From Pleurocapsa sp. PCC 7327 (GTDB taxonomy: Bacteria > Cyanobacteriota > Cyanobacteriia > Cyanobacteriales > Microcystaceae), in contig NC_019689.1 in NCBI RefSeq assembly GCF_000317025.1, forward strand, positions 2,271,501 through 2,335,500: 64,000 nt of DNA, given 5' to 3'. The translations under genes and the position numbers were made by a program. The notes under the pieces were generated by a model. It saw only the letters and a list, made by a program, of their open reading frames with translations. It had not been told where the DNA came from and made no database searches. Numbering within the stretch: position 1 is the stretch's first letter; the number at the start of each line of letters is the position of its first letter. This document shows, piece after piece, positions 1 to 64,000 of the stretch.

Positions 1-753
1 TTAGCAACGGGTAGTTTTGATCGCGCGATCAAAATCTGGTCGCTTGTGCCAGAAGAGGAAGGCAAGATTAATCTTCGCTTAGAGCGAACCTTGACCGACC
101 ATTCGGGGTCGATTCACGCGCTTGCCGTAGCTGCCAAACGCCGAATTCTCATCAGTGGTAGCTATGACCAAACTGTCAAGCAATGGGATCTCACAACCGG
201 AAAAATGCTCAAAAGTTCCTACGATGATTCCGGGGCAATTTATGCCATCGCAGTTAACGAATCGGCTCAAATAATTGCCAGTGGAGGGGGTGACGGTCGG
301 GTTACCCTCTGGCAACTGGAAACTGGTGAAGAATTGTGCTGGCTGACTGGAAATATCTCTTCTGTAGAATCTTTATCCATCAGCCCGGACGGACGAGTGC
401 TAGCAGCTGGATGCATTGACGGTCAGATTAAACTATGGCAGCTAGAACCCGGCTTGTCGGGGTCTCAGCAACTGCCGCAACCTCCCCTGCCGATTCGGAT
501 TCTCCATGCCCACGTCGGACAAGTCAAATCTCTCGCCTTCAGTCCCGACGGACTGACCCTATTTAGTAGCGGTGCGGATGGAACGATCAAAACCTGGCAT
601 CCCAATAGTATGGAAGCTGTAGACGCGATCGCGATCTCCGACGATTCGACTTCTCGCCTCACCCCCGTTTGTTCCCTTGCCATTAGTGCTGACGGTCAGT
701 TCTTAGCAGCCGGTAGCGCAGACGGTAAAATTAAGGTCTGGCAGCGAAATTGA
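1..753 (+). CDS. WD40 repeat protein, 3' part only
   Basis: The reading frame is already open at base 1 (LATGSFDRAIKIWSL), which is itself a WD repeat ending, so the gene starts to the left of the window and the GTG at 46 is not its start. Five further WD40 blades are visible, ending in KQWDL, TLWQL, KLWQL, KTWHP and KVWQR, each preceded by the usual SG/AG-x-DG turn. WD40 propellers are protein-interaction platforms; in cyanobacteria they are often fused to kinases, caspase-like or NTPase domains, but the N-terminal part that would decide this is missing. The protein ends just after the last blade, so the visible part is pure propeller. Family call is secure; function unknown. Confidence 0.9.
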   Translation, partial: LATGSFDRAIKIWSLVPEEEGKINLRLERTLTDHSGSIHALAVAAKRRILISGSYDQTVKQWDLTTGKMLKSSYDDSGAIYAIAVNESAQIIASGGGDGRVTLWQLETGEELCWLTGNISSVESLSISPDGRVLAAGCIDGQIKLWQLEPGLSGSQQLPQPPLPIRILHAHVGQVKSLAFSPDGLTLFSSGADGTIKTWHPNSMEAVDAIAISDDSTSRLTPVCSLAISADGQFLAAGSADGKIKVWQRN

Positions 754-761
754 GCGGAGAG

Positions 762-936
762 AGGGAGTATGGGAAGTGTGGGAGGAGCGGGAGACTGGGA
801 AGAAGACAAACTACTAACCACTAACTAACCCCCAATCCAAAATCTAATCCCCCCAACCCCCCTTATCAAGGGGGGATAAAGGGGGGATTCCAAAATCCAA
901 AATTAAAAGACAAAGGACAAATGACCGATGATGACC
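762..936. repeat. Spacer made of dispersed cyanobacterial repeats
   Basis: This spacer is a patchwork of sequences that recur elsewhere in the window. Bases 764-830, read on the minus strand, closely match 61556-61620 and part of 45217-45270 (core TTAGTAGTTTGTCTTCTTCC followed by C-rich CCCAGTCTCCC-type runs). Bases 846-889 form a C6/G6 inverted repeat (CCCCCCTTATCAAGGGGGG) related to a segment inside the polyketide synthase gene at 25283-25315. Bases 905-936 (GACAAAGGACAAATGACC) resemble the minus strand of 28744-28800 and 41140-41170. No gene is evident. Confidence 0.75.
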
Positions 937-937
937 A

Positions 938-1414
938 ATGACTAATTCTAAAGACGTTTGGCAGCAACCTGAGATTATTTCTTGGAGTCAAATTCTGTTG
1001 AACAGCTATGAGAAACTGCTAAAGAAGCCATTAATGGAAAGAAAAGGCGATCGCCTAGAACAAGCCAAGGCACTTTTTTTGGCTCCTTTTGTTGTCGTCT
1101 CCCACGGAACGGAGAGCGATCCCATTCTCAACTACGGCAATCAAATGGCGCTAACGTTATGGGAAACGAGCTGGCAAGACTTCATTGCTACTCCCTCGCG
1201 GCTGACCGCAGAACCCATCGATCGAGAGGAGAGAGAACGAATGCTTGCTCTGGCAGCCCAACAAGGATTTATCAATGATTATCGCGGGATCCGGATTTCT
1301 AAGACGGGACGGCGTTTTTTAATCGGAGGCGCGATCGTTTGGAACTTGACAGATTTTCAAAATCGTGTATTAGGTCAAGCGGCTACCTTTTCTCAATGGT
1401 CTTTTTTAGAGTAA
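938..1414 (+). CDS. MEKHLA-domain protein
   Basis: A 158-residue soluble protein. Residues about 10-150 resemble the MEKHLA domain, a PAS-like module found at the C terminus of plant HD-ZIP III factors and as a stand-alone protein in cyanobacteria; supporting stretches are SHGTESDPILNYGN, ALTLWETSWQDF and PSRLTAEP. No DNA-binding or enzymatic domain is attached. The ATG lies inside the dispersed GACCAATGAC-type repeat, so the start has been built from or overrun by repeat sequence and no clear Shine-Dalgarno site precedes it. Role unknown; a ligand- or redox-sensing function is only an inference from the PAS-like fold. Confidence 0.75.
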   Translation: MTNSKDVWQQPEIISWSQILLNSYEKLLKKPLMERKGDRLEQAKALFLAPFVVVSHGTESDPILNYGNQMALTLWETSWQDFIATPSRLTAEPIDREERERMLALAAQQGFINDYRGIRISKTGRRFLIGGAIVWNLTDFQNRVLGQAATFSQWSFLE

Positions 1415-1589
1415 AAAGTACAAAAAATCGAAAATATGAAGACCGAAAAAACAGTTTTCATCACTCGCTCGCTCGTCTAACTTTTTTCGGTTTTGCGCTT
1501 TCAATCCGCAATTGAATAAAGATTGAGTGAAGTTACCAGGAACGGGTAGATTTTTAGAAATGCGATCGCTATGATGGTAAAAATTAAAA

Positions 1590-2519
1590 ATGCAACAGTC
1601 AAAACAGCTATATGCTAAGGGAGATAAAGTATTGAAACCCGTGCAACAATCAAGAAAAGACTTGCCCGTCATCGTTTACGCTCCTGAAAGTCGTCTGAGA
1701 AGTCCCGGCAAATTGTTTAAAGAAATGTGGTACGACCTGTTAGTTTCGCGGGACTTAGCATGGCAGTTGTTAATTCGAGATATTAGCGCCCAATATCGCC
1801 AGTCAGTTTTAGGTATTCTCTGGGCATTTATCCCGCCGCTTATAACGGCACTAGGACTATCTCTACTTCAAAATAACCGAATTGTTAACTTGGGAAAAAC
1901 AGACATTCCCTATCCGCTATACGTGCTCTTTAGCATGACTTTATGGCAAATGTTTACCGACTCTATGAACAATTCTATGGGAGCTGTCAAAGCGGCAAAA
2001 TCGATGCTATCCCAAATTAGAGTACCAGCAGAAGCATTTGTTGTGGCTAAATTAGGGCAGACATTCTTTAACTTTAGCGTTCAGTTAATATTAGTCGTTA
2101 TTTTATTTATCGTCTATCAGCTCCAAGGTCAGCTTCAAGTGAGTTGGAGCGTTATTTTGGCACCTGTCGCTTTGATTCATTTGGTTATGTTCGGAACGGC
2201 AATTGGCTTGATTTTAGGACCGCTCTCGTCTCTGTATTCAGATGTTAACAAAGCGATGACGTTTATCACTCGGATTTGGTTTTTTGTAACCCCAGTCATT
2301 TTTGCCCTTCCTCGTGGGGGACATTGGGCAACTTTGGTAAAATTGAACCCCGTTACGCCTTTATTGGTCACAACCAGAGAATTAGCTACGACAGGTAATA
2401 TTTCCTATCCGATCGGATTCTGGGTAGCCAGCGCGATCGCGATTATTAGTTTTTGCCTGGGATGGACGTTTTATCGTTTGGCAATGCCGTTTATTGTTGA
2501 AAGGGCAGCCATGTCTTAA
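1590..2519 (+). CDS. ABC-2 type polysaccharide export permease (Wzm-like)
   Basis: 309 residues with a hydrophilic N-terminal segment of about 50 residues and then six predicted membrane helices, the ABC-2 permease layout. DLAWQLLIRDISAQYRQSVLGILWAFIPPL is the characteristic amphipathic entry and first helix of O-antigen and teichoic-acid exporters (Wzm, RfbD, TagG); the longest hallmark piece is RDISAQYRQSVLGILW. It would form the membrane channel of an exporter with the ATPase encoded 46 bases downstream. It opens a co-directional run of glycan genes reaching about 10.8 kb. The family is secure; the exported polymer is not identifiable. Confidence 0.92.
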   Translation: MQQSKQLYAKGDKVLKPVQQSRKDLPVIVYAPESRLRSPGKLFKEMWYDLLVSRDLAWQLLIRDISAQYRQSVLGILWAFIPPLITALGLSLLQNNRIVNLGKTDIPYPLYVLFSMTLWQMFTDSMNNSMGAVKAAKSMLSQIRVPAEAFVVAKLGQTFFNFSVQLILVVILFIVYQLQGQLQVSWSVILAPVALIHLVMFGTAIGLILGPLSSLYSDVNKAMTFITRIWFFVTPVIFALPRGGHWATLVKLNPVTPLLVTTRELATTGNISYPIGFWVASAIAIISFCLGWTFYRLAMPFIVERAAMS

Positions 2520-2565
2520 AAGTAACCCTATAAAAAATTAAACGGCGAGGAAAAAGACAAAAACT

Positions 2566-3786
2566 ATGGATGACGAGATATTAATTAAAGTAGAAAACGT
2601 CTCAAAAAAATACTGTCGCGATTTAAAACGCTCCTTATGGTATGGACTTCAAGATATTGCATCCGAAGTCCTGGCGGGACGCAGACACAACGCCGAACTA
2701 CGTCCAGATGAGTTTTGGTCGGTCGATAATGTTTCCTTTGAGTTGCGCCGAGGCGAATGTCTGGGACTAATCGGGCCCAACGGAGCTGGAAAAAGTACCC
2801 TATTAAAAATGCTTAATGGCTTGCTCAAGCCGGATAGAGGAAGAATCGAGCTACGGGGACGAGTAGGCGCGTTAATCGAACTATCGGCTGGATTTAACCC
2901 AATTCTCACAGGACGGGAAAATATCTACAGCAGAGGAGCGATTTTAGGTTTTACCAAAGCAGAAATCGATCGCAAACTGGATGCGATTATAGAATTTTCC
3001 GAATTAAAGGAATTTATAGACACTCCCGTAATTAATTATAGTTCTGGAATGAGAGTGCGGCTAGGGTTTGCCGTAGCGGCGCAGATGGAGCCAGATGTCT
3101 TGCTTCTCGATGAGGTTCTCGCCGTTGGTGACGTTGGATTTCGGGCTAAATGTTTTAATGCTATTTATAAAATGATTAAAAATGCAGCCGTGATTTTAGT
3201 AACCCACACGATGCCACAGGTATCGAGAGTTTGTTCCGACATTATGGTAATGAATCGCGGTAAGTGCGAATTTCAAGGCAAGAATGTACCTAAAGGAATC
3301 GATCTTTTTTATACTTTTTTTGAAGGTGAAGAAAGTAGTTTTTCAGGAAGCGGTCGGGCAGTTATTCATCAAATCGAACTTGAAAGTAATGGCAAAAAAG
3401 ATATTGAGTCGATTAATTATTTAGATGAGCTTTCAATTTATATCGATACCACAATAGATACAACTGTTAAGTCTCCTACGATAGCTGTTGCCATTATGAG
3501 TCAGGAACTACAGCACGTGGCTCAATGTATTTCGTCATTTAGTGGAGTGGAAATAGCTAACACGGGAGAAAGAATGAGAGTGGTGCTAAATTTAGGTAAG
3601 CTTAATTTCAATCCAGGAATTTATTCAATAGCTATCACTATTAATTCTGAAAATCTAGGAGAAGTGCTGTGCAGATATGACAATATCAAAAAGTTTAGAG
3701 TGGTTGGCAAACAATATGGATATGCCCCCGTACTAATAGAAGGTGAATGGAGGGTTTTCAATGGGGTTAAATATCAAGAAATTTAA
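2566..3786 (+). CDS. ABC exporter ATPase with C-terminal cargo domain (Wzt-like)
   Basis: 406 residues. The nucleotide-binding domain fills about 1-245: Walker A GPNGAGKST, signature YSSGMRVRLGFA and Walker B VLLLDEVLAVGD, followed by the switch histidine in VTHTMPQVSRVC. The remaining 150 or so residues are a beta-rich extension like the Wzt C-terminal carbohydrate-binding domain, which in O-antigen systems recognises the terminally modified (for example methylated) polymer before export. That fits the methyltransferase gene that follows and overlaps it. Works with the permease at 1590-2519 at the plasma membrane. Confidence 0.93.
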   Translation: MDDEILIKVENVSKKYCRDLKRSLWYGLQDIASEVLAGRRHNAELRPDEFWSVDNVSFELRRGECLGLIGPNGAGKSTLLKMLNGLLKPDRGRIELRGRVGALIELSAGFNPILTGRENIYSRGAILGFTKAEIDRKLDAIIEFSELKEFIDTPVINYSSGMRVRLGFAVAAQMEPDVLLLDEVLAVGDVGFRAKCFNAIYKMIKNAAVILVTHTMPQVSRVCSDIMVMNRGKCEFQGKNVPKGIDLFYTFFEGEESSFSGSGRAVIHQIELESNGKKDIESINYLDELSIYIDTTIDTTVKSPTIAVAIMSQELQHVAQCISSFSGVEIANTGERMRVVLNLGKLNFNPGIYSIAITINSENLGEVLCRYDNIKKFRVVGKQYGYAPVLIEGEWRVFNGVKYQEI

Positions 3787-4450
3787 ACTCTATTTTGACC
3801 AAAAACTTAAGAATTTGGCTGCCGATCTAAGTCATTCTTTCAACCCCAAAAAATTATTGGTTAGCCATCGATTGACCTCTCAATTGTATCAGCGCGATCG
3901 CTTAAAGAAAATCCTAGCTTCTGGAAAACCACTTAAAATTCATCTCGGTTGCGGAGACGATTACTTTCCAGGATACGTCAATATCGATGCTTATCCCGAA
4001 TCAAAAGCCGATTTAATTATGGACTCAAAAAATTTAACTTTATTTCCAGACAATTGCGCAGAAATTATTGAGTCTTACCATTTTTTTGAACATCTTCAGC
4101 TTCACGAAGCGAGAGAGTCTCTAAAAGAATGGTTTCGCATTCTTCAACCTGGCGGTACGGTCGTTATAGAATTGCCAAACCTAGCAGTATGCGCTCAAGA
4201 AATTGGCAAGCATTTCAATCCCAAGGATGGTGTTGATTTAGCTATGGCAGGAATTTTTTCCTACCCTGCTTTAGTCGCAGAGCAAGGATACGGCATGATA
4301 CATAAGTGGGGCTGGACTCCTGAAACCTTGGGAGCAGAATTATCGGCTGTTGGTTTTGTCGAGGTTCAGCAGCATCCTATCAAGCAGACGTGGAGACTCG
4401 GTACCTCATGGAACAGAGATATGCAAATGAGAGGAGTAAAGCCGCAGTGA
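3761..4450 (+). CDS. Class I SAM-dependent methyltransferase
   Basis: 229 residues. Motif I is IHLGCGDDYFPGYVNID, the post-I acidic residue is in VNIDAYP, and the PGG turn of motif IV is in FRILQPGGTVVIELPN, so the SAM-binding Rossmann fold is complete. A GTG at 3743 is in frame, but the ATG at 3761 has GGAGGG at 3749-3754 at ideal spacing and is preferred. The gene overlaps the Wzt-like gene by 26 bases, which implies translational coupling. In Wzm/Wzt systems the methyltransferase often caps the polymer; here that is an inference from position. Confidence 0.85.
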   Translation: MGLNIKKFKLYFDQKLKNLAADLSHSFNPKKLLVSHRLTSQLYQRDRLKKILASGKPLKIHLGCGDDYFPGYVNIDAYPESKADLIMDSKNLTLFPDNCAEIIESYHFFEHLQLHEARESLKEWFRILQPGGTVVIELPNLAVCAQEIGKHFNPKDGVDLAMAGIFSYPALVAEQGYGMIHKWGWTPETLGAELSAVGFVEVQQHPIKQTWRLGTSWNRDMQMRGVKPQ

Positions 4451-4517
4451 CAAAATTTTACTCGAATAAATTGAATTAATATCTCAAAATTAATCGAAAC
4501 TTTCTAGGGAATTTGTT

Positions 4518-5459
4518 ATGACAGAACGAGCAGCTATATTAATTGTCAACGGCGGCAAAGATCCAAAACAGGGTAAATGGATCGAATTGTGTATTAATAA
4601 AATTCTCGAACATACTAAATGGTCGGATTATCACATTTACGTATGGAACAATAATCTTGAAGATACTGCTGTCGTAAACTTTCTCAAAAGTATTCCCTTG
4701 GTTACGTTAATTCAAGCTAATCCTGAAGAATGCCTTGCACACGTCCATGCAGTGCCACTTCAGAGACTTTATGAATTAGCCCTTCAAGATCGACCTAAAT
4801 ATAAATATGTTGTTGCGATGGATAGCGATGCCCATCCTATTCAAGATGGTTGGCTAACAAAGCTGATATCTTCATTAGATAATGAAGTTGTTTTGGCAGG
4901 GGTTTGGCGAGATGAATTAAAGAAAGCCATCACTCCTTATATCCATGCAAGTTGTCTGTGTACTACGGTAGACTTCATTGAGAGTAATAACTTAAGACTA
5001 GATTTTATTGCGCCTAACACAAAGACAGAAATACACGATACCCTTTCGGTTTTGACGGAAAAAGCCAAAGAATTAAACTTAAAAATGTTTAAGCTATGCA
5101 GAAGTAATAAGAATAATTTTCATCGTCTAATGGGAGGTATATATGGCGACTTAATCTATCATCACGGAGCGGGTTCTAGAGTGAATATTAGTTTTTGGGA
5201 TGAAGCCCACAATGAAAGTAATGTAGAAAAAAATAAACAATTAGCAGAAATCGCTACTAATTTAGTTTTTACTCGTTATGCCGAGTACATTCAGTGGTTG
5301 CAAGGTCATAATCAAGAGAAAAATTTTGAAGTAATGATGTTAGAACTCAAAAAGCTCGAACGACGTAAATTCAAACCACAGAATACCATTCATTTTTCCT
5401 GGAAACTTTTTGAGCGATCGCTAAAAAAACTCAAAAAAATATTAATCAATAAAAAATGA
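4518..5459 (+). CDS. Putative glycosyltransferase (GT-A fold)
   Basis: 313 residues. The N-terminal half reads as a GT2-like nucleotide-sugar fold: AILIVNGGKD in the first strand, IYVWNNN in the second and a DxD-type metal site in YVVAMDSDAHPIQDGW. A later GGIYGDLIYHHGAG stretch could lie around the acceptor site. The C terminus is lysine-rich (SLKKLKKILINKK), suggesting peripheral membrane contact. It belongs to the co-directional glycan locus, 67 bases after the methyltransferase. Family assignment is by motif only; sugar donor and acceptor cannot be told. Confidence 0.7.
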   Translation: MTERAAILIVNGGKDPKQGKWIELCINKILEHTKWSDYHIYVWNNNLEDTAVVNFLKSIPLVTLIQANPEECLAHVHAVPLQRLYELALQDRPKYKYVVAMDSDAHPIQDGWLTKLISSLDNEVVLAGVWRDELKKAITPYIHASCLCTTVDFIESNNLRLDFIAPNTKTEIHDTLSVLTEKAKELNLKMFKLCRSNKNNFHRLMGGIYGDLIYHHGAGSRVNISFWDEAHNESNVEKNKQLAEIATNLVFTRYAEYIQWLQGHNQEKNFEVMMLELKKLERRKFKPQNTIHFSWKLFERSLKKLKKILINKK

Positions 5460-5469
5460 ACGAATCTTA

Positions 5470-5513
5470 CCTCTCTCTCCTATTATAAGAAGAGGCGCAA
5501 GGGTAGAGAGAGG
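5470..5513. repeat. Imperfect hairpin after the glycosyltransferase gene
   Basis: CCTCTCTCT at 5470-5478 is the reverse complement of AGAGAGAGG at 5505-5513, with a 26-base loop. It lies 10 bases after a stop codon and just left of the IS element, so it may slow or end transcription of the upstream operon, but there is no clean T-run behind it. Confidence 0.35.
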
Positions 5514-5538
5514 AGAGAAAAAGAAGTTGCTTAAAATA

Positions 5539-6577
5539 CAGAAGTGTTGAATCCAGATATAAAACTTCATATTTCAGCGAACACTTCAATGGACAAGTGC
5601 CTCTGGGAGGAAATCATAGCTCCAGTGCACGATGGAACAACGACGACTGAATTCCAATTGTAAATAGCGAAACTTATAGAAGCAAATATGCAATCAGTAC
5701 CACATAGATTTGAATCATCACTCCGTTAACGCTTTTACCAATCAAGCGGTCGAGTTTGAGATGCATTTTCAAGAACTTCCACAGAAGCTCAATGTACCAT
5801 CGGTTACGATAGATTTCACCAATCTCTTCATTGGTCATCTCATCTAAATTTGTCGCCAAGCGAAACTTACTTCGACTCTCCAGCTCACCAAACCAAACGA
5901 CGCGATACCGTTGATGGTCGAGTTCGGTTTTCATGTTGTTTTTGAGCCGCACGACGAAGCGCGTTTGAGTGGCACTCAGTTCATCCAAGAAATCCCAACT
6001 TGCAAAGCCTCGAGCCATTACTCCAACGCCGTTCTCGGGAATCATACTATTCACGGTTTCGGCCAATCGAGCATCATGTCCTTGCCCAAAATGAATCAAA
6101 CATTCCGTCGGATTGCCCTGCTCTAAATTGATGCCATTGAGCAATTTAACTTGACGATCTTCCTGCTCCCAAAATAACTTGCTGGTTAAACTAATCACCG
6201 TCGAATCAATCGGAATGAGCATCTGTTCTGTGCGGTGAGGGGGTGCCGTCGCCTTAAGCGTTGGCGTAAGTCCAAGTAGATGCGGCAAAAATTCTCCCTT
6301 TGCCGAGTTTTACAAGCTTTGGAACCAGCATGATTGAGCCGATAAAATAGAGCTCGCAGGCTCGTCAAGCTGGCATCGAGCACAAACGTCAGCCAGATTT
6401 CAAAGAACAAGCGGGTGTTCAAAACTGGGTAGTCAGTCGGCGACAGGCCCTTGACAAGCGATTTGACAATATTGGGAAACGACGATAGCATCAGACAGAA
6501 TTTTTTATTTGATAGGGGTTAGAATACTATTTTCTGACCCCTTTTTTCTTGTCTTAAGCTTTCTTTCAACACTTCTG
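5539..6577 (-). mobile_element. Decayed IS4-like insertion sequence
   Basis: The element is bounded by a 13-base perfect terminal inverted repeat: CAGAAGTGTTGAA at 5539-5551 and its complement TTCAACACTTCTG at 6565-6577. Between them lies a DDE transposase read on the minus strand and split over three frames. No target duplication is obvious at the outer edges. It sits between a glycosyltransferase and the sulfatase, and its right end lies only 19 bases before the sulfatase ATG, so the sulfatase promoter must be in the element or upstream of it. Confidence 0.8.
5586..6491 (-). pseudogene. Transposase of IS4-like type, frameshifted
   Basis: Translation begins at MLSSFPNIVKSLVKGLSP (ATG at 6491) and stays in one frame to about RQRLRRRHPLTAQ, then must shift to a second frame that gives LIPIDSTVISLTSKLFWEQ, the first catalytic Asp region, GVGVMARGFASWDFLDEL around the second, and YRNRWYIELLWKFLKMHL, the YREK-like region with the catalytic Glu. 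That frame stops at 5674, but a third frame continues with FRYLQLEFSRRCSIVHWSYD to a stop at 5586. At least two frameshifts therefore separate the parts, and the MARGF stretch may have lost a conserved Asp. The element is very unlikely to move by itself. Confidence 0.82.
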
Positions 6578-6596
6578 GAATAAGTCAATTGTTCTT

Positions 6597-8213
6597 ATGA
6601 GCGCTCATATTTTTCTTAACAAAAAACTTATTGTTGGAATTATTACATTTATTAGTGTAGCGATCGCAGCTATTTATAGTAACTTTTTTGTATCGGATGG
6701 CGTTCGAGCAGCCGCCCAAAAACCAAATATCGTAATCATCATGGCGGATGATTTGGGCTGGAATGACGTAGGTTATCATAACTCTGAAATTAAAACTCCC
6801 AATCTAGACAAATTAGCCGAATCTTCTACGAGACTGGATAGATTTTATGTCACTAGCTCGTGTACTCCAACTCGTGCTGCACTCATGACAGGAAGGCATC
6901 CTTCTCGTTATGGAATGTCATCTGGTGTCATATGGCCCTGGGATAAAGTTGGTTTGCCTCTCGAAGAAAAAACAATCGCTCAAACCTTAAAAGAAGCAGG
7001 TTACTATACAGCGATTGTCGGGAAATGGCATCTCGGTCACTACAAAGAAGAATACTTACCAACTCGCAGAGGATTTGATTATCATTACGGGCATTATTGC
7101 GGCAGTATCGATTACTTTACTCACCAATTAGATGCAGGGATACAAGGCGGGTTGGATTGGCATCGAAACGAACAACCTGTCGAGGAAGAAGGGTACGCAA
7201 CAGATTTACTTGCTCAAGAAGCTGTCAAGTTGATTCGCGACTGCGATTATAACAAATCTCCCTTATTCCTTTATGTTTCTTTCAACGCTCCTCACGCTCC
7301 TTTACAGGCTAAAGAAAAAGACATTAAAAATTATGCCAATATCCAAGATGAAGGGCGGAGAATTTTTGCCGCTCAAGTGCAATCGATGGATGAAGCAGTC
7401 GGTAGAATTGTTGCAGCCCTTAAAGAAAAACAAGTCTGGGACAATACCCTACTGTTTTTTACTAGCGATAATGGCGGAGGAAGCGACCAACCCTGGACTA
7501 GAGGTGATAATCGTCCTTTGAGAGGTCAAAAAGGTACTTTATACGACGGAGGAGTTCGAGTTCCAACCATAATTTCCTTTCCAGCTCAATTAAAAGGCGG
7601 TCAAGTCATCGAGCAAGTTTTCTCGGTAGTCGATTTATATCCTACTTTAGCTAAGTTAGCTGGGGTTAAGGAAAGTTCTCAAAATCAACTCGATGGAGTA
7701 GATATCCTAGAATCTATCGCTACTGGTTCGACTCGACGGGATGAGGTCTTAATACAATACCAAGCACTTGCCTCGCCGCCATGGTTTAAGGCCGCCTTAG
7801 TTAAGGAGAATTATAAGCTAGTTCTCAATAGCACTTCACCCTCACCCTATTACGGTATCGCAGAACTATTCAATCTTAAAAACGACCCATTGGAAACTCG
7901 CAATCTCGCTTATTCCGAACCAGAAAAAGTTCTAGAACTACAAAAGCGAGTAGAAGCTCATAAAAAAGAGGCAAAATCTCCTATATTGAATAATTCTACT
8001 GAAATGCCGCCAGGTTTTGTAATTCCTAAAGTTTGGTCGCCTAAATACTTACAGGCAAGTCGAGACAAAGAGAAATCTCCTAGAAGAACTAGGATATTAG
8101 ATAAATTTTCTACACGCTCTATTGTTCTTGTTTCTTTCTTTATGGGTGTTTTGAGTGGTTCTGTAGCAACCATAGTGTTAATGTTTATCCGAAAAAGAAA
8201 GATCGCAGTATAG
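6597..8213 (+). CDS. Membrane-anchored sulfatase (arylsulfatase family)
   Basis: 538 residues of the alkaline-phosphatase superfamily. The metal site begins with PNIVIIMADDLGWNDVGY; the sulfatase signature is SSCTPTRAALMTGRHP, in which the Cys of CTPTR is the residue oxidised to formylglycine; GKWHLGHYK and TSDNGGGSDQPW complete the active site. There is an N-terminal hydrophobic segment (about residues 9-30, signal anchor) and a second one at the C terminus (VLVSFFMGVLSGSVATIVLMF) followed by a basic tail, so the enzyme probably faces the periplasm. It would remove sulfate esters. With a sulfotransferase next door this suggests editing or recycling of a sulfated glycan. Requires an active formylglycine-generating enzyme. 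Confidence 0.93.
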   Translation: MSAHIFLNKKLIVGIITFISVAIAAIYSNFFVSDGVRAAAQKPNIVIIMADDLGWNDVGYHNSEIKTPNLDKLAESSTRLDRFYVTSSCTPTRAALMTGRHPSRYGMSSGVIWPWDKVGLPLEEKTIAQTLKEAGYYTAIVGKWHLGHYKEEYLPTRRGFDYHYGHYCGSIDYFTHQLDAGIQGGLDWHRNEQPVEEEGYATDLLAQEAVKLIRDCDYNKSPLFLYVSFNAPHAPLQAKEKDIKNYANIQDEGRRIFAAQVQSMDEAVGRIVAALKEKQVWDNTLLFFTSDNGGGSDQPWTRGDNRPLRGQKGTLYDGGVRVPTIISFPAQLKGGQVIEQVFSVVDLYPTLAKLAGVKESSQNQLDGVDILESIATGSTRRDEVLIQYQALASPPWFKAALVKENYKLVLNSTSPSPYYGIAELFNLKNDPLETRNLAYSEPEKVLELQKRVEAHKKEAKSPILNNSTEMPPGFVIPKVWSPKYLQASRDKEKSPRRTRILDKFSTRSIVLVSFFMGVLSGSVATIVLMFIRKRKIAV

Positions 8214-8260
8214 TTGTGGCTAAGTATTCATGATTCCCAATATAAAAAAATCGACGAACT

Positions 8261-9076
8261 ATGCGTAACGTTGTTATATTAGGCTCTGGGCGAAGCGGCA
8301 CCAGTATGGTAGCGGGAACCCTATCTCAAGCGGGCTACTTTATGGGAGAAGATTTTTGGCCCACCCGCAATGCCAATCCCAAGGGTTTTTTTGAAGACGT
8401 AGAAATCAATGAAATCAATGAAGATATTCTAGAGCCAGTCATTCCCAAGCGGTTGCATATCCCCGCAATAAAAATTAGAAGGCTGCGCCTACACATCCCC
8501 GAACGAGCTTTCTTTCGCAATCGCCCTCTCAAATGGCATCGGTGGCTAGCTTGCGTGCCCGTAAAGACTGAGATTCCCTCTTCTCCTCAAATTATAGAGC
8601 GAATCCAGAAAATTACAAAAAAAGAGCCTTACTGCCTAAAAGACCCCCGCTTTTCTTACACGCTTCCTGTATGGAAGCCTTATCTAAAAGATACTGCGTT
8701 TATTTGCGTATTTCGCGATCCGGCTAGTACTGTCTTGAGTATTTTGAAAGAATGCAGCAGCGTCGATCATTTATGCCACGAAATAACGGGGATAAGACTA
8801 TCTTGGCAACAAGCTTTAGAAATGTGGACGCTCATGTACGAGCATATTTTAGAAAAACACTCTCATGAGGGAGAATGGCTATTTATTCACTACAATCAAG
8901 CTGTTTCTCCAGAAGGTTTAAATAGATTAGAAACTTTTACGGGAGCATCGGTCGATCGCTCTTTTCCCAATCCTAATATTCGCCGCTCATTTTCGGATAA
9001 ATCCGTTCCTAAAAAAACGATGAAAATTTATCAGAAGCTATGTGAGCTTGCCAATTATGAGGTTGATTTAAGGTAA
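8261..9076 (+). CDS. Sulfotransferase-family protein
   Basis: 271 residues. The PAPS 5'-phosphosulfate loop is VILGSGRSGTSMVAGTLSQAG near the N terminus, and the 3'-phosphate site is FICVFRDPASTVLSIL around residues 146-161, the two hallmarks of P-loop sulfotransferases. It would move a sulfonate from PAPS to a sugar (or less likely a lipid) acceptor in the cytosol. It lies 47 bases after the sulfatase and directly before a methyltransferase and a glycosyltransferase, so a glycan substrate is the natural inference. Bacterial members of this family are sequence-divergent, so acceptor identity is open. Confidence 0.85.
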   Translation: MRNVVILGSGRSGTSMVAGTLSQAGYFMGEDFWPTRNANPKGFFEDVEINEINEDILEPVIPKRLHIPAIKIRRLRLHIPERAFFRNRPLKWHRWLACVPVKTEIPSSPQIIERIQKITKKEPYCLKDPRFSYTLPVWKPYLKDTAFICVFRDPASTVLSILKECSSVDHLCHEITGIRLSWQQALEMWTLMYEHILEKHSHEGEWLFIHYNQAVSPEGLNRLETFTGASVDRSFPNPNIRRSFSDKSVPKKTMKIYQKLCELANYEVDLR

Positions 9077-9124
9077 ATGGTTATTGGTGACTGGGAAATA
9101 TTGGTATATAAAGAGGAAAAATCC

Positions 9125-9874
9125 ATGGAAACTAATGTAATTGAATTACTTGAGAGAGAGCAGCCAATGTTTCATTTAAAAAGCTTGACTCAAGAAGTTC
9201 CAAATGCTGAGAATTTTTTCTTTAAACGAGGTACTACAGAGACACAAGAATTTTCTCGAACGTTTTATACGATTGGCAAAGATGTTTTGAATTATATTGC
9301 ATCTATCGTCAAACCAGATTATGTCACTCTGGAAACTGGTGGAGGCTATTCTACCGTTGTATTTGCCACTAATGCTAAAGAGCATATTTGCGTCAATCCA
9401 GATATAACTGCTAATCAGTTAGTAAAAGATTGGTTGCGCGATCGCGGTTACACTTGCGATAATTTATACTTTATTGAAGATTCTTCGGATCGCGGATTGG
9501 CAAAACTAGCACTATCAAAATCATCAGAATCAATCGATGTCGCGCTAATCGATGGAAGTCATAGTTTTCCTTTTCCTATAGTAGATTGGCATTTTATAGA
9601 CTTATTTTTAAAAGCTGGCGGCAAACTTCTTGTCGATGATACTCAAATTAACTCTGTCAAAATATTGAGCGATTTTTTATTGCTTGAGCCATCTTATAAA
9701 AAAATTGCTGAAATTGGTAAATGTATCGTTTTTGAAAAAACAAGCGATGCTAGAGCGATGGGATGGCTCGACCAAGAAATTAACAAGCGACCTTTGACAG
9801 GGTTTTCAGAGCCAGAAGTTGCTAGAAAGATAAATCCTTTCAAAGCATTTTTACAAAGAATTGGTATCCTTTGA
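9125..9874 (+). CDS. Class I SAM-dependent methyltransferase (Methyltransf_24-like)
   Basis: 249 residues from the ATG at 9125, which has a GAGG site at 9113-9116; an in-frame ATG at 9077 abuts the previous stop codon but has no such site. SAM-binding motif I is VTLETGGGYSTVVFAT; the acidic residue and post-motifs are VALIDGSHSFPFPIVDW and KAGGKLLVDD. The DGSH...D arrangement is typical of cyanobacterial Methyltransf_24 enzymes found among capsule and EPS genes. It probably modifies the same glycan as its neighbours; oxygen versus nitrogen target is unknown. Confidence 0.8.
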   Translation: METNVIELLEREQPMFHLKSLTQEVPNAENFFFKRGTTETQEFSRTFYTIGKDVLNYIASIVKPDYVTLETGGGYSTVVFATNAKEHICVNPDITANQLVKDWLRDRGYTCDNLYFIEDSSDRGLAKLALSKSSESIDVALIDGSHSFPFPIVDWHFIDLFLKAGGKLLVDDTQINSVKILSDFLLLEPSYKKIAEIGKCIVFEKTSDARAMGWLDQEINKRPLTGFSEPEVARKINPFKAFLQRIGIL

Positions 9875-9897
9875 GTTGAACGCAAATCGCTCAAATT

Positions 9898-10842
9898 ATG
9901 GTAGCAGGCATAACCATTCAAATTTCTGCCATTATTTGTACCTTCAATCGTGCCTCATATTTGCGCAAGGCAATCCAAAGCTCGATCGCGCAGACTCTCG
10001 ATCCCAGTTGCTACGAAATCTTAATTATAGATAACCGTTCGACAGACGATACTAAGAGAGTTGTCACCGAGGAGTTTTCCCACGTTTCCAATCTCCGCTA
10101 TATCTACGAACCCATTCAAGGACTTTCACAAGCTCGCAATACAGGTTGGCAAAATGCGCGGGGAGAATATGTTGCCTATTTAGATGACGATGCGATCGCC
10201 TATCCCCAATGGTTGGAAAAAATTCTCGAAGTCTTTGCCACGGTTAACCCTAAACCAGGTGCTGTTGGCGGCAAGATCGAGCCTATTTGGGAAGCACCTC
10301 GACCTTCTTGGCTATCAGAGGGATTAGCGCAAGGATTGACGATATTAGATTGGTCGGAAACCCCTATCTTCTTAGAAAGCGATCGCTGGCTGGCAGGTGC
10401 TAACGTGGCTTATCCCAAACATCTGCTCCAACAAATGAAGGGCTTTGATGTTAATCTAGGTCGCAAAGGTAGCAATCTCCTGTCGTGCGAAGAATCCCTG
10501 TTGCACGATCGCTTAAAAAATAATGGCTATCGGCTTTATTACCATCCTGCCGTTGCTGTCAGACATCACATACATGCTTCTCGGCTGGTTAAGGATTGGC
10601 ATATTAAAAGACAGTACTGGAACGGGGTATCTATATCGACGGCATTGCTATACCAAATTAAACTGCCTCTATCGGTGCGTTTGAAAAAAGCGCGATCGCA
10701 TCTTAGAAATGAGATACTGCCACTGCTCAAAAAGATGTGGTTGCTGAGGGCACAAAAAAATGAGAATGAATTCTTCGATCTAAGATGTTCCCTCGCCTAT
10801 CAACTGGGATATTTGTATGGGTTATTAAGATTAGCTGGTTGA
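9898..10842 (+). CDS. Family 2 glycosyltransferase
   Basis: 314 residues. The GT2 signature is complete at the N terminus: ISAIICTFNRASYLRKAI, then EILIIDNRSTDDT, and the metal-binding acidic run YVAYLDDDAIAYPQWL. A further conserved stretch, AGANVAYPK, follows near the acceptor site. The last 90 residues are basic and amphipathic, suggesting membrane association. It is the last gene of the co-directional glycan locus and is followed by a terminator at 10931-10958. Adds one sugar during repeat-unit or polymer assembly; specificity not readable. Confidence 0.9.
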   Translation: MVAGITIQISAIICTFNRASYLRKAIQSSIAQTLDPSCYEILIIDNRSTDDTKRVVTEEFSHVSNLRYIYEPIQGLSQARNTGWQNARGEYVAYLDDDAIAYPQWLEKILEVFATVNPKPGAVGGKIEPIWEAPRPSWLSEGLAQGLTILDWSETPIFLESDRWLAGANVAYPKHLLQQMKGFDVNLGRKGSNLLSCEESLLHDRLKNNGYRLYYHPAVAVRHHIHASRLVKDWHIKRQYWNGVSISTALLYQIKLPLSVRLKKARSHLRNEILPLLKKMWLLRAQKNENEFFDLRCSLAYQLGYLYGLLRLAG

Positions 10843-10930
10843 GAGGTAGTCGCGCTCTATCGTATCTTTTCCCTTTCACTCGATCGGTCCCGTCGCTTCT
10901 AAAATTCCCTAAATCCCCCAAAAACAGCGC

Positions 10931-10958
10931 AAAACTAAAGCAATATTTAGTTTTTTTT
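10931..10958 (+). terminator. Rho-independent terminator after glycan locus
   Basis: AAAACTAAA (10931-10939), a 6-base loop, TTTAGTTTT (10946-10954) and four more T. The stem is perfect but AT-rich. It closes the glycan operon before the DUF2752 gene. Confidence 0.65.
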
Positions 10959-11011
10959 ACCAGAAAGCTTTAGACGTGGTTATACTATAGCTCAGATTTA
11001 ATGAAATATTT

Positions 11012-11488
11012 ATGCTAAAGTTTTCTGCTTCTTCTCTATCTCCTCATGCCTTGCGAGTTCGCGCGATCGAGTTAGTTTTATTTGCATCACCTCTGGTGGG
11101 AGCTTACTATTATGGCTATACGGAGCAATCATCGCCTTTATTTTGTCCCTTCAAAGCTTTAACAGGAATTCCCTGTCCTGGATGTGGAATGACTCGTTCT
11201 TTTATCGCGATCGCGACGGGGCATATCGATAAAGCTTTGGATTACCATATCTTTGGGATTTTCTTATTTCTAGGATTTGCGATCGCTACAATTCATCTTT
11301 TCTTAGAACTTTTGAGCAAACGAAAAGTCATAACTCCCTTCAGCAAGCTGATTAAACATAAAAAAATCCAATTATTATTTCTTTTCCTGTTTTTAATCTA
11401 CCATTTAATTCGCATTCACAATCTATTAAAATCTGGAGAACTAGCCTATGGCTTTTATCATTCTCCGCTAGGTAAATTAATTTACTAA
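11012..11488 (+). CDS. DUF2752 membrane protein
   Basis: 158 residues with three to four membrane helices. The family hallmark is CPFKALTGIPCPGCGMTRSF, with CPxCGxTR-type cysteines between the first two helices, followed by ATGHIDKALDYHIFG. DUF2752 proteins are widespread in bacteria and their function is not known; the paired cysteines could bind metal or form a disulfide. A TATACT box at 10981-10986 precedes the gene. It leads a group of four closely spaced small membrane protein genes (11012-12252). Confidence 0.88.
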   Translation: MLKFSASSLSPHALRVRAIELVLFASPLVGAYYYGYTEQSSPLFCPFKALTGIPCPGCGMTRSFIAIATGHIDKALDYHIFGIFLFLGFAIATIHLFLELLSKRKVITPFSKLIKHKKIQLLFLFLFLIYHLIRIHNLLKSGELAYGFYHSPLGKLIY

Positions 11489-11508
11489 AAATATGCTTGC
11501 CAAAGAAA

Positions 11509-11697
11509 ATGAAAACTAGAAAAATCTCTAGAAACTTGGTTTATATTATTCTACTCTTTTTGTTTAGCATGACAGCATGCGAAACCTTTTCGCTAGTAGA
11601 AATGAATATTTTTATAAAAGCTTATGGGTTGCTGCTTGCTCTACAGGCTGGCTTTGCCTTAATTTATTTGAATTTTTATCGACTGCGACATCGCTAA
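11509..11697 (+). CDS. Small two-helix membrane protein
   Basis: 62 residues from the ATG at 11509 (a TTG at 11497 is in frame). Two hydrophobic segments, about residues 10-27 and 36-53, end in NFYRLRHR. Layout and several residues (IILLxLF, a central xNxxxxxY, then LxALxYxxFYxxRxR) match the small protein at 12049-12252, so the two look like diverged duplicates on either side of the TM2 gene. No known family recognised. Confidence 0.6.
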   Translation: MKTRKISRNLVYIILLFLFSMTACETFSLVEMNIFIKAYGLLLALQAGFALIYLNFYRLRHR

Positions 11698-11763
11698 GAT
11701 ATTAAAGATAATTTGCAATGTTCGAGTAAAATTGATATAGAATTTCAGAGGAAATTACCGAAG

Positions 11764-12042
11764 ATGACACAACCTAATTCTAGTGAAGCCAATAGTAAGA
11801 AAATTGCTGCTGGCATCTGTGGTATTCTTTTAGGCTATTTTGGCGTTCATAAGTTTATTCTTGGATATTCTACTGAAGGCGCAATTATGCTAGTAGTGAC
11901 TTTAGTAGGTGGATTACTTACTTGTGGGATTGCTTCAGGTGTCATGGGAATTATTGGATTAGTTGAAGGGATTGTTTACTTAACTAAAACCGATGAAGAA
12001 TTTTACAATATGTATATAGCTAATAAGAAAGGCTGGTTCTAA
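11764..12042 (+). CDS. TM2-domain protein
   Basis: 92 residues from the ATG at 11764, preceded by AGAGGA at 11747-11752. The TM2 domain is clear: KKIAAGICGILLGYFGVHKF, the short loop, then two glycine-rich helices ending in LVEGIVYLTKTDEEFYNMY. TM2 proteins have two helices joined by a tight turn and no established enzymatic role. Closely packed with the DUF2752 gene and two small membrane proteins. Confidence 0.88.
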   Translation: MTQPNSSEANSKKIAAGICGILLGYFGVHKFILGYSTEGAIMLVVTLVGGLLTCGIASGVMGIIGLVEGIVYLTKTDEEFYNMYIANKKGWF

Positions 12043-12048
12043 GTTGTT

Positions 12049-12252
12049 ATGCTTAATTTAAAACCAAAAAAGCTAACGCTAACAATATTATTAGCTTTAT
12101 TTGGGCTGGCATATTTTAGCAGTTTATCCAATTGGGAAATTAATGTTTGGCTCAGAAATTATATTGCGATCGCACCTTTGCAGATTTTAGCGTTGCTTTA
12201 TGTTTATTTTTATTGGAAACGGCGTAGAATCAAAAATCCGATCGTTAAATGA
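12049..12252 (+). CDS. Small two-helix membrane protein, look-alike of 11509-11697
   Basis: 67 residues, starting 6 bases after the TM2 gene stop. Helices at about residues 10-26 and 38-54, then a basic tail YWKRRRIKNPIVK. It resembles the product of 11509-11697 in spacing of helices and in the LQxxALxYxxFY stretch of the second helix. The tight spacing indicates co-transcription with TM2. No known family. Confidence 0.6.
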   Translation: MLNLKPKKLTLTILLALFGLAYFSSLSNWEINVWLRNYIAIAPLQILALLYVYFYWKRRRIKNPIVK

Positions 12253-12286
12253 TTTGGGCGGGCAATGCCCACCCCAGCATTAAACG

Positions 12287-13708
12287 CTACTTAGCAGTCC
12301 ATTCCGTATGGAAAAACTCGCCCCTCGGTCTATCGATGCGTTCGTAAGTGTGGGCACCGAAATAATCTCGTTGCGCTTGGGTAAGATTTTGTGGCAGGCG
12401 ATCGCGTCGATAGCTGTCAAAATAATCTAAAGAAGCACTAAATGCTGGAACTGCAATTCCTAGCTTATTAGCGATACAAAGAACTTCTCGCCATGCTTCT
12501 TGCCGATCTAAAATAGTTTGCTTAAATTCAGGCGCTAGAAGAAGATTGGGCAAGCTTGGATTCTCATTGAAGGCAGTTTGAATCTTTTTCAGGAATCCAG
12601 CCCGAATAATACACCCTCCCTTCCAAATCCGGGCACATTCAGACAAATTGATATTGTAGTTAAACTCAGCCGATGCTTTAGCAATCAATGCCATTCCCTG
12701 AGCATAAGAACACATCTTTGAGCAATAAAGAGCGTCCCGTATTTTGTTGATAAATGACTTAGTATCCCCATCGTATTTGCCCGTAGGACCAGTCAGTTCC
12801 TTCGAGGCAGCCACCCGTTCGTCTTTGTAAGCAGACATGATACGCGCGTTGACTGCCGCAAAAATCGTGGGAATGGAGACTCCCAATTCTAGGGCACTAA
12901 ACACAGTCCAGCGTCCCGTTCCTTTCTGTCCGGCTGAATCTAAAATCAAATCGACTAGCGGTAAATTCGTCTCTTTGTCGATGTAGGTGAAGATATCCGC
13001 CGTAATTTCAATTAAAAATGAATTGAGTTCGTCGGTTGTATTCCACTCGGCAAAAACCTCGTGAAGTTGCTGATGATTGAGTCCCAGAGTATTTTTGAGC
13101 AAATCGTAAGCTTCGGCAATGAGTTGCATATCGCCGTACTCAATGCCATTGTGTACCATCTTGACATAGTGACCCGCACCGCCGGGTCCGATATAAGTGA
13201 CGCAAGGACCATCCTCTACTTGAGCGGCGATTTTCGTCAAAATGGGTTCTAACTCTCTGTAGGCGGATTCCGTGCCTCCTGGCATCAAACTAGGGCCGTG
13301 CAGGGCACCTTCTTCGCCACCACTAACCCCCATCCCAACGAATCCCAACCCAGTAGGTTCTAATTCTTTGGTACGTCGTTCCGTATCTTCGTAGAGGGAG
13401 TTACCGCCATCGATAATCATATCTCCCTTTTCGAGCAAGGGTTTTAGGTCTTGAATGACTGCATCGACGGGGGCACCCGCTTTTACCATAACTAAGATTT
13501 TGCGGGGGCGTTCCAGGGCATGTACGAATTCTTGGAGGGAATAGGCAGCTTTAACGTCCTTACCTTGCGCCCTCGTTGCCATGAATTCCTCTGTTTTGGC
13601 GGCGGTACGATTGTAGACGGCGATGGGAAAACCGCGACTTTCTACGTTGAGGGCGAGGTTTTCACCCATTACCGCTAGACCGATTACACCGAAGGTTCGC
13701 TTATTCAT
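12287..13708 (-). CDS. gnd: 6-phosphogluconate dehydrogenase, decarboxylating
   Basis: 473 residues, the normal length. The NADP-binding start is FGVIGLAVMGENLALN, the substrate signature GMGVSGGEEGALHGPS is present, as are the catalytic Lys region GGAGHYVKMVHNGIEYGDMQ and the C-terminal RAGFLKKIQ. It makes ribulose-5-phosphate, CO2 and NADPH in the oxidative pentose phosphate pathway, which in cyanobacteria runs mainly in the dark. It is transcribed alone, convergent with the small membrane protein operon. Confidence 0.98.
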   Translation of the reverse strand: MNKRTFGVIGLAVMGENLALNVESRGFPIAVYNRTAAKTEEFMATRAQGKDVKAAYSLQEFVHALERPRKILVMVKAGAPVDAVIQDLKPLLEKGDMIIDGGNSLYEDTERRTKELEPTGLGFVGMGVSGGEEGALHGPSLMPGGTESAYRELEPILTKIAAQVEDGPCVTYIGPGGAGHYVKMVHNGIEYGDMQLIAEAYDLLKNTLGLNHQQLHEVFAEWNTTDELNSFLIEITADIFTYIDKETNLPLVDLILDSAGQKGTGRWTVFSALELGVSIPTIFAAVNARIMSAYKDERVAASKELTGPTGKYDGDTKSFINKIRDALYCSKMCSYAQGMALIAKASAEFNYNINLSECARIWKGGCIIRAGFLKKIQTAFNENPSLPNLLLAPEFKQTILDRQEAWREVLCIANKLGIAVPAFSASLDYFDSYRRDRLPQNLTQAQRDYFGAHTYERIDRPRGEFFHTEWTAK

Positions 13709-13759
13709 AAACCGTGCTTGTCTGAAGGGTCAACTCACTTTCAGGGTAGCCCGATCTGC

Positions 13760-15148
13760 TTAATCTTCCCGTAAAGAAGACATTAAAAAACTATTGCCGA
13801 TCGCGGCGGCAACGCGGAGTATGGCAGATTCATTGTAGGGTGCGGCGACAATTTGCACGCCTAATGGCAGCTTGCCACCAGACAAAATAGAAAATGAAAG
13901 GATAGGCAAACCAATAAACGAAAGCGGTTGGGTAAAACGCCCCAAATTGGGACGCACTAAGATTTCTTCTCCCGCAATAACCATTTTTTCTTGACCGATA
14001 GGCGGTGCGACGCAAGGTGTAGTGGGAGCGAGAATAATATCGACGCGATCGAAAATTTCTCGAACGCGATCGCGATACCAGCGGCGAAATCTTTGTGCTT
14101 GAACGTACCAAGAGGCAGGAATCAAAGCACCCGCTAAAAAGCGATCTCTTGTGGCGGGATCGAAATCTCTGGGACGCGATCGCAAATTTTTTAGATGCAA
14201 GTTCGATCCTTCAACTGCCGTAATAACATATGCCGCCGCCCTAGCGCGATGGGATTCTGGTATGATTACTCGTTGGGCAACTCCTAACGCTTGCGCCACC
14301 CGTTCGACGGCTTCTATTGCTTCTAGTTCGGCTCCTTGAGTAAAATAACCGTCGGCAACGGCAATTCGCAACCCTTCAATGCCGCGATCGAGTTCGGGAA
14401 AGCAGGGTTGGGGAGGGCGTTGGGTACAAATCGGATCGCGGGGATCGCTTCCTTGCAAGATATCGAAAACCGCAGCAATATCGCGCTGCGATCGCGCAAA
14501 CGGTCCAATACAATCCAAACTGGCGGAAAATAAAAATGTCCCCGCACGAGAAAGACGACCGTAGGTCGGTTTTAAGCCGAAGATCCCGCATAAGGCGGCG
14601 GGAACCCGAATCGAACCGTTGGTATCCGAACCGAGAGAGATAGGAACCAATCCTGCGGCAACGGCGGCAGCAGAACCGCCAGACGATCCCCCAGCAATGC
14701 GAGTCAGATCGTGGGGATTGTGCGTCGCCCCATAGTGAGCGTTTTCCGTGACGAAGCCATAGGCGTATTCGTCCATATTTAACGATCCCACTAGGATAGC
14801 CCCCGCTTGTTTGAGTCGGGCGACGGCAGTTGCATCGCGACTGGCGGGAGGATTTTCTGCATTGATTTTTGAACCCGCCAGGGTGGTCATTCCAGCGATA
14901 TCGAAGAGATTTTTCACGGCAAAGGGTACGCCAGCAAGGATGCCGGGATCGTTTCCTTGGGCGATCGCGCCGTCGATCTGTTCGGCTTGCGCGATTGCCG
15001 CTTCGGCAGTAATCTTCGTAAAACAGTTTAGGGTTGAGTTGCGTTGGGCGATTCGATCGAGGGTAGACTCAATAACGGCTTTGGCAGTCGTTTCGCCATT
15101 GCGAATTGCTGTGGCGATCGCGATCGCGTCGGAGGTTTGCACATTCAT
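13760..15148 (-). CDS. AtzE-type amidohydrolase (amidase signature family)
   Basis: 462 residues. The Ser-cisSer-Lys triad is readable: Lys79 in [10 protein letters not shown], Ser155 in [11 protein letters not shown] and Ser179 in [13 protein letters not shown]. The DTNGS variant and the preceding gene for an AtzG-like subunit place it in the AtzE group, whose founding member hydrolyses 1-carboxybiuret in cyanurate breakdown and whose relatives act in oxalurate breakdown. No cyanurate or allantoin genes are near, so the real substrate is unknown. Its ATG overlaps the stop of the AtzG-like gene (ATGA, 15145-15148), so the two are translationally coupled. Not a GatA: no GatC or GatB is adjacent. 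Confidence 0.85.
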
Positions 15149-15333
15149 GGCTCAAAAACCGGGGCGGCTTCGAGATCTTCTGGTAACTCAAATTCTGTCA
15201 CCAAAGTCGCGATCGCTGCAATCCTCGTCATATTATCAATGACTCCAGGAAGATATTCCGGTGCAATGGATAAATCTAGCAATTGCGCCGTTCGTTCTAT
15301 ATAGTCGGCAACATCGAGCGTTTTTTCGTTCAT
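15145..15333 (-). CDS. AtzG-like small subunit (DUF4089)
   Basis: 62 residues. LDVADYIERTAQLLDLSIAP and the following hydrophobic helix end in [19 protein letters not shown], the pattern of DUF4089/AtzG proteins. AtzG resembles GatC of the amidotransferase and wraps around its amidase, being required for stability of AtzE in Pseudomonas. The four-base overlap with the amidase gene downstream supports a one-to-one complex. Confidence 0.8.
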   Translation of the reverse strand: MNEKTLDVADYIERTAQLLDLSIAPEYLPGVIDNMTRIAAIATLVTEFELPEDLEAAPVFEP

Positions 15334-15636
15334 TTAATTGACAATGCGATTGGCTTTTGTCAAGAAATTTTATAATAACTGGCTGATTAATTCTAGGTTT
15401 TTTTAATTCCTTTAATGACACGATCGCAATTAGATACCGAACTTTAGTTAACTTCTTTCTCAAGATAGGCTTCTAATTTCACCAAATTTTTTATTCCCCA
15501 AATCTAAAGCCCTATAAGACGGACTTTAGCATCTTAGACAGAGAATTTATTCTCTGTCTAATAGAATCAAATAGCCCTAAGTGCAAGCTATCGCTAATTT
15601 AGTGGGCGTTGCCCACCTAGCTCATTTCGATCCTCT
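15334..15636. other. Intergenic region with two hairpins
   Basis: No gene is seen. A perfect 12-base inverted repeat with a 4-base loop (TTAGACAGAGAA / TTCTCTGTCTAA) occupies 15534-15561, and GTGGGCGTTGCCCAC at 15602-15616 is a 6-base hairpin just beyond the 3' end of the GH57 gene. The latter resembles GGGCGGGCAATGCCCACC at 12255-12272 beyond gnd, so it may be a recurring transcript-end hairpin. Neither has a T-run. Confidence 0.5.
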
Positions 15637-17124
15637 TTACACTTTCAACAGCGCCTCGCCCCGTTCGTAAAGCGTGTGAGCATAATCCGTCCAAGTCCCT
15701 TGTCCCCAGTAACGGAAGCAACTGGTTTGCAATAACAGGTTATACAGCAAAGCTTCGTGATAGTCAGGACGCTTCGTTACCGAGGGATCTTGCTTGACCA
15801 ACGGGTCATATTTTTCGTGGAACATGGCACTCAACTTATTCATTGGTTCGAGAACATTTTCATAACCGCGAACCCAACTGAGATTATTTGTCCAAGAGGC
15901 ACCATCCATATGGAATTGATGGTCGGTTTGTTTCAATTGTGCTATTGCCTTTTCCACGGCTTCTGGCGTAGCCTTATCCGGTTCGACTCGCTGCCAAATC
16001 TTGTGTTGCCCAATAGCCTGACAAGTCGGATAGTCGTCGGGATTGACACCTGCTGCTTCAAGCAGTTCTATATATTCAGTGCCGTTGATGCCGACAACAC
16101 CTGCCGTGTTGATTCCATTATCTTTGATTTCATACCAAACGGGTTGAAAATCGCGAGGAAATTCGTTCATCATCACGCCGCCATTTTCTCCATCGGCAAT
16201 CTGAGTGACGCAACTGGGAACGCTTACATTGCCAATTTGCTGCTTGCCCCGTCCTTTCGCTTCGTGATAGGGCTGCATCTGGGCGACTAATTTCGTATCC
16301 GAACCTTGCGTTTTAATCAACGCCGTGATGCTGATAGTTTCCCCCTTGGAATTGCGGGCAATCAAGCTGTTGGGAACGTATTTATCCTCATGCCGCAACC
16401 CCGAACCATCTAGGCGTTCTACTGAATGCTCCTGCACCAATAGCCAACGATAGCCGCATTCTTTAAGCGCCTTAATATACTCGTAGAGCGTATCTGGATG
16501 GTTGGGTAGGTGCATTTCTGGCGGCGAGAAGCCCTTGACGCGCTTGAGGGCATCGTAACCAAAAATAGCAGCAAAGTACTGTTGCCATGCCTGAATGTGT
16601 AATTTGATGTCGGGAATGGGCGTGGAAGGAACGACAGCATGACTCCACATCGTCCCCAGCCATTCGACATAGGGTTGATACTGGGGATCGCAAGCAATGC
16701 GTTTAAGATTGTTAATAATGTCTTCTCGCCTCATCTGATGCAATCCCCACAACAGATTGCCCGAATAGTCGAGCATGATGCGAGGATTGCAACCATTACT
16801 CACTAGTTCGGGAATGAAATCGCCCATGCGACTATAACACCAGGCAAAAACCCCCGCATTGTGGTTATCTCCCTCGCCGGAATGCTCGAACATGTATTGG
16901 AGATTGCTAATGAGTTCGCCATTTGGTCCAGCGGGAATGGTGGGTTGATGCATATGCAGGGCACATGCAAATCCTGCCGTAATGTTTTCTAAGCGAAGGT
17001 TTGTTGTGGGTAAGAAGATCGGTTCGTTGTGATTGACGACTGCATTAATTTCTGCTTCCCAACCGCAAATATTCGGCAATTCCGATTGGGTCGGCAGGTT
17101 GGGAGATGGGACTGTTGCGATCAT
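15637..17124 (-). CDS. Glycoside hydrolase family 57 protein
   Basis: 495 residues from the ATG at 17124, which is preceded by AAGGAA at good spacing; an in-frame start 69 bases upstream lacks this. FACALHMHQPTIPAG is the GH57 N-terminal motif, and GFSPPEMHLPNHPDTL probably carries the catalytic Glu. GH57 enzymes act on alpha-glucans (amylases, 4-alpha-glucanotransferases, branching enzymes). In cyanobacteria a role in glycogen metabolism is plausible but this subfamily is not characterised as far as I know. There is no signal peptide. Confidence 0.88.
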   Translation of the reverse strand: MIATVPSPNLPTQSELPNICGWEAEINAVVNHNEPIFLPTTNLRLENITAGFACALHMHQPTIPAGPNGELISNLQYMFEHSGEGDNHNAGVFAWCYSRMGDFIPELVSNGCNPRIMLDYSGNLLWGLHQMRREDIINNLKRIACDPQYQPYVEWLGTMWSHAVVPSTPIPDIKLHIQAWQQYFAAIFGYDALKRVKGFSPPEMHLPNHPDTLYEYIKALKECGYRWLLVQEHSVERLDGSGLRHEDKYVPNSLIARNSKGETISITALIKTQGSDTKLVAQMQPYHEAKGRGKQQIGNVSVPSCVTQIADGENGGVMMNEFPRDFQPVWYEIKDNGINTAGVVGINGTEYIELLEAAGVNPDDYPTCQAIGQHKIWQRVEPDKATPEAVEKAIAQLKQTDHQFHMDGASWTNNLSWVRGYENVLEPMNKLSAMFHEKYDPLVKQDPSVTKRPDYHEALLYNLLLQTSCFRYWGQGTWTDYAHTLYERGEALLKV

Positions 17125-17410
17125 AAGTTTTTCCTTAATATTTGCGACTGTGCGGATACTTTCCCACACCACACTTAGGCGCGAATCTATCATACATTAC
17201 ATATAGCTTGCCTCTGCTTTAAGTAAAATTTAAGTAAAAGTGCTAGGGTCAGGATGTCCCGATCGCACCTAAATCAATAAAACCGAACGCGATCGCGCGG
17301 AAAGTTTCATTTTCGCAATACAATCCCCAATAATTTGCTGGAGCGCGATAGATTAGGCTTAGTTTGCCTTAATTCATAATACTCGCCGCGATCGCTAGTG
17401 AGGAGGGTCT

Positions 17411-18736
17411 ATGAAAAAAGCCTTTGTCATCGATACCAACCTGCTTCTACACGACCCAAACGCGATGCTGCGGTTCGAGGACAACGATGTCGTGCTTCCA
17501 ATTACAATTATTGAAGAACTAGACCGATTTAAAAAGCAAGCCGACGTTATTGGCAGAAATGCTCGTCAGGCATCTCGTACTCTCGATAAATTACGTCAGC
17601 AAGGTCATCTAACTGAAGGCATTCCCCTCGATAGCGGCGGTACACTGCGAGTAGCTCTGTGCGACAAAAAGATTCTTCAGGAACTGCCTGCGGAACTAGA
17701 GGGAGATAGTGCAGACAATGCCATTCTCGCAGTAGCGCTACAACTCAAGCGCCAGTGCCAATGTCCGGTTGTGCTAGTTAGCAAAGATATCAACCTGCGC
17801 ATCAAAGCCGATGCCTTGGGGCTAGCTGCCGAGGATTACAAAACCGATAAAGTCAATGTTGAAGGACTTTACACGGGCATGGGCGAGGTTATGGTAGAGG
17901 CGAAAGAAATCGAGCAACTGTTGAAACAAGGTTCTCTTATTCTAAATCGCGAGTTTTTTCCCAACCAAGCTCTAACTCTGATAGATAGTGCCAATCCTTC
18001 ACATACAGCCCTTGCCGTAGTTGACGGAGCGAGTAAACGGATTGTCTCGCTGCTCAAACTTCCCCAGTCTGGCATCTCTCGCATTCGTCCCCGCAATCGC
18101 GAACAAAAATTTGCTTTCGATCTGTTGCTGCGCGATTCGATCCCATTGGTTACTTTAGTAGGTAAGGCGGGGACTGGTAAAACTTTACTGGCGATCGCGG
18201 CTGGATTGCATAAGGTAGCCGACGAAAAAGCCTACAGCAGGCTATTAATTTCTCGCCCCGTTGTGCCGATGGGTCGAGATTTAGGCTATCTGCCTGGAGA
18301 AGTCAAAGAAAAGCTGACTCCCTGGATGCAACCTCTCTATGACAATTTCGATCTCATCTTCGGCACTCAAGATCCCTCGGATAAACCCCGTCACTGGCGA
18401 CGGGGACACGAGGAACTGATAGAATTTGGCTTGCTGGAGATCGAGCCACTCACTTATATTCGCGGTCGCACGCTGCCCAAGCAGTTTTTTGTCGTAGATG
18501 AGGCTCAGAACCTAACCCCCCATGAAGTCAAGACAATTCTCACCCGTGCCGGAGAAGGAACTAAAGTAGTACTGACTGGCGACATCGATCAAATCGATAA
18601 CCCCTATGTAGATGCTGCCAGCAATGGTCTTAGTTGTGTGGTAGAGAAGTTTAAGCACGATCCCCTAGCCGGACATATTACCTTGCTTAAAGGCGAACGC
18701 TCCGATCTGGCGGAACGGGCAGCATCTTTGCTTTAG
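17411..18736 (+). CDS. PIN-PhoH fusion ATPase (PhoH2/YlaK-like)
   Basis: 441 residues, two domains. Residues about 1-140 are a PIN ribonuclease domain: KKAFVIDTNLLLHDP with the first Asp, ITIIEELDRFKK with the conserved Glu, and DNAILAVALQL and VLVSKDINLRIKA with the C-terminal Asp residues. Residues about 225-441 are a PhoH P-loop ATPase: [13 protein letters not shown] (Walker A) and FFVVDEAQNLTP (Walker B). PhoH2 proteins are described as RNA helicase-nucleases. A strong GAGGAGG site precedes the ATG. Transcribed alone. Confidence 0.95.
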   Translation: MKKAFVIDTNLLLHDPNAMLRFEDNDVVLPITIIEELDRFKKQADVIGRNARQASRTLDKLRQQGHLTEGIPLDSGGTLRVALCDKKILQELPAELEGDSADNAILAVALQLKRQCQCPVVLVSKDINLRIKADALGLAAEDYKTDKVNVEGLYTGMGEVMVEAKEIEQLLKQGSLILNREFFPNQALTLIDSANPSHTALAVVDGASKRIVSLLKLPQSGISRIRPRNREQKFAFDLLLRDSIPLVTLVGKAGTGKTLLAIAAGLHKVADEKAYSRLLISRPVVPMGRDLGYLPGEVKEKLTPWMQPLYDNFDLIFGTQDPSDKPRHWRRGHEELIEFGLLEIEPLTYIRGRTLPKQFFVVDEAQNLTPHEVKTILTRAGEGTKVVLTGDIDQIDNPYVDAASNGLSCVVEKFKHDPLAGHITLLKGERSDLAERAASLL

Positions 18737-18780
18737 GGCGATCCTTCAATCCACTAATTGATTATTTCCCCAAAAGTTTG

Positions 18781-21700
18781 TTAATTCAGCTTGGCAATCT
18801 CTTGTGCGATCGCATCGATCGTAAAATGAATCTGTTCCTCTGTATGCGTACAACTGATAAAGAAGCGCAAGCGAGAAGCATTGTAAGGCACGGAGGGATA
18901 AACCATCGGTTGGACGTTAATACCGCGTCTAGAGAGTGCCTGGGACAACTGCACGGCTTTGTAAGGTTCGCCAACAATAATGGGCACGATGGGCGAATCC
19001 TGACTGTTTCCTGTATTGAGTCTTTTACTCTTTGCCAACTCTAGGAATAGTTTAGCGCGATCGCGCAGGCGAGATACCCGTTCTGGTTCGGCTTTGAGCA
19101 GTTGGATTGCTGCCAGTGCTGCTGCTGCATTGGGCGGAGACATGCCGACGCTAAAGACAAAGCCCGGTGCCGTATATTTCAAATATTCCACTACTTCCCG
19201 ACATCCAGCAATATAACCGCCGCAGCTAGCAAAAGATTTACTGAGCGTTCCCATCCATAAATCGACATCAGCGGGCGCAATCCCAAAATATTCGCCAATA
19301 CCGCGACCATAAACCCCTAATACGCCGATTGAATGCGCTTCATCCACTAGAATAAAGGTTTTGTATCGTTTTTTTATCTTGACAAATTCTGGTAAATATG
19401 CTAAATCTCCATCAGTACTGTAAATTCCCTCGATCGCAATGAGGACTTTTTCATATTCGTGGCGGCATTGGGACAAAATGCGATTGAGGGTTTGCCAATC
19501 GTTGTGCGGGAATTCGATAATCGTTGCGCCCGATAGTTTACAGCCTTCTCGAATGCTGTTATGGCTGAGAGCATCGCAGAGAATGAGATCGTTTTTTCCA
19601 AATAAATGACCGATGGTAGTGACATTGGTCGCGTGACCGCCAATGTAGGCAATGCAATCCTCTGTGCCCAGAAAATCGGCAATTTCGCGCTCTAGCTCTT
19701 GATGGAGCGGTCTTTCTCCCGAAACGACGCGGCTTGCCGAGACAGAAGTCCCGTAACGCGCGATCGCGTCTATCGCTGCTTGGGAGACAGTTGCATCCCC
19801 CGACATTCCCAGATAATTGTAGCTGGAATAGTTGATTAATTCGCGATCGCCAACTCGAATCGCATCTGCTGCAATCCCGTCGTAGACTTCAAAGAAAGGA
19901 TTGCCAAGCTTCTCGACTCTTTCTAAATCTTTTCGGAGGTTGAGGTACTCTGGCATCAGCCGAAATTGATAGAGTTCTGGTCTAATTTCTCGATTTGTTA
20001 ACGTTTCGGAAGTTTTGCTGCCATTATTATTGGGAGATTCATTGACGATTGCTTGCTCGTTAGACCGAACCATCGATTCATTAATCATTCCTAGGGTAGA
20101 TGGCTTTTCGTTCGATTGTATGGTTAATTGATTGATAGAACTCGGACTGGGCGATCGCAAGCTCGATTGGGTGGAAAAGCCATCAACTGATTCTCCTGCA
20201 AATAGTTCTTGAGCAAGATAATTTGTCAGCAATTCTATTGTTGGGTGGTCGAAAGCGGAAGTGAGCGGAATAGAAATACCTAGACTCGTTTGGAGAGAGT
20301 TTTTAAGCTCTACAGCCATCAAAGAGTCCATTCCTAGGTCGCCAAAATTTTGTTGGGGTTCGATGAGTTCGGGCGAACTGAACCCCAACACTTTCGCAAC
20401 TTGCGAGCGAACGCGATCGAATAGTAGCGTTTTGCGATCGCTACTCGCTGCTGATTCTAACTGTTGTAGAAACTCAGAGCGTGGCTGTACTAATTTTTCT
20501 TCTGACTTAGGCGTTACTGCTTCAAAGAAAGATGTTTCGGGAAGTTGTTTGAGAAAAATTGACCAATTGACAGGTAACGCGCCAACCTGAGTGGCTTGCT
20601 GTTGCAGCAATTCTTTTAATAACTGCAATCCTGGTTGCAACGCGATCGCACTCAATCCTTGCTGTTCCAATCTAGCTTGGTTTTGAGCCGATAATTCAGC
20701 CGCCATCCCCACATCTGCCCAAACTCCCCAATTAACGCTCAAAGCAGGTAATCCCATTCCTCGGCGATAGTGAACGAGAGCATCCATAAATGCATTAGCC
20801 GCCGCATAATTGCCTTGACCGGGAGAACCGATTAAAGAGGCAATAGAGGAAAAACAGACAAAAAAGTCTAGCGGTAAATCTTGGGTTGCCACGTGTAAAT
20901 TCCACGCGCCTTGTACTTTGGGAGCCATGACTCGCTCAAAACGCTCCCAGGTCTGTTTTAGAAGCACGCCATCATCGAGAATGCCAGCAGCGTGAATGAT
21001 GCCCCTTAACTGGATTTTGGATTGAATTTTCTGATAGAAAACAATGATTCGAGCTACATCCTCTGGATTGGAGATATCGGCTTGAATAACACAAACTCTA
21101 GCGCCTGCTTTTTCGAGTTGGCTAATCGTTTCCTGGGCTGCTTGTGAAGATTGGCTGCGTCCGACTAAAACTAAATGCTTTGCTCCTTGCTCGACTAGCC
21201 AACGAGCTACTTGGAGTCCCAACGCCCCCAAACCTCCCGTAATCAGGTAGCTCCCATCTTCTCTAATCATAAAGGGTTGAGAGGCAATTTGTGGCAGCGA
21301 GATAACGACCTTGCCGATGTGCTTCGCTTGCGCCATATAGCGAAAAGCACTAGCTGCCTCTTCTATCGGAAATACCGTATGAGGAAGGGGACGTAGAGAC
21401 CTTTGATGAAACTCCTGTATCAATTCCTCAAGCATTGAGGCGATTAAACTGGGGCGATCCTGCGATACGTTTAACAGATCGAAAGGAAAGTAAGCAACAT
21501 CGGCTCTTTTTTCTCTAACTTGGCTTTCATCCCAAATACCGATTTTGCCAATTTCGACAAATCGACCTCCTGGGGCAAGAATTTCGAGATTTTTAGCAAT
21601 AAATTCCCCATTTAAGCTATTGAGTACGATATCGACTCCTTGCCCGTCCGTCAACGCCATCACTTCTTCGGCAAAATCCAGCGTTCGGGAGTTCATGACG

Positions 21701-24700
21701 TTTGTCACGCCTATGGATTTAAGGAATTCCCACTTTTTAGGACTAGCCGTAGCCAAAACCTCTGCCCCTGCTTTTTGGGCTAATTGGATGGCTGCTTGAC
21801 CGACTCCTCCCGCCGCCGCATGAATCAAAACGCGATCGCCTTTTTTAATTTTTGCTAGATAATGAAGTCCGTAGTAAGCCGTCAGAAATGTCGTTGGAAT
21901 CGTAGCGGCTTCCTCAAAGCTTAATTCCTTTGGCTTGCGAACCACAAATCGAGCATCGACCGTCACAAAACTACTCAAACCGCCAATCGCTTGCGCGGCA
22001 ATAACTTCATCGCCAACTTGAAGCCCTTCAACGCCTTCCCCAACTGCCACAATTTTTCCTGCGCATTCGCCGCCGAAAGGAACCTCAGCAGCATCGGCAA
22101 ATCCCATCTGTTCGAGGTATTCTTTGAGCATTCCCAGCGCATTGAGGACATCTCTGAAGTTTACCCCAGCTGCACAAACTTGAATTTCCACTTCTCCTGG
22201 GGCAGGAGAACGGCGAGTTGCCGGGGCAAGAGTTAAGTTGTCTAAAATCCCGTAGTCGGAAATTTTTAATTGGATGGGAGTATCTGACTGAGTTTGAGAA
22301 GTTCGTTGCATCAATCTGGGAAGGTAACGAATTCCCTGACGATAAGCTATTTGGTCTTCTGCATCTGGGGAATACAATTCTTCTAGCAGAGTTAGGATGT
22401 CATCGCTTTCCTCAGACGGGTCTAAATCTAGACATTTACATGGCAAGTCGGGGTGTTCTAATCTGATGACGCGCCCTAATCCCCACAGAGAAGATTGTTG
22501 TACTTGTATAGGAGTAGAATCTATTCCGACTGGCTGGGTTCCTCTAGTTGCTAGCCAAAGCTTAGGTAATTGAGGAAAACGCGCTTTGATTAGCGCCTGA
22601 ACCAGATGTAGGACACTGCCACATCCTAGAACTTGCGCTTGTTGTAAATCTGTTGTCACCTCTAGTCCCCAGAGATGAACGACCTTACAACAAGGCTTTA
22701 TCTGTTCAAATAATCGCTGGAAATCGTCTGGCTGAGTCGGGTCGATCTGATAGTGTCCCTCATCTGAGATAGCATAAGACTGACCTAGAAAAATGAGAAT
22801 AGCGCGATCGCCTTTTTCCTCAAGGGCTTTTGCTAACTTGACCCCTATTCCTTGTCGGTCAGCAAAGATTATCCAATTTTCTGCTGTCTTCTGCCCTAGA
22901 GATTCTGTCTTCTGCCTTTTAGAAGGCTGCCAAACAACTTCGTATAACCAATCTTCTAAATTTTCTTGTTTTGGTTCTGGAGCGAACTTCTGTAGCGATT
23001 GGCAGCTGACATACTGAAGTGATAAACCTTCAATTTGAGCGATTAAAATACCATTTTCATCAAATAATTGTAAATCTGCCTTTAGTCGTTGCCCAGTAGT
23101 GTAACCGTTAGTAGGATTATCTTTCCCGACTTTAACGCGACTCCACAAATAATGGCTCGAACGGCGATAAACATGCAGTCGTTCTAATCCTACGGGTAAA
23201 TAAGTTCCCCTTTCATCCTCCGCAAAAGCTGCGCCTAAAAGCTGAAAACAGCTATCTAATAAGACAGGATGTAACTGATAGTTTTCTGCTTCAAAAGTTA
23301 GTATTTCTGGTAATTGAATCTGTCCCAATACTTGCCCTTGAAACTGCCAAAGTTGTTTGATTCCTTGAAAGCTTATACCATAGCAAAGACCTTGCTCTCG
23401 CAACTTTTGATAGTAATCTAAAACTGAAAGTGAATTTTGAATGAATTCTGCCTGCGACCGGGCTAACTCAGATTGAAAAGGTTGTTCGTTTTTATCCTCT
23501 ACATCGATTGTTCCAGAAGCATGAAGGATAAAAGATGATTCTGTAGTTTCTTCATCAATCGTGCTGCTAAAAATTTGAAAAGAATAACCTGATAAAGTTT
23601 TAGGAATAAGGATTATCTGAAGCGTTTTGAGTTCGTTTTCTGGTAAGATTAGAGGCTGTGCGATCGCAAATTCCTCTAATCGCAAGCGATCCGATTTGAA
23701 GAGGTTTGCCCCTGCTGCTAATGCCATTTCCAGGTAAGCTGTAGCCGGAAAAATTGGCTGAGTATCAAGGCAATGGTCTTTTAAATAAGTAGGCGAATCC
23801 TGACTGATTTGCGCCTGAAAACGAATCTCCTTCGTGCCTGCTAGATGTAATCGTTGACCGAGTAGAGGATGATTTGAATTTTGGATTGGGGATTGACACT
23901 CATTTAATTTTGGACTTTTCCACCAAAAGCGCTGACGTTGGAAAGGATAAGTTGGCAGGTGTACCAGAGTGTGAGGAGAATTGCGATCGAAACCAAACCA
24001 ATCGACGCTTACTCCCCGCACATACAATTGAGCCAAACTCTCAAGCAATTGTTGCCAGTCGGAAGTTCCCGGACGCAAACTCGGCAACCACAAATTGGAG
24101 TTTGGATTTTCTAAAATAGAGCGTGCCATCCCTAAAAGGATGGGTTTGGCTCCAATTTCTACAAAGGCTTGATATCCTAGCCGATGCAACGTTTCTAGAC
24201 TTTGGGCATATCTAACCGGTTGCCGGATGTGGCGGCACCAATATTCTGGCGTAGCGATTTCTTCGCCGATAGCTTCTCCAGTCAGGTTGGAGATTAATTC
24301 TATCCTTGGAGGGGAATAAGTAATCTGGCGAGCAACTGTTTCAAATTCTGCTAAGATTGGCTCCATCAAAGGGGAGTGAAAGGCATGGGAGACGTTAAGG
24401 GGTTTCGTCTCAATCCCCCCTGCTTTTAATTGGGAAACTATCCTCTCGATTGCCTCGCGCTTGCCAGAAATGACGAGATTTTCGTAGCCGTTAATAGCTG
24501 CTAGATTGACTTGCTGTTGGTAGGGGGCAATGGCAGTACTAACTCTTGCCTCGCTGGCGAAAACAGCTACCATTGTCCCATCTGGTGGCAATTGCTGCAT
24601 CAAGCGCCCTCTGGCGGCAATCAGTTTGAGTCCATCTTCGAGACTAAAGACTCCTGCCACGCAAGCAGCGACGTATTCCCCGACGCTATGACCGATAACG

Positions 24701-26619
24701 GCAGTTGGAGAGATGCCCCAGGATTGCCAAAGTTCGTAGAGGGCATATTCAATAGCGAATAGGGCGGGTTGGGTGTAGGCTGTTTCGTCTAATTTTGGAT
24801 TAATACGCCGGTCATCTGAATACAACACTTCAAGTAATGGTTTATCTAGATAGGGTTGCACAATTTCGGCGCATCTATCTAAGGCGGCGCGGAAGGTAGG
24901 TTGAGTTTGATATAGTTCTCGTCCCATTCCGAGGTATTGCGAACCTTGACCTGTAAATAAAAATGCTAGGTTAGAAATGCGATCGCTCGTTATCTGACCC
25001 CGTATTAATCCAGAGGTTTCCTGCCCCGATGCAAAAGCTTCTAGCTGCGATCGCAATTGTTCGGTCGATTTCGTTACGATCGCCAGGCGATGGTTAAACT
25101 GCGATCGTCTGGTATTAGCTGTAAAACAAACATCGGGCAAGCCTACTTCTGGATGGGACTCCAAAAACTCCTTGTATCGTCCCGCTAACTCCCTCAAAGC
25201 CTTCTCGCTTTTCGCCGAGAGAGTCAACAGATGTAGCGGACGCTTACTCCCCTCAGATAGAGAATTTACCTGCTCAACACTTCCTCCCCCCTTAATAAGG
25301 GGGGCAGGGGGGATTGTCTGGACGTGAAATTCTTCTAAAACCACATGAGCATTTGTACCCCCAAAGCCAAAAGAATTCACTCCCGCTAGAGCGGGAAAAG
25401 ATCGCTCTAACCAAGGCGTTAAAGTCGTTTGCACTCGCAAGGGAAGCTTATCAAACGCGATCGCAGGGTTAGGTTCTTGGAAATGCAAGCTTGGTGGAAT
25501 CTGCTTATATTTGAGCGCCAGCGCGACTTTAATCAATCCCGCAACGCCTGCGGCTGTTTCTGCATGTCCGATATTCGTTTTCACCGACCCAACAGCACAG
25601 TAATCCCCAGATTCGCGACCTTCTGCTAATACTGCTCCCAAGGCTTGCATTTCAATGGGATCGCCGATTTTTGTTCCCGTTCCGTGAGCCTCGACGTATT
25701 GGATCTGACTGGGAGAAACCCCTGCTCTGCGACAAGCTTCTCGGATAACGGCTTCCTGTGCCAAGGGATTAGGGGCTGCCAGTCCGTTCGTCCATCCGTC
25801 CTGATTGACTGCACTGCCGCGAATGACGGCATAGATATCATCGCCATCGGCTTGCGCTTGAGAAAGGGGCTTTAAAACAACAATTCCCGCTCCTTCGCTG
25901 CGAACGTAGCCATTAGCACCCGTGTCAAAACTCTTACAGCGACCGTCACCAGACAAAAAGCCGCCTTTGGCGAATCCTACCATTACCGTCGGCAGTAAGA
26001 TAACATTGACCCCGCCAGCCAAAGCCATTGTAGATTCGCCAGTCCAGATACTTTGGCAAGCCAGATGAACGGCGACTAGAGAAGAAGAACAAGCAGTATC
26101 GACAGCTAGACTGGGACCTTTGAAATCGAAGGCATAGGAGATGCGGTTAGCTGCAATGCAGTTTCCCGTTCCGGTTGTGGCGTAGGGGTCGCTCACCGGA
26201 TGCTGCCAGAGCATAATGGAGTAGTCGTGAGTGCCGATGCCGATAAAAACTCCCGTTTGCGTCCCTGCTAATTGTTCTGGGATTTGTCCGCCGTCTTCTA
26301 GGGCTTCCCATGCTACTTCTAGTAAAAGCCGTTGTTGGGGATCGATAGTATTGGCTTCTCGCGGTGAAATCCCGAAAAATTGAGGATCGAAGCGATCGAT
26401 CCCTTCTAAAAATCCGCCGCGACGAGTGTGGGTTTTACCAGGTTTAGCCGGGTCGGGATCGTAAAATCGGTCTACATCCCAGCGAGATTTTGGCACTTCA
26501 GAAATTGCTTCAACACCATTTCTCAGAAGTTGCCAAAAGGATTCAGGATTATTTGCACCAGGAAAACGACATCCTATTCCAACAATCGCAATAGGCTCTA
26601 ATGGTATGGTCGATCGCAT
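18781..26619 (-). CDS. Fully reducing type I polyketide synthase with terminal alpha-oxoamine synthase
   Basis: 2612 residues in one chain. Ketosynthase about 7-430 (Cys177 in DTACSSS, His312, His352); malonyl-type acyltransferase 548-830 (Ser644 in GHSVGEY, HAFH at 744-747); dehydratase 910-1205 (His948, Asp1121; the usual Gly of the His motif is Thr); a structural KR half 1225-1440; enoylreductase 1455-1775 ([10 protein letters not shown]); ketoreductase 1785-1965 ([10 protein letters not shown] motif at 1880-1882, Tyr1937); carrier protein with Ser2098 in LGMDSL; then a PLP-dependent oxoamine synthase 2210-2612 with Lys2460 in [12 protein letters not shown]. The last domain is of the family of serine palmitoyltransferase and AONS, and should release the acyl chain by decarboxylative condensation with an amino acid, giving an alpha-amino ketone. 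No thioesterase and no methyltransferase domain. A loading system and phosphopantetheinyl transferase are not in the window. Function is inferred from domains only. Confidence 0.95.
25283..25315. repeat. Dispersed C6/G6 repeat inside the PKS coding sequence
   Basis: CCTCCCCCCTTAATAAGGGG and the following GGCAGGGGGGATT match, in the opposite sense, the intergenic repeat at 846-889. Here it is read through in frame and encodes the [10 protein letters not shown] linker between ketosynthase and acyltransferase domains. Confidence 0.7.
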
Positions 26620-26864
26620 CTTTACTTAAAGTGGGCGGGTGGAAAGAAGACGAAATTGAGTGTTCGATTATTTAGTACTGGTTTGAAATTATCTAAAAAA
26701 CATCAAAGTTGTTGCATAGTAGAGGAGAAGCGGCGTTCCAGTCAAGAGTCATCAGCAAGGCAAAGGTAAAAAGGCAAAAGGCAAAGCAGAAATTCAGCCG
26801 CGATCGAGTTTTTAGTTTGTTTTGAGTAGGGGTTAAACATAAAACGATTTCCCTTCGTAACTGA

Positions 26865-28739
26865 TTACATGAATTTCAGATCGGTTACAAGAGAAAAACA
26901 ACTATTTTTTGCTCTTTTAACCGACCACAATGATAGGACAGTCTCGCCAGGAATTAACTGTTTAGGTTGATAAACTTGCTCGATTTGAATGCGAGCTTCA
27001 TCTTTAATACGATTTCTTAAAGTTTCAGAGGGATTAAATAAAAATATTTCCTGGCAAGAATCAATGAATTGAGAGAATTGACTTGAGTCAGATAAAATTC
27101 CAACTTTGACTTTTTCTTTTAAGTTATGACTCAGGGATAAAATATCTATTGTTTGTGCCGAATCGACTAAGAGAAGTGGGTTCTTAGCTTCGTTCAAAAT
27201 TGTGGCAATGGGAAGATTATGAAAATTGCGGCTTTTTTGATAGATAGGCGATTTTCCTAGGTTTAAAATTCCCGAAACTATTCCGACTGAAATCAATCCA
27301 ACTGCGATCGCTTTCCAGATTTGCTGTTGCCTAGTTTTGAAAAGATGAGTAGCCTCAATCTTATTAGCTAATAAATAAGCTACAGCTAATTGGATTCCTA
27401 GTTGAAAAGGCATTAAATATCTAGGAGAACCAGAACTTTGATCCTTTAAAATTACATCATTGAGGATTAAAATTATAGGCGTTGATAGAGTTTGCGTCAG
27501 AATGAATAAACTGACTGGCTTGGGTGCTTGCGCAACAACAAAAAAAATTGAGAAAACCGTTAAGCTTAGCAACCCTAAAGCAATTAAAATTCCTACGGTT
27601 GCAACGGGTTCGAGGGCAGAATGAATAGGCAAATGATTAAAGCTAATGACAATACTAAATATTAAAATTAAGGGAGTTGAGATAGGCAAGCCGTAAATCA
27701 ATAACTTGGCTTTTTGATTTTTTCTAGATTTGAAAAAAATAAAATAAATTAATAGAGCGATTGCAATGATCGAAACAAGAACAATTAACAGCTTTACAAT
27801 TTTGAGATGTTCGAGAGAATTAGAAAGGGGAAGGTCACCAAAAGTTAAGAGAATAGTAGCTACAAAAATTGCTGCAATAAATGAAATTTCTACGGGATCT
27901 CTAACCCAGGTTGTATTATCTTGCAGCAACTGCCAGTGATGAAAAATTACGATCGCCCAAGGAACAAAAGTAATTAAGGCAATCCCCAAGGCGATTAGAT
28001 GATTTCTTACGGTTTTCGTATAACGAAAATTTTCTAAAGCAATAACATAAAATCCCTGTCCGACAGTAACTAAAAAAGATAATAGAGAAGTATAAAATCC
28101 AAAAATTAAAGTAACGGTATAGAAACCCCAACTCTGACGAGTATTAAGGCGAATGGCTCTCAGAAGCGCAACACCAGATAGTACAATCATCACTGTCCAC
28201 AAACTGTAGGGACGCGCTTCCTGGGCGTAGGCAATATAGAACGGAGAAACGCTAAAAAGCGCGATCGCCATCCATTTTACCCACGGGGATTTAAATAATT
28301 CCTGACATAGCCAAAAAAGACAGGGAAATGTCAATAAAGCGAACGCAACAGACAAGCTTCTCGTTGCCGTTATCGAACTGCCAAATAACTGTCGCCAAAA
28401 TCTCGCCATCAAAAAATATAGCGGAGTATGTTCTGGACTTTGCATCAAGGCATTGAGCGTATCGCCTAAACCTCGATCTCGACTCAGTTTCTGATATTGC
28501 TGCAAGTCCTCGATCCCAATGACCCCTCTATCGGCAAGTCGCTCGACGATCTCATCTCTGGTATAGCCTGCAGTGCGAGTTGCCGTAGCAACTTCATCAA
28601 CCCAAAAAATTTTGCGATCGAGATTGGCACAGCGAAAGAACAGCCCCAACAGAAAAATAACAATAACGAGAAACAGCCAAGCTTTGCGAACAATTCTATT
28701 GCAAGTTTTGTTGCGATCGCCAATCGACGATAGAGTCAT
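26865..28739 (-). CDS. GT-C membrane glycosyltransferase (PMT_2/GT39-like)
   Basis: 624 residues with about eleven membrane helices. The acidic motif of the first periplasmic loop is WVDEVATATRTAG, and HTPLYFLMARFWRQLFG and ARPYSLW are typical of the PMT_2/ArnT-like class, which uses polyprenyl-phosphate sugars at the outer face of the membrane. A soluble C-terminal region of about 130 residues follows the last helix. It is co-directional with and 245 bases upstream of the polyketide synthase gene, so it could glycosylate the PKS product, but they could equally be unrelated. Confidence 0.8.
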   Translation of the reverse strand: MTLSSIGDRNKTCNRIVRKAWLFLVIVIFLLGLFFRCANLDRKIFWVDEVATATRTAGYTRDEIVERLADRGVIGIEDLQQYQKLSRDRGLGDTLNALMQSPEHTPLYFLMARFWRQLFGSSITATRSLSVAFALLTFPCLFWLCQELFKSPWVKWMAIALFSVSPFYIAYAQEARPYSLWTVMIVLSGVALLRAIRLNTRQSWGFYTVTLIFGFYTSLLSFLVTVGQGFYVIALENFRYTKTVRNHLIALGIALITFVPWAIVIFHHWQLLQDNTTWVRDPVEISFIAAIFVATILLTFGDLPLSNSLEHLKIVKLLIVLVSIIAIALLIYFIFFKSRKNQKAKLLIYGLPISTPLILIFSIVISFNHLPIHSALEPVATVGILIALGLLSLTVFSIFFVVAQAPKPVSLFILTQTLSTPIILILNDVILKDQSSGSPRYLMPFQLGIQLAVAYLLANKIEATHLFKTRQQQIWKAIAVGLISVGIVSGILNLGKSPIYQKSRNFHNLPIATILNEAKNPLLLVDSAQTIDILSLSHNLKEKVKVGILSDSSQFSQFIDSCQEIFLFNPSETLRNRIKDEARIQIEQVYQPKQLIPGETVLSLWSVKRAKNSCFSLVTDLKFM

Positions 28740-29214
28740 ATAGTTGTTTGTCAGTTGTCCTTTGTCTTTTGTCCTTTGTCATTTTGCATTTGTCAATATT
28801 TACCATGTCCCTCTTATTCCGGAGTTCCCTGCTCCCAATTACGAATTAATCCCCCTGCTTCCCACACTCTCCCCAATCCCCAATCATCGATTTCTGAGAT
28901 TTGATATGTCAGTTTGTAAATTTTTTGATAATAATGATTAAAGACGGATTAGGGCATTAACCGCCCAAATCCTCTTTTAGTATCGGGAAATAGTCCTTAT
29001 GGGGCTAGTTTAAGAAATGTTGATAGTTTGCCGAGAGGGTTTCCGAGCGGCGAAATTGGGAAAACGTTTCCCATCTCAAAAAAATCGTCAGTAAACTGAC
29101 TGTATTTTCGTCATCTCACAGATTACAATAAGTGAGACCTAAGTCCCGAACTAAAAAAACCTAACGTTAAGAAATCTTGCCTTTGATTTCAGTTAAGCAA
29201 GAGGATATGAAACT
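28740..29214. promoter_or_regulatory. Spacer and long leader upstream of psbD
   Basis: The left part (28744-28900) is dispersed repeat (TTGTCCTTTGTC-type and C-rich runs). The right part should hold the psbDC promoter. A 7-base inverted repeat TGGGAAA-ACG-TTTCCCA lies at 29057-29073, and TACAAT at 29124-29129 is a possible -10 box without a convincing -35 box. A GAGGA site precedes the psbD ATG. The start point cannot be fixed by eye. Confidence 0.45.
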
Positions 29215-30273
29215 ATGACCATAGCAATGGGACGCGCGCAAGCACAGAGAGGATGGTTTGACGTCCTCGACGACTGGCTAAAGCGCGATCGCTTCGTCTT
29301 CATCGGCTGGTCCGGCTTACTGCTATTCCCCTGCGCCTACCTGGCACTAGGAGGATGGCTGACCGGAACCACCTTCGTCACATCTTGGTACACCCACGGA
29401 CTAGCCAGCTCCTACCTAGAGGGCTGCAACTTCCTGACGGTAGCCGTATCGACTCCCGCCGATGCCTTTGGGCACTCCCTATTATTCTTGTGGGGACCAG
29501 AAGCGCAAGGCAACTTCACCCGTTGGTGTCAAATCGGGGGCTTGTGGCCCTTTGTCGCCTTGCACGGAGCCTTTGGCTTAATCGGCTTCATGTTGCGGCA
29601 ATTTGAAATTGCCCGCTTGGTGGGAATCCGTCCCTACAACGCCATTGCCTTCAGCGCGCCGATAGCGGTGTTCGTGTCGGTTTTCTTAATGTATCCCCTC
29701 GGACAAAGTAGCTGGTTCTTTGCCCCCAGCTTTGGGGTAGCGGGAATCTTCCGCTTTATCTTATTTGTCCAAGGATTCCACAACTTCACCCTCAACCCGT
29801 TCCACATGATGGGAGTAGCCGGAGTATTAGGAGGAGCCTTACTGTGCGCCATTCACGGAGCCACAGTCGAGAACACCCTCTTCCAAGACTCAGACCAAGC
29901 CAATACCTTCAGAGCCTTCCAGCCAACCCAGGCAGAAGAAACCTACTCGATGGTAACGGCGAACCGATTCTGGTCGCAGATTTTCGGGATTGCCTTCTCC
30001 AACAAGCGCTGGCTGCACTTCTTCATGTTGTTCGTGCCAGTGACGGGATTGTGGATGGCCAGCATTGGCATCATAGGCATCGCCCTCAACCTGCGCGCCT
30101 ATGATTTCGTCTCCCAAGAATTGCGGGCGGCTGAAGACCCGGAATTCGAGACCTTCTACACCAAGAATATCTTGTTGAACGAGGGACTGCGGGCATGGAT
30201 GGCTCCGCAGGATCAGCCTCACGAGAATTTTGTCTTCCCTGAGGAGGTACTGCCACGTGGTAACGCTCTCTAA
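29215..30273 (+). CDS. psbD: Photosystem II reaction centre protein D2
   Basis: 352 residues, the exact usual length, and essentially canonical throughout. [20 protein letters not shown] opens the protein; [36 protein letters not shown] and [16 protein letters not shown] carry the pigment, quinone and iron ligands. D2 pairs with D1 to bind the special-pair chlorophylls, pheophytin, QA and non-haem iron in the thylakoid membrane. The 3' end overlaps psbC by 17 bases counting the stop codon. Confidence 0.99.
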
Positions 30274-31642
30274 TACTTCGTATGCAGGCGGCGGTCGCGA
30301 CCTCAGTTCGACCGGTTTTGCCTGGTGGGCTGGTAATGCCCGTTTGATTAACCTTTCCGGTAAGCTGCTGGGCGCTCACGTCGCTCACGCTGGATTAATT
30401 GTTTTCTGGGCTGGTGCGATGACCTTGTTTGAGGTCGCTCACTTTACCCCAGAGAAGCCCATGTACGAACAGGGCTTGATTCTTCTCCCTCACCTGGCTA
30501 CTCTTGGCTGGGGTGTGGGACCTGGCGGTGAAGTCGTCGATACTTTCCCTTACTTTGTTGTCGGCGTACTTCATCTAATTTCTTCTGCCGTTCTTGGTTT
30601 TGGCGGGATTTATCACGCCCTTCGCGGCCCAGAAACCCTAGAAGAATATTCCAGCTTCTTTGGTTATGACTGGAAGGATAAGAACCAAATGACCAATATT
30701 ATTGGCTATCACCTTATCCTTCTCGGTTTCGGTGCCCTACTGTTAGTGTTCAAAGCCATGTTCTTTGGCGGCGTATACGACACCTGGGCACCTGGCGGTG
30801 GCGACGTTCGCGTCATCACTAACCCTACCCTCAATCCTGCCGTCATCTTTGGCTATCTCATCAAAGCTCCTTTTGGTGGAGAAGGCTGGATTATCAGCGT
30901 CGATAACATGGAAGATATTATTGGCGGTCACATTTGGGTTGGTTTGATTTGTATCGCTGGTGGAATTTGGCATATTCTGACCAAGCCTTTCGGTTGGGCA
31001 CGTCGCGCCTTCATCTGGTCTGGGGAAGCTTACCTTTCCTACAGCTTGGGTGCGCTGTCCCTGATGGGTTTCATTGCTTCTGTCTACGTCTGGTTCAATA
31101 ACACTGCTTATCCCAGTGAATTTTATGGACCAACTGGCATGGAAGCCTCTCAAGCGCAAGCTTTCACCTTCCTAGTGCGCGACCAGCGCTTGGGTGCTAA
31201 CATCGCCTCTGCTCAAGGTCCCACTGGTCTGGGTAAATACTTGATGCGTTCTCCCACTGGCGAAATTATCTTCGGCGGCGAGACAATGCGTTTCTGGGAT
31301 TTTCGCGGTCCATGGCTTGAGCCAATGCGCGGTCCCAACGGTCTTGACCTAGACAAGCTCAGAAATGACGTTCAACCCTGGCAAGTTCGTCGTGCTGCCG
31401 AGTATATGACTCATGCTCCTCTGGGTTCTTTGAACTCTGTGGGTGGCGTTATCACGGATGTTAACTCGTTTAACTATGTGTCTCCCCGTGCTTGGTTGGC
31501 AACGTCTCACTTCGTTTTGGGCTTCTTTTTCTTAGTCGGTCACCTCTGGCATGCCGGACGCGCTCGTGCGGCGGCGGCTGGCTTTGAGAAAGGGATCGAT
31601 CGCGAGACCGAACCGGTATTGGCTATGCCTGACCTTGACTAA
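30257..31642 (+). CDS. psbC: Photosystem II inner antenna protein CP43
   Basis: 461 residues from the GTG at 30257, the conserved cyanobacterial start that lies inside psbD and has GAGGAGGT at 30241-30248 before it; the longer upstream reading frame is merely the shadow of psbD. Six membrane helices, the large lumenal loop, and the manganese-cluster ligand motif [17 protein letters not shown] (Glu and Arg) are present. CP43 binds about 13 chlorophylls and helps ligate the oxygen-evolving cluster. The overlap with psbD implies translational coupling. Confidence 0.99.
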
Positions 31643-31666
31643 TTTGAGCAATTAGGATAGCTTATT

Positions 31667-31702
31667 TTCCCACGGCGGATGTTCCGCCGTGGGAATTTTT
31701 TT
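31667..31702 (+). terminator. Rho-independent terminator of psbDC
   Basis: A perfect 13-base stem TTCCCACGGCGGA / TCCGCCGTGGGAA with a TGT loop, followed by seven T. It ends 60 bases after the psbC stop. Confidence 0.95.
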
Positions 31703-32184
31703 ATATTTTTTTAATTCTTTTTTTATGGGGTTAGATCGGTTATGCCACATTTAATTTGCAGACAAGAAATAGGCAAGAATCCTACTAATAATATATTTCT
31801 TATCTGTAAATTTTGAAGTTTTAATTTTTAATTTTAAGTGATACAGAAACAATGAAATAAATTAGTCTAAAATCGAGCGATTGCTTAAATTTAGTTAATA
31901 CTAATCGAGTAAGATTGAAGCAGAGAGATCCGCTTATACGGATGTCAAAGCTATCTGTTTATTGTGGGCTTGTCAAGTTTAATAATCTTGAGGGATCGGA
32001 ATCAAGGCTAAAAAAAGTAGGTGGTTGGGTCGCTCGTCAACGATCGCAAGATTTTCTCTATTTATGTCAGCTTGGTTGTTATTCATCCATGTGGAAGTAA
32101 CTATTCTCAACTTCTAACTTCTTAACGCAAATAAGTAAGGCTGTCCGTCTGCTAAGCCTTCAATTCCTCGCTGGAGTTTGCCCT
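31703..32184. other. Gene-free spacer between psbC and the receiver protein
   Basis: AT-rich 5' half, no convincing coding region; a 61-codon frame at 31915-32100 starts without ribosome site and shows no family resemblance. No hairpin beyond the psbC terminator stood out. Confidence 0.5.
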
Positions 32185-32928
32185 ATGATTCGCGTGCTTA
32201 TCGTTGACGATCAGAAAACAATTCATGAAGTTTTGAAGAGCTACTTAGAAGCCGAACCAGATATAAAAATAGTTGGATTTGCTGTGGACGGTCAAGTAGC
32301 TCTTCAGTTGGTAGAAGAACTCAAGCCCGATCTCGTCCTGATGGATCTTGACATGCCGGTCATGGATGGATTGACAGCCACCAAAATCATCTCTGAGCGA
32401 TTTGTTACCACTAAAGTGTTAATTTTTACCGTTCAGGATGATGATAACTATCTCTATGGAGCTTTACAGGCAGGTGCCAAGGGCTATTTTCTCAAGACTA
32501 CTTCAGCTAAAGAATTAGTAAGTGCCATTCGACACGTTCATCAAGGATATTTTCACCTCGGGCTGGATTTGATTGAGAAATATATCTACAAAATTTTGAA
32601 CTTGTCATCTAATTTAAATGAGATCTATCAGCTCAATAAAAGGCTGGATTTACATGAAAAAGAAATGACAAGATTAAACAATCAGTTGAAGAATATACAG
32701 ATAAAAATAGAGCAAGTTATCGATAAAGATTTGGGTAAAATTCTGAAAGAAAATAGAGATTTATTTGGTCAGGATACGAAAATAGAATTTAGGCTTGATA
32801 GCCTCAACCAGCATATACACACATTAGAAAAAAGAAAGAACGTTCACATTAGATTTATCTGGATGTATCCTTTGGTTCTGAGTGTTCTAAACATTGTATT
32901 AATTAGCTTGCTCTTGAGGCAGAATTAG
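32185..32928 (+). CDS. Receiver-domain protein with coiled coil and C-terminal membrane anchor
   Basis: 247 residues. Residues 1-125 are a complete CheY-like receiver: acidic pair in IVDDQ, phospho-Asp54 in LVLMDLDMPVMDG, Thr in LIFTVQDDD and Lys in GYFLKTTSA. Instead of a DNA-binding domain there follows about 80 residues with strong coiled-coil character (NKRLDLHEKEMTRLNNQLKN and onward) and a single hydrophobic segment FIWMYPLVLSVLNIVLISLLL at the very end. It should therefore sit on a membrane as a tail-anchored receiver. No histidine kinase is adjacent. Function unknown. Confidence 0.85.
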   Translation: MIRVLIVDDQKTIHEVLKSYLEAEPDIKIVGFAVDGQVALQLVEELKPDLVLMDLDMPVMDGLTATKIISERFVTTKVLIFTVQDDDNYLYGALQAGAKGYFLKTTSAKELVSAIRHVHQGYFHLGLDLIEKYIYKILNLSSNLNEIYQLNKRLDLHEKEMTRLNNQLKNIQIKIEQVIDKDLGKILKENRDLFGQDTKIEFRLDSLNQHIHTLEKRKNVHIRFIWMYPLVLSVLNIVLISLLLRQN

Positions 32929-32987
32929 CCAGATAAGGCGATCGCCACTTGACCGATCGATCTAAAAGGCGATCGCGATGATAGCGA

Positions 32988-34289
32988 TTACAGACTAGAT
33001 AAAACTTCTCTCGCCGCTGCCAAAGTGCGATCGATATCTTCATCCGTATGCGCCAAGGAAGTAAATCCCGCCTCGAATTGAGATGGTGCCAGATAAACGC
33101 CGCGCTCTAGCATGCCTCGATGGAAGCGGCTAAACTTAACGAGGTCAGACTTTTTCGCATCCTCGTAGTTGTGAACTGGCTCTCCGGTAAAAAACATGCC
33201 GAACATGCCGCTAATTTGACCGCCATAGACTTCGTGTCCGGCTTCTTGAGCAATTTGCAGCAAGCCATTAGTCAGTTTTTTGGTAATCCGATCCAAATAT
33301 TCGTAAGTTCCCGGCTTTTGCAGTAACTCTAAGGTTTTAATCCCAGCCGTCATCGCTAGGGGATTGCCAGAAAGGGTTCCCGCTTGATACATTGGACCAG
33401 ATGGGGCGACCATTGCCATGATATCTTTCCGTCCGCCATAAGCACCGACGGGCAAACCGCCGCCAATCACTTTGCCCAACGTCGTCAAATCCGGCGTAAC
33501 GCCAAACCTTTCTTGCGCCCCGCCGTAGGCAATGCGAAAGCCTGTCATTACCTCATCGAAAACAAGCAAGGCTCCATATTCGCGGGTGATTTCCCGCAAC
33601 CCTTCTAAAAACCCCGCATCGGGCGGAATAAAACCAGCATTGCCGACGACTGGCTCTAAAATTACCCCAGCAATGCGATCGGGATTTTCGGCAAACAATG
33701 CCTTGACTGCTTCTAGATCGTTGTAGGGAGCCGTTAAAGTATTGCTGGTCGTCGTTTTAGGAACGCCTGGAGAATCCGGCAAACCCAGAGTAGCCACCCC
33801 CGATCCTGCCTTGACCAGAAACATATCCGCGTGACCGTGATAGCAGCCTTCAAATTTGACGATCGCGTCGCGTCCGGTAAAAGCGCGCATCAGGCGCAGC
33901 ACGGACATGCAGGCTTCGGTGCCAGAATTGACGAAGCGCACCATTTCGATGCTGGGAACCGCTTCGATAACCATTTCGGCGAGAAGGTTTTCCTGCACCG
34001 AGGGCGCGCCAAAACTGGTTCCTTTTTCTAGGGCTTCGTGAAGGGCAGCAATGACATCGGGATGAGCGTGACCGCAAATAGCCGGTCCCCAAGTGCCTAC
34101 ATAATCAACGTACTGGTTGCCATCTACATCATAAATATATGCACCTTTGACGCGATCGAACACGATGGGTTGTCCGCCAACAGATTTAAACGCTCGCACG
34201 GGAGAACTAACCCCACCAGGCATTAACTTTTGGGCGGCGGCAAAAATCTCTTCCGATCTCGTGGTTTTAAAGGAAGTCGCGTTAACCAA
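32988..34289 (-). CDS. hemL: Glutamate-1-semialdehyde 2,1-aminomutase
   Basis: 433 residues, usual length. [16 protein letters not shown] opens the enzyme, [20 protein letters not shown] binds the PLP phosphate, [19 protein letters not shown] has the Asp that holds the pyridine nitrogen and [18 protein letters not shown] carries the Schiff-base Lys. It makes 5-aminolevulinate, the first committed tetrapyrrole precursor for chlorophyll, haem and bilins. Transcribed as a single gene. Confidence 0.98.
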
Positions 34290-34463
34290 TACTTTCTCCT
34301 TTTTTTATAGTAGGGGTTGTCGATCTGTCTTTTGGAGCAGACATGAAGGCGACTATAGATTTATTGCACGATCTATTATCCTACGCTATTACAAACGAGA
34401 CCGATTCTGAATATAAAAATTCGCGATCGCCTTCGTCAATAAAAACAAAATTAAGATTGGGAT

Positions 34464-35336
34464 TTAGCCAGTCCGACCGTAACTTTGAACGGTATTGTGC
34501 AATAACATTGCCACCGTCATCGGTCCTACGCCGCCAGGAACGGGAGTAATATAGCGAGCTACTTCAGCGACAGCATCAAAATTCACATCTCCCACCAAGC
34601 GCGATTCCCCATTGGCACCGACGACGCGGTTGATTCCCACATCGACTACAACTGCACCGGGTTTGACCATATCGGCACCGATCGTTTCTTGTCGTCCAAT
34701 AGCGGTTACGAGAATATCTGCTTGGCGAACGACACTCGCTAAATCTTGGGTACGGGAATGGGCAATTGTCACCGTTGCGTTCTCTTCGAGCAACATTAGC
34801 GCCAGCGGTTTGCCAACCAGGATACTGCGCCCAACCATAACCGCTTGTTTGCCTTTCAACTCGATCTCATACTCCTGCAACAGACGTATGACTCCTGCTG
34901 GCGTACAGCTACGCAAACCCGGTTCCGAACGTACCAGTCGCCCTAAATTAACTGGATGCAATCCATCCACATCTTTATCGGGATGAATTTTATATAACAA
35001 AGCATTGGAGTCTAAATGTTCGGGCAGGGGCAACTGAACGAGAATCCCATCGACTCGTTCGTCTCGATTGAGTTCATCAATAACTTGCTCTAGTTCTTGT
35101 TGAGAGGTTTGAGTCGGAAAATGACGACCGAATGAGGCGATTCCCACATTCTTGCAAGCGCGTTCTTTACCTCGCACGTAGGCAGCACTGGCAGGATTAT
35201 CTCCTACCATGAGTACGGCTAATCCTGGGGGTCGTCCGATTTGAGGTTCCAGAGTTTGAATGCGTTCTTTCAGTTGCGACTGAATTTTTTGCGCTAGGGC
35301 CTTACCATCAAGAATTTGAGCTGTTTGAGCGGGCAT
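34464..35336 (-). CDS. folD: Bifunctional methylenetetrahydrofolate dehydrogenase/cyclohydrolase
   Basis: 290 residues. The catalytic Tyr-Lys pair is in [20 protein letters not shown], the substrate Asp region in [14 protein letters not shown] and [12 protein letters not shown], the nucleotide-binding loop in [14 protein letters not shown] and the C-terminal signature in [16 protein letters not shown]. It interconverts methylene-, methenyl- and formyl-tetrahydrofolate in the cytosol. Divergent from the gene at 35430 across a 93-base spacer. Confidence 0.98.
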
Positions 35337-35429
35337 CGAGTGTAGCAGATCGAGAATGAGTTTGAGAGATGGAACTACGATCGTCCAATCTCTATCTTAG
35401 TTGGATATGATGTTTCCAGATGTCATTGA

Positions 35430-35882
35430 ATGGGTAGGGAAATGGGATCTCAAAAGCCGAGTCGCTGGCAGGGTAGTTTGTTGCCATTATTAGTAGGCAT
35501 AGGACTCATCGGTTGCGGTCGTACGGGCGATCTAATCGCTCTTTCAAATTCTTCCGCAATCTCGATTAGCGAGCTACAGCAACATCAAAAAGAGTCTGAG
35601 GTTGTCTATCTTAAAGGAATAGTCGGCGATCGCGTTCCGTTTTTAGGCAGTGGCGCTTATCAATTGCAAGACCGAACGGGCGCGGTTTGGGTGATGACCC
35701 AAAAAGAACTCCCCTCTCAAGGAGACGAGATAGCCATTAAAGGACAAATCAAACACGAACCGATCGCGATTGGAGAACAAGAATCTCAAGAGATGTACGT
35801 TGTAGAACTCGAAAAATTGGAACGCCGCTCTCAGTCTCGATCCCGACAACCCGCTGGCACTCCCCCATCGACTGACAAGTAG
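35430..35882 (+). CDS. Small putative lipoprotein with OB-fold-like domain
   Basis: 150 residues. LLPLLVGIGLIGCGRTGD near residue 30 is a hydrophobic stretch ending in a lipobox-like LIGCG, so the mature protein may be lipid-anchored at the Cys. The middle (VVYLKGIVGDRVPFLGSGAYQLQDRTGAVWVMT, shown here only as its key runs VVYLKGIVGD and GAYQLQDRTGAVWV) resembles the beta strands of stand-alone bacterial OB-fold proteins. The tail is rich in Ser, Arg and Pro. It stops two bases before the Nudix gene, implying co-transcription. Function unknown. Confidence 0.7.
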   Translation: MGREMGSQKPSRWQGSLLPLLVGIGLIGCGRTGDLIALSNSSAISISELQQHQKESEVVYLKGIVGDRVPFLGSGAYQLQDRTGAVWVMTQKELPSQGDEIAIKGQIKHEPIAIGEQESQEMYVVELEKLERRSQSRSRQPAGTPPSTDK

Positions 35883-35883
35883 C

Positions 35884-36318
35884 ATGATAACCCAGAGACC
35901 TATCAACGTAGCTCTGGCGATTCTCTACCAAGATGGCAAATTTTTAATGCAGTTGCGGGATGATAAACTGGGAATCCCCTATCCCGGACATTGGGGGTTG
36001 TTTGGCGGTCATCTGGAACCGGGAGAGTCGCCAGAAGAAGGCTTGAAGCGAGAGATCCTCGAAGAAATCGAGTACGCCATCGCTCGACCGATCGCGTTTG
36101 GCTGCTACGGCGATCCGAAAGTCATTCGCCACGTTTACCATGCCCTGCTAACCGTTCCCCTCGATTGCCTCGCGTTGCGGGAAGGGTGGGATTTTGCTTT
36201 ACTGCCGCCAGAGGCAATTCGCCAGGGTCGTTACTATTCGGCGAAAGCAAGGGAAATTCGTTCGTTGGGCGAGATTCACCAGCGAATTTTACTCGATTTT
36301 TTCCAAGCAGAATTATAG
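35884..36318 (+). CDS. Nudix hydrolase
   Basis: 144 residues. The Nudix box is GGHLEPGESPEEGLKREILE followed by EIEY: G-x5-E-x7-RE-I-x-EE is intact, while the usual Gly near the end is Glu. Members hydrolyse nucleoside diphosphates linked to another moiety; the substrate cannot be read from the box. The gene starts one base after the stop of the lipoprotein gene. Confidence 0.93.
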   Translation: MITQRPINVALAILYQDGKFLMQLRDDKLGIPYPGHWGLFGGHLEPGESPEEGLKREILEEIEYAIARPIAFGCYGDPKVIRHVYHALLTVPLDCLALREGWDFALLPPEAIRQGRYYSAKAREIRSLGEIHQRILLDFFQAEL

Positions 36319-36436
36319 TGGATTAAGGAGCTAGGAACTCGATCGTTGCCGTTAGAATTTAGCCGTTCGAGACCGACGGGCAAAACCATGGCTCTGGCTA
36401 GTTCCTGTCTCTTGTAACCGCACAAAACGCTGTTCT

Positions 36437-37798
36437 ATGAAACAATTTCCCAGATTGTCCTGTTTGTGTCAAAAACTTCTATTTGGAGGAGCGATCGCTA
36501 CTCTAGCCGTTGGATCTTTGCTAGCGCCAGCCTCCAGTTCCTCGTCGCTGCCAACTCCCTCGCGAGAGCGTTCCGAAACTCAAGAAAAGCCCTCTAATAC
36601 CTTAGACAATAGTCCCAAAGCCGTTGTCGATGAAGTTTGGCAACTGGTTAACAGCGAATTTGTAGACAAAGAGTTTAATCACCGCGATTGGCAAAAAAAG
36701 CGACAAGAGTTGCTGAGTAGGGACTATGCCAACCCAAAACAAGCATATAAAGCCATCCAGGACGCACTACAAGAATTAGGCGACCCCTACACTCGCTTTC
36801 TTGCCCCGGATGAATTCAAGATGTTGACCAGTCAAACCTCCGGAGAATTTACGGGCGTGGGCTTGCGGCTGGCAGTCGATAAGCGAACCAGCGACCTGAT
36901 CGTCATCGAACCAATTAAAAATTCTCCTGCTATGAAAGCAGGGATTAAACCAGGTGACAGAATTTTAAGAATTAATGGCAAACCGACTGCTTTGATGAGC
37001 CTGGAAGAAGCATCAAAAGAACTAGAAGGCGAAGTCGGCTCCCAAGTCAACCTGCAAGTAGCTCAAAAGGACAAAGGAATTGTTGACGTATCGCTGACTC
37101 GCGTCGAGATGGAAGTTCCGTCGGTCAGCTATAATCTCAGACAAGAGGGTCAGATTAAGGTTGGCTATATCAAAATTGACGATTTCAGCTCCCATGCGGC
37201 AGAGCAAACCAAGCAGGCGATCGAAGACCTGGGCAAACAACAAGTAAAAGGATATGTTCTGGACTTGCGGGGCAATCCAGGCGGACTGCTGTTTGCCAGC
37301 GTGGATATCGCGCGGATGTGGATGGAAAAAGGCGATATCGTGCATATCATCGATCGCCAGGGCGGCGATCGCAAAACCTCAGCCAACGGCACGGCGTTGA
37401 CCAATCTTCCTCTTGTCGTCCTAGTAGATGACCGTTCGGCGAGTGCCAGCGAGATCCTAGCCGGGGCACTCAAAGAAAATAAACGAGCTACTGTAGTCGG
37501 AACTACTACTTATGGCAAAGGAACGGTGCAATCCGTCCACGAACTCTCCGATGGGTCGGGTTTAGCCGTGACGGTGGCGCGTTACTATCCGCCCAGCATG
37601 ACCGACATCAATCACAAGGGCATCAAGCCAGATATTAATCTAGACTTGACCATGGAGCAACAACTACGTCTGAAAAACGATCCATCGCTGATGGGAACGG
37701 GTGCCGATCCTCACTACGAACGAGCAGTTAGCGTTCTGAGAACCCACAATCTCAGTCGAAATAATCCTTCATCGCCCCAACCGATGAGCAGTCGCTAG
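36437..37798 (+). CDS. C-terminal processing peptidase (S41, Ctp family)
   Basis: 453 residues. A signal peptide spans about 1-33; the PDZ domain is about 128-225 (SGEFTGVGLRLAV, AGIKPGDRILRING); the catalytic Ser336 lies in DDRSASASEILAG and Lys361 in TTYGKGTVQS. The enzyme trims C-terminal tails of proteins in the lumen or periplasm. CtpA matures the D1 protein; this sequence reads more like the CtpB/CtpC paralogues than CtpA (for example YTRFLAPDEFKML), so I do not assign D1 processing to it. Confidence 0.95.
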   Translation: MKQFPRLSCLCQKLLFGGAIATLAVGSLLAPASSSSSLPTPSRERSETQEKPSNTLDNSPKAVVDEVWQLVNSEFVDKEFNHRDWQKKRQELLSRDYANPKQAYKAIQDALQELGDPYTRFLAPDEFKMLTSQTSGEFTGVGLRLAVDKRTSDLIVIEPIKNSPAMKAGIKPGDRILRINGKPTALMSLEEASKELEGEVGSQVNLQVAQKDKGIVDVSLTRVEMEVPSVSYNLRQEGQIKVGYIKIDDFSSHAAEQTKQAIEDLGKQQVKGYVLDLRGNPGGLLFASVDIARMWMEKGDIVHIIDRQGGDRKTSANGTALTNLPLVVLVDDRSASASEILAGALKENKRATVVGTTTYGKGTVQSVHELSDGSGLAVTVARYYPPSMTDINHKGIKPDINLDLTMEQQLRLKNDPSLMGTGADPHYERAVSVLRTHNLSRNNPSSPQPMSSR

Positions 37799-37825
37799 GA
37801 AAAAGTCGGATTCTCAGGACAAAGT

Positions 37826-38530
37826 TCAAAGGGCGCGCTCGCTCGAACTGGGGATGGCGGAGCAAGGAATTATTATCTGAGTGGGCGTATCCTCATTCAA
37901 GATCTCGTCTTCATCAAAAAGAGCTTCATTTGAGGGATCTTCAATGATGGTTTGCGCCTCCAAGATGTTTTCGAGCAAAACCTCCTTCTCCGACATCTCC
38001 TCAGTCAAGGTATCTTCGGTCAAAGTATCGCTTGCGCCGCTTGAGCGATCGCAGCGGATGTAATTTTCTGGATAGCTTTGTGTAAACGGAGATTCCGACT
38101 GGCGATCGGGACACAAATATTTCAAGAAAAATTCTAGGGTAGTCGGTTTGAGCCATCCTTTGAGGACTGCTAGCGCCCCCAATCGCAATCCGATCTGTCC
38201 TTGTTCGGAAAGCAGTAGGTGAATCTGTTCTTCATCTAACAATCCCGCTGCCCTGAGATAGTAGCCTAGCGGCATTTGCTGTTTCTGCTGGAGTAGGGCG
38301 GGCCACTGCTGGACGAAGAAGTCAGCCGTTTCCTGTTTGAGCCATCCTCTTAACGCCAAGATTTCTCCAATTCTGAGATCTCGATAGCAAGTTTGATCTT
38401 GCAGCGCTAGCTCGATCTGCGAGGCTGACACCAGATCGGCTTCTTGCAAAATGTTGCCTAACGGCTTGCTAGAAGGTAACTGGGGTACAATAATGCAAGG
38501 CTCAGAGACGATAAGACGAGTTTCGGACAT
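37826..38530 (-). CDS. Hypothetical protein with two MshEN-like repeats
   Basis: 234 residues from the ATG at 38530 (a GTG 9 bases upstream is also possible). Two or three similar blocks are visible: LGNILQEADLVSASQIELAL...RIGEILALRGWLKQETADFF, then LGYYLRAAGLLDEEQIHLLL...RLGALAVLKGWLKPTTLEFF. This LGxxLxxxGLxxxxQIxxAL pattern is that of the N-terminal domain of type II/IV secretion ATPases (MshEN), which in some proteins binds c-di-GMP. The C-terminal third is acidic and low-complexity, with DTLTEDTLTEE. No ATPase domain is present. Function unknown. Confidence 0.65.
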   Translation of the reverse strand: MSETRLIVSEPCIIVPQLPSSKPLGNILQEADLVSASQIELALQDQTCYRDLRIGEILALRGWLKQETADFFVQQWPALLQQKQQMPLGYYLRAAGLLDEEQIHLLLSEQGQIGLRLGALAVLKGWLKPTTLEFFLKYLCPDRQSESPFTQSYPENYIRCDRSSGASDTLTEDTLTEEMSEKEVLLENILEAQTIIEDPSNEALFDEDEILNEDTPTQIIIPCSAIPSSSERAL

Positions 38531-38772
38531 ACAAAACACCAGAGTAGACCTTGGGGCAAGGCTTCAAAATTATTTTTCCCACTTCTTAAGAAAATCTTAT
38601 CTTTGAGAAACCGTCAGAGGAGCGATCGCGATCGTTATCTAGGTGCGATCTCAAGCGCGATCGCCGCTTTTCTATCTTTAAAAGCTTCTCAAGAGGCTAG
38701 ATCTGCTCGATGATGCTTGATAATCTAGATCGAGCATCGATAGGAAACGAAATGTGAGGAGGAAAGGCAGTC

Positions 38773-39942
38773 TTGAGCTATAAACTACCCATAGCTGCTG
38801 CGAGCATTGCGATCGCTCTGGGCACAATAGGACAACTACCAGTCGGGGCGACGACCTTAAATTTTGACGAACTGGTTATCTTTGGAGACAGTACTTCCGA
38901 CGTAAATAATTTCTATAACCTCTCTGGGGGAGCTGAAGGGTCTTTCCTCCAACCCCCATTTTACGCACAAGGACGGTTTTCTAACGGTCCAATCTGGGTC
39001 GAATACCTTGCCCAAGACCTAAATTTCACACCGGAAACTATCGATAATTTTGCCCTCGGCGGTTCCACATCGGGCAGCAGTAACATCGGCTTTCCTGGAA
39101 TACCGGCTGGGTTAGAACAGCAGATCGATCTTTATACAGCGCTATTGCTAGGTCAACCTGCCAATCCCAACGCCTTATACACCTTGTGGGCTGGGAACAA
39201 CGATTATTTCCTGCGCTTAAACGATCTTCCCACTCGTCCCCAACAACAAAGAGCGCTCGTTGAAGCAACCGTGGGGAATCTATCCGATGCCCTAACAACG
39301 CTTGCCAGTCTTGGTGCCGGTAATATTCTAGTCCCCAACTTAGCAGACTTGAGCGATACGCCACTCGGTCGGAGCACTAGCCCTCGGAGCCAAAACACTC
39401 TTAGTCAGATAATTAGAAGACATAATCAAAGACTATCCAGAGAACTGAGAAGGTTAAGCCGACAGTTTTCAGAAACGAACTTTATTGCTTTTGATGTCAA
39501 CGCTTTATTGAACGATGCCACAAACAGACCAGAAAAGTTTGGTTTGACTAATGTAACCGAAAGTTGTACTAATATTAACCTCTATCAACCTCCCTCAATC
39601 CTCGATCCGAGCCAACTGACAATCTGCAATAGTCCACAGACTTACTTGTTCTGGGATAGCGTGCATCCGACGAAGACGGCTCATAAGATCGTTGCCGACT
39701 CTGCCTTAGCAACTCTCGCCTCAGAACTAGACGACGAATTGACAACTGCCTCTGCTATCGAACTAGCTTCAGCTCCACTAGCGGTGTCGGCTGAGGCGGA
39801 TGAGGATATTGTTTCTGGCGCGAGATCTGTAAGTGGCGATCGCGTTTCCGTTCCCGAATCCAATGCGACGATGGGGTTAATCGCTTTCAGCGCTTTGGGG
39901 GGACTCTGTGTCTGGAGGCTTCGGAAAACAACAGTTAGATAA
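38773..39942 (+). CDS. Secreted GDSL/SGNH hydrolase with PEP-CTERM-like tail
   Basis: 389 residues. A signal peptide (about 1-26) is followed by block I DELVIFGDSTSDVNNFY with the catalytic Ser, block II around NFALGGST, block III WAGNNDYF and block V WDSVHPTKTAH with the catalytic Asp-His pair. The end, VPESNATMGLIAFSALGGLC then WRLRK, looks like a PEP-CTERM sorting signal (VPE, one hydrophobic helix, basic end). The start is TTG at 38773: GAGGAGGAAAGG precedes it and the only upstream ATG runs straight into TGA. It should be an exported esterase or lipase. Confidence 0.88.
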   Translation: MSYKLPIAAASIAIALGTIGQLPVGATTLNFDELVIFGDSTSDVNNFYNLSGGAEGSFLQPPFYAQGRFSNGPIWVEYLAQDLNFTPETIDNFALGGSTSGSSNIGFPGIPAGLEQQIDLYTALLLGQPANPNALYTLWAGNNDYFLRLNDLPTRPQQQRALVEATVGNLSDALTTLASLGAGNILVPNLADLSDTPLGRSTSPRSQNTLSQIIRRHNQRLSRELRRLSRQFSETNFIAFDVNALLNDATNRPEKFGLTNVTESCTNINLYQPPSILDPSQLTICNSPQTYLFWDSVHPTKTAHKIVADSALATLASELDDELTTASAIELASAPLAVSAEADEDIVSGARSVSGDRVSVPESNATMGLIAFSALGGLCVWRLRKTTVR

Positions 39943-40093
39943 GGTTAACTCATAGCGGTTCTCTTTTAGATAGGTGGGGACGTAACTGATAAATCGCGCT
40001 CCCCTAAAGGATTCTTCTTATTCTCAAGAAAAATTTTAGAAGGACTTGACACTCTATAGCGATTAGCTGCTACTATAAACAAGGCGATATCGT

Positions 40094-40165
40094 TGGGGTG
40101 TAGCCAAGCGGTAAGGCAGCGGGTTTTGGTCCCGCCATTCCTAGGTTCGAATCCTAGCACCCCAG
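40094..40165 (+). tRNA. tRNA-Gln (UUG)
   Basis: 72 bases. Acceptor TGGGGTG pairs with CACCCCA, the D arm is GCC-AAGCGGTAA-GGC, the anticodon arm is GCGGG-TTTTGGT-CCCGC with anticodon TTG, and the T arm is CTAGG-TTCGAAT-CCTAG. The CCA end is not encoded (GTGT follows). Confidence 0.97.
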
Positions 40166-40337
40166 TGTAAAAATAAATAGACTTGCAAATTGGTATTATT
40201 CATTCTGGGTTGCGATCGCACGATATCGATCTTATCCACGTCCATAATGCCAACCGAATTGCAGGCATCCCAGCAAACGGATTCGTAGTATTCGAGCGAC
40301 AATAACCAAACAATTGTCAATTCGCACTCATCAAGCT

Positions 40338-41129
40338 CTAATTGCCAATTGCTGCTCTCGCTTCCTCAACCCAAGGCAAACGCCCGTATTTTAGATAGAA
40401 ACCTGCTAGCATCAACAAGGCAATCCCAATTGTTCCCAATCCCATATAGTTTGGTGCCCAGAATACGACTTCAATGGTATTGATTTGACCGGGTTGAAGG
40501 TGCCAGATTAGCTGATTTTTTGTCTCGCCGACTTCTGGAGTCAAGAAATTATTTTCCGTAGTGCGTGCGCCCCAAGGGGTATTTAAAGCCAATTCTAAAT
40601 CGATCAAAGACCCAGGACTGACAATGATATTTCCCTGCTTGGAGAGAACGCCTAGAGCGCGTAAATCGACGTTTAGATTTAATTTATTGCGTTCCACAAT
40701 CAGCCAATTATTTTGCTGTACGAACATTTGAGAATTTAGCTGCACTAAGTCGAGCGTTTCGCTTGCGACCGTCCCAGAAGGGACTTGCTCGTCAGCCTTA
40801 AAAAATTGGTTAAACTTTTTCGCGAGTTCCTGTCCGTTCCCAAAGGGAATCGTGACGACAATCTCTTGCGGGGAAATCCGTTCGGTTTTTCCCTGCAATT
40901 GTTCGGCTCGTCGTTCTATGCTATTCAACCACTTAATTGCTTCCGAACCGCCTAGCGTAGTTAGTTGTTGTTCTAATTTGATGTGTTGAACGATTTCTCC
41001 GCGATGCTGATGATCGAAGTTAATGCCTACTTCATAGCGAACGCAACCTGTTAGTAATGTTAAAAGGCACAAGACAAAAGGCAAAAGCAATCTAAATGGA
41101 TTTTTTCTTATCTTCTTTTCTGTCTTCAT
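40338..41129 (-). CDS. DUF3153 membrane lipoprotein-like protein
   Basis: 263 residues from the ATG at 41129; an upstream in-frame ATG at 41150 lies in repeat sequence. A signal peptide ends in the lipobox LTLLTGC, the mature part is mostly beta strands (VRYEVGINFDHQHRGEIVQH), and one helix near the end (LGTIGIALLMLAGFYLKYG) anchors it again. This is the DUF3153 layout known from cyanobacteria; function unknown. The minus-strand gene follows the Zam-like gene after a short repeat spacer. Confidence 0.8.
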   Translation of the reverse strand: MKTEKKIRKNPFRLLLPFVLCLLTLLTGCVRYEVGINFDHQHRGEIVQHIKLEQQLTTLGGSEAIKWLNSIERRAEQLQGKTERISPQEIVVTIPFGNGQELAKKFNQFFKADEQVPSGTVASETLDLVQLNSQMFVQQNNWLIVERNKLNLNVDLRALGVLSKQGNIIVSPGSLIDLELALNTPWGARTTENNFLTPEVGETKNQLIWHLQPGQINTIEVVFWAPNYMGLGTIGIALLMLAGFYLKYGRLPWVEEARAAIGN

Positions 41130-41229
41130 TGGTTGTTTGTCATTAATCATTGGTCATTGGTCATTAGTCTCTTGTTTCCCCTACTTCCCCCACTCCTTCT
41201 CCTCCGCCGTCCGTCCTCATCCCTTCTCT
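41130..41229. repeat. Dispersed TCATTGGTCATTGGTC-type repeat
   Basis: TCATTAATCATTGGTCATTG and the following C-rich stretch CCCCTACTTCCCCCACTCC resemble spacers at 48230-48270, 28744-28880 and the minus strand of 905-940. No coding signal. Confidence 0.6.
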
Positions 41230-43482
41230 CTAGTCTTCTTCTAAATCTTCGTTACTCGCGGCGCTGCCGCCACCAACAGTTACTAAGTCAATTTGCTGGC
41301 GGTAGTAATCGACGCTTTTTACTTCTACTTCGACTTCATCTCCCAGACGATAGGCGATGCGATTTTTGCGTCCCACCAAACAGCTATGGCGAGAACGATA
41401 TTCGTACCAGTCGTCTTTGAGCGAGCTAACGTGAACCAATCCTTCGACTAACAGGTCTTCTATTTCGACGAAGAAGCCATAGGATTGCACTCCGGTGATT
41501 AAGCCCCGGAAAACCTGTCCGGTGCGTTCCTTCATTTTTTCGGCTTTCTTTAAGCCTTGGAGGTCTTTTTCTGCATCCTCGGCGAGTTTTTCTCTATCGT
41601 TGAGGTGAGAGACGATCGCGTGCAATTCTTCTTCTAGCTTTTCTTGGGTTTGAGGAGGCAAAACGTTCCAGTTGATTTTCCCGTGAGAGGTGCTGCTGCC
41701 GAGATTAACGCCTGTTTTTGCTTGTTTCTGACGGCGATCGCGTCCTTCTGTCAATACCGTCTTCAGGACTCTCTGGACTAACAAATCGGCATAGCGCTGT
41801 CCCGGCGAAAGACAATGAGTATAGCAATCCTTGTAGGCTAGTCCGAAATGAGGCGCGGGATGGCTGCTGTATTTGGCTGACTTGAGCGTCGATAGCAACA
41901 AATGATTCAAGATTCTAACACAAGGCGCTTTCGAGAATGCCTGGGTCAAATTTTGATAGTCGCGGGAAGTAATCTCCTCATCAGATTCTAAGCGTTGGTC
42001 TAATCCCAGATTGTTCGCCAATTTCAGGACATCTTCCAATTCATCCCAATCTGGTTCCGGCTGGGCGCAGTAAATTCCGGGTACGCCGAGGGCAAAGAGG
42101 TGATCGGCTACCGCTTTTCCTGCCAATACCGTTAACTCGGTCAACAGAGAACGAACTGGCAGGGAGGAAGACACCAGAATGGCACCGATTCTTCCCTCAT
42201 CTTTATAAGGGCATGACGTTTCTGAAAGAATCTCAAAGCTGCCTCGCTGGATTCTTTGAGCTTTGATTAGAGGGCTGAGATTAAAAAATAGCTGCTTGAG
42301 GCGATCGACGACCTCTGCCATCTCCGGTTCGATCACTTCTGGATTGTTGAGCAAAGACTGCACCTGCTGGTAACTGAGTTGGTGGTCTACGCTAATAACG
42401 GTAGGTAAAGTTTCATATTCAAGCAGTTGACCCGTCTCGTCGAAGGTCATTAGGACTGAGATAGCTAGCCGATTTTCATCTGGAGCAAACGAACACAGAC
42501 GAGTGACGGCTTCTGGAAACAGGGGCAGGACTTTTTGTCCGAGATATATTGCCGTGCCGCGCTTTTTGGCTGCTTTATCCAAGGGAGAATCCGGTTCGAT
42601 ATAGTGAGCAACATCGCTGATGTGAATGCCTAACTGCCACTTTTTCCCTCTCAGTTTTTCGAGGGTGAAAGCATTTTCTATAAAGGGGGGATGGTCTCTT
42701 TCTATGTATTCTTCTATGGTGAAGGTCAGTAACTTTCTTAGGTCTTTCCGTTTTTTGATTTCGGCTGATATGGAGGCTTCTGACAGTTGCTCTGCTGCTT
42801 TGAGGACTTCTGGCATAAAGGTTTGGGGCAGGTCGTGCTTGCAGCAAACGATATCCGTATCTGCGGCAGCTTCTGCATCGCTTCCCAGGATGCGGGTCAC
42901 TTTTCCCAGTGGTCCGTATTGTCCGATAGGATAGCGCACCACCGAGACGTGAACGAGATGATTGACGGCTTCTTCTAGATTGTTGCCATTCTGTTTGAGG
43001 TCTAACTCGAACAAAAGTCGGTCGTCTAGGGGAACGGCACGGTATTTGCTATCATCCCGCTTTACTTGCGCTAGCAGCGAAGGGTTGGCTCTTTCTAAGA
43101 TGAGCTTGACTTCTCCTTCCGGAGAGCGACGGCGACTGCCTTCTTTGATGATTTTAACGAGGACGCGATCGCCATTCCAGGCATTGCTGAGATGGCTTTC
43201 TCTAACGTAAATATCGTCGGCATCTTCATCGTCTTGGATGGCAAAGCAGAAGCCTTTACTGGAACAGCGCAGCTTAGCTTCTACGACATTTTCTTCCTGG
43301 ACTCGACGATATTTTCCTCGTTCTTTAACCAAGATTCCAATTCGTTCTAAGGCATCTAAGACAATTTGCAATTCCTGAATGCTTTCTTCATCTTCACAAC
43401 CGAGTTTTTTTTCTAAAACTTTAGCAGCGACTAATTTATCTTCACTGAAATGGGATAGTAATGTAGCGATTGAAAATTCCAT
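41230..43482 (-). CDS. RNB-family (RNase II/R-like) protein, Zam type, probably non-catalytic
   Basis: 750 residues. Order: winged-helix-like N terminus (EFSIATLLSHFSEDKL, starting the type I recall for Synechocystis Zam), cold-shock-like strands (RCSSKGFCFAIQDDE), an RNB domain (GIHISDVAHYIEPDSPLDKA, RGTAIYLGQKVLPLFPE), and a C-terminal S1 domain (GQVFRGLITGVQSYGFFVEI). The RNB active-site run, normally RDFDDA between the TID and HIADV motifs, here reads IERDHPPFIENA, so the Asp pair is Glu-Asn (or Pro-Pro), and the usual SPIRRY arginine motif is SPGQRY. Fold retained, catalysis doubtful. Zam was linked to acetazolamide resistance. Confidence 0.85.
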   Translation of the reverse strand: MEFSIATLLSHFSEDKLVAAKVLEKKLGCEDEESIQELQIVLDALERIGILVKERGKYRRVQEENVVEAKLRCSSKGFCFAIQDDEDADDIYVRESHLSNAWNGDRVLVKIIKEGSRRRSPEGEVKLILERANPSLLAQVKRDDSKYRAVPLDDRLLFELDLKQNGNNLEEAVNHLVHVSVVRYPIGQYGPLGKVTRILGSDAEAAADTDIVCCKHDLPQTFMPEVLKAAEQLSEASISAEIKKRKDLRKLLTFTIEEYIERDHPPFIENAFTLEKLRGKKWQLGIHISDVAHYIEPDSPLDKAAKKRGTAIYLGQKVLPLFPEAVTRLCSFAPDENRLAISVLMTFDETGQLLEYETLPTVISVDHQLSYQQVQSLLNNPEVIEPEMAEVVDRLKQLFFNLSPLIKAQRIQRGSFEILSETSCPYKDEGRIGAILVSSSLPVRSLLTELTVLAGKAVADHLFALGVPGIYCAQPEPDWDELEDVLKLANNLGLDQRLESDEEITSRDYQNLTQAFSKAPCVRILNHLLLSTLKSAKYSSHPAPHFGLAYKDCYTHCLSPGQRYADLLVQRVLKTVLTEGRDRRQKQAKTGVNLGSSTSHGKINWNVLPPQTQEKLEEELHAIVSHLNDREKLAEDAEKDLQGLKKAEKMKERTGQVFRGLITGVQSYGFFVEIEDLLVEGLVHVSSLKDDWYEYRSRHSCLVGRKNRIAYRLGDEVEVEVKSVDYYRQQIDLVTVGGGSAASNEDLEED

Positions 43483-43781
43483 CTAAAATAATCCTTCCGT
43501 GTTTAATTGTGATTTTCCGAGCAACGGCTTTTACGAGCTACTATTTTTTAGCATCGCTAATGAGAAAACCCAACTTAAAAATGTCAGCCATCAATCGATC
43601 GCAAACCGTTGCGTTAACAACCGATTGTTCCCAGCTAACTTTGCGATCGGGTAAATTTTCTCATCATGCAGTTTTCTAAATCTATCATTGGCAGATCGAG
43701 AGGCGACATACAAGATTCGGCTATAAGAACCGTCGTAATGCAAAAAAAATTTTCTAGCTTTTTACTTGGCTAGGGAGGACT

Positions 43782-43852
43782 CTAGCTGGCGGTTATCGTT
43801 CCGTGCGCTCTAGGTTCGCGCGGCTGCGATAACTTTGTGAAGTTGCAGCTAG
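43782..43852 (+). other. Nested hairpin in non-coding DNA
   Basis: Three concentric stems: CTAGCTG (43782-43788) with CAGCTAG (43846-43852), GTTATCG (43792-43798) with CGATAAC (43827-43833), and CCGTGCG with CGCGCGG inside, allowing one G-U pair. This could be an RNA structure or the remnant of a small mobile element. The strand is a guess. Confidence 0.4.
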
Positions 43853-43902
43853 CTAAAAAATTACTTTGTCCGCAGGGAGTTATAGCCCTATTATAATTTT
43901 GA

Positions 43903-44001
43903 GAGCTATCTCTCAGCAAACTAGAATAGTTTAAGCGTTTTAAGGGCTAGCGCTGAGGTTTTATTATTGTCAAACTGTAGATAACCCCTCAGCATTTTTT
44001 T
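43903..44001 (+). ncRNA. Candidate small RNA or leader attenuator
   Basis: A TATAAT box at 43892-43897 would start a transcript at about 43903. It contains a short GAGAG-CTAT-CTCTC hairpin and ends in GCTGAGG (43952-43958) paired with CCTCAGC (43987-43993) across a 28-base loop, followed by A and seven T (43995-44001). No -35 box at good spacing is seen. It does not match a known cyanobacterial RNA that I can recognise, and could instead be an attenuator in the leader of the gene at 44152. Confidence 0.35.
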
Positions 44002-44082
44002 CCAGAGGACATTTCATTTAGTCTTTAATTTTACCAATAGAGGAGACATTTTGCTTCTCTTTTCTTCAACCTTTAAGCTCAA

Positions 44083-44103
44083 TTAGTACTAAATTAGTAC
44101 TAA
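44083..44103. promoter_or_regulatory. Two tandem palindromes, candidate operator
   Basis: TTAGTACTAA occurs twice (44083-44092 and 44094-44103), 11 bases apart centre to centre, about 50 bases before the ATG at 44152. Each is a perfect 10-base palindrome, and the spacing puts both on one face of the helix. Confidence 0.45.
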
Positions 44104-44151
44104 GATCTCATTGTTTGAGCGAGATAATTTTTTAGTCAGAAAAATCGTATT

Positions 44152-45063
44152 ATGTTGACGCAATTCCGAAAACGCTATCCTCACGCCAGTCTCATTAGCG
44201 AGCTAGTGCAAATCGATCGCGACAAATACATCGTCAGAGCTTTGGTACAAGTGGGAGGCATGACCATCGCTACAGGTTTAGCTGCTGCCGATACAGTCGA
44301 ACAAGCAGAAGATCGGGCAAGAAGTAGAGCTTTAGCCATTCTGGAGATCGACGAGGCAATAGTCGTTCCCTCAGAAGTTACAGTAACAAAAACTCCGAAA
44401 GTTGAAAGCGTCAAAACAAGAGAACCTCAAACAGCCGTTTCTCAACCGCTTGAAAAAATCGATCGCGCCGAAATTTCCCCATCTCAAAGTTCCGCAACCA
44501 ACCGACTCCGAACCATTTCGGACTCGCTTGCAGTCGCCCAAAGGGACATCCGTGCCGCTCAAAGGAATTCGGGAGATAACTTGGAGGAGGACGCACTCCG
44601 CTTGTCCGGGCGAGACTGCACTCCAGCGTCCGTCCAAGCTCAAGATAAAGTTGAATCGCCCGAATCGCTACCTTTACTATCTAACGGAGCCACTTCCCCT
44701 CAAACCACTGGCGCGTTTGCCAAGTCCGAGGGATCCCAGGAGAATGTTAGTTTCCGCGAATCTATGACCTCAGATCTTGAGGAAGCTCGCTTAAGCTTTC
44801 AGGAAACTGCCACAGAAACTGCCGAACTGGGCGAGGTAGTCTCCGGATCTCCTCAACTTCCCCTGGAAACTGCAACTCCATCGCCCACCTTATCTTTTGA
44901 TGAGATGATGCTCCAAACCACCGTTCAAATGAAGCGTTTGGGTTGGACGGACAAACAAGGGCGCGAATACTTGATAGAAGCTTACGGAAAGCGATCGCGC
45001 CACTTGCTCAACGATGAAGAACTGCTCGACTTTCTTCGCTATTTGGAGAGTTTACCCAGTTAG
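44152..45063 (+). CDS. Conserved cyanobacterial protein with Rad52-like N terminus
   Basis: 303 residues in three parts. Residues about 1-70 (FRKRYPHASLISELVQID, VRALVQVGGMTIATGLAAAD, AEDRARSRALAILEID) have the strand-strand-helix pattern of short strand-annealing or double-stranded-RNA-binding-like modules. The middle 150 residues are low-complexity and rich in Ser, Thr, Glu and Pro. The last 45 (QMKRLGWTDKQGREYLIEAY then KRSRHLLNDEELLDFLRYLE) form a compact helical block that I have the impression is conserved in cyanobacteria. A nucleic-acid role is inferred only from the N-terminal pattern. Confidence 0.7.
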   Translation: MLTQFRKRYPHASLISELVQIDRDKYIVRALVQVGGMTIATGLAAADTVEQAEDRARSRALAILEIDEAIVVPSEVTVTKTPKVESVKTREPQTAVSQPLEKIDRAEISPSQSSATNRLRTISDSLAVAQRDIRAAQRNSGDNLEEDALRLSGRDCTPASVQAQDKVESPESLPLLSNGATSPQTTGAFAKSEGSQENVSFRESMTSDLEEARLSFQETATETAELGEVVSGSPQLPLETATPSPTLSFDEMMLQTTVQMKRLGWTDKQGREYLIEAYGKRSRHLLNDEELLDFLRYLESLPS

Positions 45064-45286
45064 TAAGGCTTTTATGCAGAAGGCAATTACCAGTGATTCG
45101 ATGATTCGATGAAAGAATTGGGGATGGTTAGTGGATAGTAGTTAGTAGGAGCAGCTTTATCTAAAAACCCTAGAGATTTACCTACAGTTACTGTCAAAAA
45201 CCCGCCCGTATAGGGGTTAGTAGTTTGTCTTCTTCCTTGTCCCCCAGTCTCCCACTCTCCCAGTCACCTTCTCGCCTAATTCCCAA
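45064..45286. repeat. Repeat-filled spacer
   Basis: Bases 45125-45150 and 45217-45270 are copies of the TTAGTAGTTTGTCTTCTTCC plus C-rich repeat also found at 764-830 (minus sense) and 61556-61620. Between them lies a short unrelated stretch. No gene. Confidence 0.65.
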
Positions 45287-45901
45287 TTACTGACCATTAA
45301 CTGCTGCGGGTGGATGGCTAGCAGAGGGGCGGCGATTAATCACTTGGTCGATTAACCCGTAGGTTTTTGCTTCCTCCGCAGACATGAAGAAATCGCGTTC
45401 GGTATCTTCTGCGATTTTGTCTAGGGGTTGTCCCGTGTGGCTGGCAAGATGCTCATTGAGCAAGTTTTTGAGGTAAAGAATTTCCTTGGCTTGAATTTCA
45501 ATATCAGTCGCTTGTCCCTGGGCACCTCCCAAAGGCTGGTGAATCATGATCCGAGAATTAGGAAGACTCATGCGTTTGCCTTTTGCCCCGGCACTGAGGA
45601 GAAAAGCGCCCATACTAGCTGCTAATCCGATGCAAATAGTGCAAACATCTGGACGAATTTGATTCATGGTATCGAAGATTCCCAGACCTGCCGATACGGA
45701 ACCGCCGGGAGAATTGATATACAGATAAATATCTTTCTCAGGGTCTTCTGCTTCTAAAAATAACAATTGGGCAACGACTAGGTTAGCCGACTCATCTGTA
45801 ACTTGCTGCCCTAAAAAGACAATTCGCTCTCGCAGCAGTCGAGAGTAAATGTCAAATGCGCGTTCGCCACGACCTGAAGTTTCAATTACGGTAGGAATCA
45901 T
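45287..45901 (-). CDS. clpP: ATP-dependent Clp protease proteolytic subunit
   Basis: 204 residues from the ATG at 45901 ([20 protein letters not shown]), the family's usual start; the frame is open for 29 more codons upstream with Ser/Arg-rich sequence unlike ClpP. Catalytic Ser in [14 protein letters not shown], His in [10 protein letters not shown], Asp in ERDFFMS region. It forms the barrel chamber that degrades proteins delivered by ClpC or ClpX. Cyanobacteria have several clpP paralogues and which one this is cannot be settled here. Confidence 0.96.
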
Positions 45902-46163
45902 TGAGTTTCTATCTTTTGTCCGACTTCTCTTTGATTGTAACGATTGTTGTGTCGATTCGCGATTCGAGGATCTTCTACTTTTTTCCACTTAGAAAGAAAC
46001 AAAATCTTGCTTCGATCGGTCGAATTTCTTTTAATTTTGGGACTGACATGGCGCGATCGCGCCAATTATTCTAAACAATATCAACCTACTCGCAAAAAGT
46101 TTTTTCTCGCTAATCTCGAATTCGAGTTTTCTCCTATTGTCATGGTTTTCCTCTTGCCAACCC

Positions 46164-46187
46164 ACCCTGCTGCCAAGCAGGGTTTTT
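46164..46187. terminator. Hairpin with T-run between clpP and ftsH
   Basis: ACCCTGCT-GCCA-AGCAGGGT followed by four more T at 46184-46187. The T-run suits plus-strand transcription, yet both flanking genes are on the minus strand; read on the minus strand it follows ftsH but lacks the T-run. Confidence 0.5.
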
Positions 46188-46236
46188 CATTGCTAGGGAT
46201 AGCAAAGCAGGGGAGGTAGGCGAGGATAGAGGGAAT

Positions 46237-48183
46237 TTACGCAGGAGTGACTAGCTGCTCTTGGGTTGGCTTTCTGTATTCGGCGACCAGTTGGCGGAAC
46301 TGGTCTCCCTCAATAGTTTCCTGCTCGATCAACAGATCGACCAACTTATCGACCAAGGCGCGATTTCCCTGGATAATTGCTTGGGCATGTTGGCGACAAT
46401 GGCTGATAATCTCTCGTACCTGCGCGTCGATGCGAGAGGAAATTTCTTCTGAATATTCAGCTCGTTTGTTGACGAGATCGTTGCCCAAAAAGACCGCTTC
46501 GTTCTCGCCCTCAAGGGCTACTAGCCCCAACTCAGACATGCCAAAGCGAGTGACCATTCGCCGCGCCAGATAAGTAATTTTCTCTAAATCGTTACCTGCT
46601 CCCGTAGTGACTTCGGACTCGCCAAAGATAATTTCTTCAGCAACTCTTCCGCCCAAGAGTCCGGTAATGCGAGCCAATAGTTGCGCTCGCGAAATCAAGC
46701 CCTGTTCTTCATCGGGTGTAAACCAGGTTAACCCTTTGGCTTGTCCCCTGGGAATTAGGGTCACTTTTTCCACCGGATCGTGACCCGGACACAGCGTTCC
46801 GACGATCGCGTGACCGATTTCGTGATAGGCAATCAGGCGCTTAGCTTTGCTATCGACCAAGGGAGTTCCTTCCATCCCGGCGACGACGCGATCGATCGCG
46901 TCGTTAACTTCTTGCATGGTCATCGCCTCTTTGCGCCGCCGCGCTGTAAAAATAGCGGCTTCGTTAAGGACGTTAGCCAAATCGGCTCCCGTGAAACCGG
47001 GCGTGCGACGAGCGATGGCTTCTAGCGAGACATCCGAGTCAATTTTTTTGTTGCGGGAGTGAACCTCTAGAATTTCCAACCGCCCTTTCAAATCGGGATA
47101 ATCGACGGTCGTTTGTCGATCGAAACGTCCCGGACGCAATAGCGCCGAATCGAGAACGTCGGGACGGTTGGTGGCAGCAATCACGATGATGCCCGTATTG
47201 CCTTCAAACCCGTCCATCTCGGTGAGTAGCTGGTTGAGGGTTTGTTCTCGTTCGTCATTGCCACCGCCAATCCCAGCGCCGCGCTGGCGACCGACGGCAT
47301 CAATTTCGTCGATAAAGATCAAGCAGGGAGCGTTTTCCTTAGCTTTTTTAAACAAATCGCGCACTCGCGAAGCACCAACTCCCACGAACATCTCGACAAA
47401 TTCCGAACCGGAGATACTGAAGAAGGGAACGCCTGCTTCTCCCGCGATCGCTTTTGCCAACAGGGTTTTCCCTGTGCCGGGAGGTCCGATTAGCAATACT
47501 CCTTTGGGAATTTTGGCTCCAACCGCCGTAAATTTTTCCGGCTGTTTGAGGAAGGTAACAACTTCCTGTAATTCTTCCTTGGCTTCTTCTATTCCAGCAA
47601 CATCCTGGAAATTAATGCCCGTTTTCGCTTCCATCTGAAAGCGAGCGCGAGACTTGCCAAAGTTCATTGCTTGCCCGGAGGCGCTAGCAGAACGGCGCAG
47701 GATCGCAATGACGATTCCCAACAGTAAAAACAGGATTAATAGGTTAGCGACTAACCCGATAGCCGCCGAGCGGTCTGCCGTAGGGCGATTCTCTACTTCA
47801 ACATTTTTTGCTGTCGTCAGCAGCGCATCCAATTCTGGGTTCCGCTCGAATAATTGGACTTCTTGGGAAGATTCGTTTTCGCCCTGACCTACCAAGGTAA
47901 CTCTTGCTATCTGATTGGCTGGATCGAGTTCGACTTTACTAACTTGACCTTTTTCCAGCTTCTCTAGCAGTTGGCTGTAACTAAGCGCATTTTTTTCTCC
48001 TGTGGCAAGGGCTGGCAATCCCATTAAAATCGTCTGGCAAATTATCAAACCCGTCACAAGCGGTTTGAGGTATCGGGGAGAGGATCGTTTTTTGGGGAGT
48101 TTGCGATCGCTGGGGGGATTTTTTGTTCTCACTCGTTCGTTATTTTGCTCCTGCCGCGTTTCCTGCCAAGAATTTTCCTTCAT
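46237..48183 (-). CDS. ftsH: ATP-dependent zinc metalloprotease FtsH
   Basis: 648 residues from the ATG at 48183. Two membrane helices (about 37-60 and 123-145) flank a lumenal/periplasmic domain. AAA core: [33 protein letters not shown] and second-region of homology [20 protein letters not shown]. Protease: Zn motif [10 protein letters not shown]. FtsH hexamers remove damaged membrane proteins, including photodamaged D1 in cyanobacteria; which of the usual four paralogues this is remains open. A long N-terminal basic extension precedes the first helix. Confidence 0.97.
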
Positions 48184-48426
48184 AACCAACTGCTGTAGAT
48201 GTGACTCTATTTTCCATTATGCTACGCCTCAGTCATTGGTCATTGGTCATTTGTTGTTTGTTAGACTTCCAAACTACCTCTGTGCGGGCAATGCTTTGCC
48301 TTGTTCCTACGACTGCTGACGTTGGGATCTTCTTTCTTTCGGCAAGGAGATCTAAAATCTCGATTATGTTTTGTTTTCTACGAAATGTAGTTAGGAATAA
48401 AGCCGCCCGATTTATCGGTTGGTGGG
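48184..48426. other. Spacer between ftsH and the Ycf55-like gene
   Basis: Contains a TCATTGGTCATTGGTCATTT repeat at 48233-48252; no gene seen. It should hold the ftsH promoter, which I could not place. Confidence 0.5.
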
Positions 48427-50139
48427 TTACTTGCCTCGTTCGCTGTTTTTTCCGTATCGCGTCTCTTGTAGAGTGTTGCCGATCCCTTGAATTATCCCGC
48501 GAGCGATCAAGCCAATGGCTCTGCCGATAACTTGTGTCAGCAAGTAAACAACACCTTTGCCAACAAACGCAACAACCGCTCGCAGGCGCGGGGAAAGCGC
48601 GTCGCGCAACTCTAGAGCTATTGTCACCAACCAAGGAATTCCGTTAAGTTGGTAGAGTTCGTCTTGGCGCGGCGCATAGATATAAGTAGTTTTCAGGCTG
48701 CCTCCGTTTAGGAAAAATAACCGATATTGACTTTCAAAAATATTTTTTGGCTCTTCAATGTAGCGTTCTTTTCGGTATCGCCAAGAAATGTCGTTCCGAA
48801 ATCGCGCAATCTCTCTAGAAGACAGATAATTTTTCTGATAAAGATTTTGTTTGATTATTTCAATTTCAGAAAAATTATTCAAGATCGTTTGGACGATCGC
48901 ATTGACAATTCGCTCGATTAGGTTTTGTAAAATAATTTCCGCTCTGGTTATTGCTTCAGGCGATTCGGGACGATAGAAGATATTATCGATCGCTAAATGT
49001 GTTTCAAATAAACAATATTCCAAAAGCTCGGTTATCATCGGGATTTTTTCTAGGATTTCTTCTTCAATCGTTCTAGCATCTAGGGAAAAGATCTCGATAA
49101 TTTTATTAGCATTCAAACCGAGCGAAGTGTAATATTGGCTAAAAAAATCTAATAAAGAAGACTCTAATAACTCTCGCAAAACCAGGGAGCGTTTCTGGGG
49201 TAGCTCCTCGCGAGTAACATTGAGCGATCGCAAGTCTTCTAAAATTTTTCTGAAGCGATCGAGAACTAAATAAAATATTTCTTGTTTTTTATTGGCTTGC
49301 AGAATATCGATTTCTAGCGGAACGCCAGTTCGATTCTCTATCCCCAGTTGAATTTTTGCCAGCGTATTATTTAATATAATTGCTGTTGGAGATGTCCCAG
49401 GCACAAGCAAGTCAGTAGTGGGAAGGGAGAGACGGGACAGGTTCCGTTTGGGAGAGATGGCTAGTTCGCCGCCGCGATCGCTGGGTTTTTTCGGTTCGGG
49501 AGCAGTTTCCGGAACGACGACAACTTCTACGGGCACAAGTTGCTTGACTAGCCAACGCGAAGCTAGGAGTTCTCGCCTTCTCCCACTCCAATATAACCAA
49601 TCGAATAGCGGTAGCTGAGGGTTATCTAGCTGAGCTTGTACCTCTTTTAGCGTTGCTTCAATTTGCGCCAGTCCCGACTCTCCCGTGCGAACGAGCCAAT
49701 TTCTGCGGCGGATGGGTTGTCGAAGAGAGCGGTCGGGGGAAAAGGATACTATTGGGTACCATTGAGTTTCGCCTGCGGCAACCAGACGCAGAACTGCTAC
49801 GATTTCTTCGATCGCCGTTCCTTTCGGGGCGTAACCTTTCACGCCATAGACTTGAGCTGCTAACAGGTTTTCTGAATCGGTTGTTGCGCTTAAGAGAAAA
49901 ATTGGTAAATCAGGGTAATCTTGTCGAATCTGCCGACAGAGTTGCCAGCCATCGGGCATAGCTGGTTCTAAAATAACAAGATCGGGAATTTTTTCTGCCA
50001 ATCGGGCGAGTGCGGTAGCCATGCTGTCGGCTTGGGCAATAACCCGAATATCGTCAAAGGCTTCTAATGCTGTAGCAAGACCTAGCCGAAAGATCGGATC
50101 GTCGTCGATGGTCAGAAGTTCAATCGGGCGATTGCTCAC
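48427..50139 (-). CDS. Pseudo-receiver protein with Ycf55-like (DUF3685) domain
   Basis: 570 residues. Residues 1-125 have a response-regulator fold (LLTIDDDPIFRLGLATAL, GVKGYAPKGT), but the phosphorylation site is Glu58 in DLVILEPAMPDGW instead of Asp, so it is probably not phosphorylated. The remaining 440 residues, largely helical with a C-terminal membrane-proximal stretch (LRAVVAFVGKGVVYLLTQVI), match the layout of DUF3685 proteins, a family I associate with plastid Ycf55. It is thus a conserved photosynthetic-lineage protein of unknown function. No partner kinase adjoins it. Confidence 0.8.
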   Translation of the reverse strand: MSNRPIELLTIDDDPIFRLGLATALEAFDDIRVIAQADSMATALARLAEKIPDLVILEPAMPDGWQLCRQIRQDYPDLPIFLLSATTDSENLLAAQVYGVKGYAPKGTAIEEIVAVLRLVAAGETQWYPIVSFSPDRSLRQPIRRRNWLVRTGESGLAQIEATLKEVQAQLDNPQLPLFDWLYWSGRRRELLASRWLVKQLVPVEVVVVPETAPEPKKPSDRGGELAISPKRNLSRLSLPTTDLLVPGTSPTAIILNNTLAKIQLGIENRTGVPLEIDILQANKKQEIFYLVLDRFRKILEDLRSLNVTREELPQKRSLVLRELLESSLLDFFSQYYTSLGLNANKIIEIFSLDARTIEEEILEKIPMITELLEYCLFETHLAIDNIFYRPESPEAITRAEIILQNLIERIVNAIVQTILNNFSEIEIIKQNLYQKNYLSSREIARFRNDISWRYRKERYIEEPKNIFESQYRLFFLNGGSLKTTYIYAPRQDELYQLNGIPWLVTIALELRDALSPRLRAVVAFVGKGVVYLLTQVIGRAIGLIARGIIQGIGNTLQETRYGKNSERGK

Positions 50140-50289
50140 AGAATTTCGTCGATCGCTAGTCGTCAGTCATCGATCGGTTCGATTGACACTTCATAGTTTA
50201 CAACCCGTCGTCAGTTTGCACTTCTGACACTGAGGAAAGTTTCTATGAATTAGCCATTCACGACAATTCCCTATCTCTGGAATACCGAT

Positions 50290-50334
50290 CGATTGTCATT
50301 ATCTCGGTCATCGTTCATTTGTCAATGACAATCG
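50290..50334. repeat. 11-base inverted repeat beyond the Fur-type gene
   Basis: CGATTGTCATT (50290-50300) and AATGACAATCG (50324-50334) are perfect complements with a 23-base loop that itself holds GTCATCGTTCATTTGTC. Position between the Ycf55-like gene's promoter side and the 3' end of the Fur-type gene allows either an operator or a transcript end. Confidence 0.45.
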
Positions 50335-50384
50335 ACTTTCGAGCGACAACCGCAGTCATCTTAGTTTATACTAGTATCCCGAAA

Positions 50385-50819
50385 TTAATTCTCGTAACCG
50401 TAGAAATCTATGCGATAGTCGGTTATTTTAACGCCTGTTTGTTCTTCGATTTGTTTTATCAATGTCTCTGGAAGTTCGACGCGAACGTCAATAATGCGAT
50501 CGCTATCGAGACAGTTGACATGACTGTGAGAATCGCTGATATTGCCGTAGAGTCTGCCGTCGCATCGCTCTACGCATTCGATTATTCCTTGACTGGATAA
50601 GGCTTCTAAGTTTTGATAAACAGAGGTGTGACCGATATCTTTGCCCTGTTGGTTCAAACGGTCGTAAATTTCTCTGGCTGACAAGTGCTCTTGCGCTTCC
50701 CAAAGCAGTTCGAGAATGTAGCGGCGCTGGCGACTAACCCGCATCCCCATCGTTTGACAGCGTTCGATAGCATCTTCGAGGGAGTGAATGGGTTTGGTTT
50801 TTGCCCCTTGTTCTTTCAT
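50385..50819 (-). CDS. Fur-family regulator, PerR/FurC-like
   Basis: 144 residues. The winged helix is RVSRQRRYILELLWEAQEHL then SAREIYDRLNQQGKDIGHTS, with recognition helix GHTSVYQNLEALSSQGII. The metal and dimer half has HSHVNCLDSDRIIDV instead of the usual HDHLxCxxCG, and both structural CxxC pairs are absent. This resembles what I recall of the cyanobacterial peroxide regulator PerR (FurC of Anabaena). PerR-type proteins repress peroxide-defence genes until the bound metal causes oxidation of a His. No defence gene is next to it. Confidence 0.85.
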   Translation of the reverse strand: MKEQGAKTKPIHSLEDAIERCQTMGMRVSRQRRYILELLWEAQEHLSAREIYDRLNQQGKDIGHTSVYQNLEALSSQGIIECVERCDGRLYGNISDSHSHVNCLDSDRIIDVRVELPETLIKQIEEQTGVKITDYRIDFYGYEN

Positions 50820-50986
50820 ATCTGAGGCTAGTTATTTACGTACTAAGACAAACTCATTACCAGTTTAGCCTAGAAAAGCCGAGAATGTCTACCTTGGCGC
50901 TTCCGTAAGCTACCAGCATGACATCGCCGCACGCTGGCAGCCATAACTCGAACTTAAACATGAGTCAGATAACTAAGCGCACGATT

Positions 50987-52252
50987 TTAGATAGCAACCG
51001 TCGCATTCGACAAAGAATGAGATAGCGCTTCTTTTAGGAGTGCTGCTTTGTCAGTAGCTTCCCAGGGCAGATCTAGATCCGTCCGTCCGAAGTGACCATA
51101 GGCAGCCACATCTTGATAGAAGCGACCCCTCTGGGCTGGGAGGCGGCGCAAGTTAAAGGTCTGAATAATACCAGCAGGACGTAGTTCAAAATGCTGTTTG
51201 ACTGCCTCTAGCAGTTTTTCTTCATCGACTTTTGCCGTGCCGAAGGTTTCTACCATGATGCTGACGGGTTTTGCTACCCCGATGGCGTAGCTCACTTGCA
51301 CTTCGCACTTATCTGCCAAACCTGCTGCGACGATATTTTTAGCGACATAGCGGCAAGCGTAGGCAGCCGAACGGTCTACCTTAGTGGGATCTTTGCCAGA
51401 GAAAGCACCGCCGCCATGACGAGAATAGCCGCCATAGGTATCGACGATAATTTTCCGACCCGTTAGACCCGCATCTCCTTGGGGACCGCCGATGACGAAT
51501 TTCCCAGTTGGATTGACTAGATAGCGAGTATCGCGATCGGGTTTGACATCAATGTCTGCAAAGACTGGCTCAACGACAGCTTCCCAGAGATCGGCTTTGA
51601 TTTTTGCCTGAACGGCGGCGTTGTCGCATATCTCGCCAATGGTCTCTGTATGCTGAGTTGAAATTAAAATCGTGTCGATTCCAACGGGTCGTCCGTCTTC
51701 GTAGACGACGGATACCTGAGTTTTTCCGTCTGGACGTAGATAGGATAAATCTCCGGTTTTGCGAACGGCTGCCAAGCGGCGAGAAATTCGATGGGCAAGG
51801 CTGATAGGCATGGGCATCAGTTCGGGCGTTTCATTGCAGGCATAGCCAAACATCAACCCCTGATCGCCAGCGCCGATGCGGTCTAATTCGTCATCGCTGA
51901 GTTCTTCGCGTTGTTCGTGAGCTGCCGTTACCCCTTGAGCAATATCGGGAGATTGTTCGTCTAAGGCAACTAAGACGGCACAGCTATTGGCAGAAAAGCC
52001 ATTATTGGCATCGGTGTAGCCGATCTCAGCAATTTTCTTGCGTGCCAAGTCAACGTAGTTGGCGTGAGCGTTGGTGGTAATTTCCCCAGTGATGAGGACT
52101 AAACCCGTATTAACGACGACTTCTGCGGCGACGCGGCTGTGGTCGTCCTGGGCGAGTAATGCATCCAAAATCGTATCGGATATCTGGTCGCAGATTTTGT
52201 CGGGATGACCTTCAGTGACGGATTCAGAAGTAAATAAATAGCGGCGAGACAA
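50987..52252 (-). CDS. metK: S-adenosylmethionine synthetase
   Basis: 421 residues. [20 protein letters not shown] opens the enzyme, [16 protein letters not shown] carries the methionine-binding hexapeptide region, and [19 protein letters not shown] is the P-loop-like signature. It makes SAM from methionine and ATP, supplying among others the two methyltransferases of the glycan locus. Single gene with a long spacer on its upstream side. Confidence 0.98.
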
Positions 52253-52518
52253 TTTATGTTAGCCCTCCTTGAGAAGTACTACTAAGCGATATTAACTAAC
52301 TGCTGAAATTAATCTAATATCATAGCGGTAAAAAATATAAACAAGTGTAACGCTAAATCGGTTATCCGTTCGTTAAGAATCATCTTTACAGAATCTTCAC
52401 GGGATTTTGGCTCCTCTTTATCGATCGGATTCAATCCTCCAACTATAGATAGTTCCCGAACGCGTAGTAATCCATTACATTAAATAATGTTCACTACTGC
52501 AAGACGAGAGGAAATCCA

Positions 52519-53310
52519 GTGCTGGAGTTATATCAGTTTGAACTGTCCCAATATTCGGAGAAAGTCCGTTTAATCCTCGACTACAAAGGACTGGAATATA
52601 AAAAAATTGAAGTAACTCCTGGTATCGGACAATTAGAACTTTTTCGACTTTCGGGTCAGCGGCAAGTTCCCGTTCTCAAAGATGGAGAGACATTCATTGC
52701 CGATTCGACAGAGATTGCTTTCTATCTCGATCGCAAGTATCCTGAAAAACCAATTATTCCAACCGAGCCGCTTTTGCGAGGACAATGCCTTTTAATAGAA
52801 GAATGGGCGGATGAATCGATCGGGTTAAAAGGTCGCAAGGCTTTTATCGGCGCGTTAAACCAAAATCAGAATTTCCGCGTCTCAATTTTGCCCAAGAATG
52901 TCCCAGACTTTTTCAAATCCTTGGTGGGGGCAGTCCCTTCTGAATTTTTGGGTTTGTTGGGAACGGGGGTTGGCTTCGGTCCGGATGCCATTAAAGAGGC
53001 ACGCCGAGGACTCGAACAAGATTTAGAAGCCCTTACTCTTATTTTACAGAATCGTCCCTATTTGGTTGGGGACGAACCGACTTTGGCAGATTTGGCAGTG
53101 GCGGGACTGAGTACGATCCTGAAGTTTCCTGCCGGAAATTATTTAAATGTTCCCGAACAACTCAAAGGCAAAGGAATTCCGGGGTTGGCAGATCGAAGTG
53201 CTTACGAGCCGTTTTTCTCCTGGCGCGATCGCCTCTATGCCGAATACCGCAAACCCTTAACTGGTAGCGGTGCAACCGATTCTAGTCCTACGTCGATAGA
53301 AATAGATTAG
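52519..53310 (+). CDS. Glutathione S-transferase-like protein
   Basis: 263 residues starting at GTG 52519, preceded by GAGAGGA. The N-terminal thioredoxin-like domain is LELYQFELSQYSEKVRLILD, with cis-Pro in RQVPVLKDG and the glutathione-binding DSTEIAFYLD. The helical C-terminal domain contains PYLVGDEPTLADLAVAGLST. The first-helix catalytic residue is Ser (SQYSEKVR), as in Ser-type GSTs. It is longer than typical GSTs because of a 40-residue insertion in the helical domain. A broken TspO-family gene starts right at its stop codon. Confidence 0.88.
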   Translation: MLELYQFELSQYSEKVRLILDYKGLEYKKIEVTPGIGQLELFRLSGQRQVPVLKDGETFIADSTEIAFYLDRKYPEKPIIPTEPLLRGQCLLIEEWADESIGLKGRKAFIGALNQNQNFRVSILPKNVPDFFKSLVGAVPSEFLGLLGTGVGFGPDAIKEARRGLEQDLEALTLILQNRPYLVGDEPTLADLAVAGLSTILKFPAGNYLNVPEQLKGKGIPGLADRSAYEPFFSWRDRLYAEYRKPLTGSGATDSSPTSIEID

Positions 53311-53782
53311 ATGATTCCTTCATGGCTGGCGATCGCGAGCGTTACTTTTGCGATCGCTTTTGCACTCAATCGAGTTTCTCCTAGAGGTCGTCGCTGGTTT
53401 AGCCGCCTGCGCCGACCGAACTGGCTTACCTTTGAATAGGCAATCCCTTCGATCTGGATTTTTATCTTTATCTGCGGAACCTGGTCGGCTTATCTCGTCT
53501 GGGAAACTGTTCCCGGTAGCAGTCGAACTTGGTGGCTGATGGCGTTCTATTTACTCGTAGAGGTCGCGATTTTGGCTTATACGCCCGTGATGTGCAATCT
53601 TCGCAGTCTGAGAGTTGGAACTCTTATTGGGGCGACGGGGTTTTTCTTGGGGCTAATTCTGGGGTTGTTGGTTTTTCCCATTTCGAGGGGAGCGTTTTTT
53701 ACTGCTTCCCTATTTAATCTGGAGTCCGATTGGGACTTTTGTTACTTGGCAGACGATCGATTTGAATCCTGAAGATGCTTAG
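53311..53782 (+). pseudogene. TspO/MBR-family gene with a stop and a frameshift
   Basis: The ATG at 53311 follows the GST-like stop directly. The translation reads RRWFSRLRRPNWLTFE, the TspO signature with its Trp-Lys/Phe region, then meets a TAG at 53437-53439 where Lys would be usual, continues in frame with AIPSIWIFIFICGTWSAYLV and VEVAILAYTPVMCNLRSLR, and then must shift frame in the run of T at about 53696-53700 to give LLLPYLIWSPIGTFVTWQTI and the stop at 53780-53782. TspO proteins are tetrapyrrole-binding membrane proteins. Two independent lesions make this a pseudogene, unless both are sequencing errors. Confidence 0.78.
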
Positions 53783-53883
53783 ATACTCTCTAGAGCCACT
53801 TCTGTAGTTTCCTCTGGTATATCTATTAATAAAGAATTGCTAAGTGTCCCTGTTTGTTAATTAACCATTAAGCAAGTTTGACA

Positions 53884-54498
53884 ATGAGCGATCGCCAACC
53901 TCCAGATTTAATAGCTATCCGTCAAGGCAAAGTAAAAAACCTCGTCCATGCCAATCTCGCCGGAATTGATTTAGCGGAAGCGCAGCTAGCTAATGCGGAT
54001 TTGTCTCAAGCCAATTTAATGGGAGCGATGCTGACGGGAGCGAATTTACAGAGAGCTATTTTGCGGGCTAACCTGCGAGGAGCTGACTTGAGCGGAGCCG
54101 ATTTGACTGGAGCAGATTGTCGCAATGCCGACTTGCGCGGAGCCAATCTTCTAGACGCGCAATCTTCCCAAACTAGCTTTGCTGGGGCATTTTTAGGAGG
54201 CGCGATCCTCAGTCATCTAGACTTGAGCGGTGCAGATTTTCGAGGGGCGGACTTGCGGGGAGCAACGCTGATAGGAGCTAGGCTAGATAGAGCAGATTTG
54301 AGCAATGCTAACTTATCGGGAGCGGATCTCTCGCAAGCCGATTTAGAAGAAGCCACCCTAAACGGTGCTGTTTTACGAGGAACCAATTTGACCAAAGCCA
54401 ATTTATTGTGTGCCCAAGTCGAGCAAGCCGTTTTGACTGGTGCTACCCTCAAAGGTGCTTGTCTTGAAGGAACCCCTTTAATGCCAATTCGCAATTAA
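53884..54498 (+). CDS. Pentapeptide-repeat protein
   Basis: 204 residues from the ATG at 53884. After a 20-residue start almost the whole protein is A(D/N)LxX repeats (ADLSQANLMGAMLTGANLQR and onward), which fold into a right-handed square beta helix. About 33 repeats fit the length. Two Cys-bearing repeats (ADCRNADLRG, ANLLCAQVEQ) stand out. No other domain. Such proteins are very common in cyanobacteria and mostly of unknown function. Confidence 0.93.
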   Translation: MSDRQPPDLIAIRQGKVKNLVHANLAGIDLAEAQLANADLSQANLMGAMLTGANLQRAILRANLRGADLSGADLTGADCRNADLRGANLLDAQSSQTSFAGAFLGGAILSHLDLSGADFRGADLRGATLIGARLDRADLSNANLSGADLSQADLEEATLNGAVLRGTNLTKANLLCAQVEQAVLTGATLKGACLEGTPLMPIRN

Positions 54499-54545
54499 TA
54501 ATTCGCAATTCGCAATTGAATTGGGTTTAAAAACCTTCCCTATCT

Positions 54546-55319
54546 CTAAATTTCGACAACGGGCCAATCGAGTTCTCGTTTATAGGCTGTCATATCCCCA
54601 AATTTACGCAACTGAACTTGACGAATGGTAAGTATTTGGGGTTCGGTTCCCAACCAGCGATCGTTAAAATTGGACAGAAGTTCGACCAAGCGATCGCGGT
54701 CTAAATCGGCAGCAATTTCACCAAAATAACCTAAAGTTATATGTCCGGTTAAATAATATTGTTGTTCGATTCCTAGAGCCATTAAATTGGAGTTTTGATA
54801 AATCGATCGCCGCAGCCGCAAAATTTTTTCATAATCTATCTCGTTTCTTGGCACTAAACCGACAGCTATGGCACGGGGAAAAATAATTAATCCCATCAAT
54901 TGCCATTGACTCGGACTGTTTTGAGGAATAATTTTTTTATAATTTTCAAAGCTTTCTCGGATGCATGCTTGGAGTTGGCGATCGAAGTCGAGATTTTCTG
55001 CGATCGAGTTCCTATAGGCATCGTTCCAAATTAAGTCGGCTACCGTCAAATGAAAACTGCTTGGAGGAACTGCTACGACCAATTTTGAGTCTAATTGTTT
55101 CAGTAGCTCCTCTTGAGCAAGCTCTAGATCTTTATAGAAATCTGAATTGTCTGAGTCTTCTTCTGCGGGAGGCGTTATCGCGCTGTAACCTGGAAAAGGA
55201 ACTGCTTTTCCATCCCGAAATTTGGGAGACTTTTGGATGTTCTGAAGTTGAGTCTGATAAGTGGAAGGCAGGGTCATTCTTGCCATCCGATTGACGTAGA
55301 CTTGATAAGTTTCGTCCAA
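54546..55319 (-). CDS. DUF1868-like 2H phosphoesterase-fold protein
   Basis: 257 residues. Two H-x-T motifs, SSFHLTVADLIWND around residue 90 and LTGHITLGYFGEIA around 195, are the catalytic pair of 2H phosphoesterases, which act on cyclic or terminal phosphodiesters of RNA or nucleotides. The spacing and the GYSAITPP start fit DUF1868 proteins of cyanobacteria. Divergent from holA. Confidence 0.75.
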   Translation of the reverse strand: MDETYQVYVNRMARMTLPSTYQTQLQNIQKSPKFRDGKAVPFPGYSAITPPAEEDSDNSDFYKDLELAQEELLKQLDSKLVVAVPPSSFHLTVADLIWNDAYRNSIAENLDFDRQLQACIRESFENYKKIIPQNSPSQWQLMGLIIFPRAIAVGLVPRNEIDYEKILRLRRSIYQNSNLMALGIEQQYYLTGHITLGYFGEIAADLDRDRLVELLSNFNDRWLGTEPQILTIRQVQLRKFGDMTAYKRELDWPVVEI

Positions 55320-55398
55320 TCTAATTTCCTCTATGAGTTACTGTACCTATTTTCTCTCATCTAACTTGACTCAGAATTGAGAATTCTAAATTTCTTAT

Positions 55399-56385
55399 AT
55401 GCCAATCTATCTTTTTTGGGGAGACGATGATTTTGCGATCGCGCAAGCAGTCAAACAACTGCAACAAACCGTGCTCGATCCTAACTGGTCGTCCTTTAAC
55501 TATGATAAGATTTCTGGCGACGAACCCGATGGGACGATATTTGCCCTAAACCAGGCAATGACCCCAGTTTTTGGCACGGGAGGACGGTTTGTTTGGTTAG
55601 TCGATTCTTCTGTCTGCCACTCTTGTTCTGAAGCGTTGTTGTCTCGCTTGCAGCAAACTTTACCTGCGATTCCTAATACCTCGCATTTGCTGCTGACTTC
55701 TCAGAAAAAACCGGATGCACGACTCAAATCGACCAAATTATTGCAAAAATATGCAGATATTCGCGAATTTTCTCTTATTCCTCCTTGGAAAACGACCGAA
55801 CTGGTCGAGCAAGTCAAGCAAGTTGCCGGACAAGTTGGGGTAAACCTCACGCCTGCTGCTGCTCATCTGCTTGCGGAATTACTCGGCAATAATACCAGGC
55901 AGTTATGGGGCGAACTGGAAAAGTTACGCCTCTACAGGGGAGAAAACTTTCATCCCATCGATACCGACATCGTTACTCAGCTAGTCAATGCTAGCGCTCA
56001 AAATAGCATCAAGCTAGCAGAAACCCTTAGCCATGGCAATGTCGATTTGGCTTTGGGGATAGTCGCCGATCTCATCAATCGCAACGAACCCGCACTAAGA
56101 ATTGTTGCAACCTTAGTCGGACAGTTTCGGACTTGGGCGATAGTTAAACTAAAATTAGAAGCCGGGGAACGAGACGAGAAAGCGATCGCAACAGCCGCAG
56201 ATATTGCCAATCCCAATCGCGTTTTTCATCTTCGCAAACAAGTTCAATCTTTTTCTTCTCGTCAATTGCTTGCTACTCTACCAATTCTCCTAGAACTCGA
56301 AATGAATCTCAAAAAAGGTGCCGAACCCATTTCGACCTTACAAATTCAAATTGTTAAACTCAGCCAACTTTTAAAAAAAAATTAA
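55399..56385 (+). CDS. holA: DNA polymerase III delta subunit
   Basis: 328 residues, usual length. IYLFWGDDDFAIAQAVKQLQ is the start of the AAA-like clamp-loader fold, followed by LLTSQKKPDARLKSTKLLQK and the C-terminal collar domain (NEPALRIVATLVGQFRTW). HolA opens the sliding clamp as part of the replicative clamp loader. A hairpin ATTAACGC...GCGTTAAT at 56381-56413 overlaps its stop codon and may end the transcript. Confidence 0.95.
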   Translation: MPIYLFWGDDDFAIAQAVKQLQQTVLDPNWSSFNYDKISGDEPDGTIFALNQAMTPVFGTGGRFVWLVDSSVCHSCSEALLSRLQQTLPAIPNTSHLLLTSQKKPDARLKSTKLLQKYADIREFSLIPPWKTTELVEQVKQVAGQVGVNLTPAAAHLLAELLGNNTRQLWGELEKLRLYRGENFHPIDTDIVTQLVNASAQNSIKLAETLSHGNVDLALGIVADLINRNEPALRIVATLVGQFRTWAIVKLKLEAGERDEKAIATAADIANPNRVFHLRKQVQSFSSRQLLATLPILLELEMNLKKGAEPISTLQIQIVKLSQLLKKN

Positions 56386-56631
56386 CGCACTAAATCTTAT
56401 TATTTAGCGTTAATTATCAATCTAATTAAGGGCAGGTCGCCATAGGTAAAACTACCGAATTTATGCAAATTAGATCATTAAAACTTCACATTATCTCAAG
56501 ACAAAAATTAAGTGTTTCTACGATACCTTCGGATCTCGCGGATAGACTACACTGAGGTTATCTTGAGGGATTTCAAAAATTTGTTTTTCAATAGACCATA
56601 CAGGTCAACGATCGGTAAAAGGGAGGAGTAG

Positions 56632-56703
56632 ATGCGACCCCCTCAATTCGCTCTGGCAGGATCGATCCAAACCCGAAAGCTACCGCGAGTTATGAATAGG
56701 TGA
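56632..56703 (+). CDS. Possible 23-residue leader peptide
   Basis: A short frame MRPPQFALAGSIQTRKLPRV plus MNR, then TGA, preceded by GGGAGGAG at 56621-56628, the best ribosome site in this spacer. It lies 57 bases before the next gene. No relation to a known peptide; coding status rests only on the ribosome site. Confidence 0.3.
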   Translation: MRPPQFALAGSIQTRKLPRVMNR

Positions 56704-56760
56704 GTCAAACCTTTAAAGGCTAATCTTTTACTCCAATTACAAGTTGAACGTTCGTCAATA

Positions 56761-57591
56761 ATGAATACCCAAGAATTTGAATTTGACGTAGTAACCGTCC
56801 AGCCAAAAGCCTCGAAAATTAACTTGAATCGAAGTCATAGTCAGTATTTCACTGAAGAATTAGGAAACCAGATCGTTCTGGAAATGGTATCTATTCCTAA
56901 AGGAAGCTTTATGATGGGTTCGTCTGAAAGCGAATTAGAAGCCTATGACAGCGAAAAACCGCAGCATCAGGTAACAGTGAAGCCTTTCTTTATGGGCAAA
57001 TACCCCGTTACCCAAGCTCAATGGCAAGCGATCGCGGCACTCGATCCGGTCGAGTTGACACTCAACCCAGAACCCGCTAGATATAAAGGAACCGATCGCC
57101 CCGTCGAGAAAGTCTCTTGGTATGAAGCCGTCGAGTTTTGTTGGCGACTGTCGCGATTGACTGGAAGAATTTATCGATTGCCCAGCGAAGCCGAATGGGA
57201 ATATGCCTGTCGAGCCGGAACCAATAGTCGCTTTCATTTTGGCAGAAGACTGCCGAAAAACCTGGTCAATTGTTACGGATCGCTATCGATGCAAGGATAC
57301 GAAAAGGGAACTACACCCGTAGGAATTTTTGGGGTAGCCAATGCCTTCGGCTTGTACGATATGCACGGAAATGTCTACGAGTGGTGTGCCGATTGCTGGC
57401 ACGACAACTATGAAGGTGCGCCGAGCGATGGAAGTGCTTGGTTGTCTGAAGATGAAGAAGGTGAGGATCGCGTAATTCGCGGGGGATTTTGGCTCTCTTA
57501 TCCCAGACACTGCCGTTCGGCTTTTCGCGATAGCTGCGAACCCGATCTGAGATCGAGTACCGTCGGCTTTCGAGTAGTCTGTGAAATTTAA
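56761..57591 (+). CDS. FGE-sulfatase-like (SUMF1) domain protein
   Basis: 276 residues. The domain begins at EMVSIPKGSFMMGSSESE and ends with VIRGGFWLSYPRHCRSAF; RLPSEAEWEYACRAG and DMHGNVYEWCADCW are the hallmarks of the formylglycine-generating enzyme fold. In true sulfatase activators the RGGSWxCxxxxC segment carries two Cys for copper; here the first is Ser (WLSYPRHC) and only the second remains. It is therefore probably not the activator of the sulfatase at 6597-8213, and the fold is often reused in other roles. Transcribed alone from a 370-base spacer. Confidence 0.9.
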   Translation: MNTQEFEFDVVTVQPKASKINLNRSHSQYFTEELGNQIVLEMVSIPKGSFMMGSSESELEAYDSEKPQHQVTVKPFFMGKYPVTQAQWQAIAALDPVELTLNPEPARYKGTDRPVEKVSWYEAVEFCWRLSRLTGRIYRLPSEAEWEYACRAGTNSRFHFGRRLPKNLVNCYGSLSMQGYEKGTTPVGIFGVANAFGLYDMHGNVYEWCADCWHDNYEGAPSDGSAWLSEDEEGEDRVIRGGFWLSYPRHCRSAFRDSCEPDLRSSTVGFRVVCEI

Positions 57592-57609
57592 GGCAGAAGA
57601 CAGAGAAAG

Positions 57610-60237
57610 TTAACTATCTGAATGATTTTGTCGTTTTTTAATTAGAGCAATGGCGCGGCTGACACTTTCGGGGAAAATGACCACCAAACCGCCATTATCG
57701 ACGCGGTCTAAACCCGTTTCAATCGCTTCTGTTTCGTCCAAAATAGTTTGATAGCGAGCATCAGGCTTTTCTTGAAGCATGCCTTTGACAATCAGATCGG
57801 CAACTTCGCCGCGTTCTCGTCCTCGCGTATCGTCGTCTTCTTTGACAATAATGCGATCGAAGATTTGCGCCGAGAGTTTACCCAAAAGAATCAAATCCTC
57901 ATCGCGGCGATCGCCAGGGCCGCCCACCACTCCAAGTTTCTCGCCATTCCAATTACGGACGAATCCGCCGACTGCTTCATATCCGGCAGGATTGTGAGCG
58001 TAATCGACTAGAGCGTGAAAAGAACTCAGCTTAAATAAATTCATCCGTCCTGGCGTTTGATTTGCCGACGGACTAAAAGTTCTGATCCCTTGACGGATTG
58101 CTTCGATATCAACGCCATTAGCAAAGGCTGCCAAACAAGCAGCTAGCGCGTTGGCAATCATGAAGGGAGCCATCCCTCCCATCGTGACGGGAACATTGAC
58201 GACTTCTTCAATGCGCAGCGTCCATTCGCCTTCTAGAATTGAAAGATAGCCATTTTCATAGACAGCAGCCATGCCACCCCGACGGATATGGTTTTGGATA
58301 ATTGGATTGTCGGGGTTCATAGAAAAATAAGCGATCTTACTTTTAACTCGTTCCGCCATTGCCGCCACCAGAGGATCGTCAGCATTGAGAACGGCATAGC
58401 CATCGGGACTGACGGTTTCTGCCACCACGCTTTTGACTTTTGCCATTTGTTCGATAGTATCGATATCGCCAATTCCCAGGTGATCGGCTGCCACATTCAA
58501 AACCACGCCGATATCGCAGCTATCAAACGCTAGCCCGGAACGCAGAATTCCGCCGCGAGCCGTTTCTAGAACTGCTACTTCTACGGTTGGGTCTTTTAAA
58601 ATAACGCTCGCGCTCTGGGGTCCGGTATTATCGCCTTTTTGTACTAAGTAATCATTAATATAAATGCCGTCAGTTGTGGTGTAGCCGACCACTTTTCCCG
58701 TTTGGCAATAGATATGAGCGGTCAGGCGAGTCGTAGTAGTTTTTCCGTTGGTTCCCGTCAGGGCAATTATGGGAATGCGAACTGGCGTTCCTTTTGGAAA
58801 GAGCATGTCCAGGACGGGAGCCGCGACGTTGCGAGGTAAGCCCCGACTGGGAGCGACGTGCATGCGAAATCCCGGAGCCGCATTGACTTCGACGATTACG
58901 CCGCCGACTTCTTGTAAGGGTTTGGTGATGTCTGGGGTGACGACATCAATGCCTGCAATGTCCAAACCGATGAGCTTGACAACTCGTTCGGCAATCCAAA
59001 TATTTTCTGGGTGAATATCGTCGGTGCGATCGATAGCAATCCCGCCCGTACTCAAATTAGCCGTGTCTCGCAGGTAGGCGATTTCTCCTTGCCTGAGTAC
59101 TGTTTTGAGGGTGTAGCCTTGACGTTCTAGGACAGAGATCGAGGTGCGATCGATGGTAATTTTCGTTAACACGTTATCGTGTCCTTCGCCGCGATTGGGA
59201 TCGCGATTGGTTTCTTCAATCAATTCTTCAATGGTCGATCTCCCATCGCCGACCACGTGAGCGGGTATTCTCTCGGCAACGGCTATCAGTTTGCCATTAA
59301 TCACTAAAATGCGATGGTCGCTTCCTTGATAAAAGCGCTCCACGATTACCGAGCGGCTTTTGGCTTCCGCGCTTGCTAGGTCATAGGCGGCTTCGGCTTC
59401 TTGCCAGTTCTTGATGTTAATTGTAATGCCGCGTCCGTGATTGCCATCGAGAGGCTTGATGACGATGGGATAACCGCCTACATCTTCGATCGCGTCTTCG
59501 AGTTCGTCGAGATATTGAATGACGGTTCCGCAAGGCACGGGAATTCCCGCATCCTGAAGAATCGTTTTTGTCCCTTCTTTATCGCAGGCGAGTTCGACAG
59601 CTAAGATTCCGGAGTAACTGCTTAAAGTTGCCTGAATGCGCTTTTGGTGAATCCCATAACCGAATTGAACCATGGCGCGAGCGCTCAGCATCATCCAGGG
59701 AATTTTTCGCGCCTCGGCTTCTTTGACGATGGTTTCTGTACTCGGACCGAGTGAGGCATTGGCGTGGAGATCTTTGAGGTCGGCTATATCTTGCTCGAAT
59801 TCTGCTTTGGGATAAGTTCCCGTATCGACAATCGCTCGACAGAGGCGCACGGCTGCTCTGCCAGCGTAACGTCCCGCTTGTTCGTCAACATATTCAAAAA
59901 CGACGTTACACACGCCGGGAGTTGAGGTTTCTCGCGTGCGACCGAATCCCACTGGCATCCCTGCCAATTCCTGGAGTTCGAGGGCGACGTGTTCGATGAT
60001 GTGTCCCATGTATGTGCCTTGCCGCACCCGCTCCAAAAAACCGCCGCGACGACCGAGAGAGCAGAAATGTTCTTCTATGGTCGGCAATACCTTGACCAAT
60101 CCTTCGTAGAAACCGGGGATTTCGTTAGAGGGTCTATCTGCCAGATCCTCTAGATCGAGACGCATAACAATTAATTTTTGCCGCCGAATGCTCCAGTAAT
60201 TGGGACCGCGCAGGGTTTGGGTTTTGAGAATCTTCAT
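57610..60237 (-). CDS. cphA: Cyanophycin synthetase
   Basis: 875 residues from the ATG at 60237 (MKILKTQTLRGPNYWSIRR), the conserved start; the frame is open for another 31 codons upstream. N-terminal domain about 1-160, an ATP-grasp domain about 215-480 (VIKPLDGNHGRGITINI) and a Mur-ligase-like domain from about 485 (LTGTNGKTTTTRLTAHIY, VNVAADHLGIGDID, DYAHNPAGYEAVGGFV). The two ATP sites add Asp to the backbone and Arg to its side chain, making the nitrogen store multi-L-arginyl-poly-L-aspartate. Followed on the same strand's upstream side by cphB. Confidence 0.98.
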   Translation of the reverse strand: MKILKTQTLRGPNYWSIRRQKLIVMRLDLEDLADRPSNEIPGFYEGLVKVLPTIEEHFCSLGRRGGFLERVRQGTYMGHIIEHVALELQELAGMPVGFGRTRETSTPGVCNVVFEYVDEQAGRYAGRAAVRLCRAIVDTGTYPKAEFEQDIADLKDLHANASLGPSTETIVKEAEARKIPWMMLSARAMVQFGYGIHQKRIQATLSSYSGILAVELACDKEGTKTILQDAGIPVPCGTVIQYLDELEDAIEDVGGYPIVIKPLDGNHGRGITINIKNWQEAEAAYDLASAEAKSRSVIVERFYQGSDHRILVINGKLIAVAERIPAHVVGDGRSTIEELIEETNRDPNRGEGHDNVLTKITIDRTSISVLERQGYTLKTVLRQGEIAYLRDTANLSTGGIAIDRTDDIHPENIWIAERVVKLIGLDIAGIDVVTPDITKPLQEVGGVIVEVNAAPGFRMHVAPSRGLPRNVAAPVLDMLFPKGTPVRIPIIALTGTNGKTTTTRLTAHIYCQTGKVVGYTTTDGIYINDYLVQKGDNTGPQSASVILKDPTVEVAVLETARGGILRSGLAFDSCDIGVVLNVAADHLGIGDIDTIEQMAKVKSVVAETVSPDGYAVLNADDPLVAAMAERVKSKIAYFSMNPDNPIIQNHIRRGGMAAVYENGYLSILEGEWTLRIEEVVNVPVTMGGMAPFMIANALAACLAAFANGVDIEAIRQGIRTFSPSANQTPGRMNLFKLSSFHALVDYAHNPAGYEAVGGFVRNWNGEKLGVVGGPGDRRDEDLILLGKLSAQIFDRIIVKEDDDTRGRERGEVADLIVKGMLQEKPDARYQTILDETEAIETGLDRVDNGGLVVIFPESVSRAIALIKKRQNHSDS

Positions 60238-60360
60238 AAGTGTCGATTGTCGTGCCTTGATGAGAAGCGCGAAGAGACAGTTTTTAATTTTCTCGCTTGC
60301 CAGAAACGAGAAACTGTTCGCTATGAACAATTTTTTAGAACTTTGTGACTGCTAGTCCCT

Positions 60361-61233
60361 TTACTGTTTTGGGACGGGTTTTTGCAAGTGGAGATGATAG
60401 TTATCTCCGTGGGAGAGAATGTGAACTCGCAGGTTGTGCAAGCTGATTGGTTCGGTAGCCCCTACTTCTGTTTGGTTGGTGTAAGACATCTCTCTCGCAT
60501 CCACAATTGTAACCGTTCCTCGCCCAATGACTCGCAACCATCCATCTTTTTCAAACAAGGCGCAGGTATCTTCGTCAATGCCGATCCCCAGCCGTTCGGG
60601 GTGATTGGAAATCGCGCTGAGCAGACGAGCCATGCGATTGCGGTTGTGAAAATGTTGATCGACGATAATCTCTGGGATGAAGCCCAAACCGATTGCCATA
60701 TCGACGAGAGCGCGGTTGGGACATTCGCCGCTACTGCCGCCAGCGATCATATGATGCCCCATGATGGCGGCTCCCGCACTGGTTCCGGCGAGGGTAATTT
60801 CTCCCTGTTGCACCCGTCCTCGGATGCGTTCCATAAGCGGCGTATCGGCAAGCAAGCCGCACAGCCTGAGTTGATCGCCTCCGGTTAAGAAGACTCCCGT
60901 ACATTGTTCGATGTACTCTCGAAAATAAGCGTCTTCGCCTTGTTCGCGATCGCGGATATCGAGAACTTTAGTAAATTTAGCCCCCATCTCTTCAAAAATC
61001 TGCTGGTAGCGATCGCCAATGAGCAGAGGCTCTCGCGATGCCGAGGGAATAATCGCGATCGTGGCATCGCTTCCTCCGGCACGAACCCAAAAGGCATGTA
61101 AAATTTCTCGCCCGTGAACTTTATCTTCAGCACCGCCGATTACCAAAATGGCAGTTTTTGTGGATGGGGGCATATGGCTTTCTGGGATTTCAGTCTCTAT
61201 TTGCGGCATGTTATCGCTTTTGAGCATAGGCAT
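60361..61233 (-). CDS. cphB: Cyanophycinase
   Basis: 290 residues. The serine nucleophile lies in LAGTSAGAAIMGHHMI, with supporting motifs FLTGGDQLRLCGLL and DQHFHNRNRMARLL of the S51 family. It cuts cyanophycin to beta-Asp-Arg dipeptides. The gene lies 123 bases before cphA on the same strand, the usual cyanobacterial cphBA order. The N-terminal 25 residues are poorly conserved and the exact start is uncertain. Confidence 0.97.
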   Translation of the reverse strand: MPMLKSDNMPQIETEIPESHMPPSTKTAILVIGGAEDKVHGREILHAFWVRAGGSDATIAIIPSASREPLLIGDRYQQIFEEMGAKFTKVLDIRDREQGEDAYFREYIEQCTGVFLTGGDQLRLCGLLADTPLMERIRGRVQQGEITLAGTSAGAAIMGHHMIAGGSSGECPNRALVDMAIGLGFIPEIIVDQHFHNRNRMARLLSAISNHPERLGIGIDEDTCALFEKDGWLRVIGRGTVTIVDAREMSYTNQTEVGATEPISLHNLRVHILSHGDNYHLHLQKPVPKQ

Positions 61234-61468
61234 GGTCTAAAGGTATTTTGGGTGACGGCGCTGAAAAAAAACAATTCCTATTTGTTGAGATTTCTCAGAG
61301 GCTTTGAATAACTCCGTCCCCTTCTCTAGTTTTTCGGGATTGACTTGTATAACTGCTTGGCTAAGTGTCACCCTCTGCGATCGCCAAGCTATTTGCATTA
61401 ACCAGGTTTCGCCCCTTTTTAGACTTTAAAGCTTAGCTCGATTCGGTTAGCATGAAGTAATTATTGAG

Positions 61469-61496
61469 TTTACACTTCGTATAGAACTTTTATAAT
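61469..61496 (+). promoter_or_regulatory. Sigma70-type promoter upstream of trmD
   Basis: TTTACA at 61469-61474 and TATAAT at 61491-61496, 16 bases apart. It is the best promoter match noticed in the window and points toward trmD, 180 bases downstream. Confidence 0.55.
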
Positions 61497-61555
61497 TACT
61501 ACACAATAGGGGAAAAGTCAACGATATCTCGATACAAGATACTGTCGATCGTTGG

Positions 61556-61620
61556 TTAGTAGTTAGTGATTAGTAGTTTGTCTTCTTCCCAGTTTCCCGC
61601 TCCCCCACACTTCCCACATT
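61556..61620. repeat. Dispersed spacer repeat copy
   Basis: TTAGTAGTTAGTGATTAGTA, then GTTTGTCTTCTTCCCAGTTT and CCCGCTCCCCCACACTTCCC. Nearly the reverse complement of 764-830; also related to 45217-45270. Confidence 0.7.
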
Positions 61621-61675
61621 TCCCTATCCTTCCAATTACTGGTCATCGAACACCGAACACTGATTGAGGATTTCC

Positions 61676-62386
61676 GTGCGATTCGACGTGATTACGCTGT
61701 TCCCTGATTTTTTTACCTCTCCGCTGGAATCTGGATTGCTGGGCAAAGCTTTAGCCAAACAGATTGCCCAAGTCAATTTAGTCAATCCCCGCGATTTTGC
61801 GATGGACAAACATCGACGAGTCGATGACGAACCATACGGCGGCGGAGCGGGAATGCTGCTCAAACCCGAACCAATTTTCACAGCTGTGGAATCGTTGCCG
61901 ATTTTGCCTAGAAGAGAGGTTATCTTGATGAGTCCTCAAGGTCAACCCTTGAATCAGCCCCTGCTGCAAGAGTTAGCCAGCAATTACGACCAACTGATTC
62001 TGATTTGTGGGCATTATGAAGGAGTTGACGAACGAGTAGTAGAGCATTTAGTTACCAGGGAAGTATCCCTGGGCGACTTTGTCCTTACTTGCGGTGAAAT
62101 TCCTGCCCTAGCAATCATTAATGGCGTGGTGCGACTGTTGCCGGGAACGGTGGGAAAAGCTGAGTCTCTCAAGGCAGAAAGTTTCGAGGATGGATTGCTC
62201 GATTATCCTCAGTATACCAGACCTGCGGTTTTTCGAGGCTGGGAAGTCCCAGAGGTTTTGCGATCGGGAAATCACCAGGAGATCGATCGCTGGCGCAAAC
62301 AGCAACAAATACAAAGAACGAAAGAACGCCGTCCCGATCTCTGGAAAAGATGGATAGAAACTCACCAAGCCAATGTTGATAGTTAA
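61676..62386 (+). CDS. trmD: tRNA (guanine-N1)-methyltransferase
   Basis: 236 residues from the GTG at 61676 (MRFDVITLFPDFF), with GAGGA five bases upstream; a TTG 12 bases earlier is in frame. Trefoil-knot SPOUT motifs: GGGAGMLLKPEP, LICGHYEGVDERVVEHL, SLGDFVLTCGEIPAL and the knot end. The C-terminal domain has the usual RPAVFRGWEVPEVLRSGNH. It methylates G37 next to the anticodon of some tRNAs, preventing frameshifting. Confidence 0.98.
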   Translation: MRFDVITLFPDFFTSPLESGLLGKALAKQIAQVNLVNPRDFAMDKHRRVDDEPYGGGAGMLLKPEPIFTAVESLPILPRREVILMSPQGQPLNQPLLQELASNYDQLILICGHYEGVDERVVEHLVTREVSLGDFVLTCGEIPALAIINGVVRLLPGTVGKAESLKAESFEDGLLDYPQYTRPAVFRGWEVPEVLRSGNHQEIDRWRKQQQIQRTKERRPDLWKRWIETHQANVDS

Positions 62387-62415
62387 TTGTTAATGATTGA
62401 TGGCGATCGGCAATA

Positions 62416-64000
62416 TCAACGAGACACCAAAGTCATCGAGTCAGCATAGAAGAGAAATCGCAAGTAAGCCCCGTCGGCATTGTGCAGCTTTTTTGCTGCT
62501 GGATTGGTCGTTCGCCTCCCGCAAGCGCCGACAATTCCGCTTTCCTTGGGAATTAAAGCGCTATCTACTATAGCCCAGAGCGTTTCCTTGGTTTTCAAAT
62601 CGAGCTTATAAATTAGCGTCGTGTTAGGGTTTAGTTTGGCTAGTTCTTTAACGAGTTCGGGAACTCTAGGATCTCTGGTCAAATATTTGTCTAACATTCT
62701 TTGGAAATTACTTACGCGAATATTCGGGACATAGCTTTTCCGCCTGGCATCATCTGCGACTAAGTTAATAGATGAGCCGGGACTATACCGAAAATAGACA
62801 ACCTCCGTACCTACCGGACAAGAAATCTCGGAAAATTGGGGTGGATTGCTTAAGATGGTTGTCGCGATCGGTCCGGCAACAGTCAGAATGATTAAACTCA
62901 ATCCAAACATCCATAGCAGGAAAGACCGATCTGGTTGCGCGGGAATTTGCGCCAGGCGATGCCATTCCATCTTTTGAGCGATAAAAGTCGCTCCGAGTGC
63001 TGGCAAGAGCACAATAAAGGGAATGGTCGCCGCATAGGGGCGGATACCAGCATCCCAAGGTGGAACGAAAGGAACGGAAAGCAAAATGCCAATCGTGACG
63101 GCAATTATAAGAGAAGCTGTTGCAGTTTGTCTTTGGCGATAGCACTGAACTAGGGCGATAAGACTGAGGATTTGTAGAGTGACGTTGACTTTAGCACTGG
63201 TAACAAAGGAAAAAATAAAGTCATTCCAGAGAAAGTCCGTCCAGGCTCGCATGCAGCCTCTCACCAAACTAAATGGATTAGCGCGGAGTGCTTCTAAGGC
63301 TAGCTCGTAAACCCGCTGCGATCGCGCTGGTTCTTCTAAACTAAGTATATCTAGATGCTTGGCTACTGCTGTCTGCCAATCGCCGCCGACGAGCAATCCA
63401 TAAAGTGAGTAAGAAAAATTGGAATAGGCTAGGGCATCGGGAGAACCAATGACTTTTAACACCAGCGAGTTGAGAATAAACCCCAACAAAACCACGCTAG
63501 CCCCACTGATTAGGAAGCGCACGGAAAGACGAGATGAGCTGCGAAACGACCAAGCTCCCCACAAGAGGAGGGCAGGTAGAATAAAAAAGGCTCCCGCACG
63601 GGTATTTAATGCCAACGTTAGCAGGAGAATGCCCAGCAAGCAGGGGTTAATGCGCTTGGCAGTCGCGCCCCGCCAAAGGATTGCCATACCAATCGTTCCC
63701 AGCGCTAATCCCAGGTTTTCCGTCGAAGCGGTTCCCAGGTATTTTCTGTAAAATAGAAATAGCGTTGTCGCAACTAAAATTCCTGCTGCCGTCCCGTGAC
63801 TGCGTTGAACTTCGCGGGCGAGCAAAAAACAGGCAATGGTAGTAATGAGGGTTAAAATTGCGAAGGTAACTTGTAGGTTTTGCTGAGTTAATCCTAGTAG
63901 CGTAGCTAATACCCCGTGAGCTAAAGGTCGCGTAGACGAAAATACTGAGAATGTATCGCCTTCTAGCAAACGCAAGGCATCATTGTAGTAGCCCTGGGTA
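62416..64000 (-). CDS. Multi-pass membrane protein, GT-C-like, 5' end outside window
   Basis: About 528 codons, still open at base 64000 (TQGYYNDALRLLEGDTFSVF), so the real start lies to the right. About ten hydrophobic segments follow, e.g. VTFAILTLITTIACFLLA and FLISGASVVLLGFILNSLVL, then a soluble C-terminal region of about 140 residues with a Cys-bearing end (GIVGACGRRTTNPAAKKL). The pattern of GYYNDA then membrane helices and a C-terminal soluble domain resembles GT-C glycosyltransferases and oligosaccharyltransferase-like proteins, but no catalytic motif is visible in the part we have. Function unknown. Confidence 0.65.
   Translation of the reverse strand, partial: TQGYYNDALRLLEGDTFSVFSSTRPLAHGVLATLLGLTQQNLQVTFAILTLITTIACFLLAREVQRSHGTAAGILVATTLFLFYRKYLGTASTENLGLALGTIGMAILWRGATAKRINPCLLGILLLTLALNTRAGAFFILPALLLWGAWSFRSSSRLSVRFLISGASVVLLGFILNSLVLKVIGSPDALAYSNFSYSLYGLLVGGDWQTAVAKHLDILSLEEPARSQRVYELALEALRANPFSLVRGCMRAWTDFLWNDFIFSFVTSAKVNVTLQILSLIALVQCYRQRQTATASLIIAVTIGILLSVPFVPPWDAGIRPYAATIPFIVLLPALGATFIAQKMEWHRLAQIPAQPDRSFLLWMFGLSLIILTVAGPIATTILSNPPQFSEISCPVGTEVVYFRYSPGSSINLVADDARRKSYVPNIRVSNFQRMLDKYLTRDPRVPELVKELAKLNPNTTLIYKLDLKTKETLWAIVDSALIPKESGIVGACGRRTTNPAAKKLHNADGAYLRFLFYADSMTLVSR

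Follow-up and report, generated by a model that had tools for sequence, protein, structure and literature searches.

What does a cyanobacterial polyketide synthase (PKS) release when its own chain ends in an alpha-oxoamine synthase (AOS)? The question is raised by an open reading frame in a 64,000-nucleotide stretch of the Pleurocapsa sp. PCC 7327 genome (hereafter the window), which begins with ATG, runs without internal stops and encodes a protein, PKS-AOS, described in the initial annotation as a full reducing set of KS, AT, DH, ER, KR and ACP followed by an AOS in one chain. Pfam and motif positions agree with that description (Table 1), with every domain above its cut-off (KS 336.6 and 149.5 bits, AT 221.5, DH 101.1 and 123.8, ER-type ADH 85.5 and 73.7, KR 241.4, ACP 55.4, and Aminotran_1_2 167.8 at residues 2260-2604). 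All the named domains were found, as was the low-complexity linker before the AOS, which is rich in Ser and Asn; the annotation had missed, however, a structural KR half (psiKR) between DH and ER, where Pfam places Beta-ketacyl_N at 1250-1411, and its PLP lysine, 2460, lies one residue short of the Lys2461 given by the motif. By position, the motif residues are Cys177/His312/His352 in the KS, Ser645 and HAFHS at 745 in the AT, His949 and Asp1122/Gln1126 in the DH, GGVG at 1604 in the ER, Tyr1938 in the KR, Ser2099 in the ACP, and His2353, Asp2426, His2429, Lys2461 and Arg2585 in the AOS; the residues by which a type I PKS is recognized (KS Cys-His-His, AT Ser, ACP Ser) are all present. HAFHS is the malonyl type of the AT motif.

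Table 1. Features of the PKS-AOS locus; positions are those of the window.
Feature	Residues	Position	Strand	Basis
Whole gene, single-chain PKS-AOS	2612 aa	18781..26619	(-)	ORF + Pfam domains
KS domain	8-430	25330..26598	(-)	Pfam + motif
AT domain, HAFHS motif	551-874	23998..24969	(-)	Pfam + motif
DH domain, His949/Asp1122	917-1209	22993..23871	(-)	Pfam + motif
psiKR (structural KR half)	1247-1419	22363..22881	(-)	Pfam
ER domain	1450-1775	21295..22272	(-)	Pfam + motif
KR domain	1785-1974	20698..21267	(-)	Pfam + motif
ACP, Ser2099	2066-2139	20203..20424	(-)	Pfam + motif
ACP-AOS linker, Ser/Asn-rich	2140-2224	19948..20202	(-)	Composition
AOS domain, PLP Lys2461 (19237-19239)	2225-2611	18787..19947	(-)	Pfam, motif, predicted fold
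PMT_2-type glycosyltransferase, just upstream of PKS-AOS		26865..28739	(-)	Same strand

Oxoamine synthases are known to release or extend acyl or polyketide chains in the fumonisin (PKS/Fum8), prodigiosin (PigH/RedN) and saxitoxin (SxtA) systems, which have other layouts and products. For the cyanobacterial architecture no product had been known to the initial annotation, and none was found in the titles and partial abstracts searched, including work on dysidazirine.

The best solved relatives of the AOS sequence in a PDB search are serine palmitoyltransferases (SPT). Its AlphaFold model (pLDDT 84.2) shows the fold-type I PLP architecture of the SPT/KBL/AONS family, and the top Foldseek match is 3a2b, the Sphingobacterium multivorum SPT with L-serine (E 1.8e-37; VIA-align Z 47.9, rmsd 2.5, 390 residues aligned), with whose sequence K2461, H2353, D2426, H2429 and R2585 align; these five residues are invariant in 20 cyanobacterial rows. 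The C-terminal domain is thus, by sequence, predicted fold and catalytic residues, an oxoamine synthase, as annotated. That it might be a degenerate passenger, so that the chain would leave in free-acid form or as some other ester, is highly improbable given the intact catalytic residues, the 62-74% AOS identity to fused homologues in other genera and the retention of the fusion in six cyanobacterial families, the host's own included, across two genome samples.

The identity of the amino acid is a separate matter, for which the fold does not select, since SPT and KBL tie in the comparison (Z 47.9 vs 47.5). On the evidence of relatives L-serine is the most likely substrate. The AOS could instead take alanine, glycine or another amino acid, which would give 1-deoxy-type amino ketones or pyrrole/alkaloid precursors; we hold this to be unlikely, though it draws on the several amino acids accepted in the wider family, on the KBL tie and on profile scores. 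The NCBIfam SPT equivalogs fall below their cut-offs (322/640, 289/500 and 210/670 bits), and the BioF model TIGR00858, likewise below its own (351/426 bits), still exceeds the SPT models; a separate BioF-like gene of the host (L004, 3642746) lies outside the AOS clade in the tree. Two related loci (G011 and G123) also carry an extra KS protein and START/cyclase-type genes, which also speaks for this alternative. Against such a substrate stand the SPTs as best PDB sequence matches and the GTSVSASR motif with the His/Asp/Lys/Arg set, common to the AOS rows of the Pseudomonas putida and Bordetella loci. The AOS family of PKS-AOS includes the AOS partner of SgaAB-type PKS+AOS loci, with 54% identity to that of P. 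putida. Serine palmitoyltransferase activity has been demonstrated for SgaB of P. fluorescens, which releases 3-ketosphinganines and prefers L-serine nearly exclusively, hardly taking Ala or Gly (PMC12134224). The annotated release as an amino ketone is supported by these relatives together with the AOS sequence, predicted fold and catalytic residues, and would be of the same kind.

Mining genomes for the same architecture, as the annotation had proposed, recovered the fusion in five other cyanobacterial families in two genome samples, and PKS-AOS is therefore not a chance open reading frame. Nor is it unique: seven homologues are 56-61% identical to it across the full length. The AOS clade, delimited by a score gap (at least 450.9 bits in 19 of 386 genomes, the next row, among BioF-like proteins, at 268.4), also includes ACP-AOS proteins from cyanobacteria, 536-577 aa long. 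The host has a second AOS, an ACP-AOS of 553 aa at 4.90 Mb. In the AOS tree, the domains fused to a PKS in cyanobacteria, 13 in all, fall into a single clade (SH-aLRT 100).

The same relatives bear on the reduction level, which had been called uncertain on account of a Thr at the usual Gly of the DH His motif. The substitution is real, but the doubt drawn from it is weak: 19 of 27 related DH rows (one of them a second copy of the same contig) have a residue other than Gly, six have Gly (L097, L114, L116, L142, L158, L162) and in two the motif is not clear (L046_2, L136), so that the Thr lends no support to a dead domain. The cyanobacterial fused set reads Thr, Thr, Thr, Glu and Asn (5/5 non-Gly). 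The doubt is further weakened because Gly is absent from seven of 13 DH rows of proteobacterial PKS+AOS loci (present in five, not clear in one), a type that makes sphinganines in P. fluorescens.

If the released product is an amino ketone, a reductase might follow. None of the short-chain reductase (SDR) matches of the host lies in the window; the candidate (G000:C1:1155451-1156320) is at 1.155 Mb, away from PKS-AOS. Of 386 genomes, 17 carry an orthologue, and 13 of these have the AOS clade as well (p 1.1e-16; by genus 11/13, p 3.7e-11), and among the new genomes of a second sample an AOS was present in 24 of 27 SDR genomes (p 2e-16). Every genome with a fused PKS-AOS, four in the first sample and seven new in the second, has the SDR, and in one (G296) FAAL-ACP, PKS-AOS and SDR follow in this order on one strand. 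The association has exceptions in the first sample: six of 19 AOS genomes lack the SDR and four of 17 SDR genomes lack the AOS clade, three of these (G058, G083, G211) having, beside the SDR, an ORF of ~1100 aa whose AOS is more distantly related, while no AOS was found in the fourth (G118). Among PDB matches, TSC10 3-ketosphinganine reductase is near the top (98.0 bits, top 99.8), tied with ordinary reductases; in an alphaproteobacterial PKS+AOS locus a 58% identical reductase adjoins the AOS. The proposal that the cyanobacterial SDR belongs to the subfamily of the P. putida locus SDR was rejected (27% identity, another host SDR matching better); the AOS loci of G382 and G002 likewise carry SDRs from a different subfamily. 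The co-occurrence suggests that the pathway probably does not stop at the alpha-amino ketone but passes through it; since the host has a second AOS, its SDR might serve the ACP-AOS instead.

We consider the following reading fairly probable. The mono-modular, fully reducing PKS would use malonyl units to lengthen an acyl chain, which would end as a saturated thioester on the ACP. The AOS would then join this thioester by decarboxylative condensation to an amino acid, L-serine being the likeliest, and so release a 3-keto-sphinganine-like 2-amino ketone. Reduction by the SDR would turn this into a sphingoid base, which would probably then be acylated, hydroxylated and glycosylated. It counts against this reading that genome searches placed neither an orthologous SDR nor a PPTase nor a FAAL (fatty acyl-AMP ligase) in the window. 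Observed are the gene, its domains and catalytic residues, the family relationship, the conservation of the fusion and the SDR co-occurrence; from these we infer serine, chain length, priming, the reductase substrate and the final lipid.

For priming, a variant of this reading stands at even chances: instead of acting iteratively, the module may perform a single extension on a chain that a FAAL-ACP or a further PKS module delivers in trans, in which case the starter would fix the chain length. It is suggested by the FAAL-ACP directly upstream of PKS-AOS in G296, by a further PKS module near it in G123, Chroococcus FPU101 and G011, and by the six FAAL genes of the host, four of them without a PKS within the fetched stretches and two resembling the FAALs at the G360 ACP-AOS locus (68.5% and 63.5% identity). 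Conversely, genome searches placed no FAAL and no other KS in the window, neither was found in the ~20-kb stretches read around the seven homologues from the host's own order, and SgaAB, iterative according to its authors, likewise stands alone.

Several described systems are close to PKS-AOS. SgaAB of P. fluorescens MYb115 also combines a mono-modular reducing PKS with an AOS, and an SDR ketone reductase was proposed for it as well (PMC12134224); yet it consists of two genes, with a KDS-reductase gene in the cluster, whereas PKS-AOS is one chain and its candidate SDR is distant. We compared SgaAB through surrogate loci (L128 and L127): their AOS is of the same family, although those fused in cyanobacteria make up a clade apart, whereas the PKS domains are just 26-49% identical and the P. 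putida SDR, a possible SgaC counterpart, is of another subfamily. In the KS tree cyanobacterial fused and surrogate sequences fall in separate clades, but the one-clade alternative is not rejected (AU p 0.219), and the claim of certain unrelatedness between the PKS half and SgaA-type PKSs was therefore withdrawn. Planctomycete fusions (L109, L145) have the same one-chain domain order, while a single KS clade with the cyanobacterial ones is rejected (AU p 0.002) and their AOS falls among planctomycete rows; by these tests they arose independently. In FAAL-ACP-AOS proteins of planctomycetes and cyanobacteria, exemplified by the A-CP-PLP2 rows and Synechococcus PCC 7002 protein B1XHP8, a fused ACP also feeds the AOS, but a fatty acid ligase supplies the chain and there is no PKS (PMC3870968); in the fetched loci the AOS is of the PKS-AOS family. 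The Rhodobacterial AasR/AcpR/SPT system similarly feeds its oxoamine synthase by a dedicated ACP and acyl-ACP ligase, though with separate proteins, no PKS and a classical SPT (PMC9386255), and the vitroprocines of Vibrio are amino-polyketide lipids with Tyr or Phe instead of serine, for which the authors of that work point to an SPT-like gene (PMC4523872).

Tailoring candidates are also present. The PMT_2-type glycosyltransferase is a possible tailoring gene because relatives occur near PKS-AOS in G011, G454 and G498; among the complete fused loci, 11 in number, four show such a gene nearby (window, L040, L252, L258). Its specificity for this system is unsupported by the distribution, as the family occurs in 79 of 386 genomes. 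An association is also seen for a hydroxylase and for two families of glycosyltransferases. We tentatively suggest, with somewhat more doubt than confidence, that cyanobacteria own a glycosphingolipid pathway unlike classical bacterial SPT operons, with ACP-held chains from a ligase or reducing PKS, serine added by the fused AOS, a dedicated SDR, Asp/Asn-hydroxylase-type 2-hydroxylation, GT4 and PMT_2 glycosylation and outer-membrane delivery, in which the base made by ACP-AOS would be joined by another, chain-extended one from PKS-AOS.

Ceramide-type sphingolipids have been reported from two cyanobacteria, Scytonema julianum and Moorea producens; a 2022 study states that a genetic basis for them had yet to be reported, found none in Nostoc punctiforme, and calls a second AOS-like sequence of M. 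producens (571 aa) worth testing (PMC8895605). PKS-AOS is a gene candidate for these lipids, and the AOS clade of ACP-AOS and PKS-AOS proteins, with its co-occurring SDR, opens the cyanobacterial sphingolipid question to heterologous expression. If the reading is true, a sphingoid-base release enzyme would be built into the PKS chain itself, and polyketide-made sphingoid bases would reach from Pseudomonas (SgaAB) to photosynthetic bacteria.

The window gene encodes in one chain a reducing polyketide synthase (PKS) and a C-terminal alpha-oxoamine synthase (AOS), as the initial annotation had proposed, and a Pfam search returned all domains in the order KS, AT, DH, psiKR (structural KR half), ER, KR, ACP and Aminotran_1_2. 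According to motif positions, the PKS part has an intact KS triad and the AT serine, DH His/Asp, KR tyrosine and ACP serine, and the AOS part carries the PLP lysine at 2461, one residue after its earlier placement (2460), together with His2353, Asp2426, His2429 and Arg2585. The DH motif threonine, which had led to doubt about the reduction level, says little, as glycine is missing from this position in 19 of 27 DH rows; 6 have it (L097, L114, L116, L142, L158, L162) and 2 have no clear motif (L046_2, L136). For the 13 rows from proteobacterial PKS and AOS loci, the corresponding counts are 7, 5 and 1. A palindromic repeat, CCCCCTT..AAGGGGG, lies within the PKS gene, where it is read as protein in the KS-AT linker; with the other site in the window, the 2 sites give 4 strand matches, where 0.22 would be expected. 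At E 0.001, neither Pfam nor NCBIfam gave a match for the 518-aa ORF.

Coordinates of features in the window and elsewhere in the host genome
Feature	Location	Strand	Remark
PKS-AOS gene	window, 18781-26619	-	one ORF, 2612 aa
518-aa ORF	window, 15637-17193	-	
Palindromic repeat	window, 25287-25303		KS-AT linker
Palindromic repeat, other site	window, 858-874		
ACP-AOS gene	L039 (G000:C1:4892000-4911000), 7954-9615		553 aa; between IS200-transposase-like ORF and rimM
PF05118 gene	host genome, 1504987-1505745		Asp/Asn-hydroxylase type

Among solved sequences, serine palmitoyltransferases (SPT) were the best matches of the AOS domain (human SPTLC2, 245.6 bits; Sphingobacterium SPT, 242.2 bits), followed by the promiscuous AOS 8s1y (214.5 bits), KBL (at most 202.9 bits) and AONS (193.6 bits), and its identity as an oxoamine synthase is thus upheld. 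The AlphaFold model of the domain (pLDDT 84.2) had the S. multivorum SPT with L-serine as its first Foldseek match, and in VIA-align SPT (Z 47.9) and KBL (47.5) were tied, with AOS 8s1y at 46.5. Because of this tie, and since the NCBIfam equivalogs for SPT and BioF all remained under cut-off, neither the models nor the fold decide between amino acid substrates. Serine would be the substrate by analogy with Pseudomonas fluorescens SgaB, which takes serine but scarcely alanine or glycine as substrate (PMC12134224), and given the stretch GTSVSASR common to the window AOS and the P. putida and Bordetella AOS rows.

Genome mining for the same architecture, suggested earlier as a check, placed 13 cyanobacterial AOS domains located behind a reducing PKS in one clade of the AOS tree (SH-aLRT 100): those of the window, G011, G123, G296, G406, G420, G431, G454, G466, G498, G522, Chroococcus FPU101 (read in three ORFs) and cf. 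Phormidesmis LEGE 11477 (truncated by a contig end). The AOS of Pleurocapsa sp. CCALA 161 (L116; fused, cut, no ER seen) falls outside it. Seven homologues from the second sample display 56-61% identity across the length of the window protein. The KS tree agrees, with five fused rows forming a clade (support 96); a tree uniting the planctomycete fusions with the cyanobacterial fused KS in one clade was rejected (AU p 0.002), indicating separate fusions, and a sister relation of the latter to SgaA-type KS was not (AU p 0.219). The window KS, psiKR, ER and AOS best match fused siblings, whereas AT, DH, KR and ACP best match other cyanobacterial PKSs, AT (71%) and ACP (65%) one in the same genome; from these differing matches, domains were probably exchanged.

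The AOS domain reached at least 450.9 bits in 19 of 386 cyanobacterial genomes (next score, 268.4). In the second sample, from the host's order, 47 of 214 genomes had matches at E 1e-90 or better, with a less clean score gap, since a full-length row (G458) scored 361 bits and another is a contig-edge fragment. The host has two genes of this clade, the window gene and an ACP-AOS at 4.90 Mb, beside which no fatty acyl-AMP ligase (FAAL) was found. At least five layouts occur: AOS is fused either to a reducing PKS, or to FAAL-ACP, or to ACP alone, or it is free, beside FAAL and ACP or behind PKS genes. Among the best 80 of at least 574 relatives in named genomes, planctomycetes are numerous, and there are Proteobacteria in which a PKS gene precedes the AOS gene, as in Pseudomonas putida (L128), Bordetella (L127), Marinobacterium (L136) and Thiothrix (L162); this is the layout of SgaAB. 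Separately, a B12-binding radical SAM protein (DUF4070, scanned in L043) lies near AOS in Planktothrix-type loci and G360 (L043, L051, L052, L049), each with two FAAL genes; in Ectobacillus, Nocardia and Rhodococcus (L122, L140, L165) AOS forms one protein with short KS-AT modules, and a FAAL gene lies upstream; and L044 (genome G022) and L102 (Dolichospermum circinale AWQC310F) have near-identical AOS adjoining split PKS-like ORFs.

In G296, the PKS-AOS is preceded by a FAAL-ACP gene and followed by a short-chain reductase (SDR), all on one strand, and the host has an orthologue of this SDR at 1.155 Mb (62% identity; next best, 35%). The SDR occurs in 17 of 386 genomes, 13 of them among the 19 with AOS (Fisher p 1.1e-16; by genus 11/13, p 3.7e-11), and in the new second-sample genomes (n=138, inferred from handles G386-G523) AOS was present in 24/27 SDR genomes and SDR in 24/33 AOS genomes (p 2e-16; SDR only in G434, G445 and G457), all these tests overstating significance by counting genomes or genera as independent. 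The fused-PKS-AOS genomes of the two samples all have it (4/4 first-sample, 7/7 new second-sample). Of the four SDR genomes outside the 19, G058, G083 and G211 carry a more distantly related AOS in a ~1100-aa ORF adjoining the SDR, confirmed as FAAL-ACP-AOS in G058 and G211, and no AOS was found in G118. The SDR is missing from six of the 19 (G002, G022, G235, G237, G251, G382).

The mechanism that we propose builds on the observed gene, domains, residues, family, fusion history and co-occurrence. With its full set of reducing domains, the PKS would deliver a saturated acyl-ACP, to which the AOS would add an amino acid, presumably serine, with loss of CO2, and the SDR would reduce the resulting ketone. 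Candidates for priming lie near some fused loci (FAAL-ACP in G296; further modules in G123, G011 and Chroococcus FPU101). Neither FAAL nor further PKS modules were found by the window gene or its seven order-mates, and such lone genes fit iteration too. Six FAALs are encoded in the host genome, along with a single PPTase, which belongs to the ACPS family. Host loci L079 and L081 contain a FAAL gene with a pair of PKS genes, and a 2842-aa FAAL-ACP-KS-AT-KR-ACP protein that resembles olefin synthase.

Asp/Asn-hydroxylase-type enzymes, such as LpxO, can 2-hydroxylate acyl chains. Of the 386 genomes, 26 had a match to a gene of this type (PF05118) with an E-value no higher than 1e-30; 10 of them reached 316 bits, a limit chosen after inspecting the list, and eight of these, the host included, are AOS genomes (p 2.8e-10 at genome level, p 1.7e-6 at genus level). 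Members of a GT4 subfamily (39-55% identity) are found close to AOS or SDR genes in L040, L255, L258, L043, L051, L052, L088, L216 and L217, and a relative (31%) lies 2.6 kb from the host SDR. A PMT_2 transferase adjoins the window gene, with relatives near the PKS-AOS of G011 (two), G454 and G498 (4/11 complete fused loci, window counted), within a widespread family (79/386 genomes), and a PagL-like outer membrane gene is common to L040, L086 and L258. Taken together, these associated genes suggest a glycosylated, hydroxylated sphingoid lipid.

Rhodobacterial SPTs are described as being supplied with acyl chains by an ACP and a ligase dedicated to them (PMC9386255). A 2025 paper, whose main text does not contain the word cyanobacteria, reported that P. 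fluorescens forms sphinganines by way of a PKS and an AOS (PMC12134224). A 2013 survey listing PKS and NRPS proteins with AOS domains, whose Table 2 does not include the domain order of the window protein, models the AOS domain of an AMP-binding protein from Synechococcus PCC 7002 (PMC3870968). A 2022 study found no SPT in Nostoc punctiforme and drew attention to additional AOS genes in the two cyanobacteria from which ceramides had been reported (PMC8895605). In agreement with the initial annotation, no product of a cyanobacterial PKS-AOS was found in the literature searched, subscription papers mostly lying outside it. The interest of the cyanobacterial PKS-AOS lies in its being directly testable.
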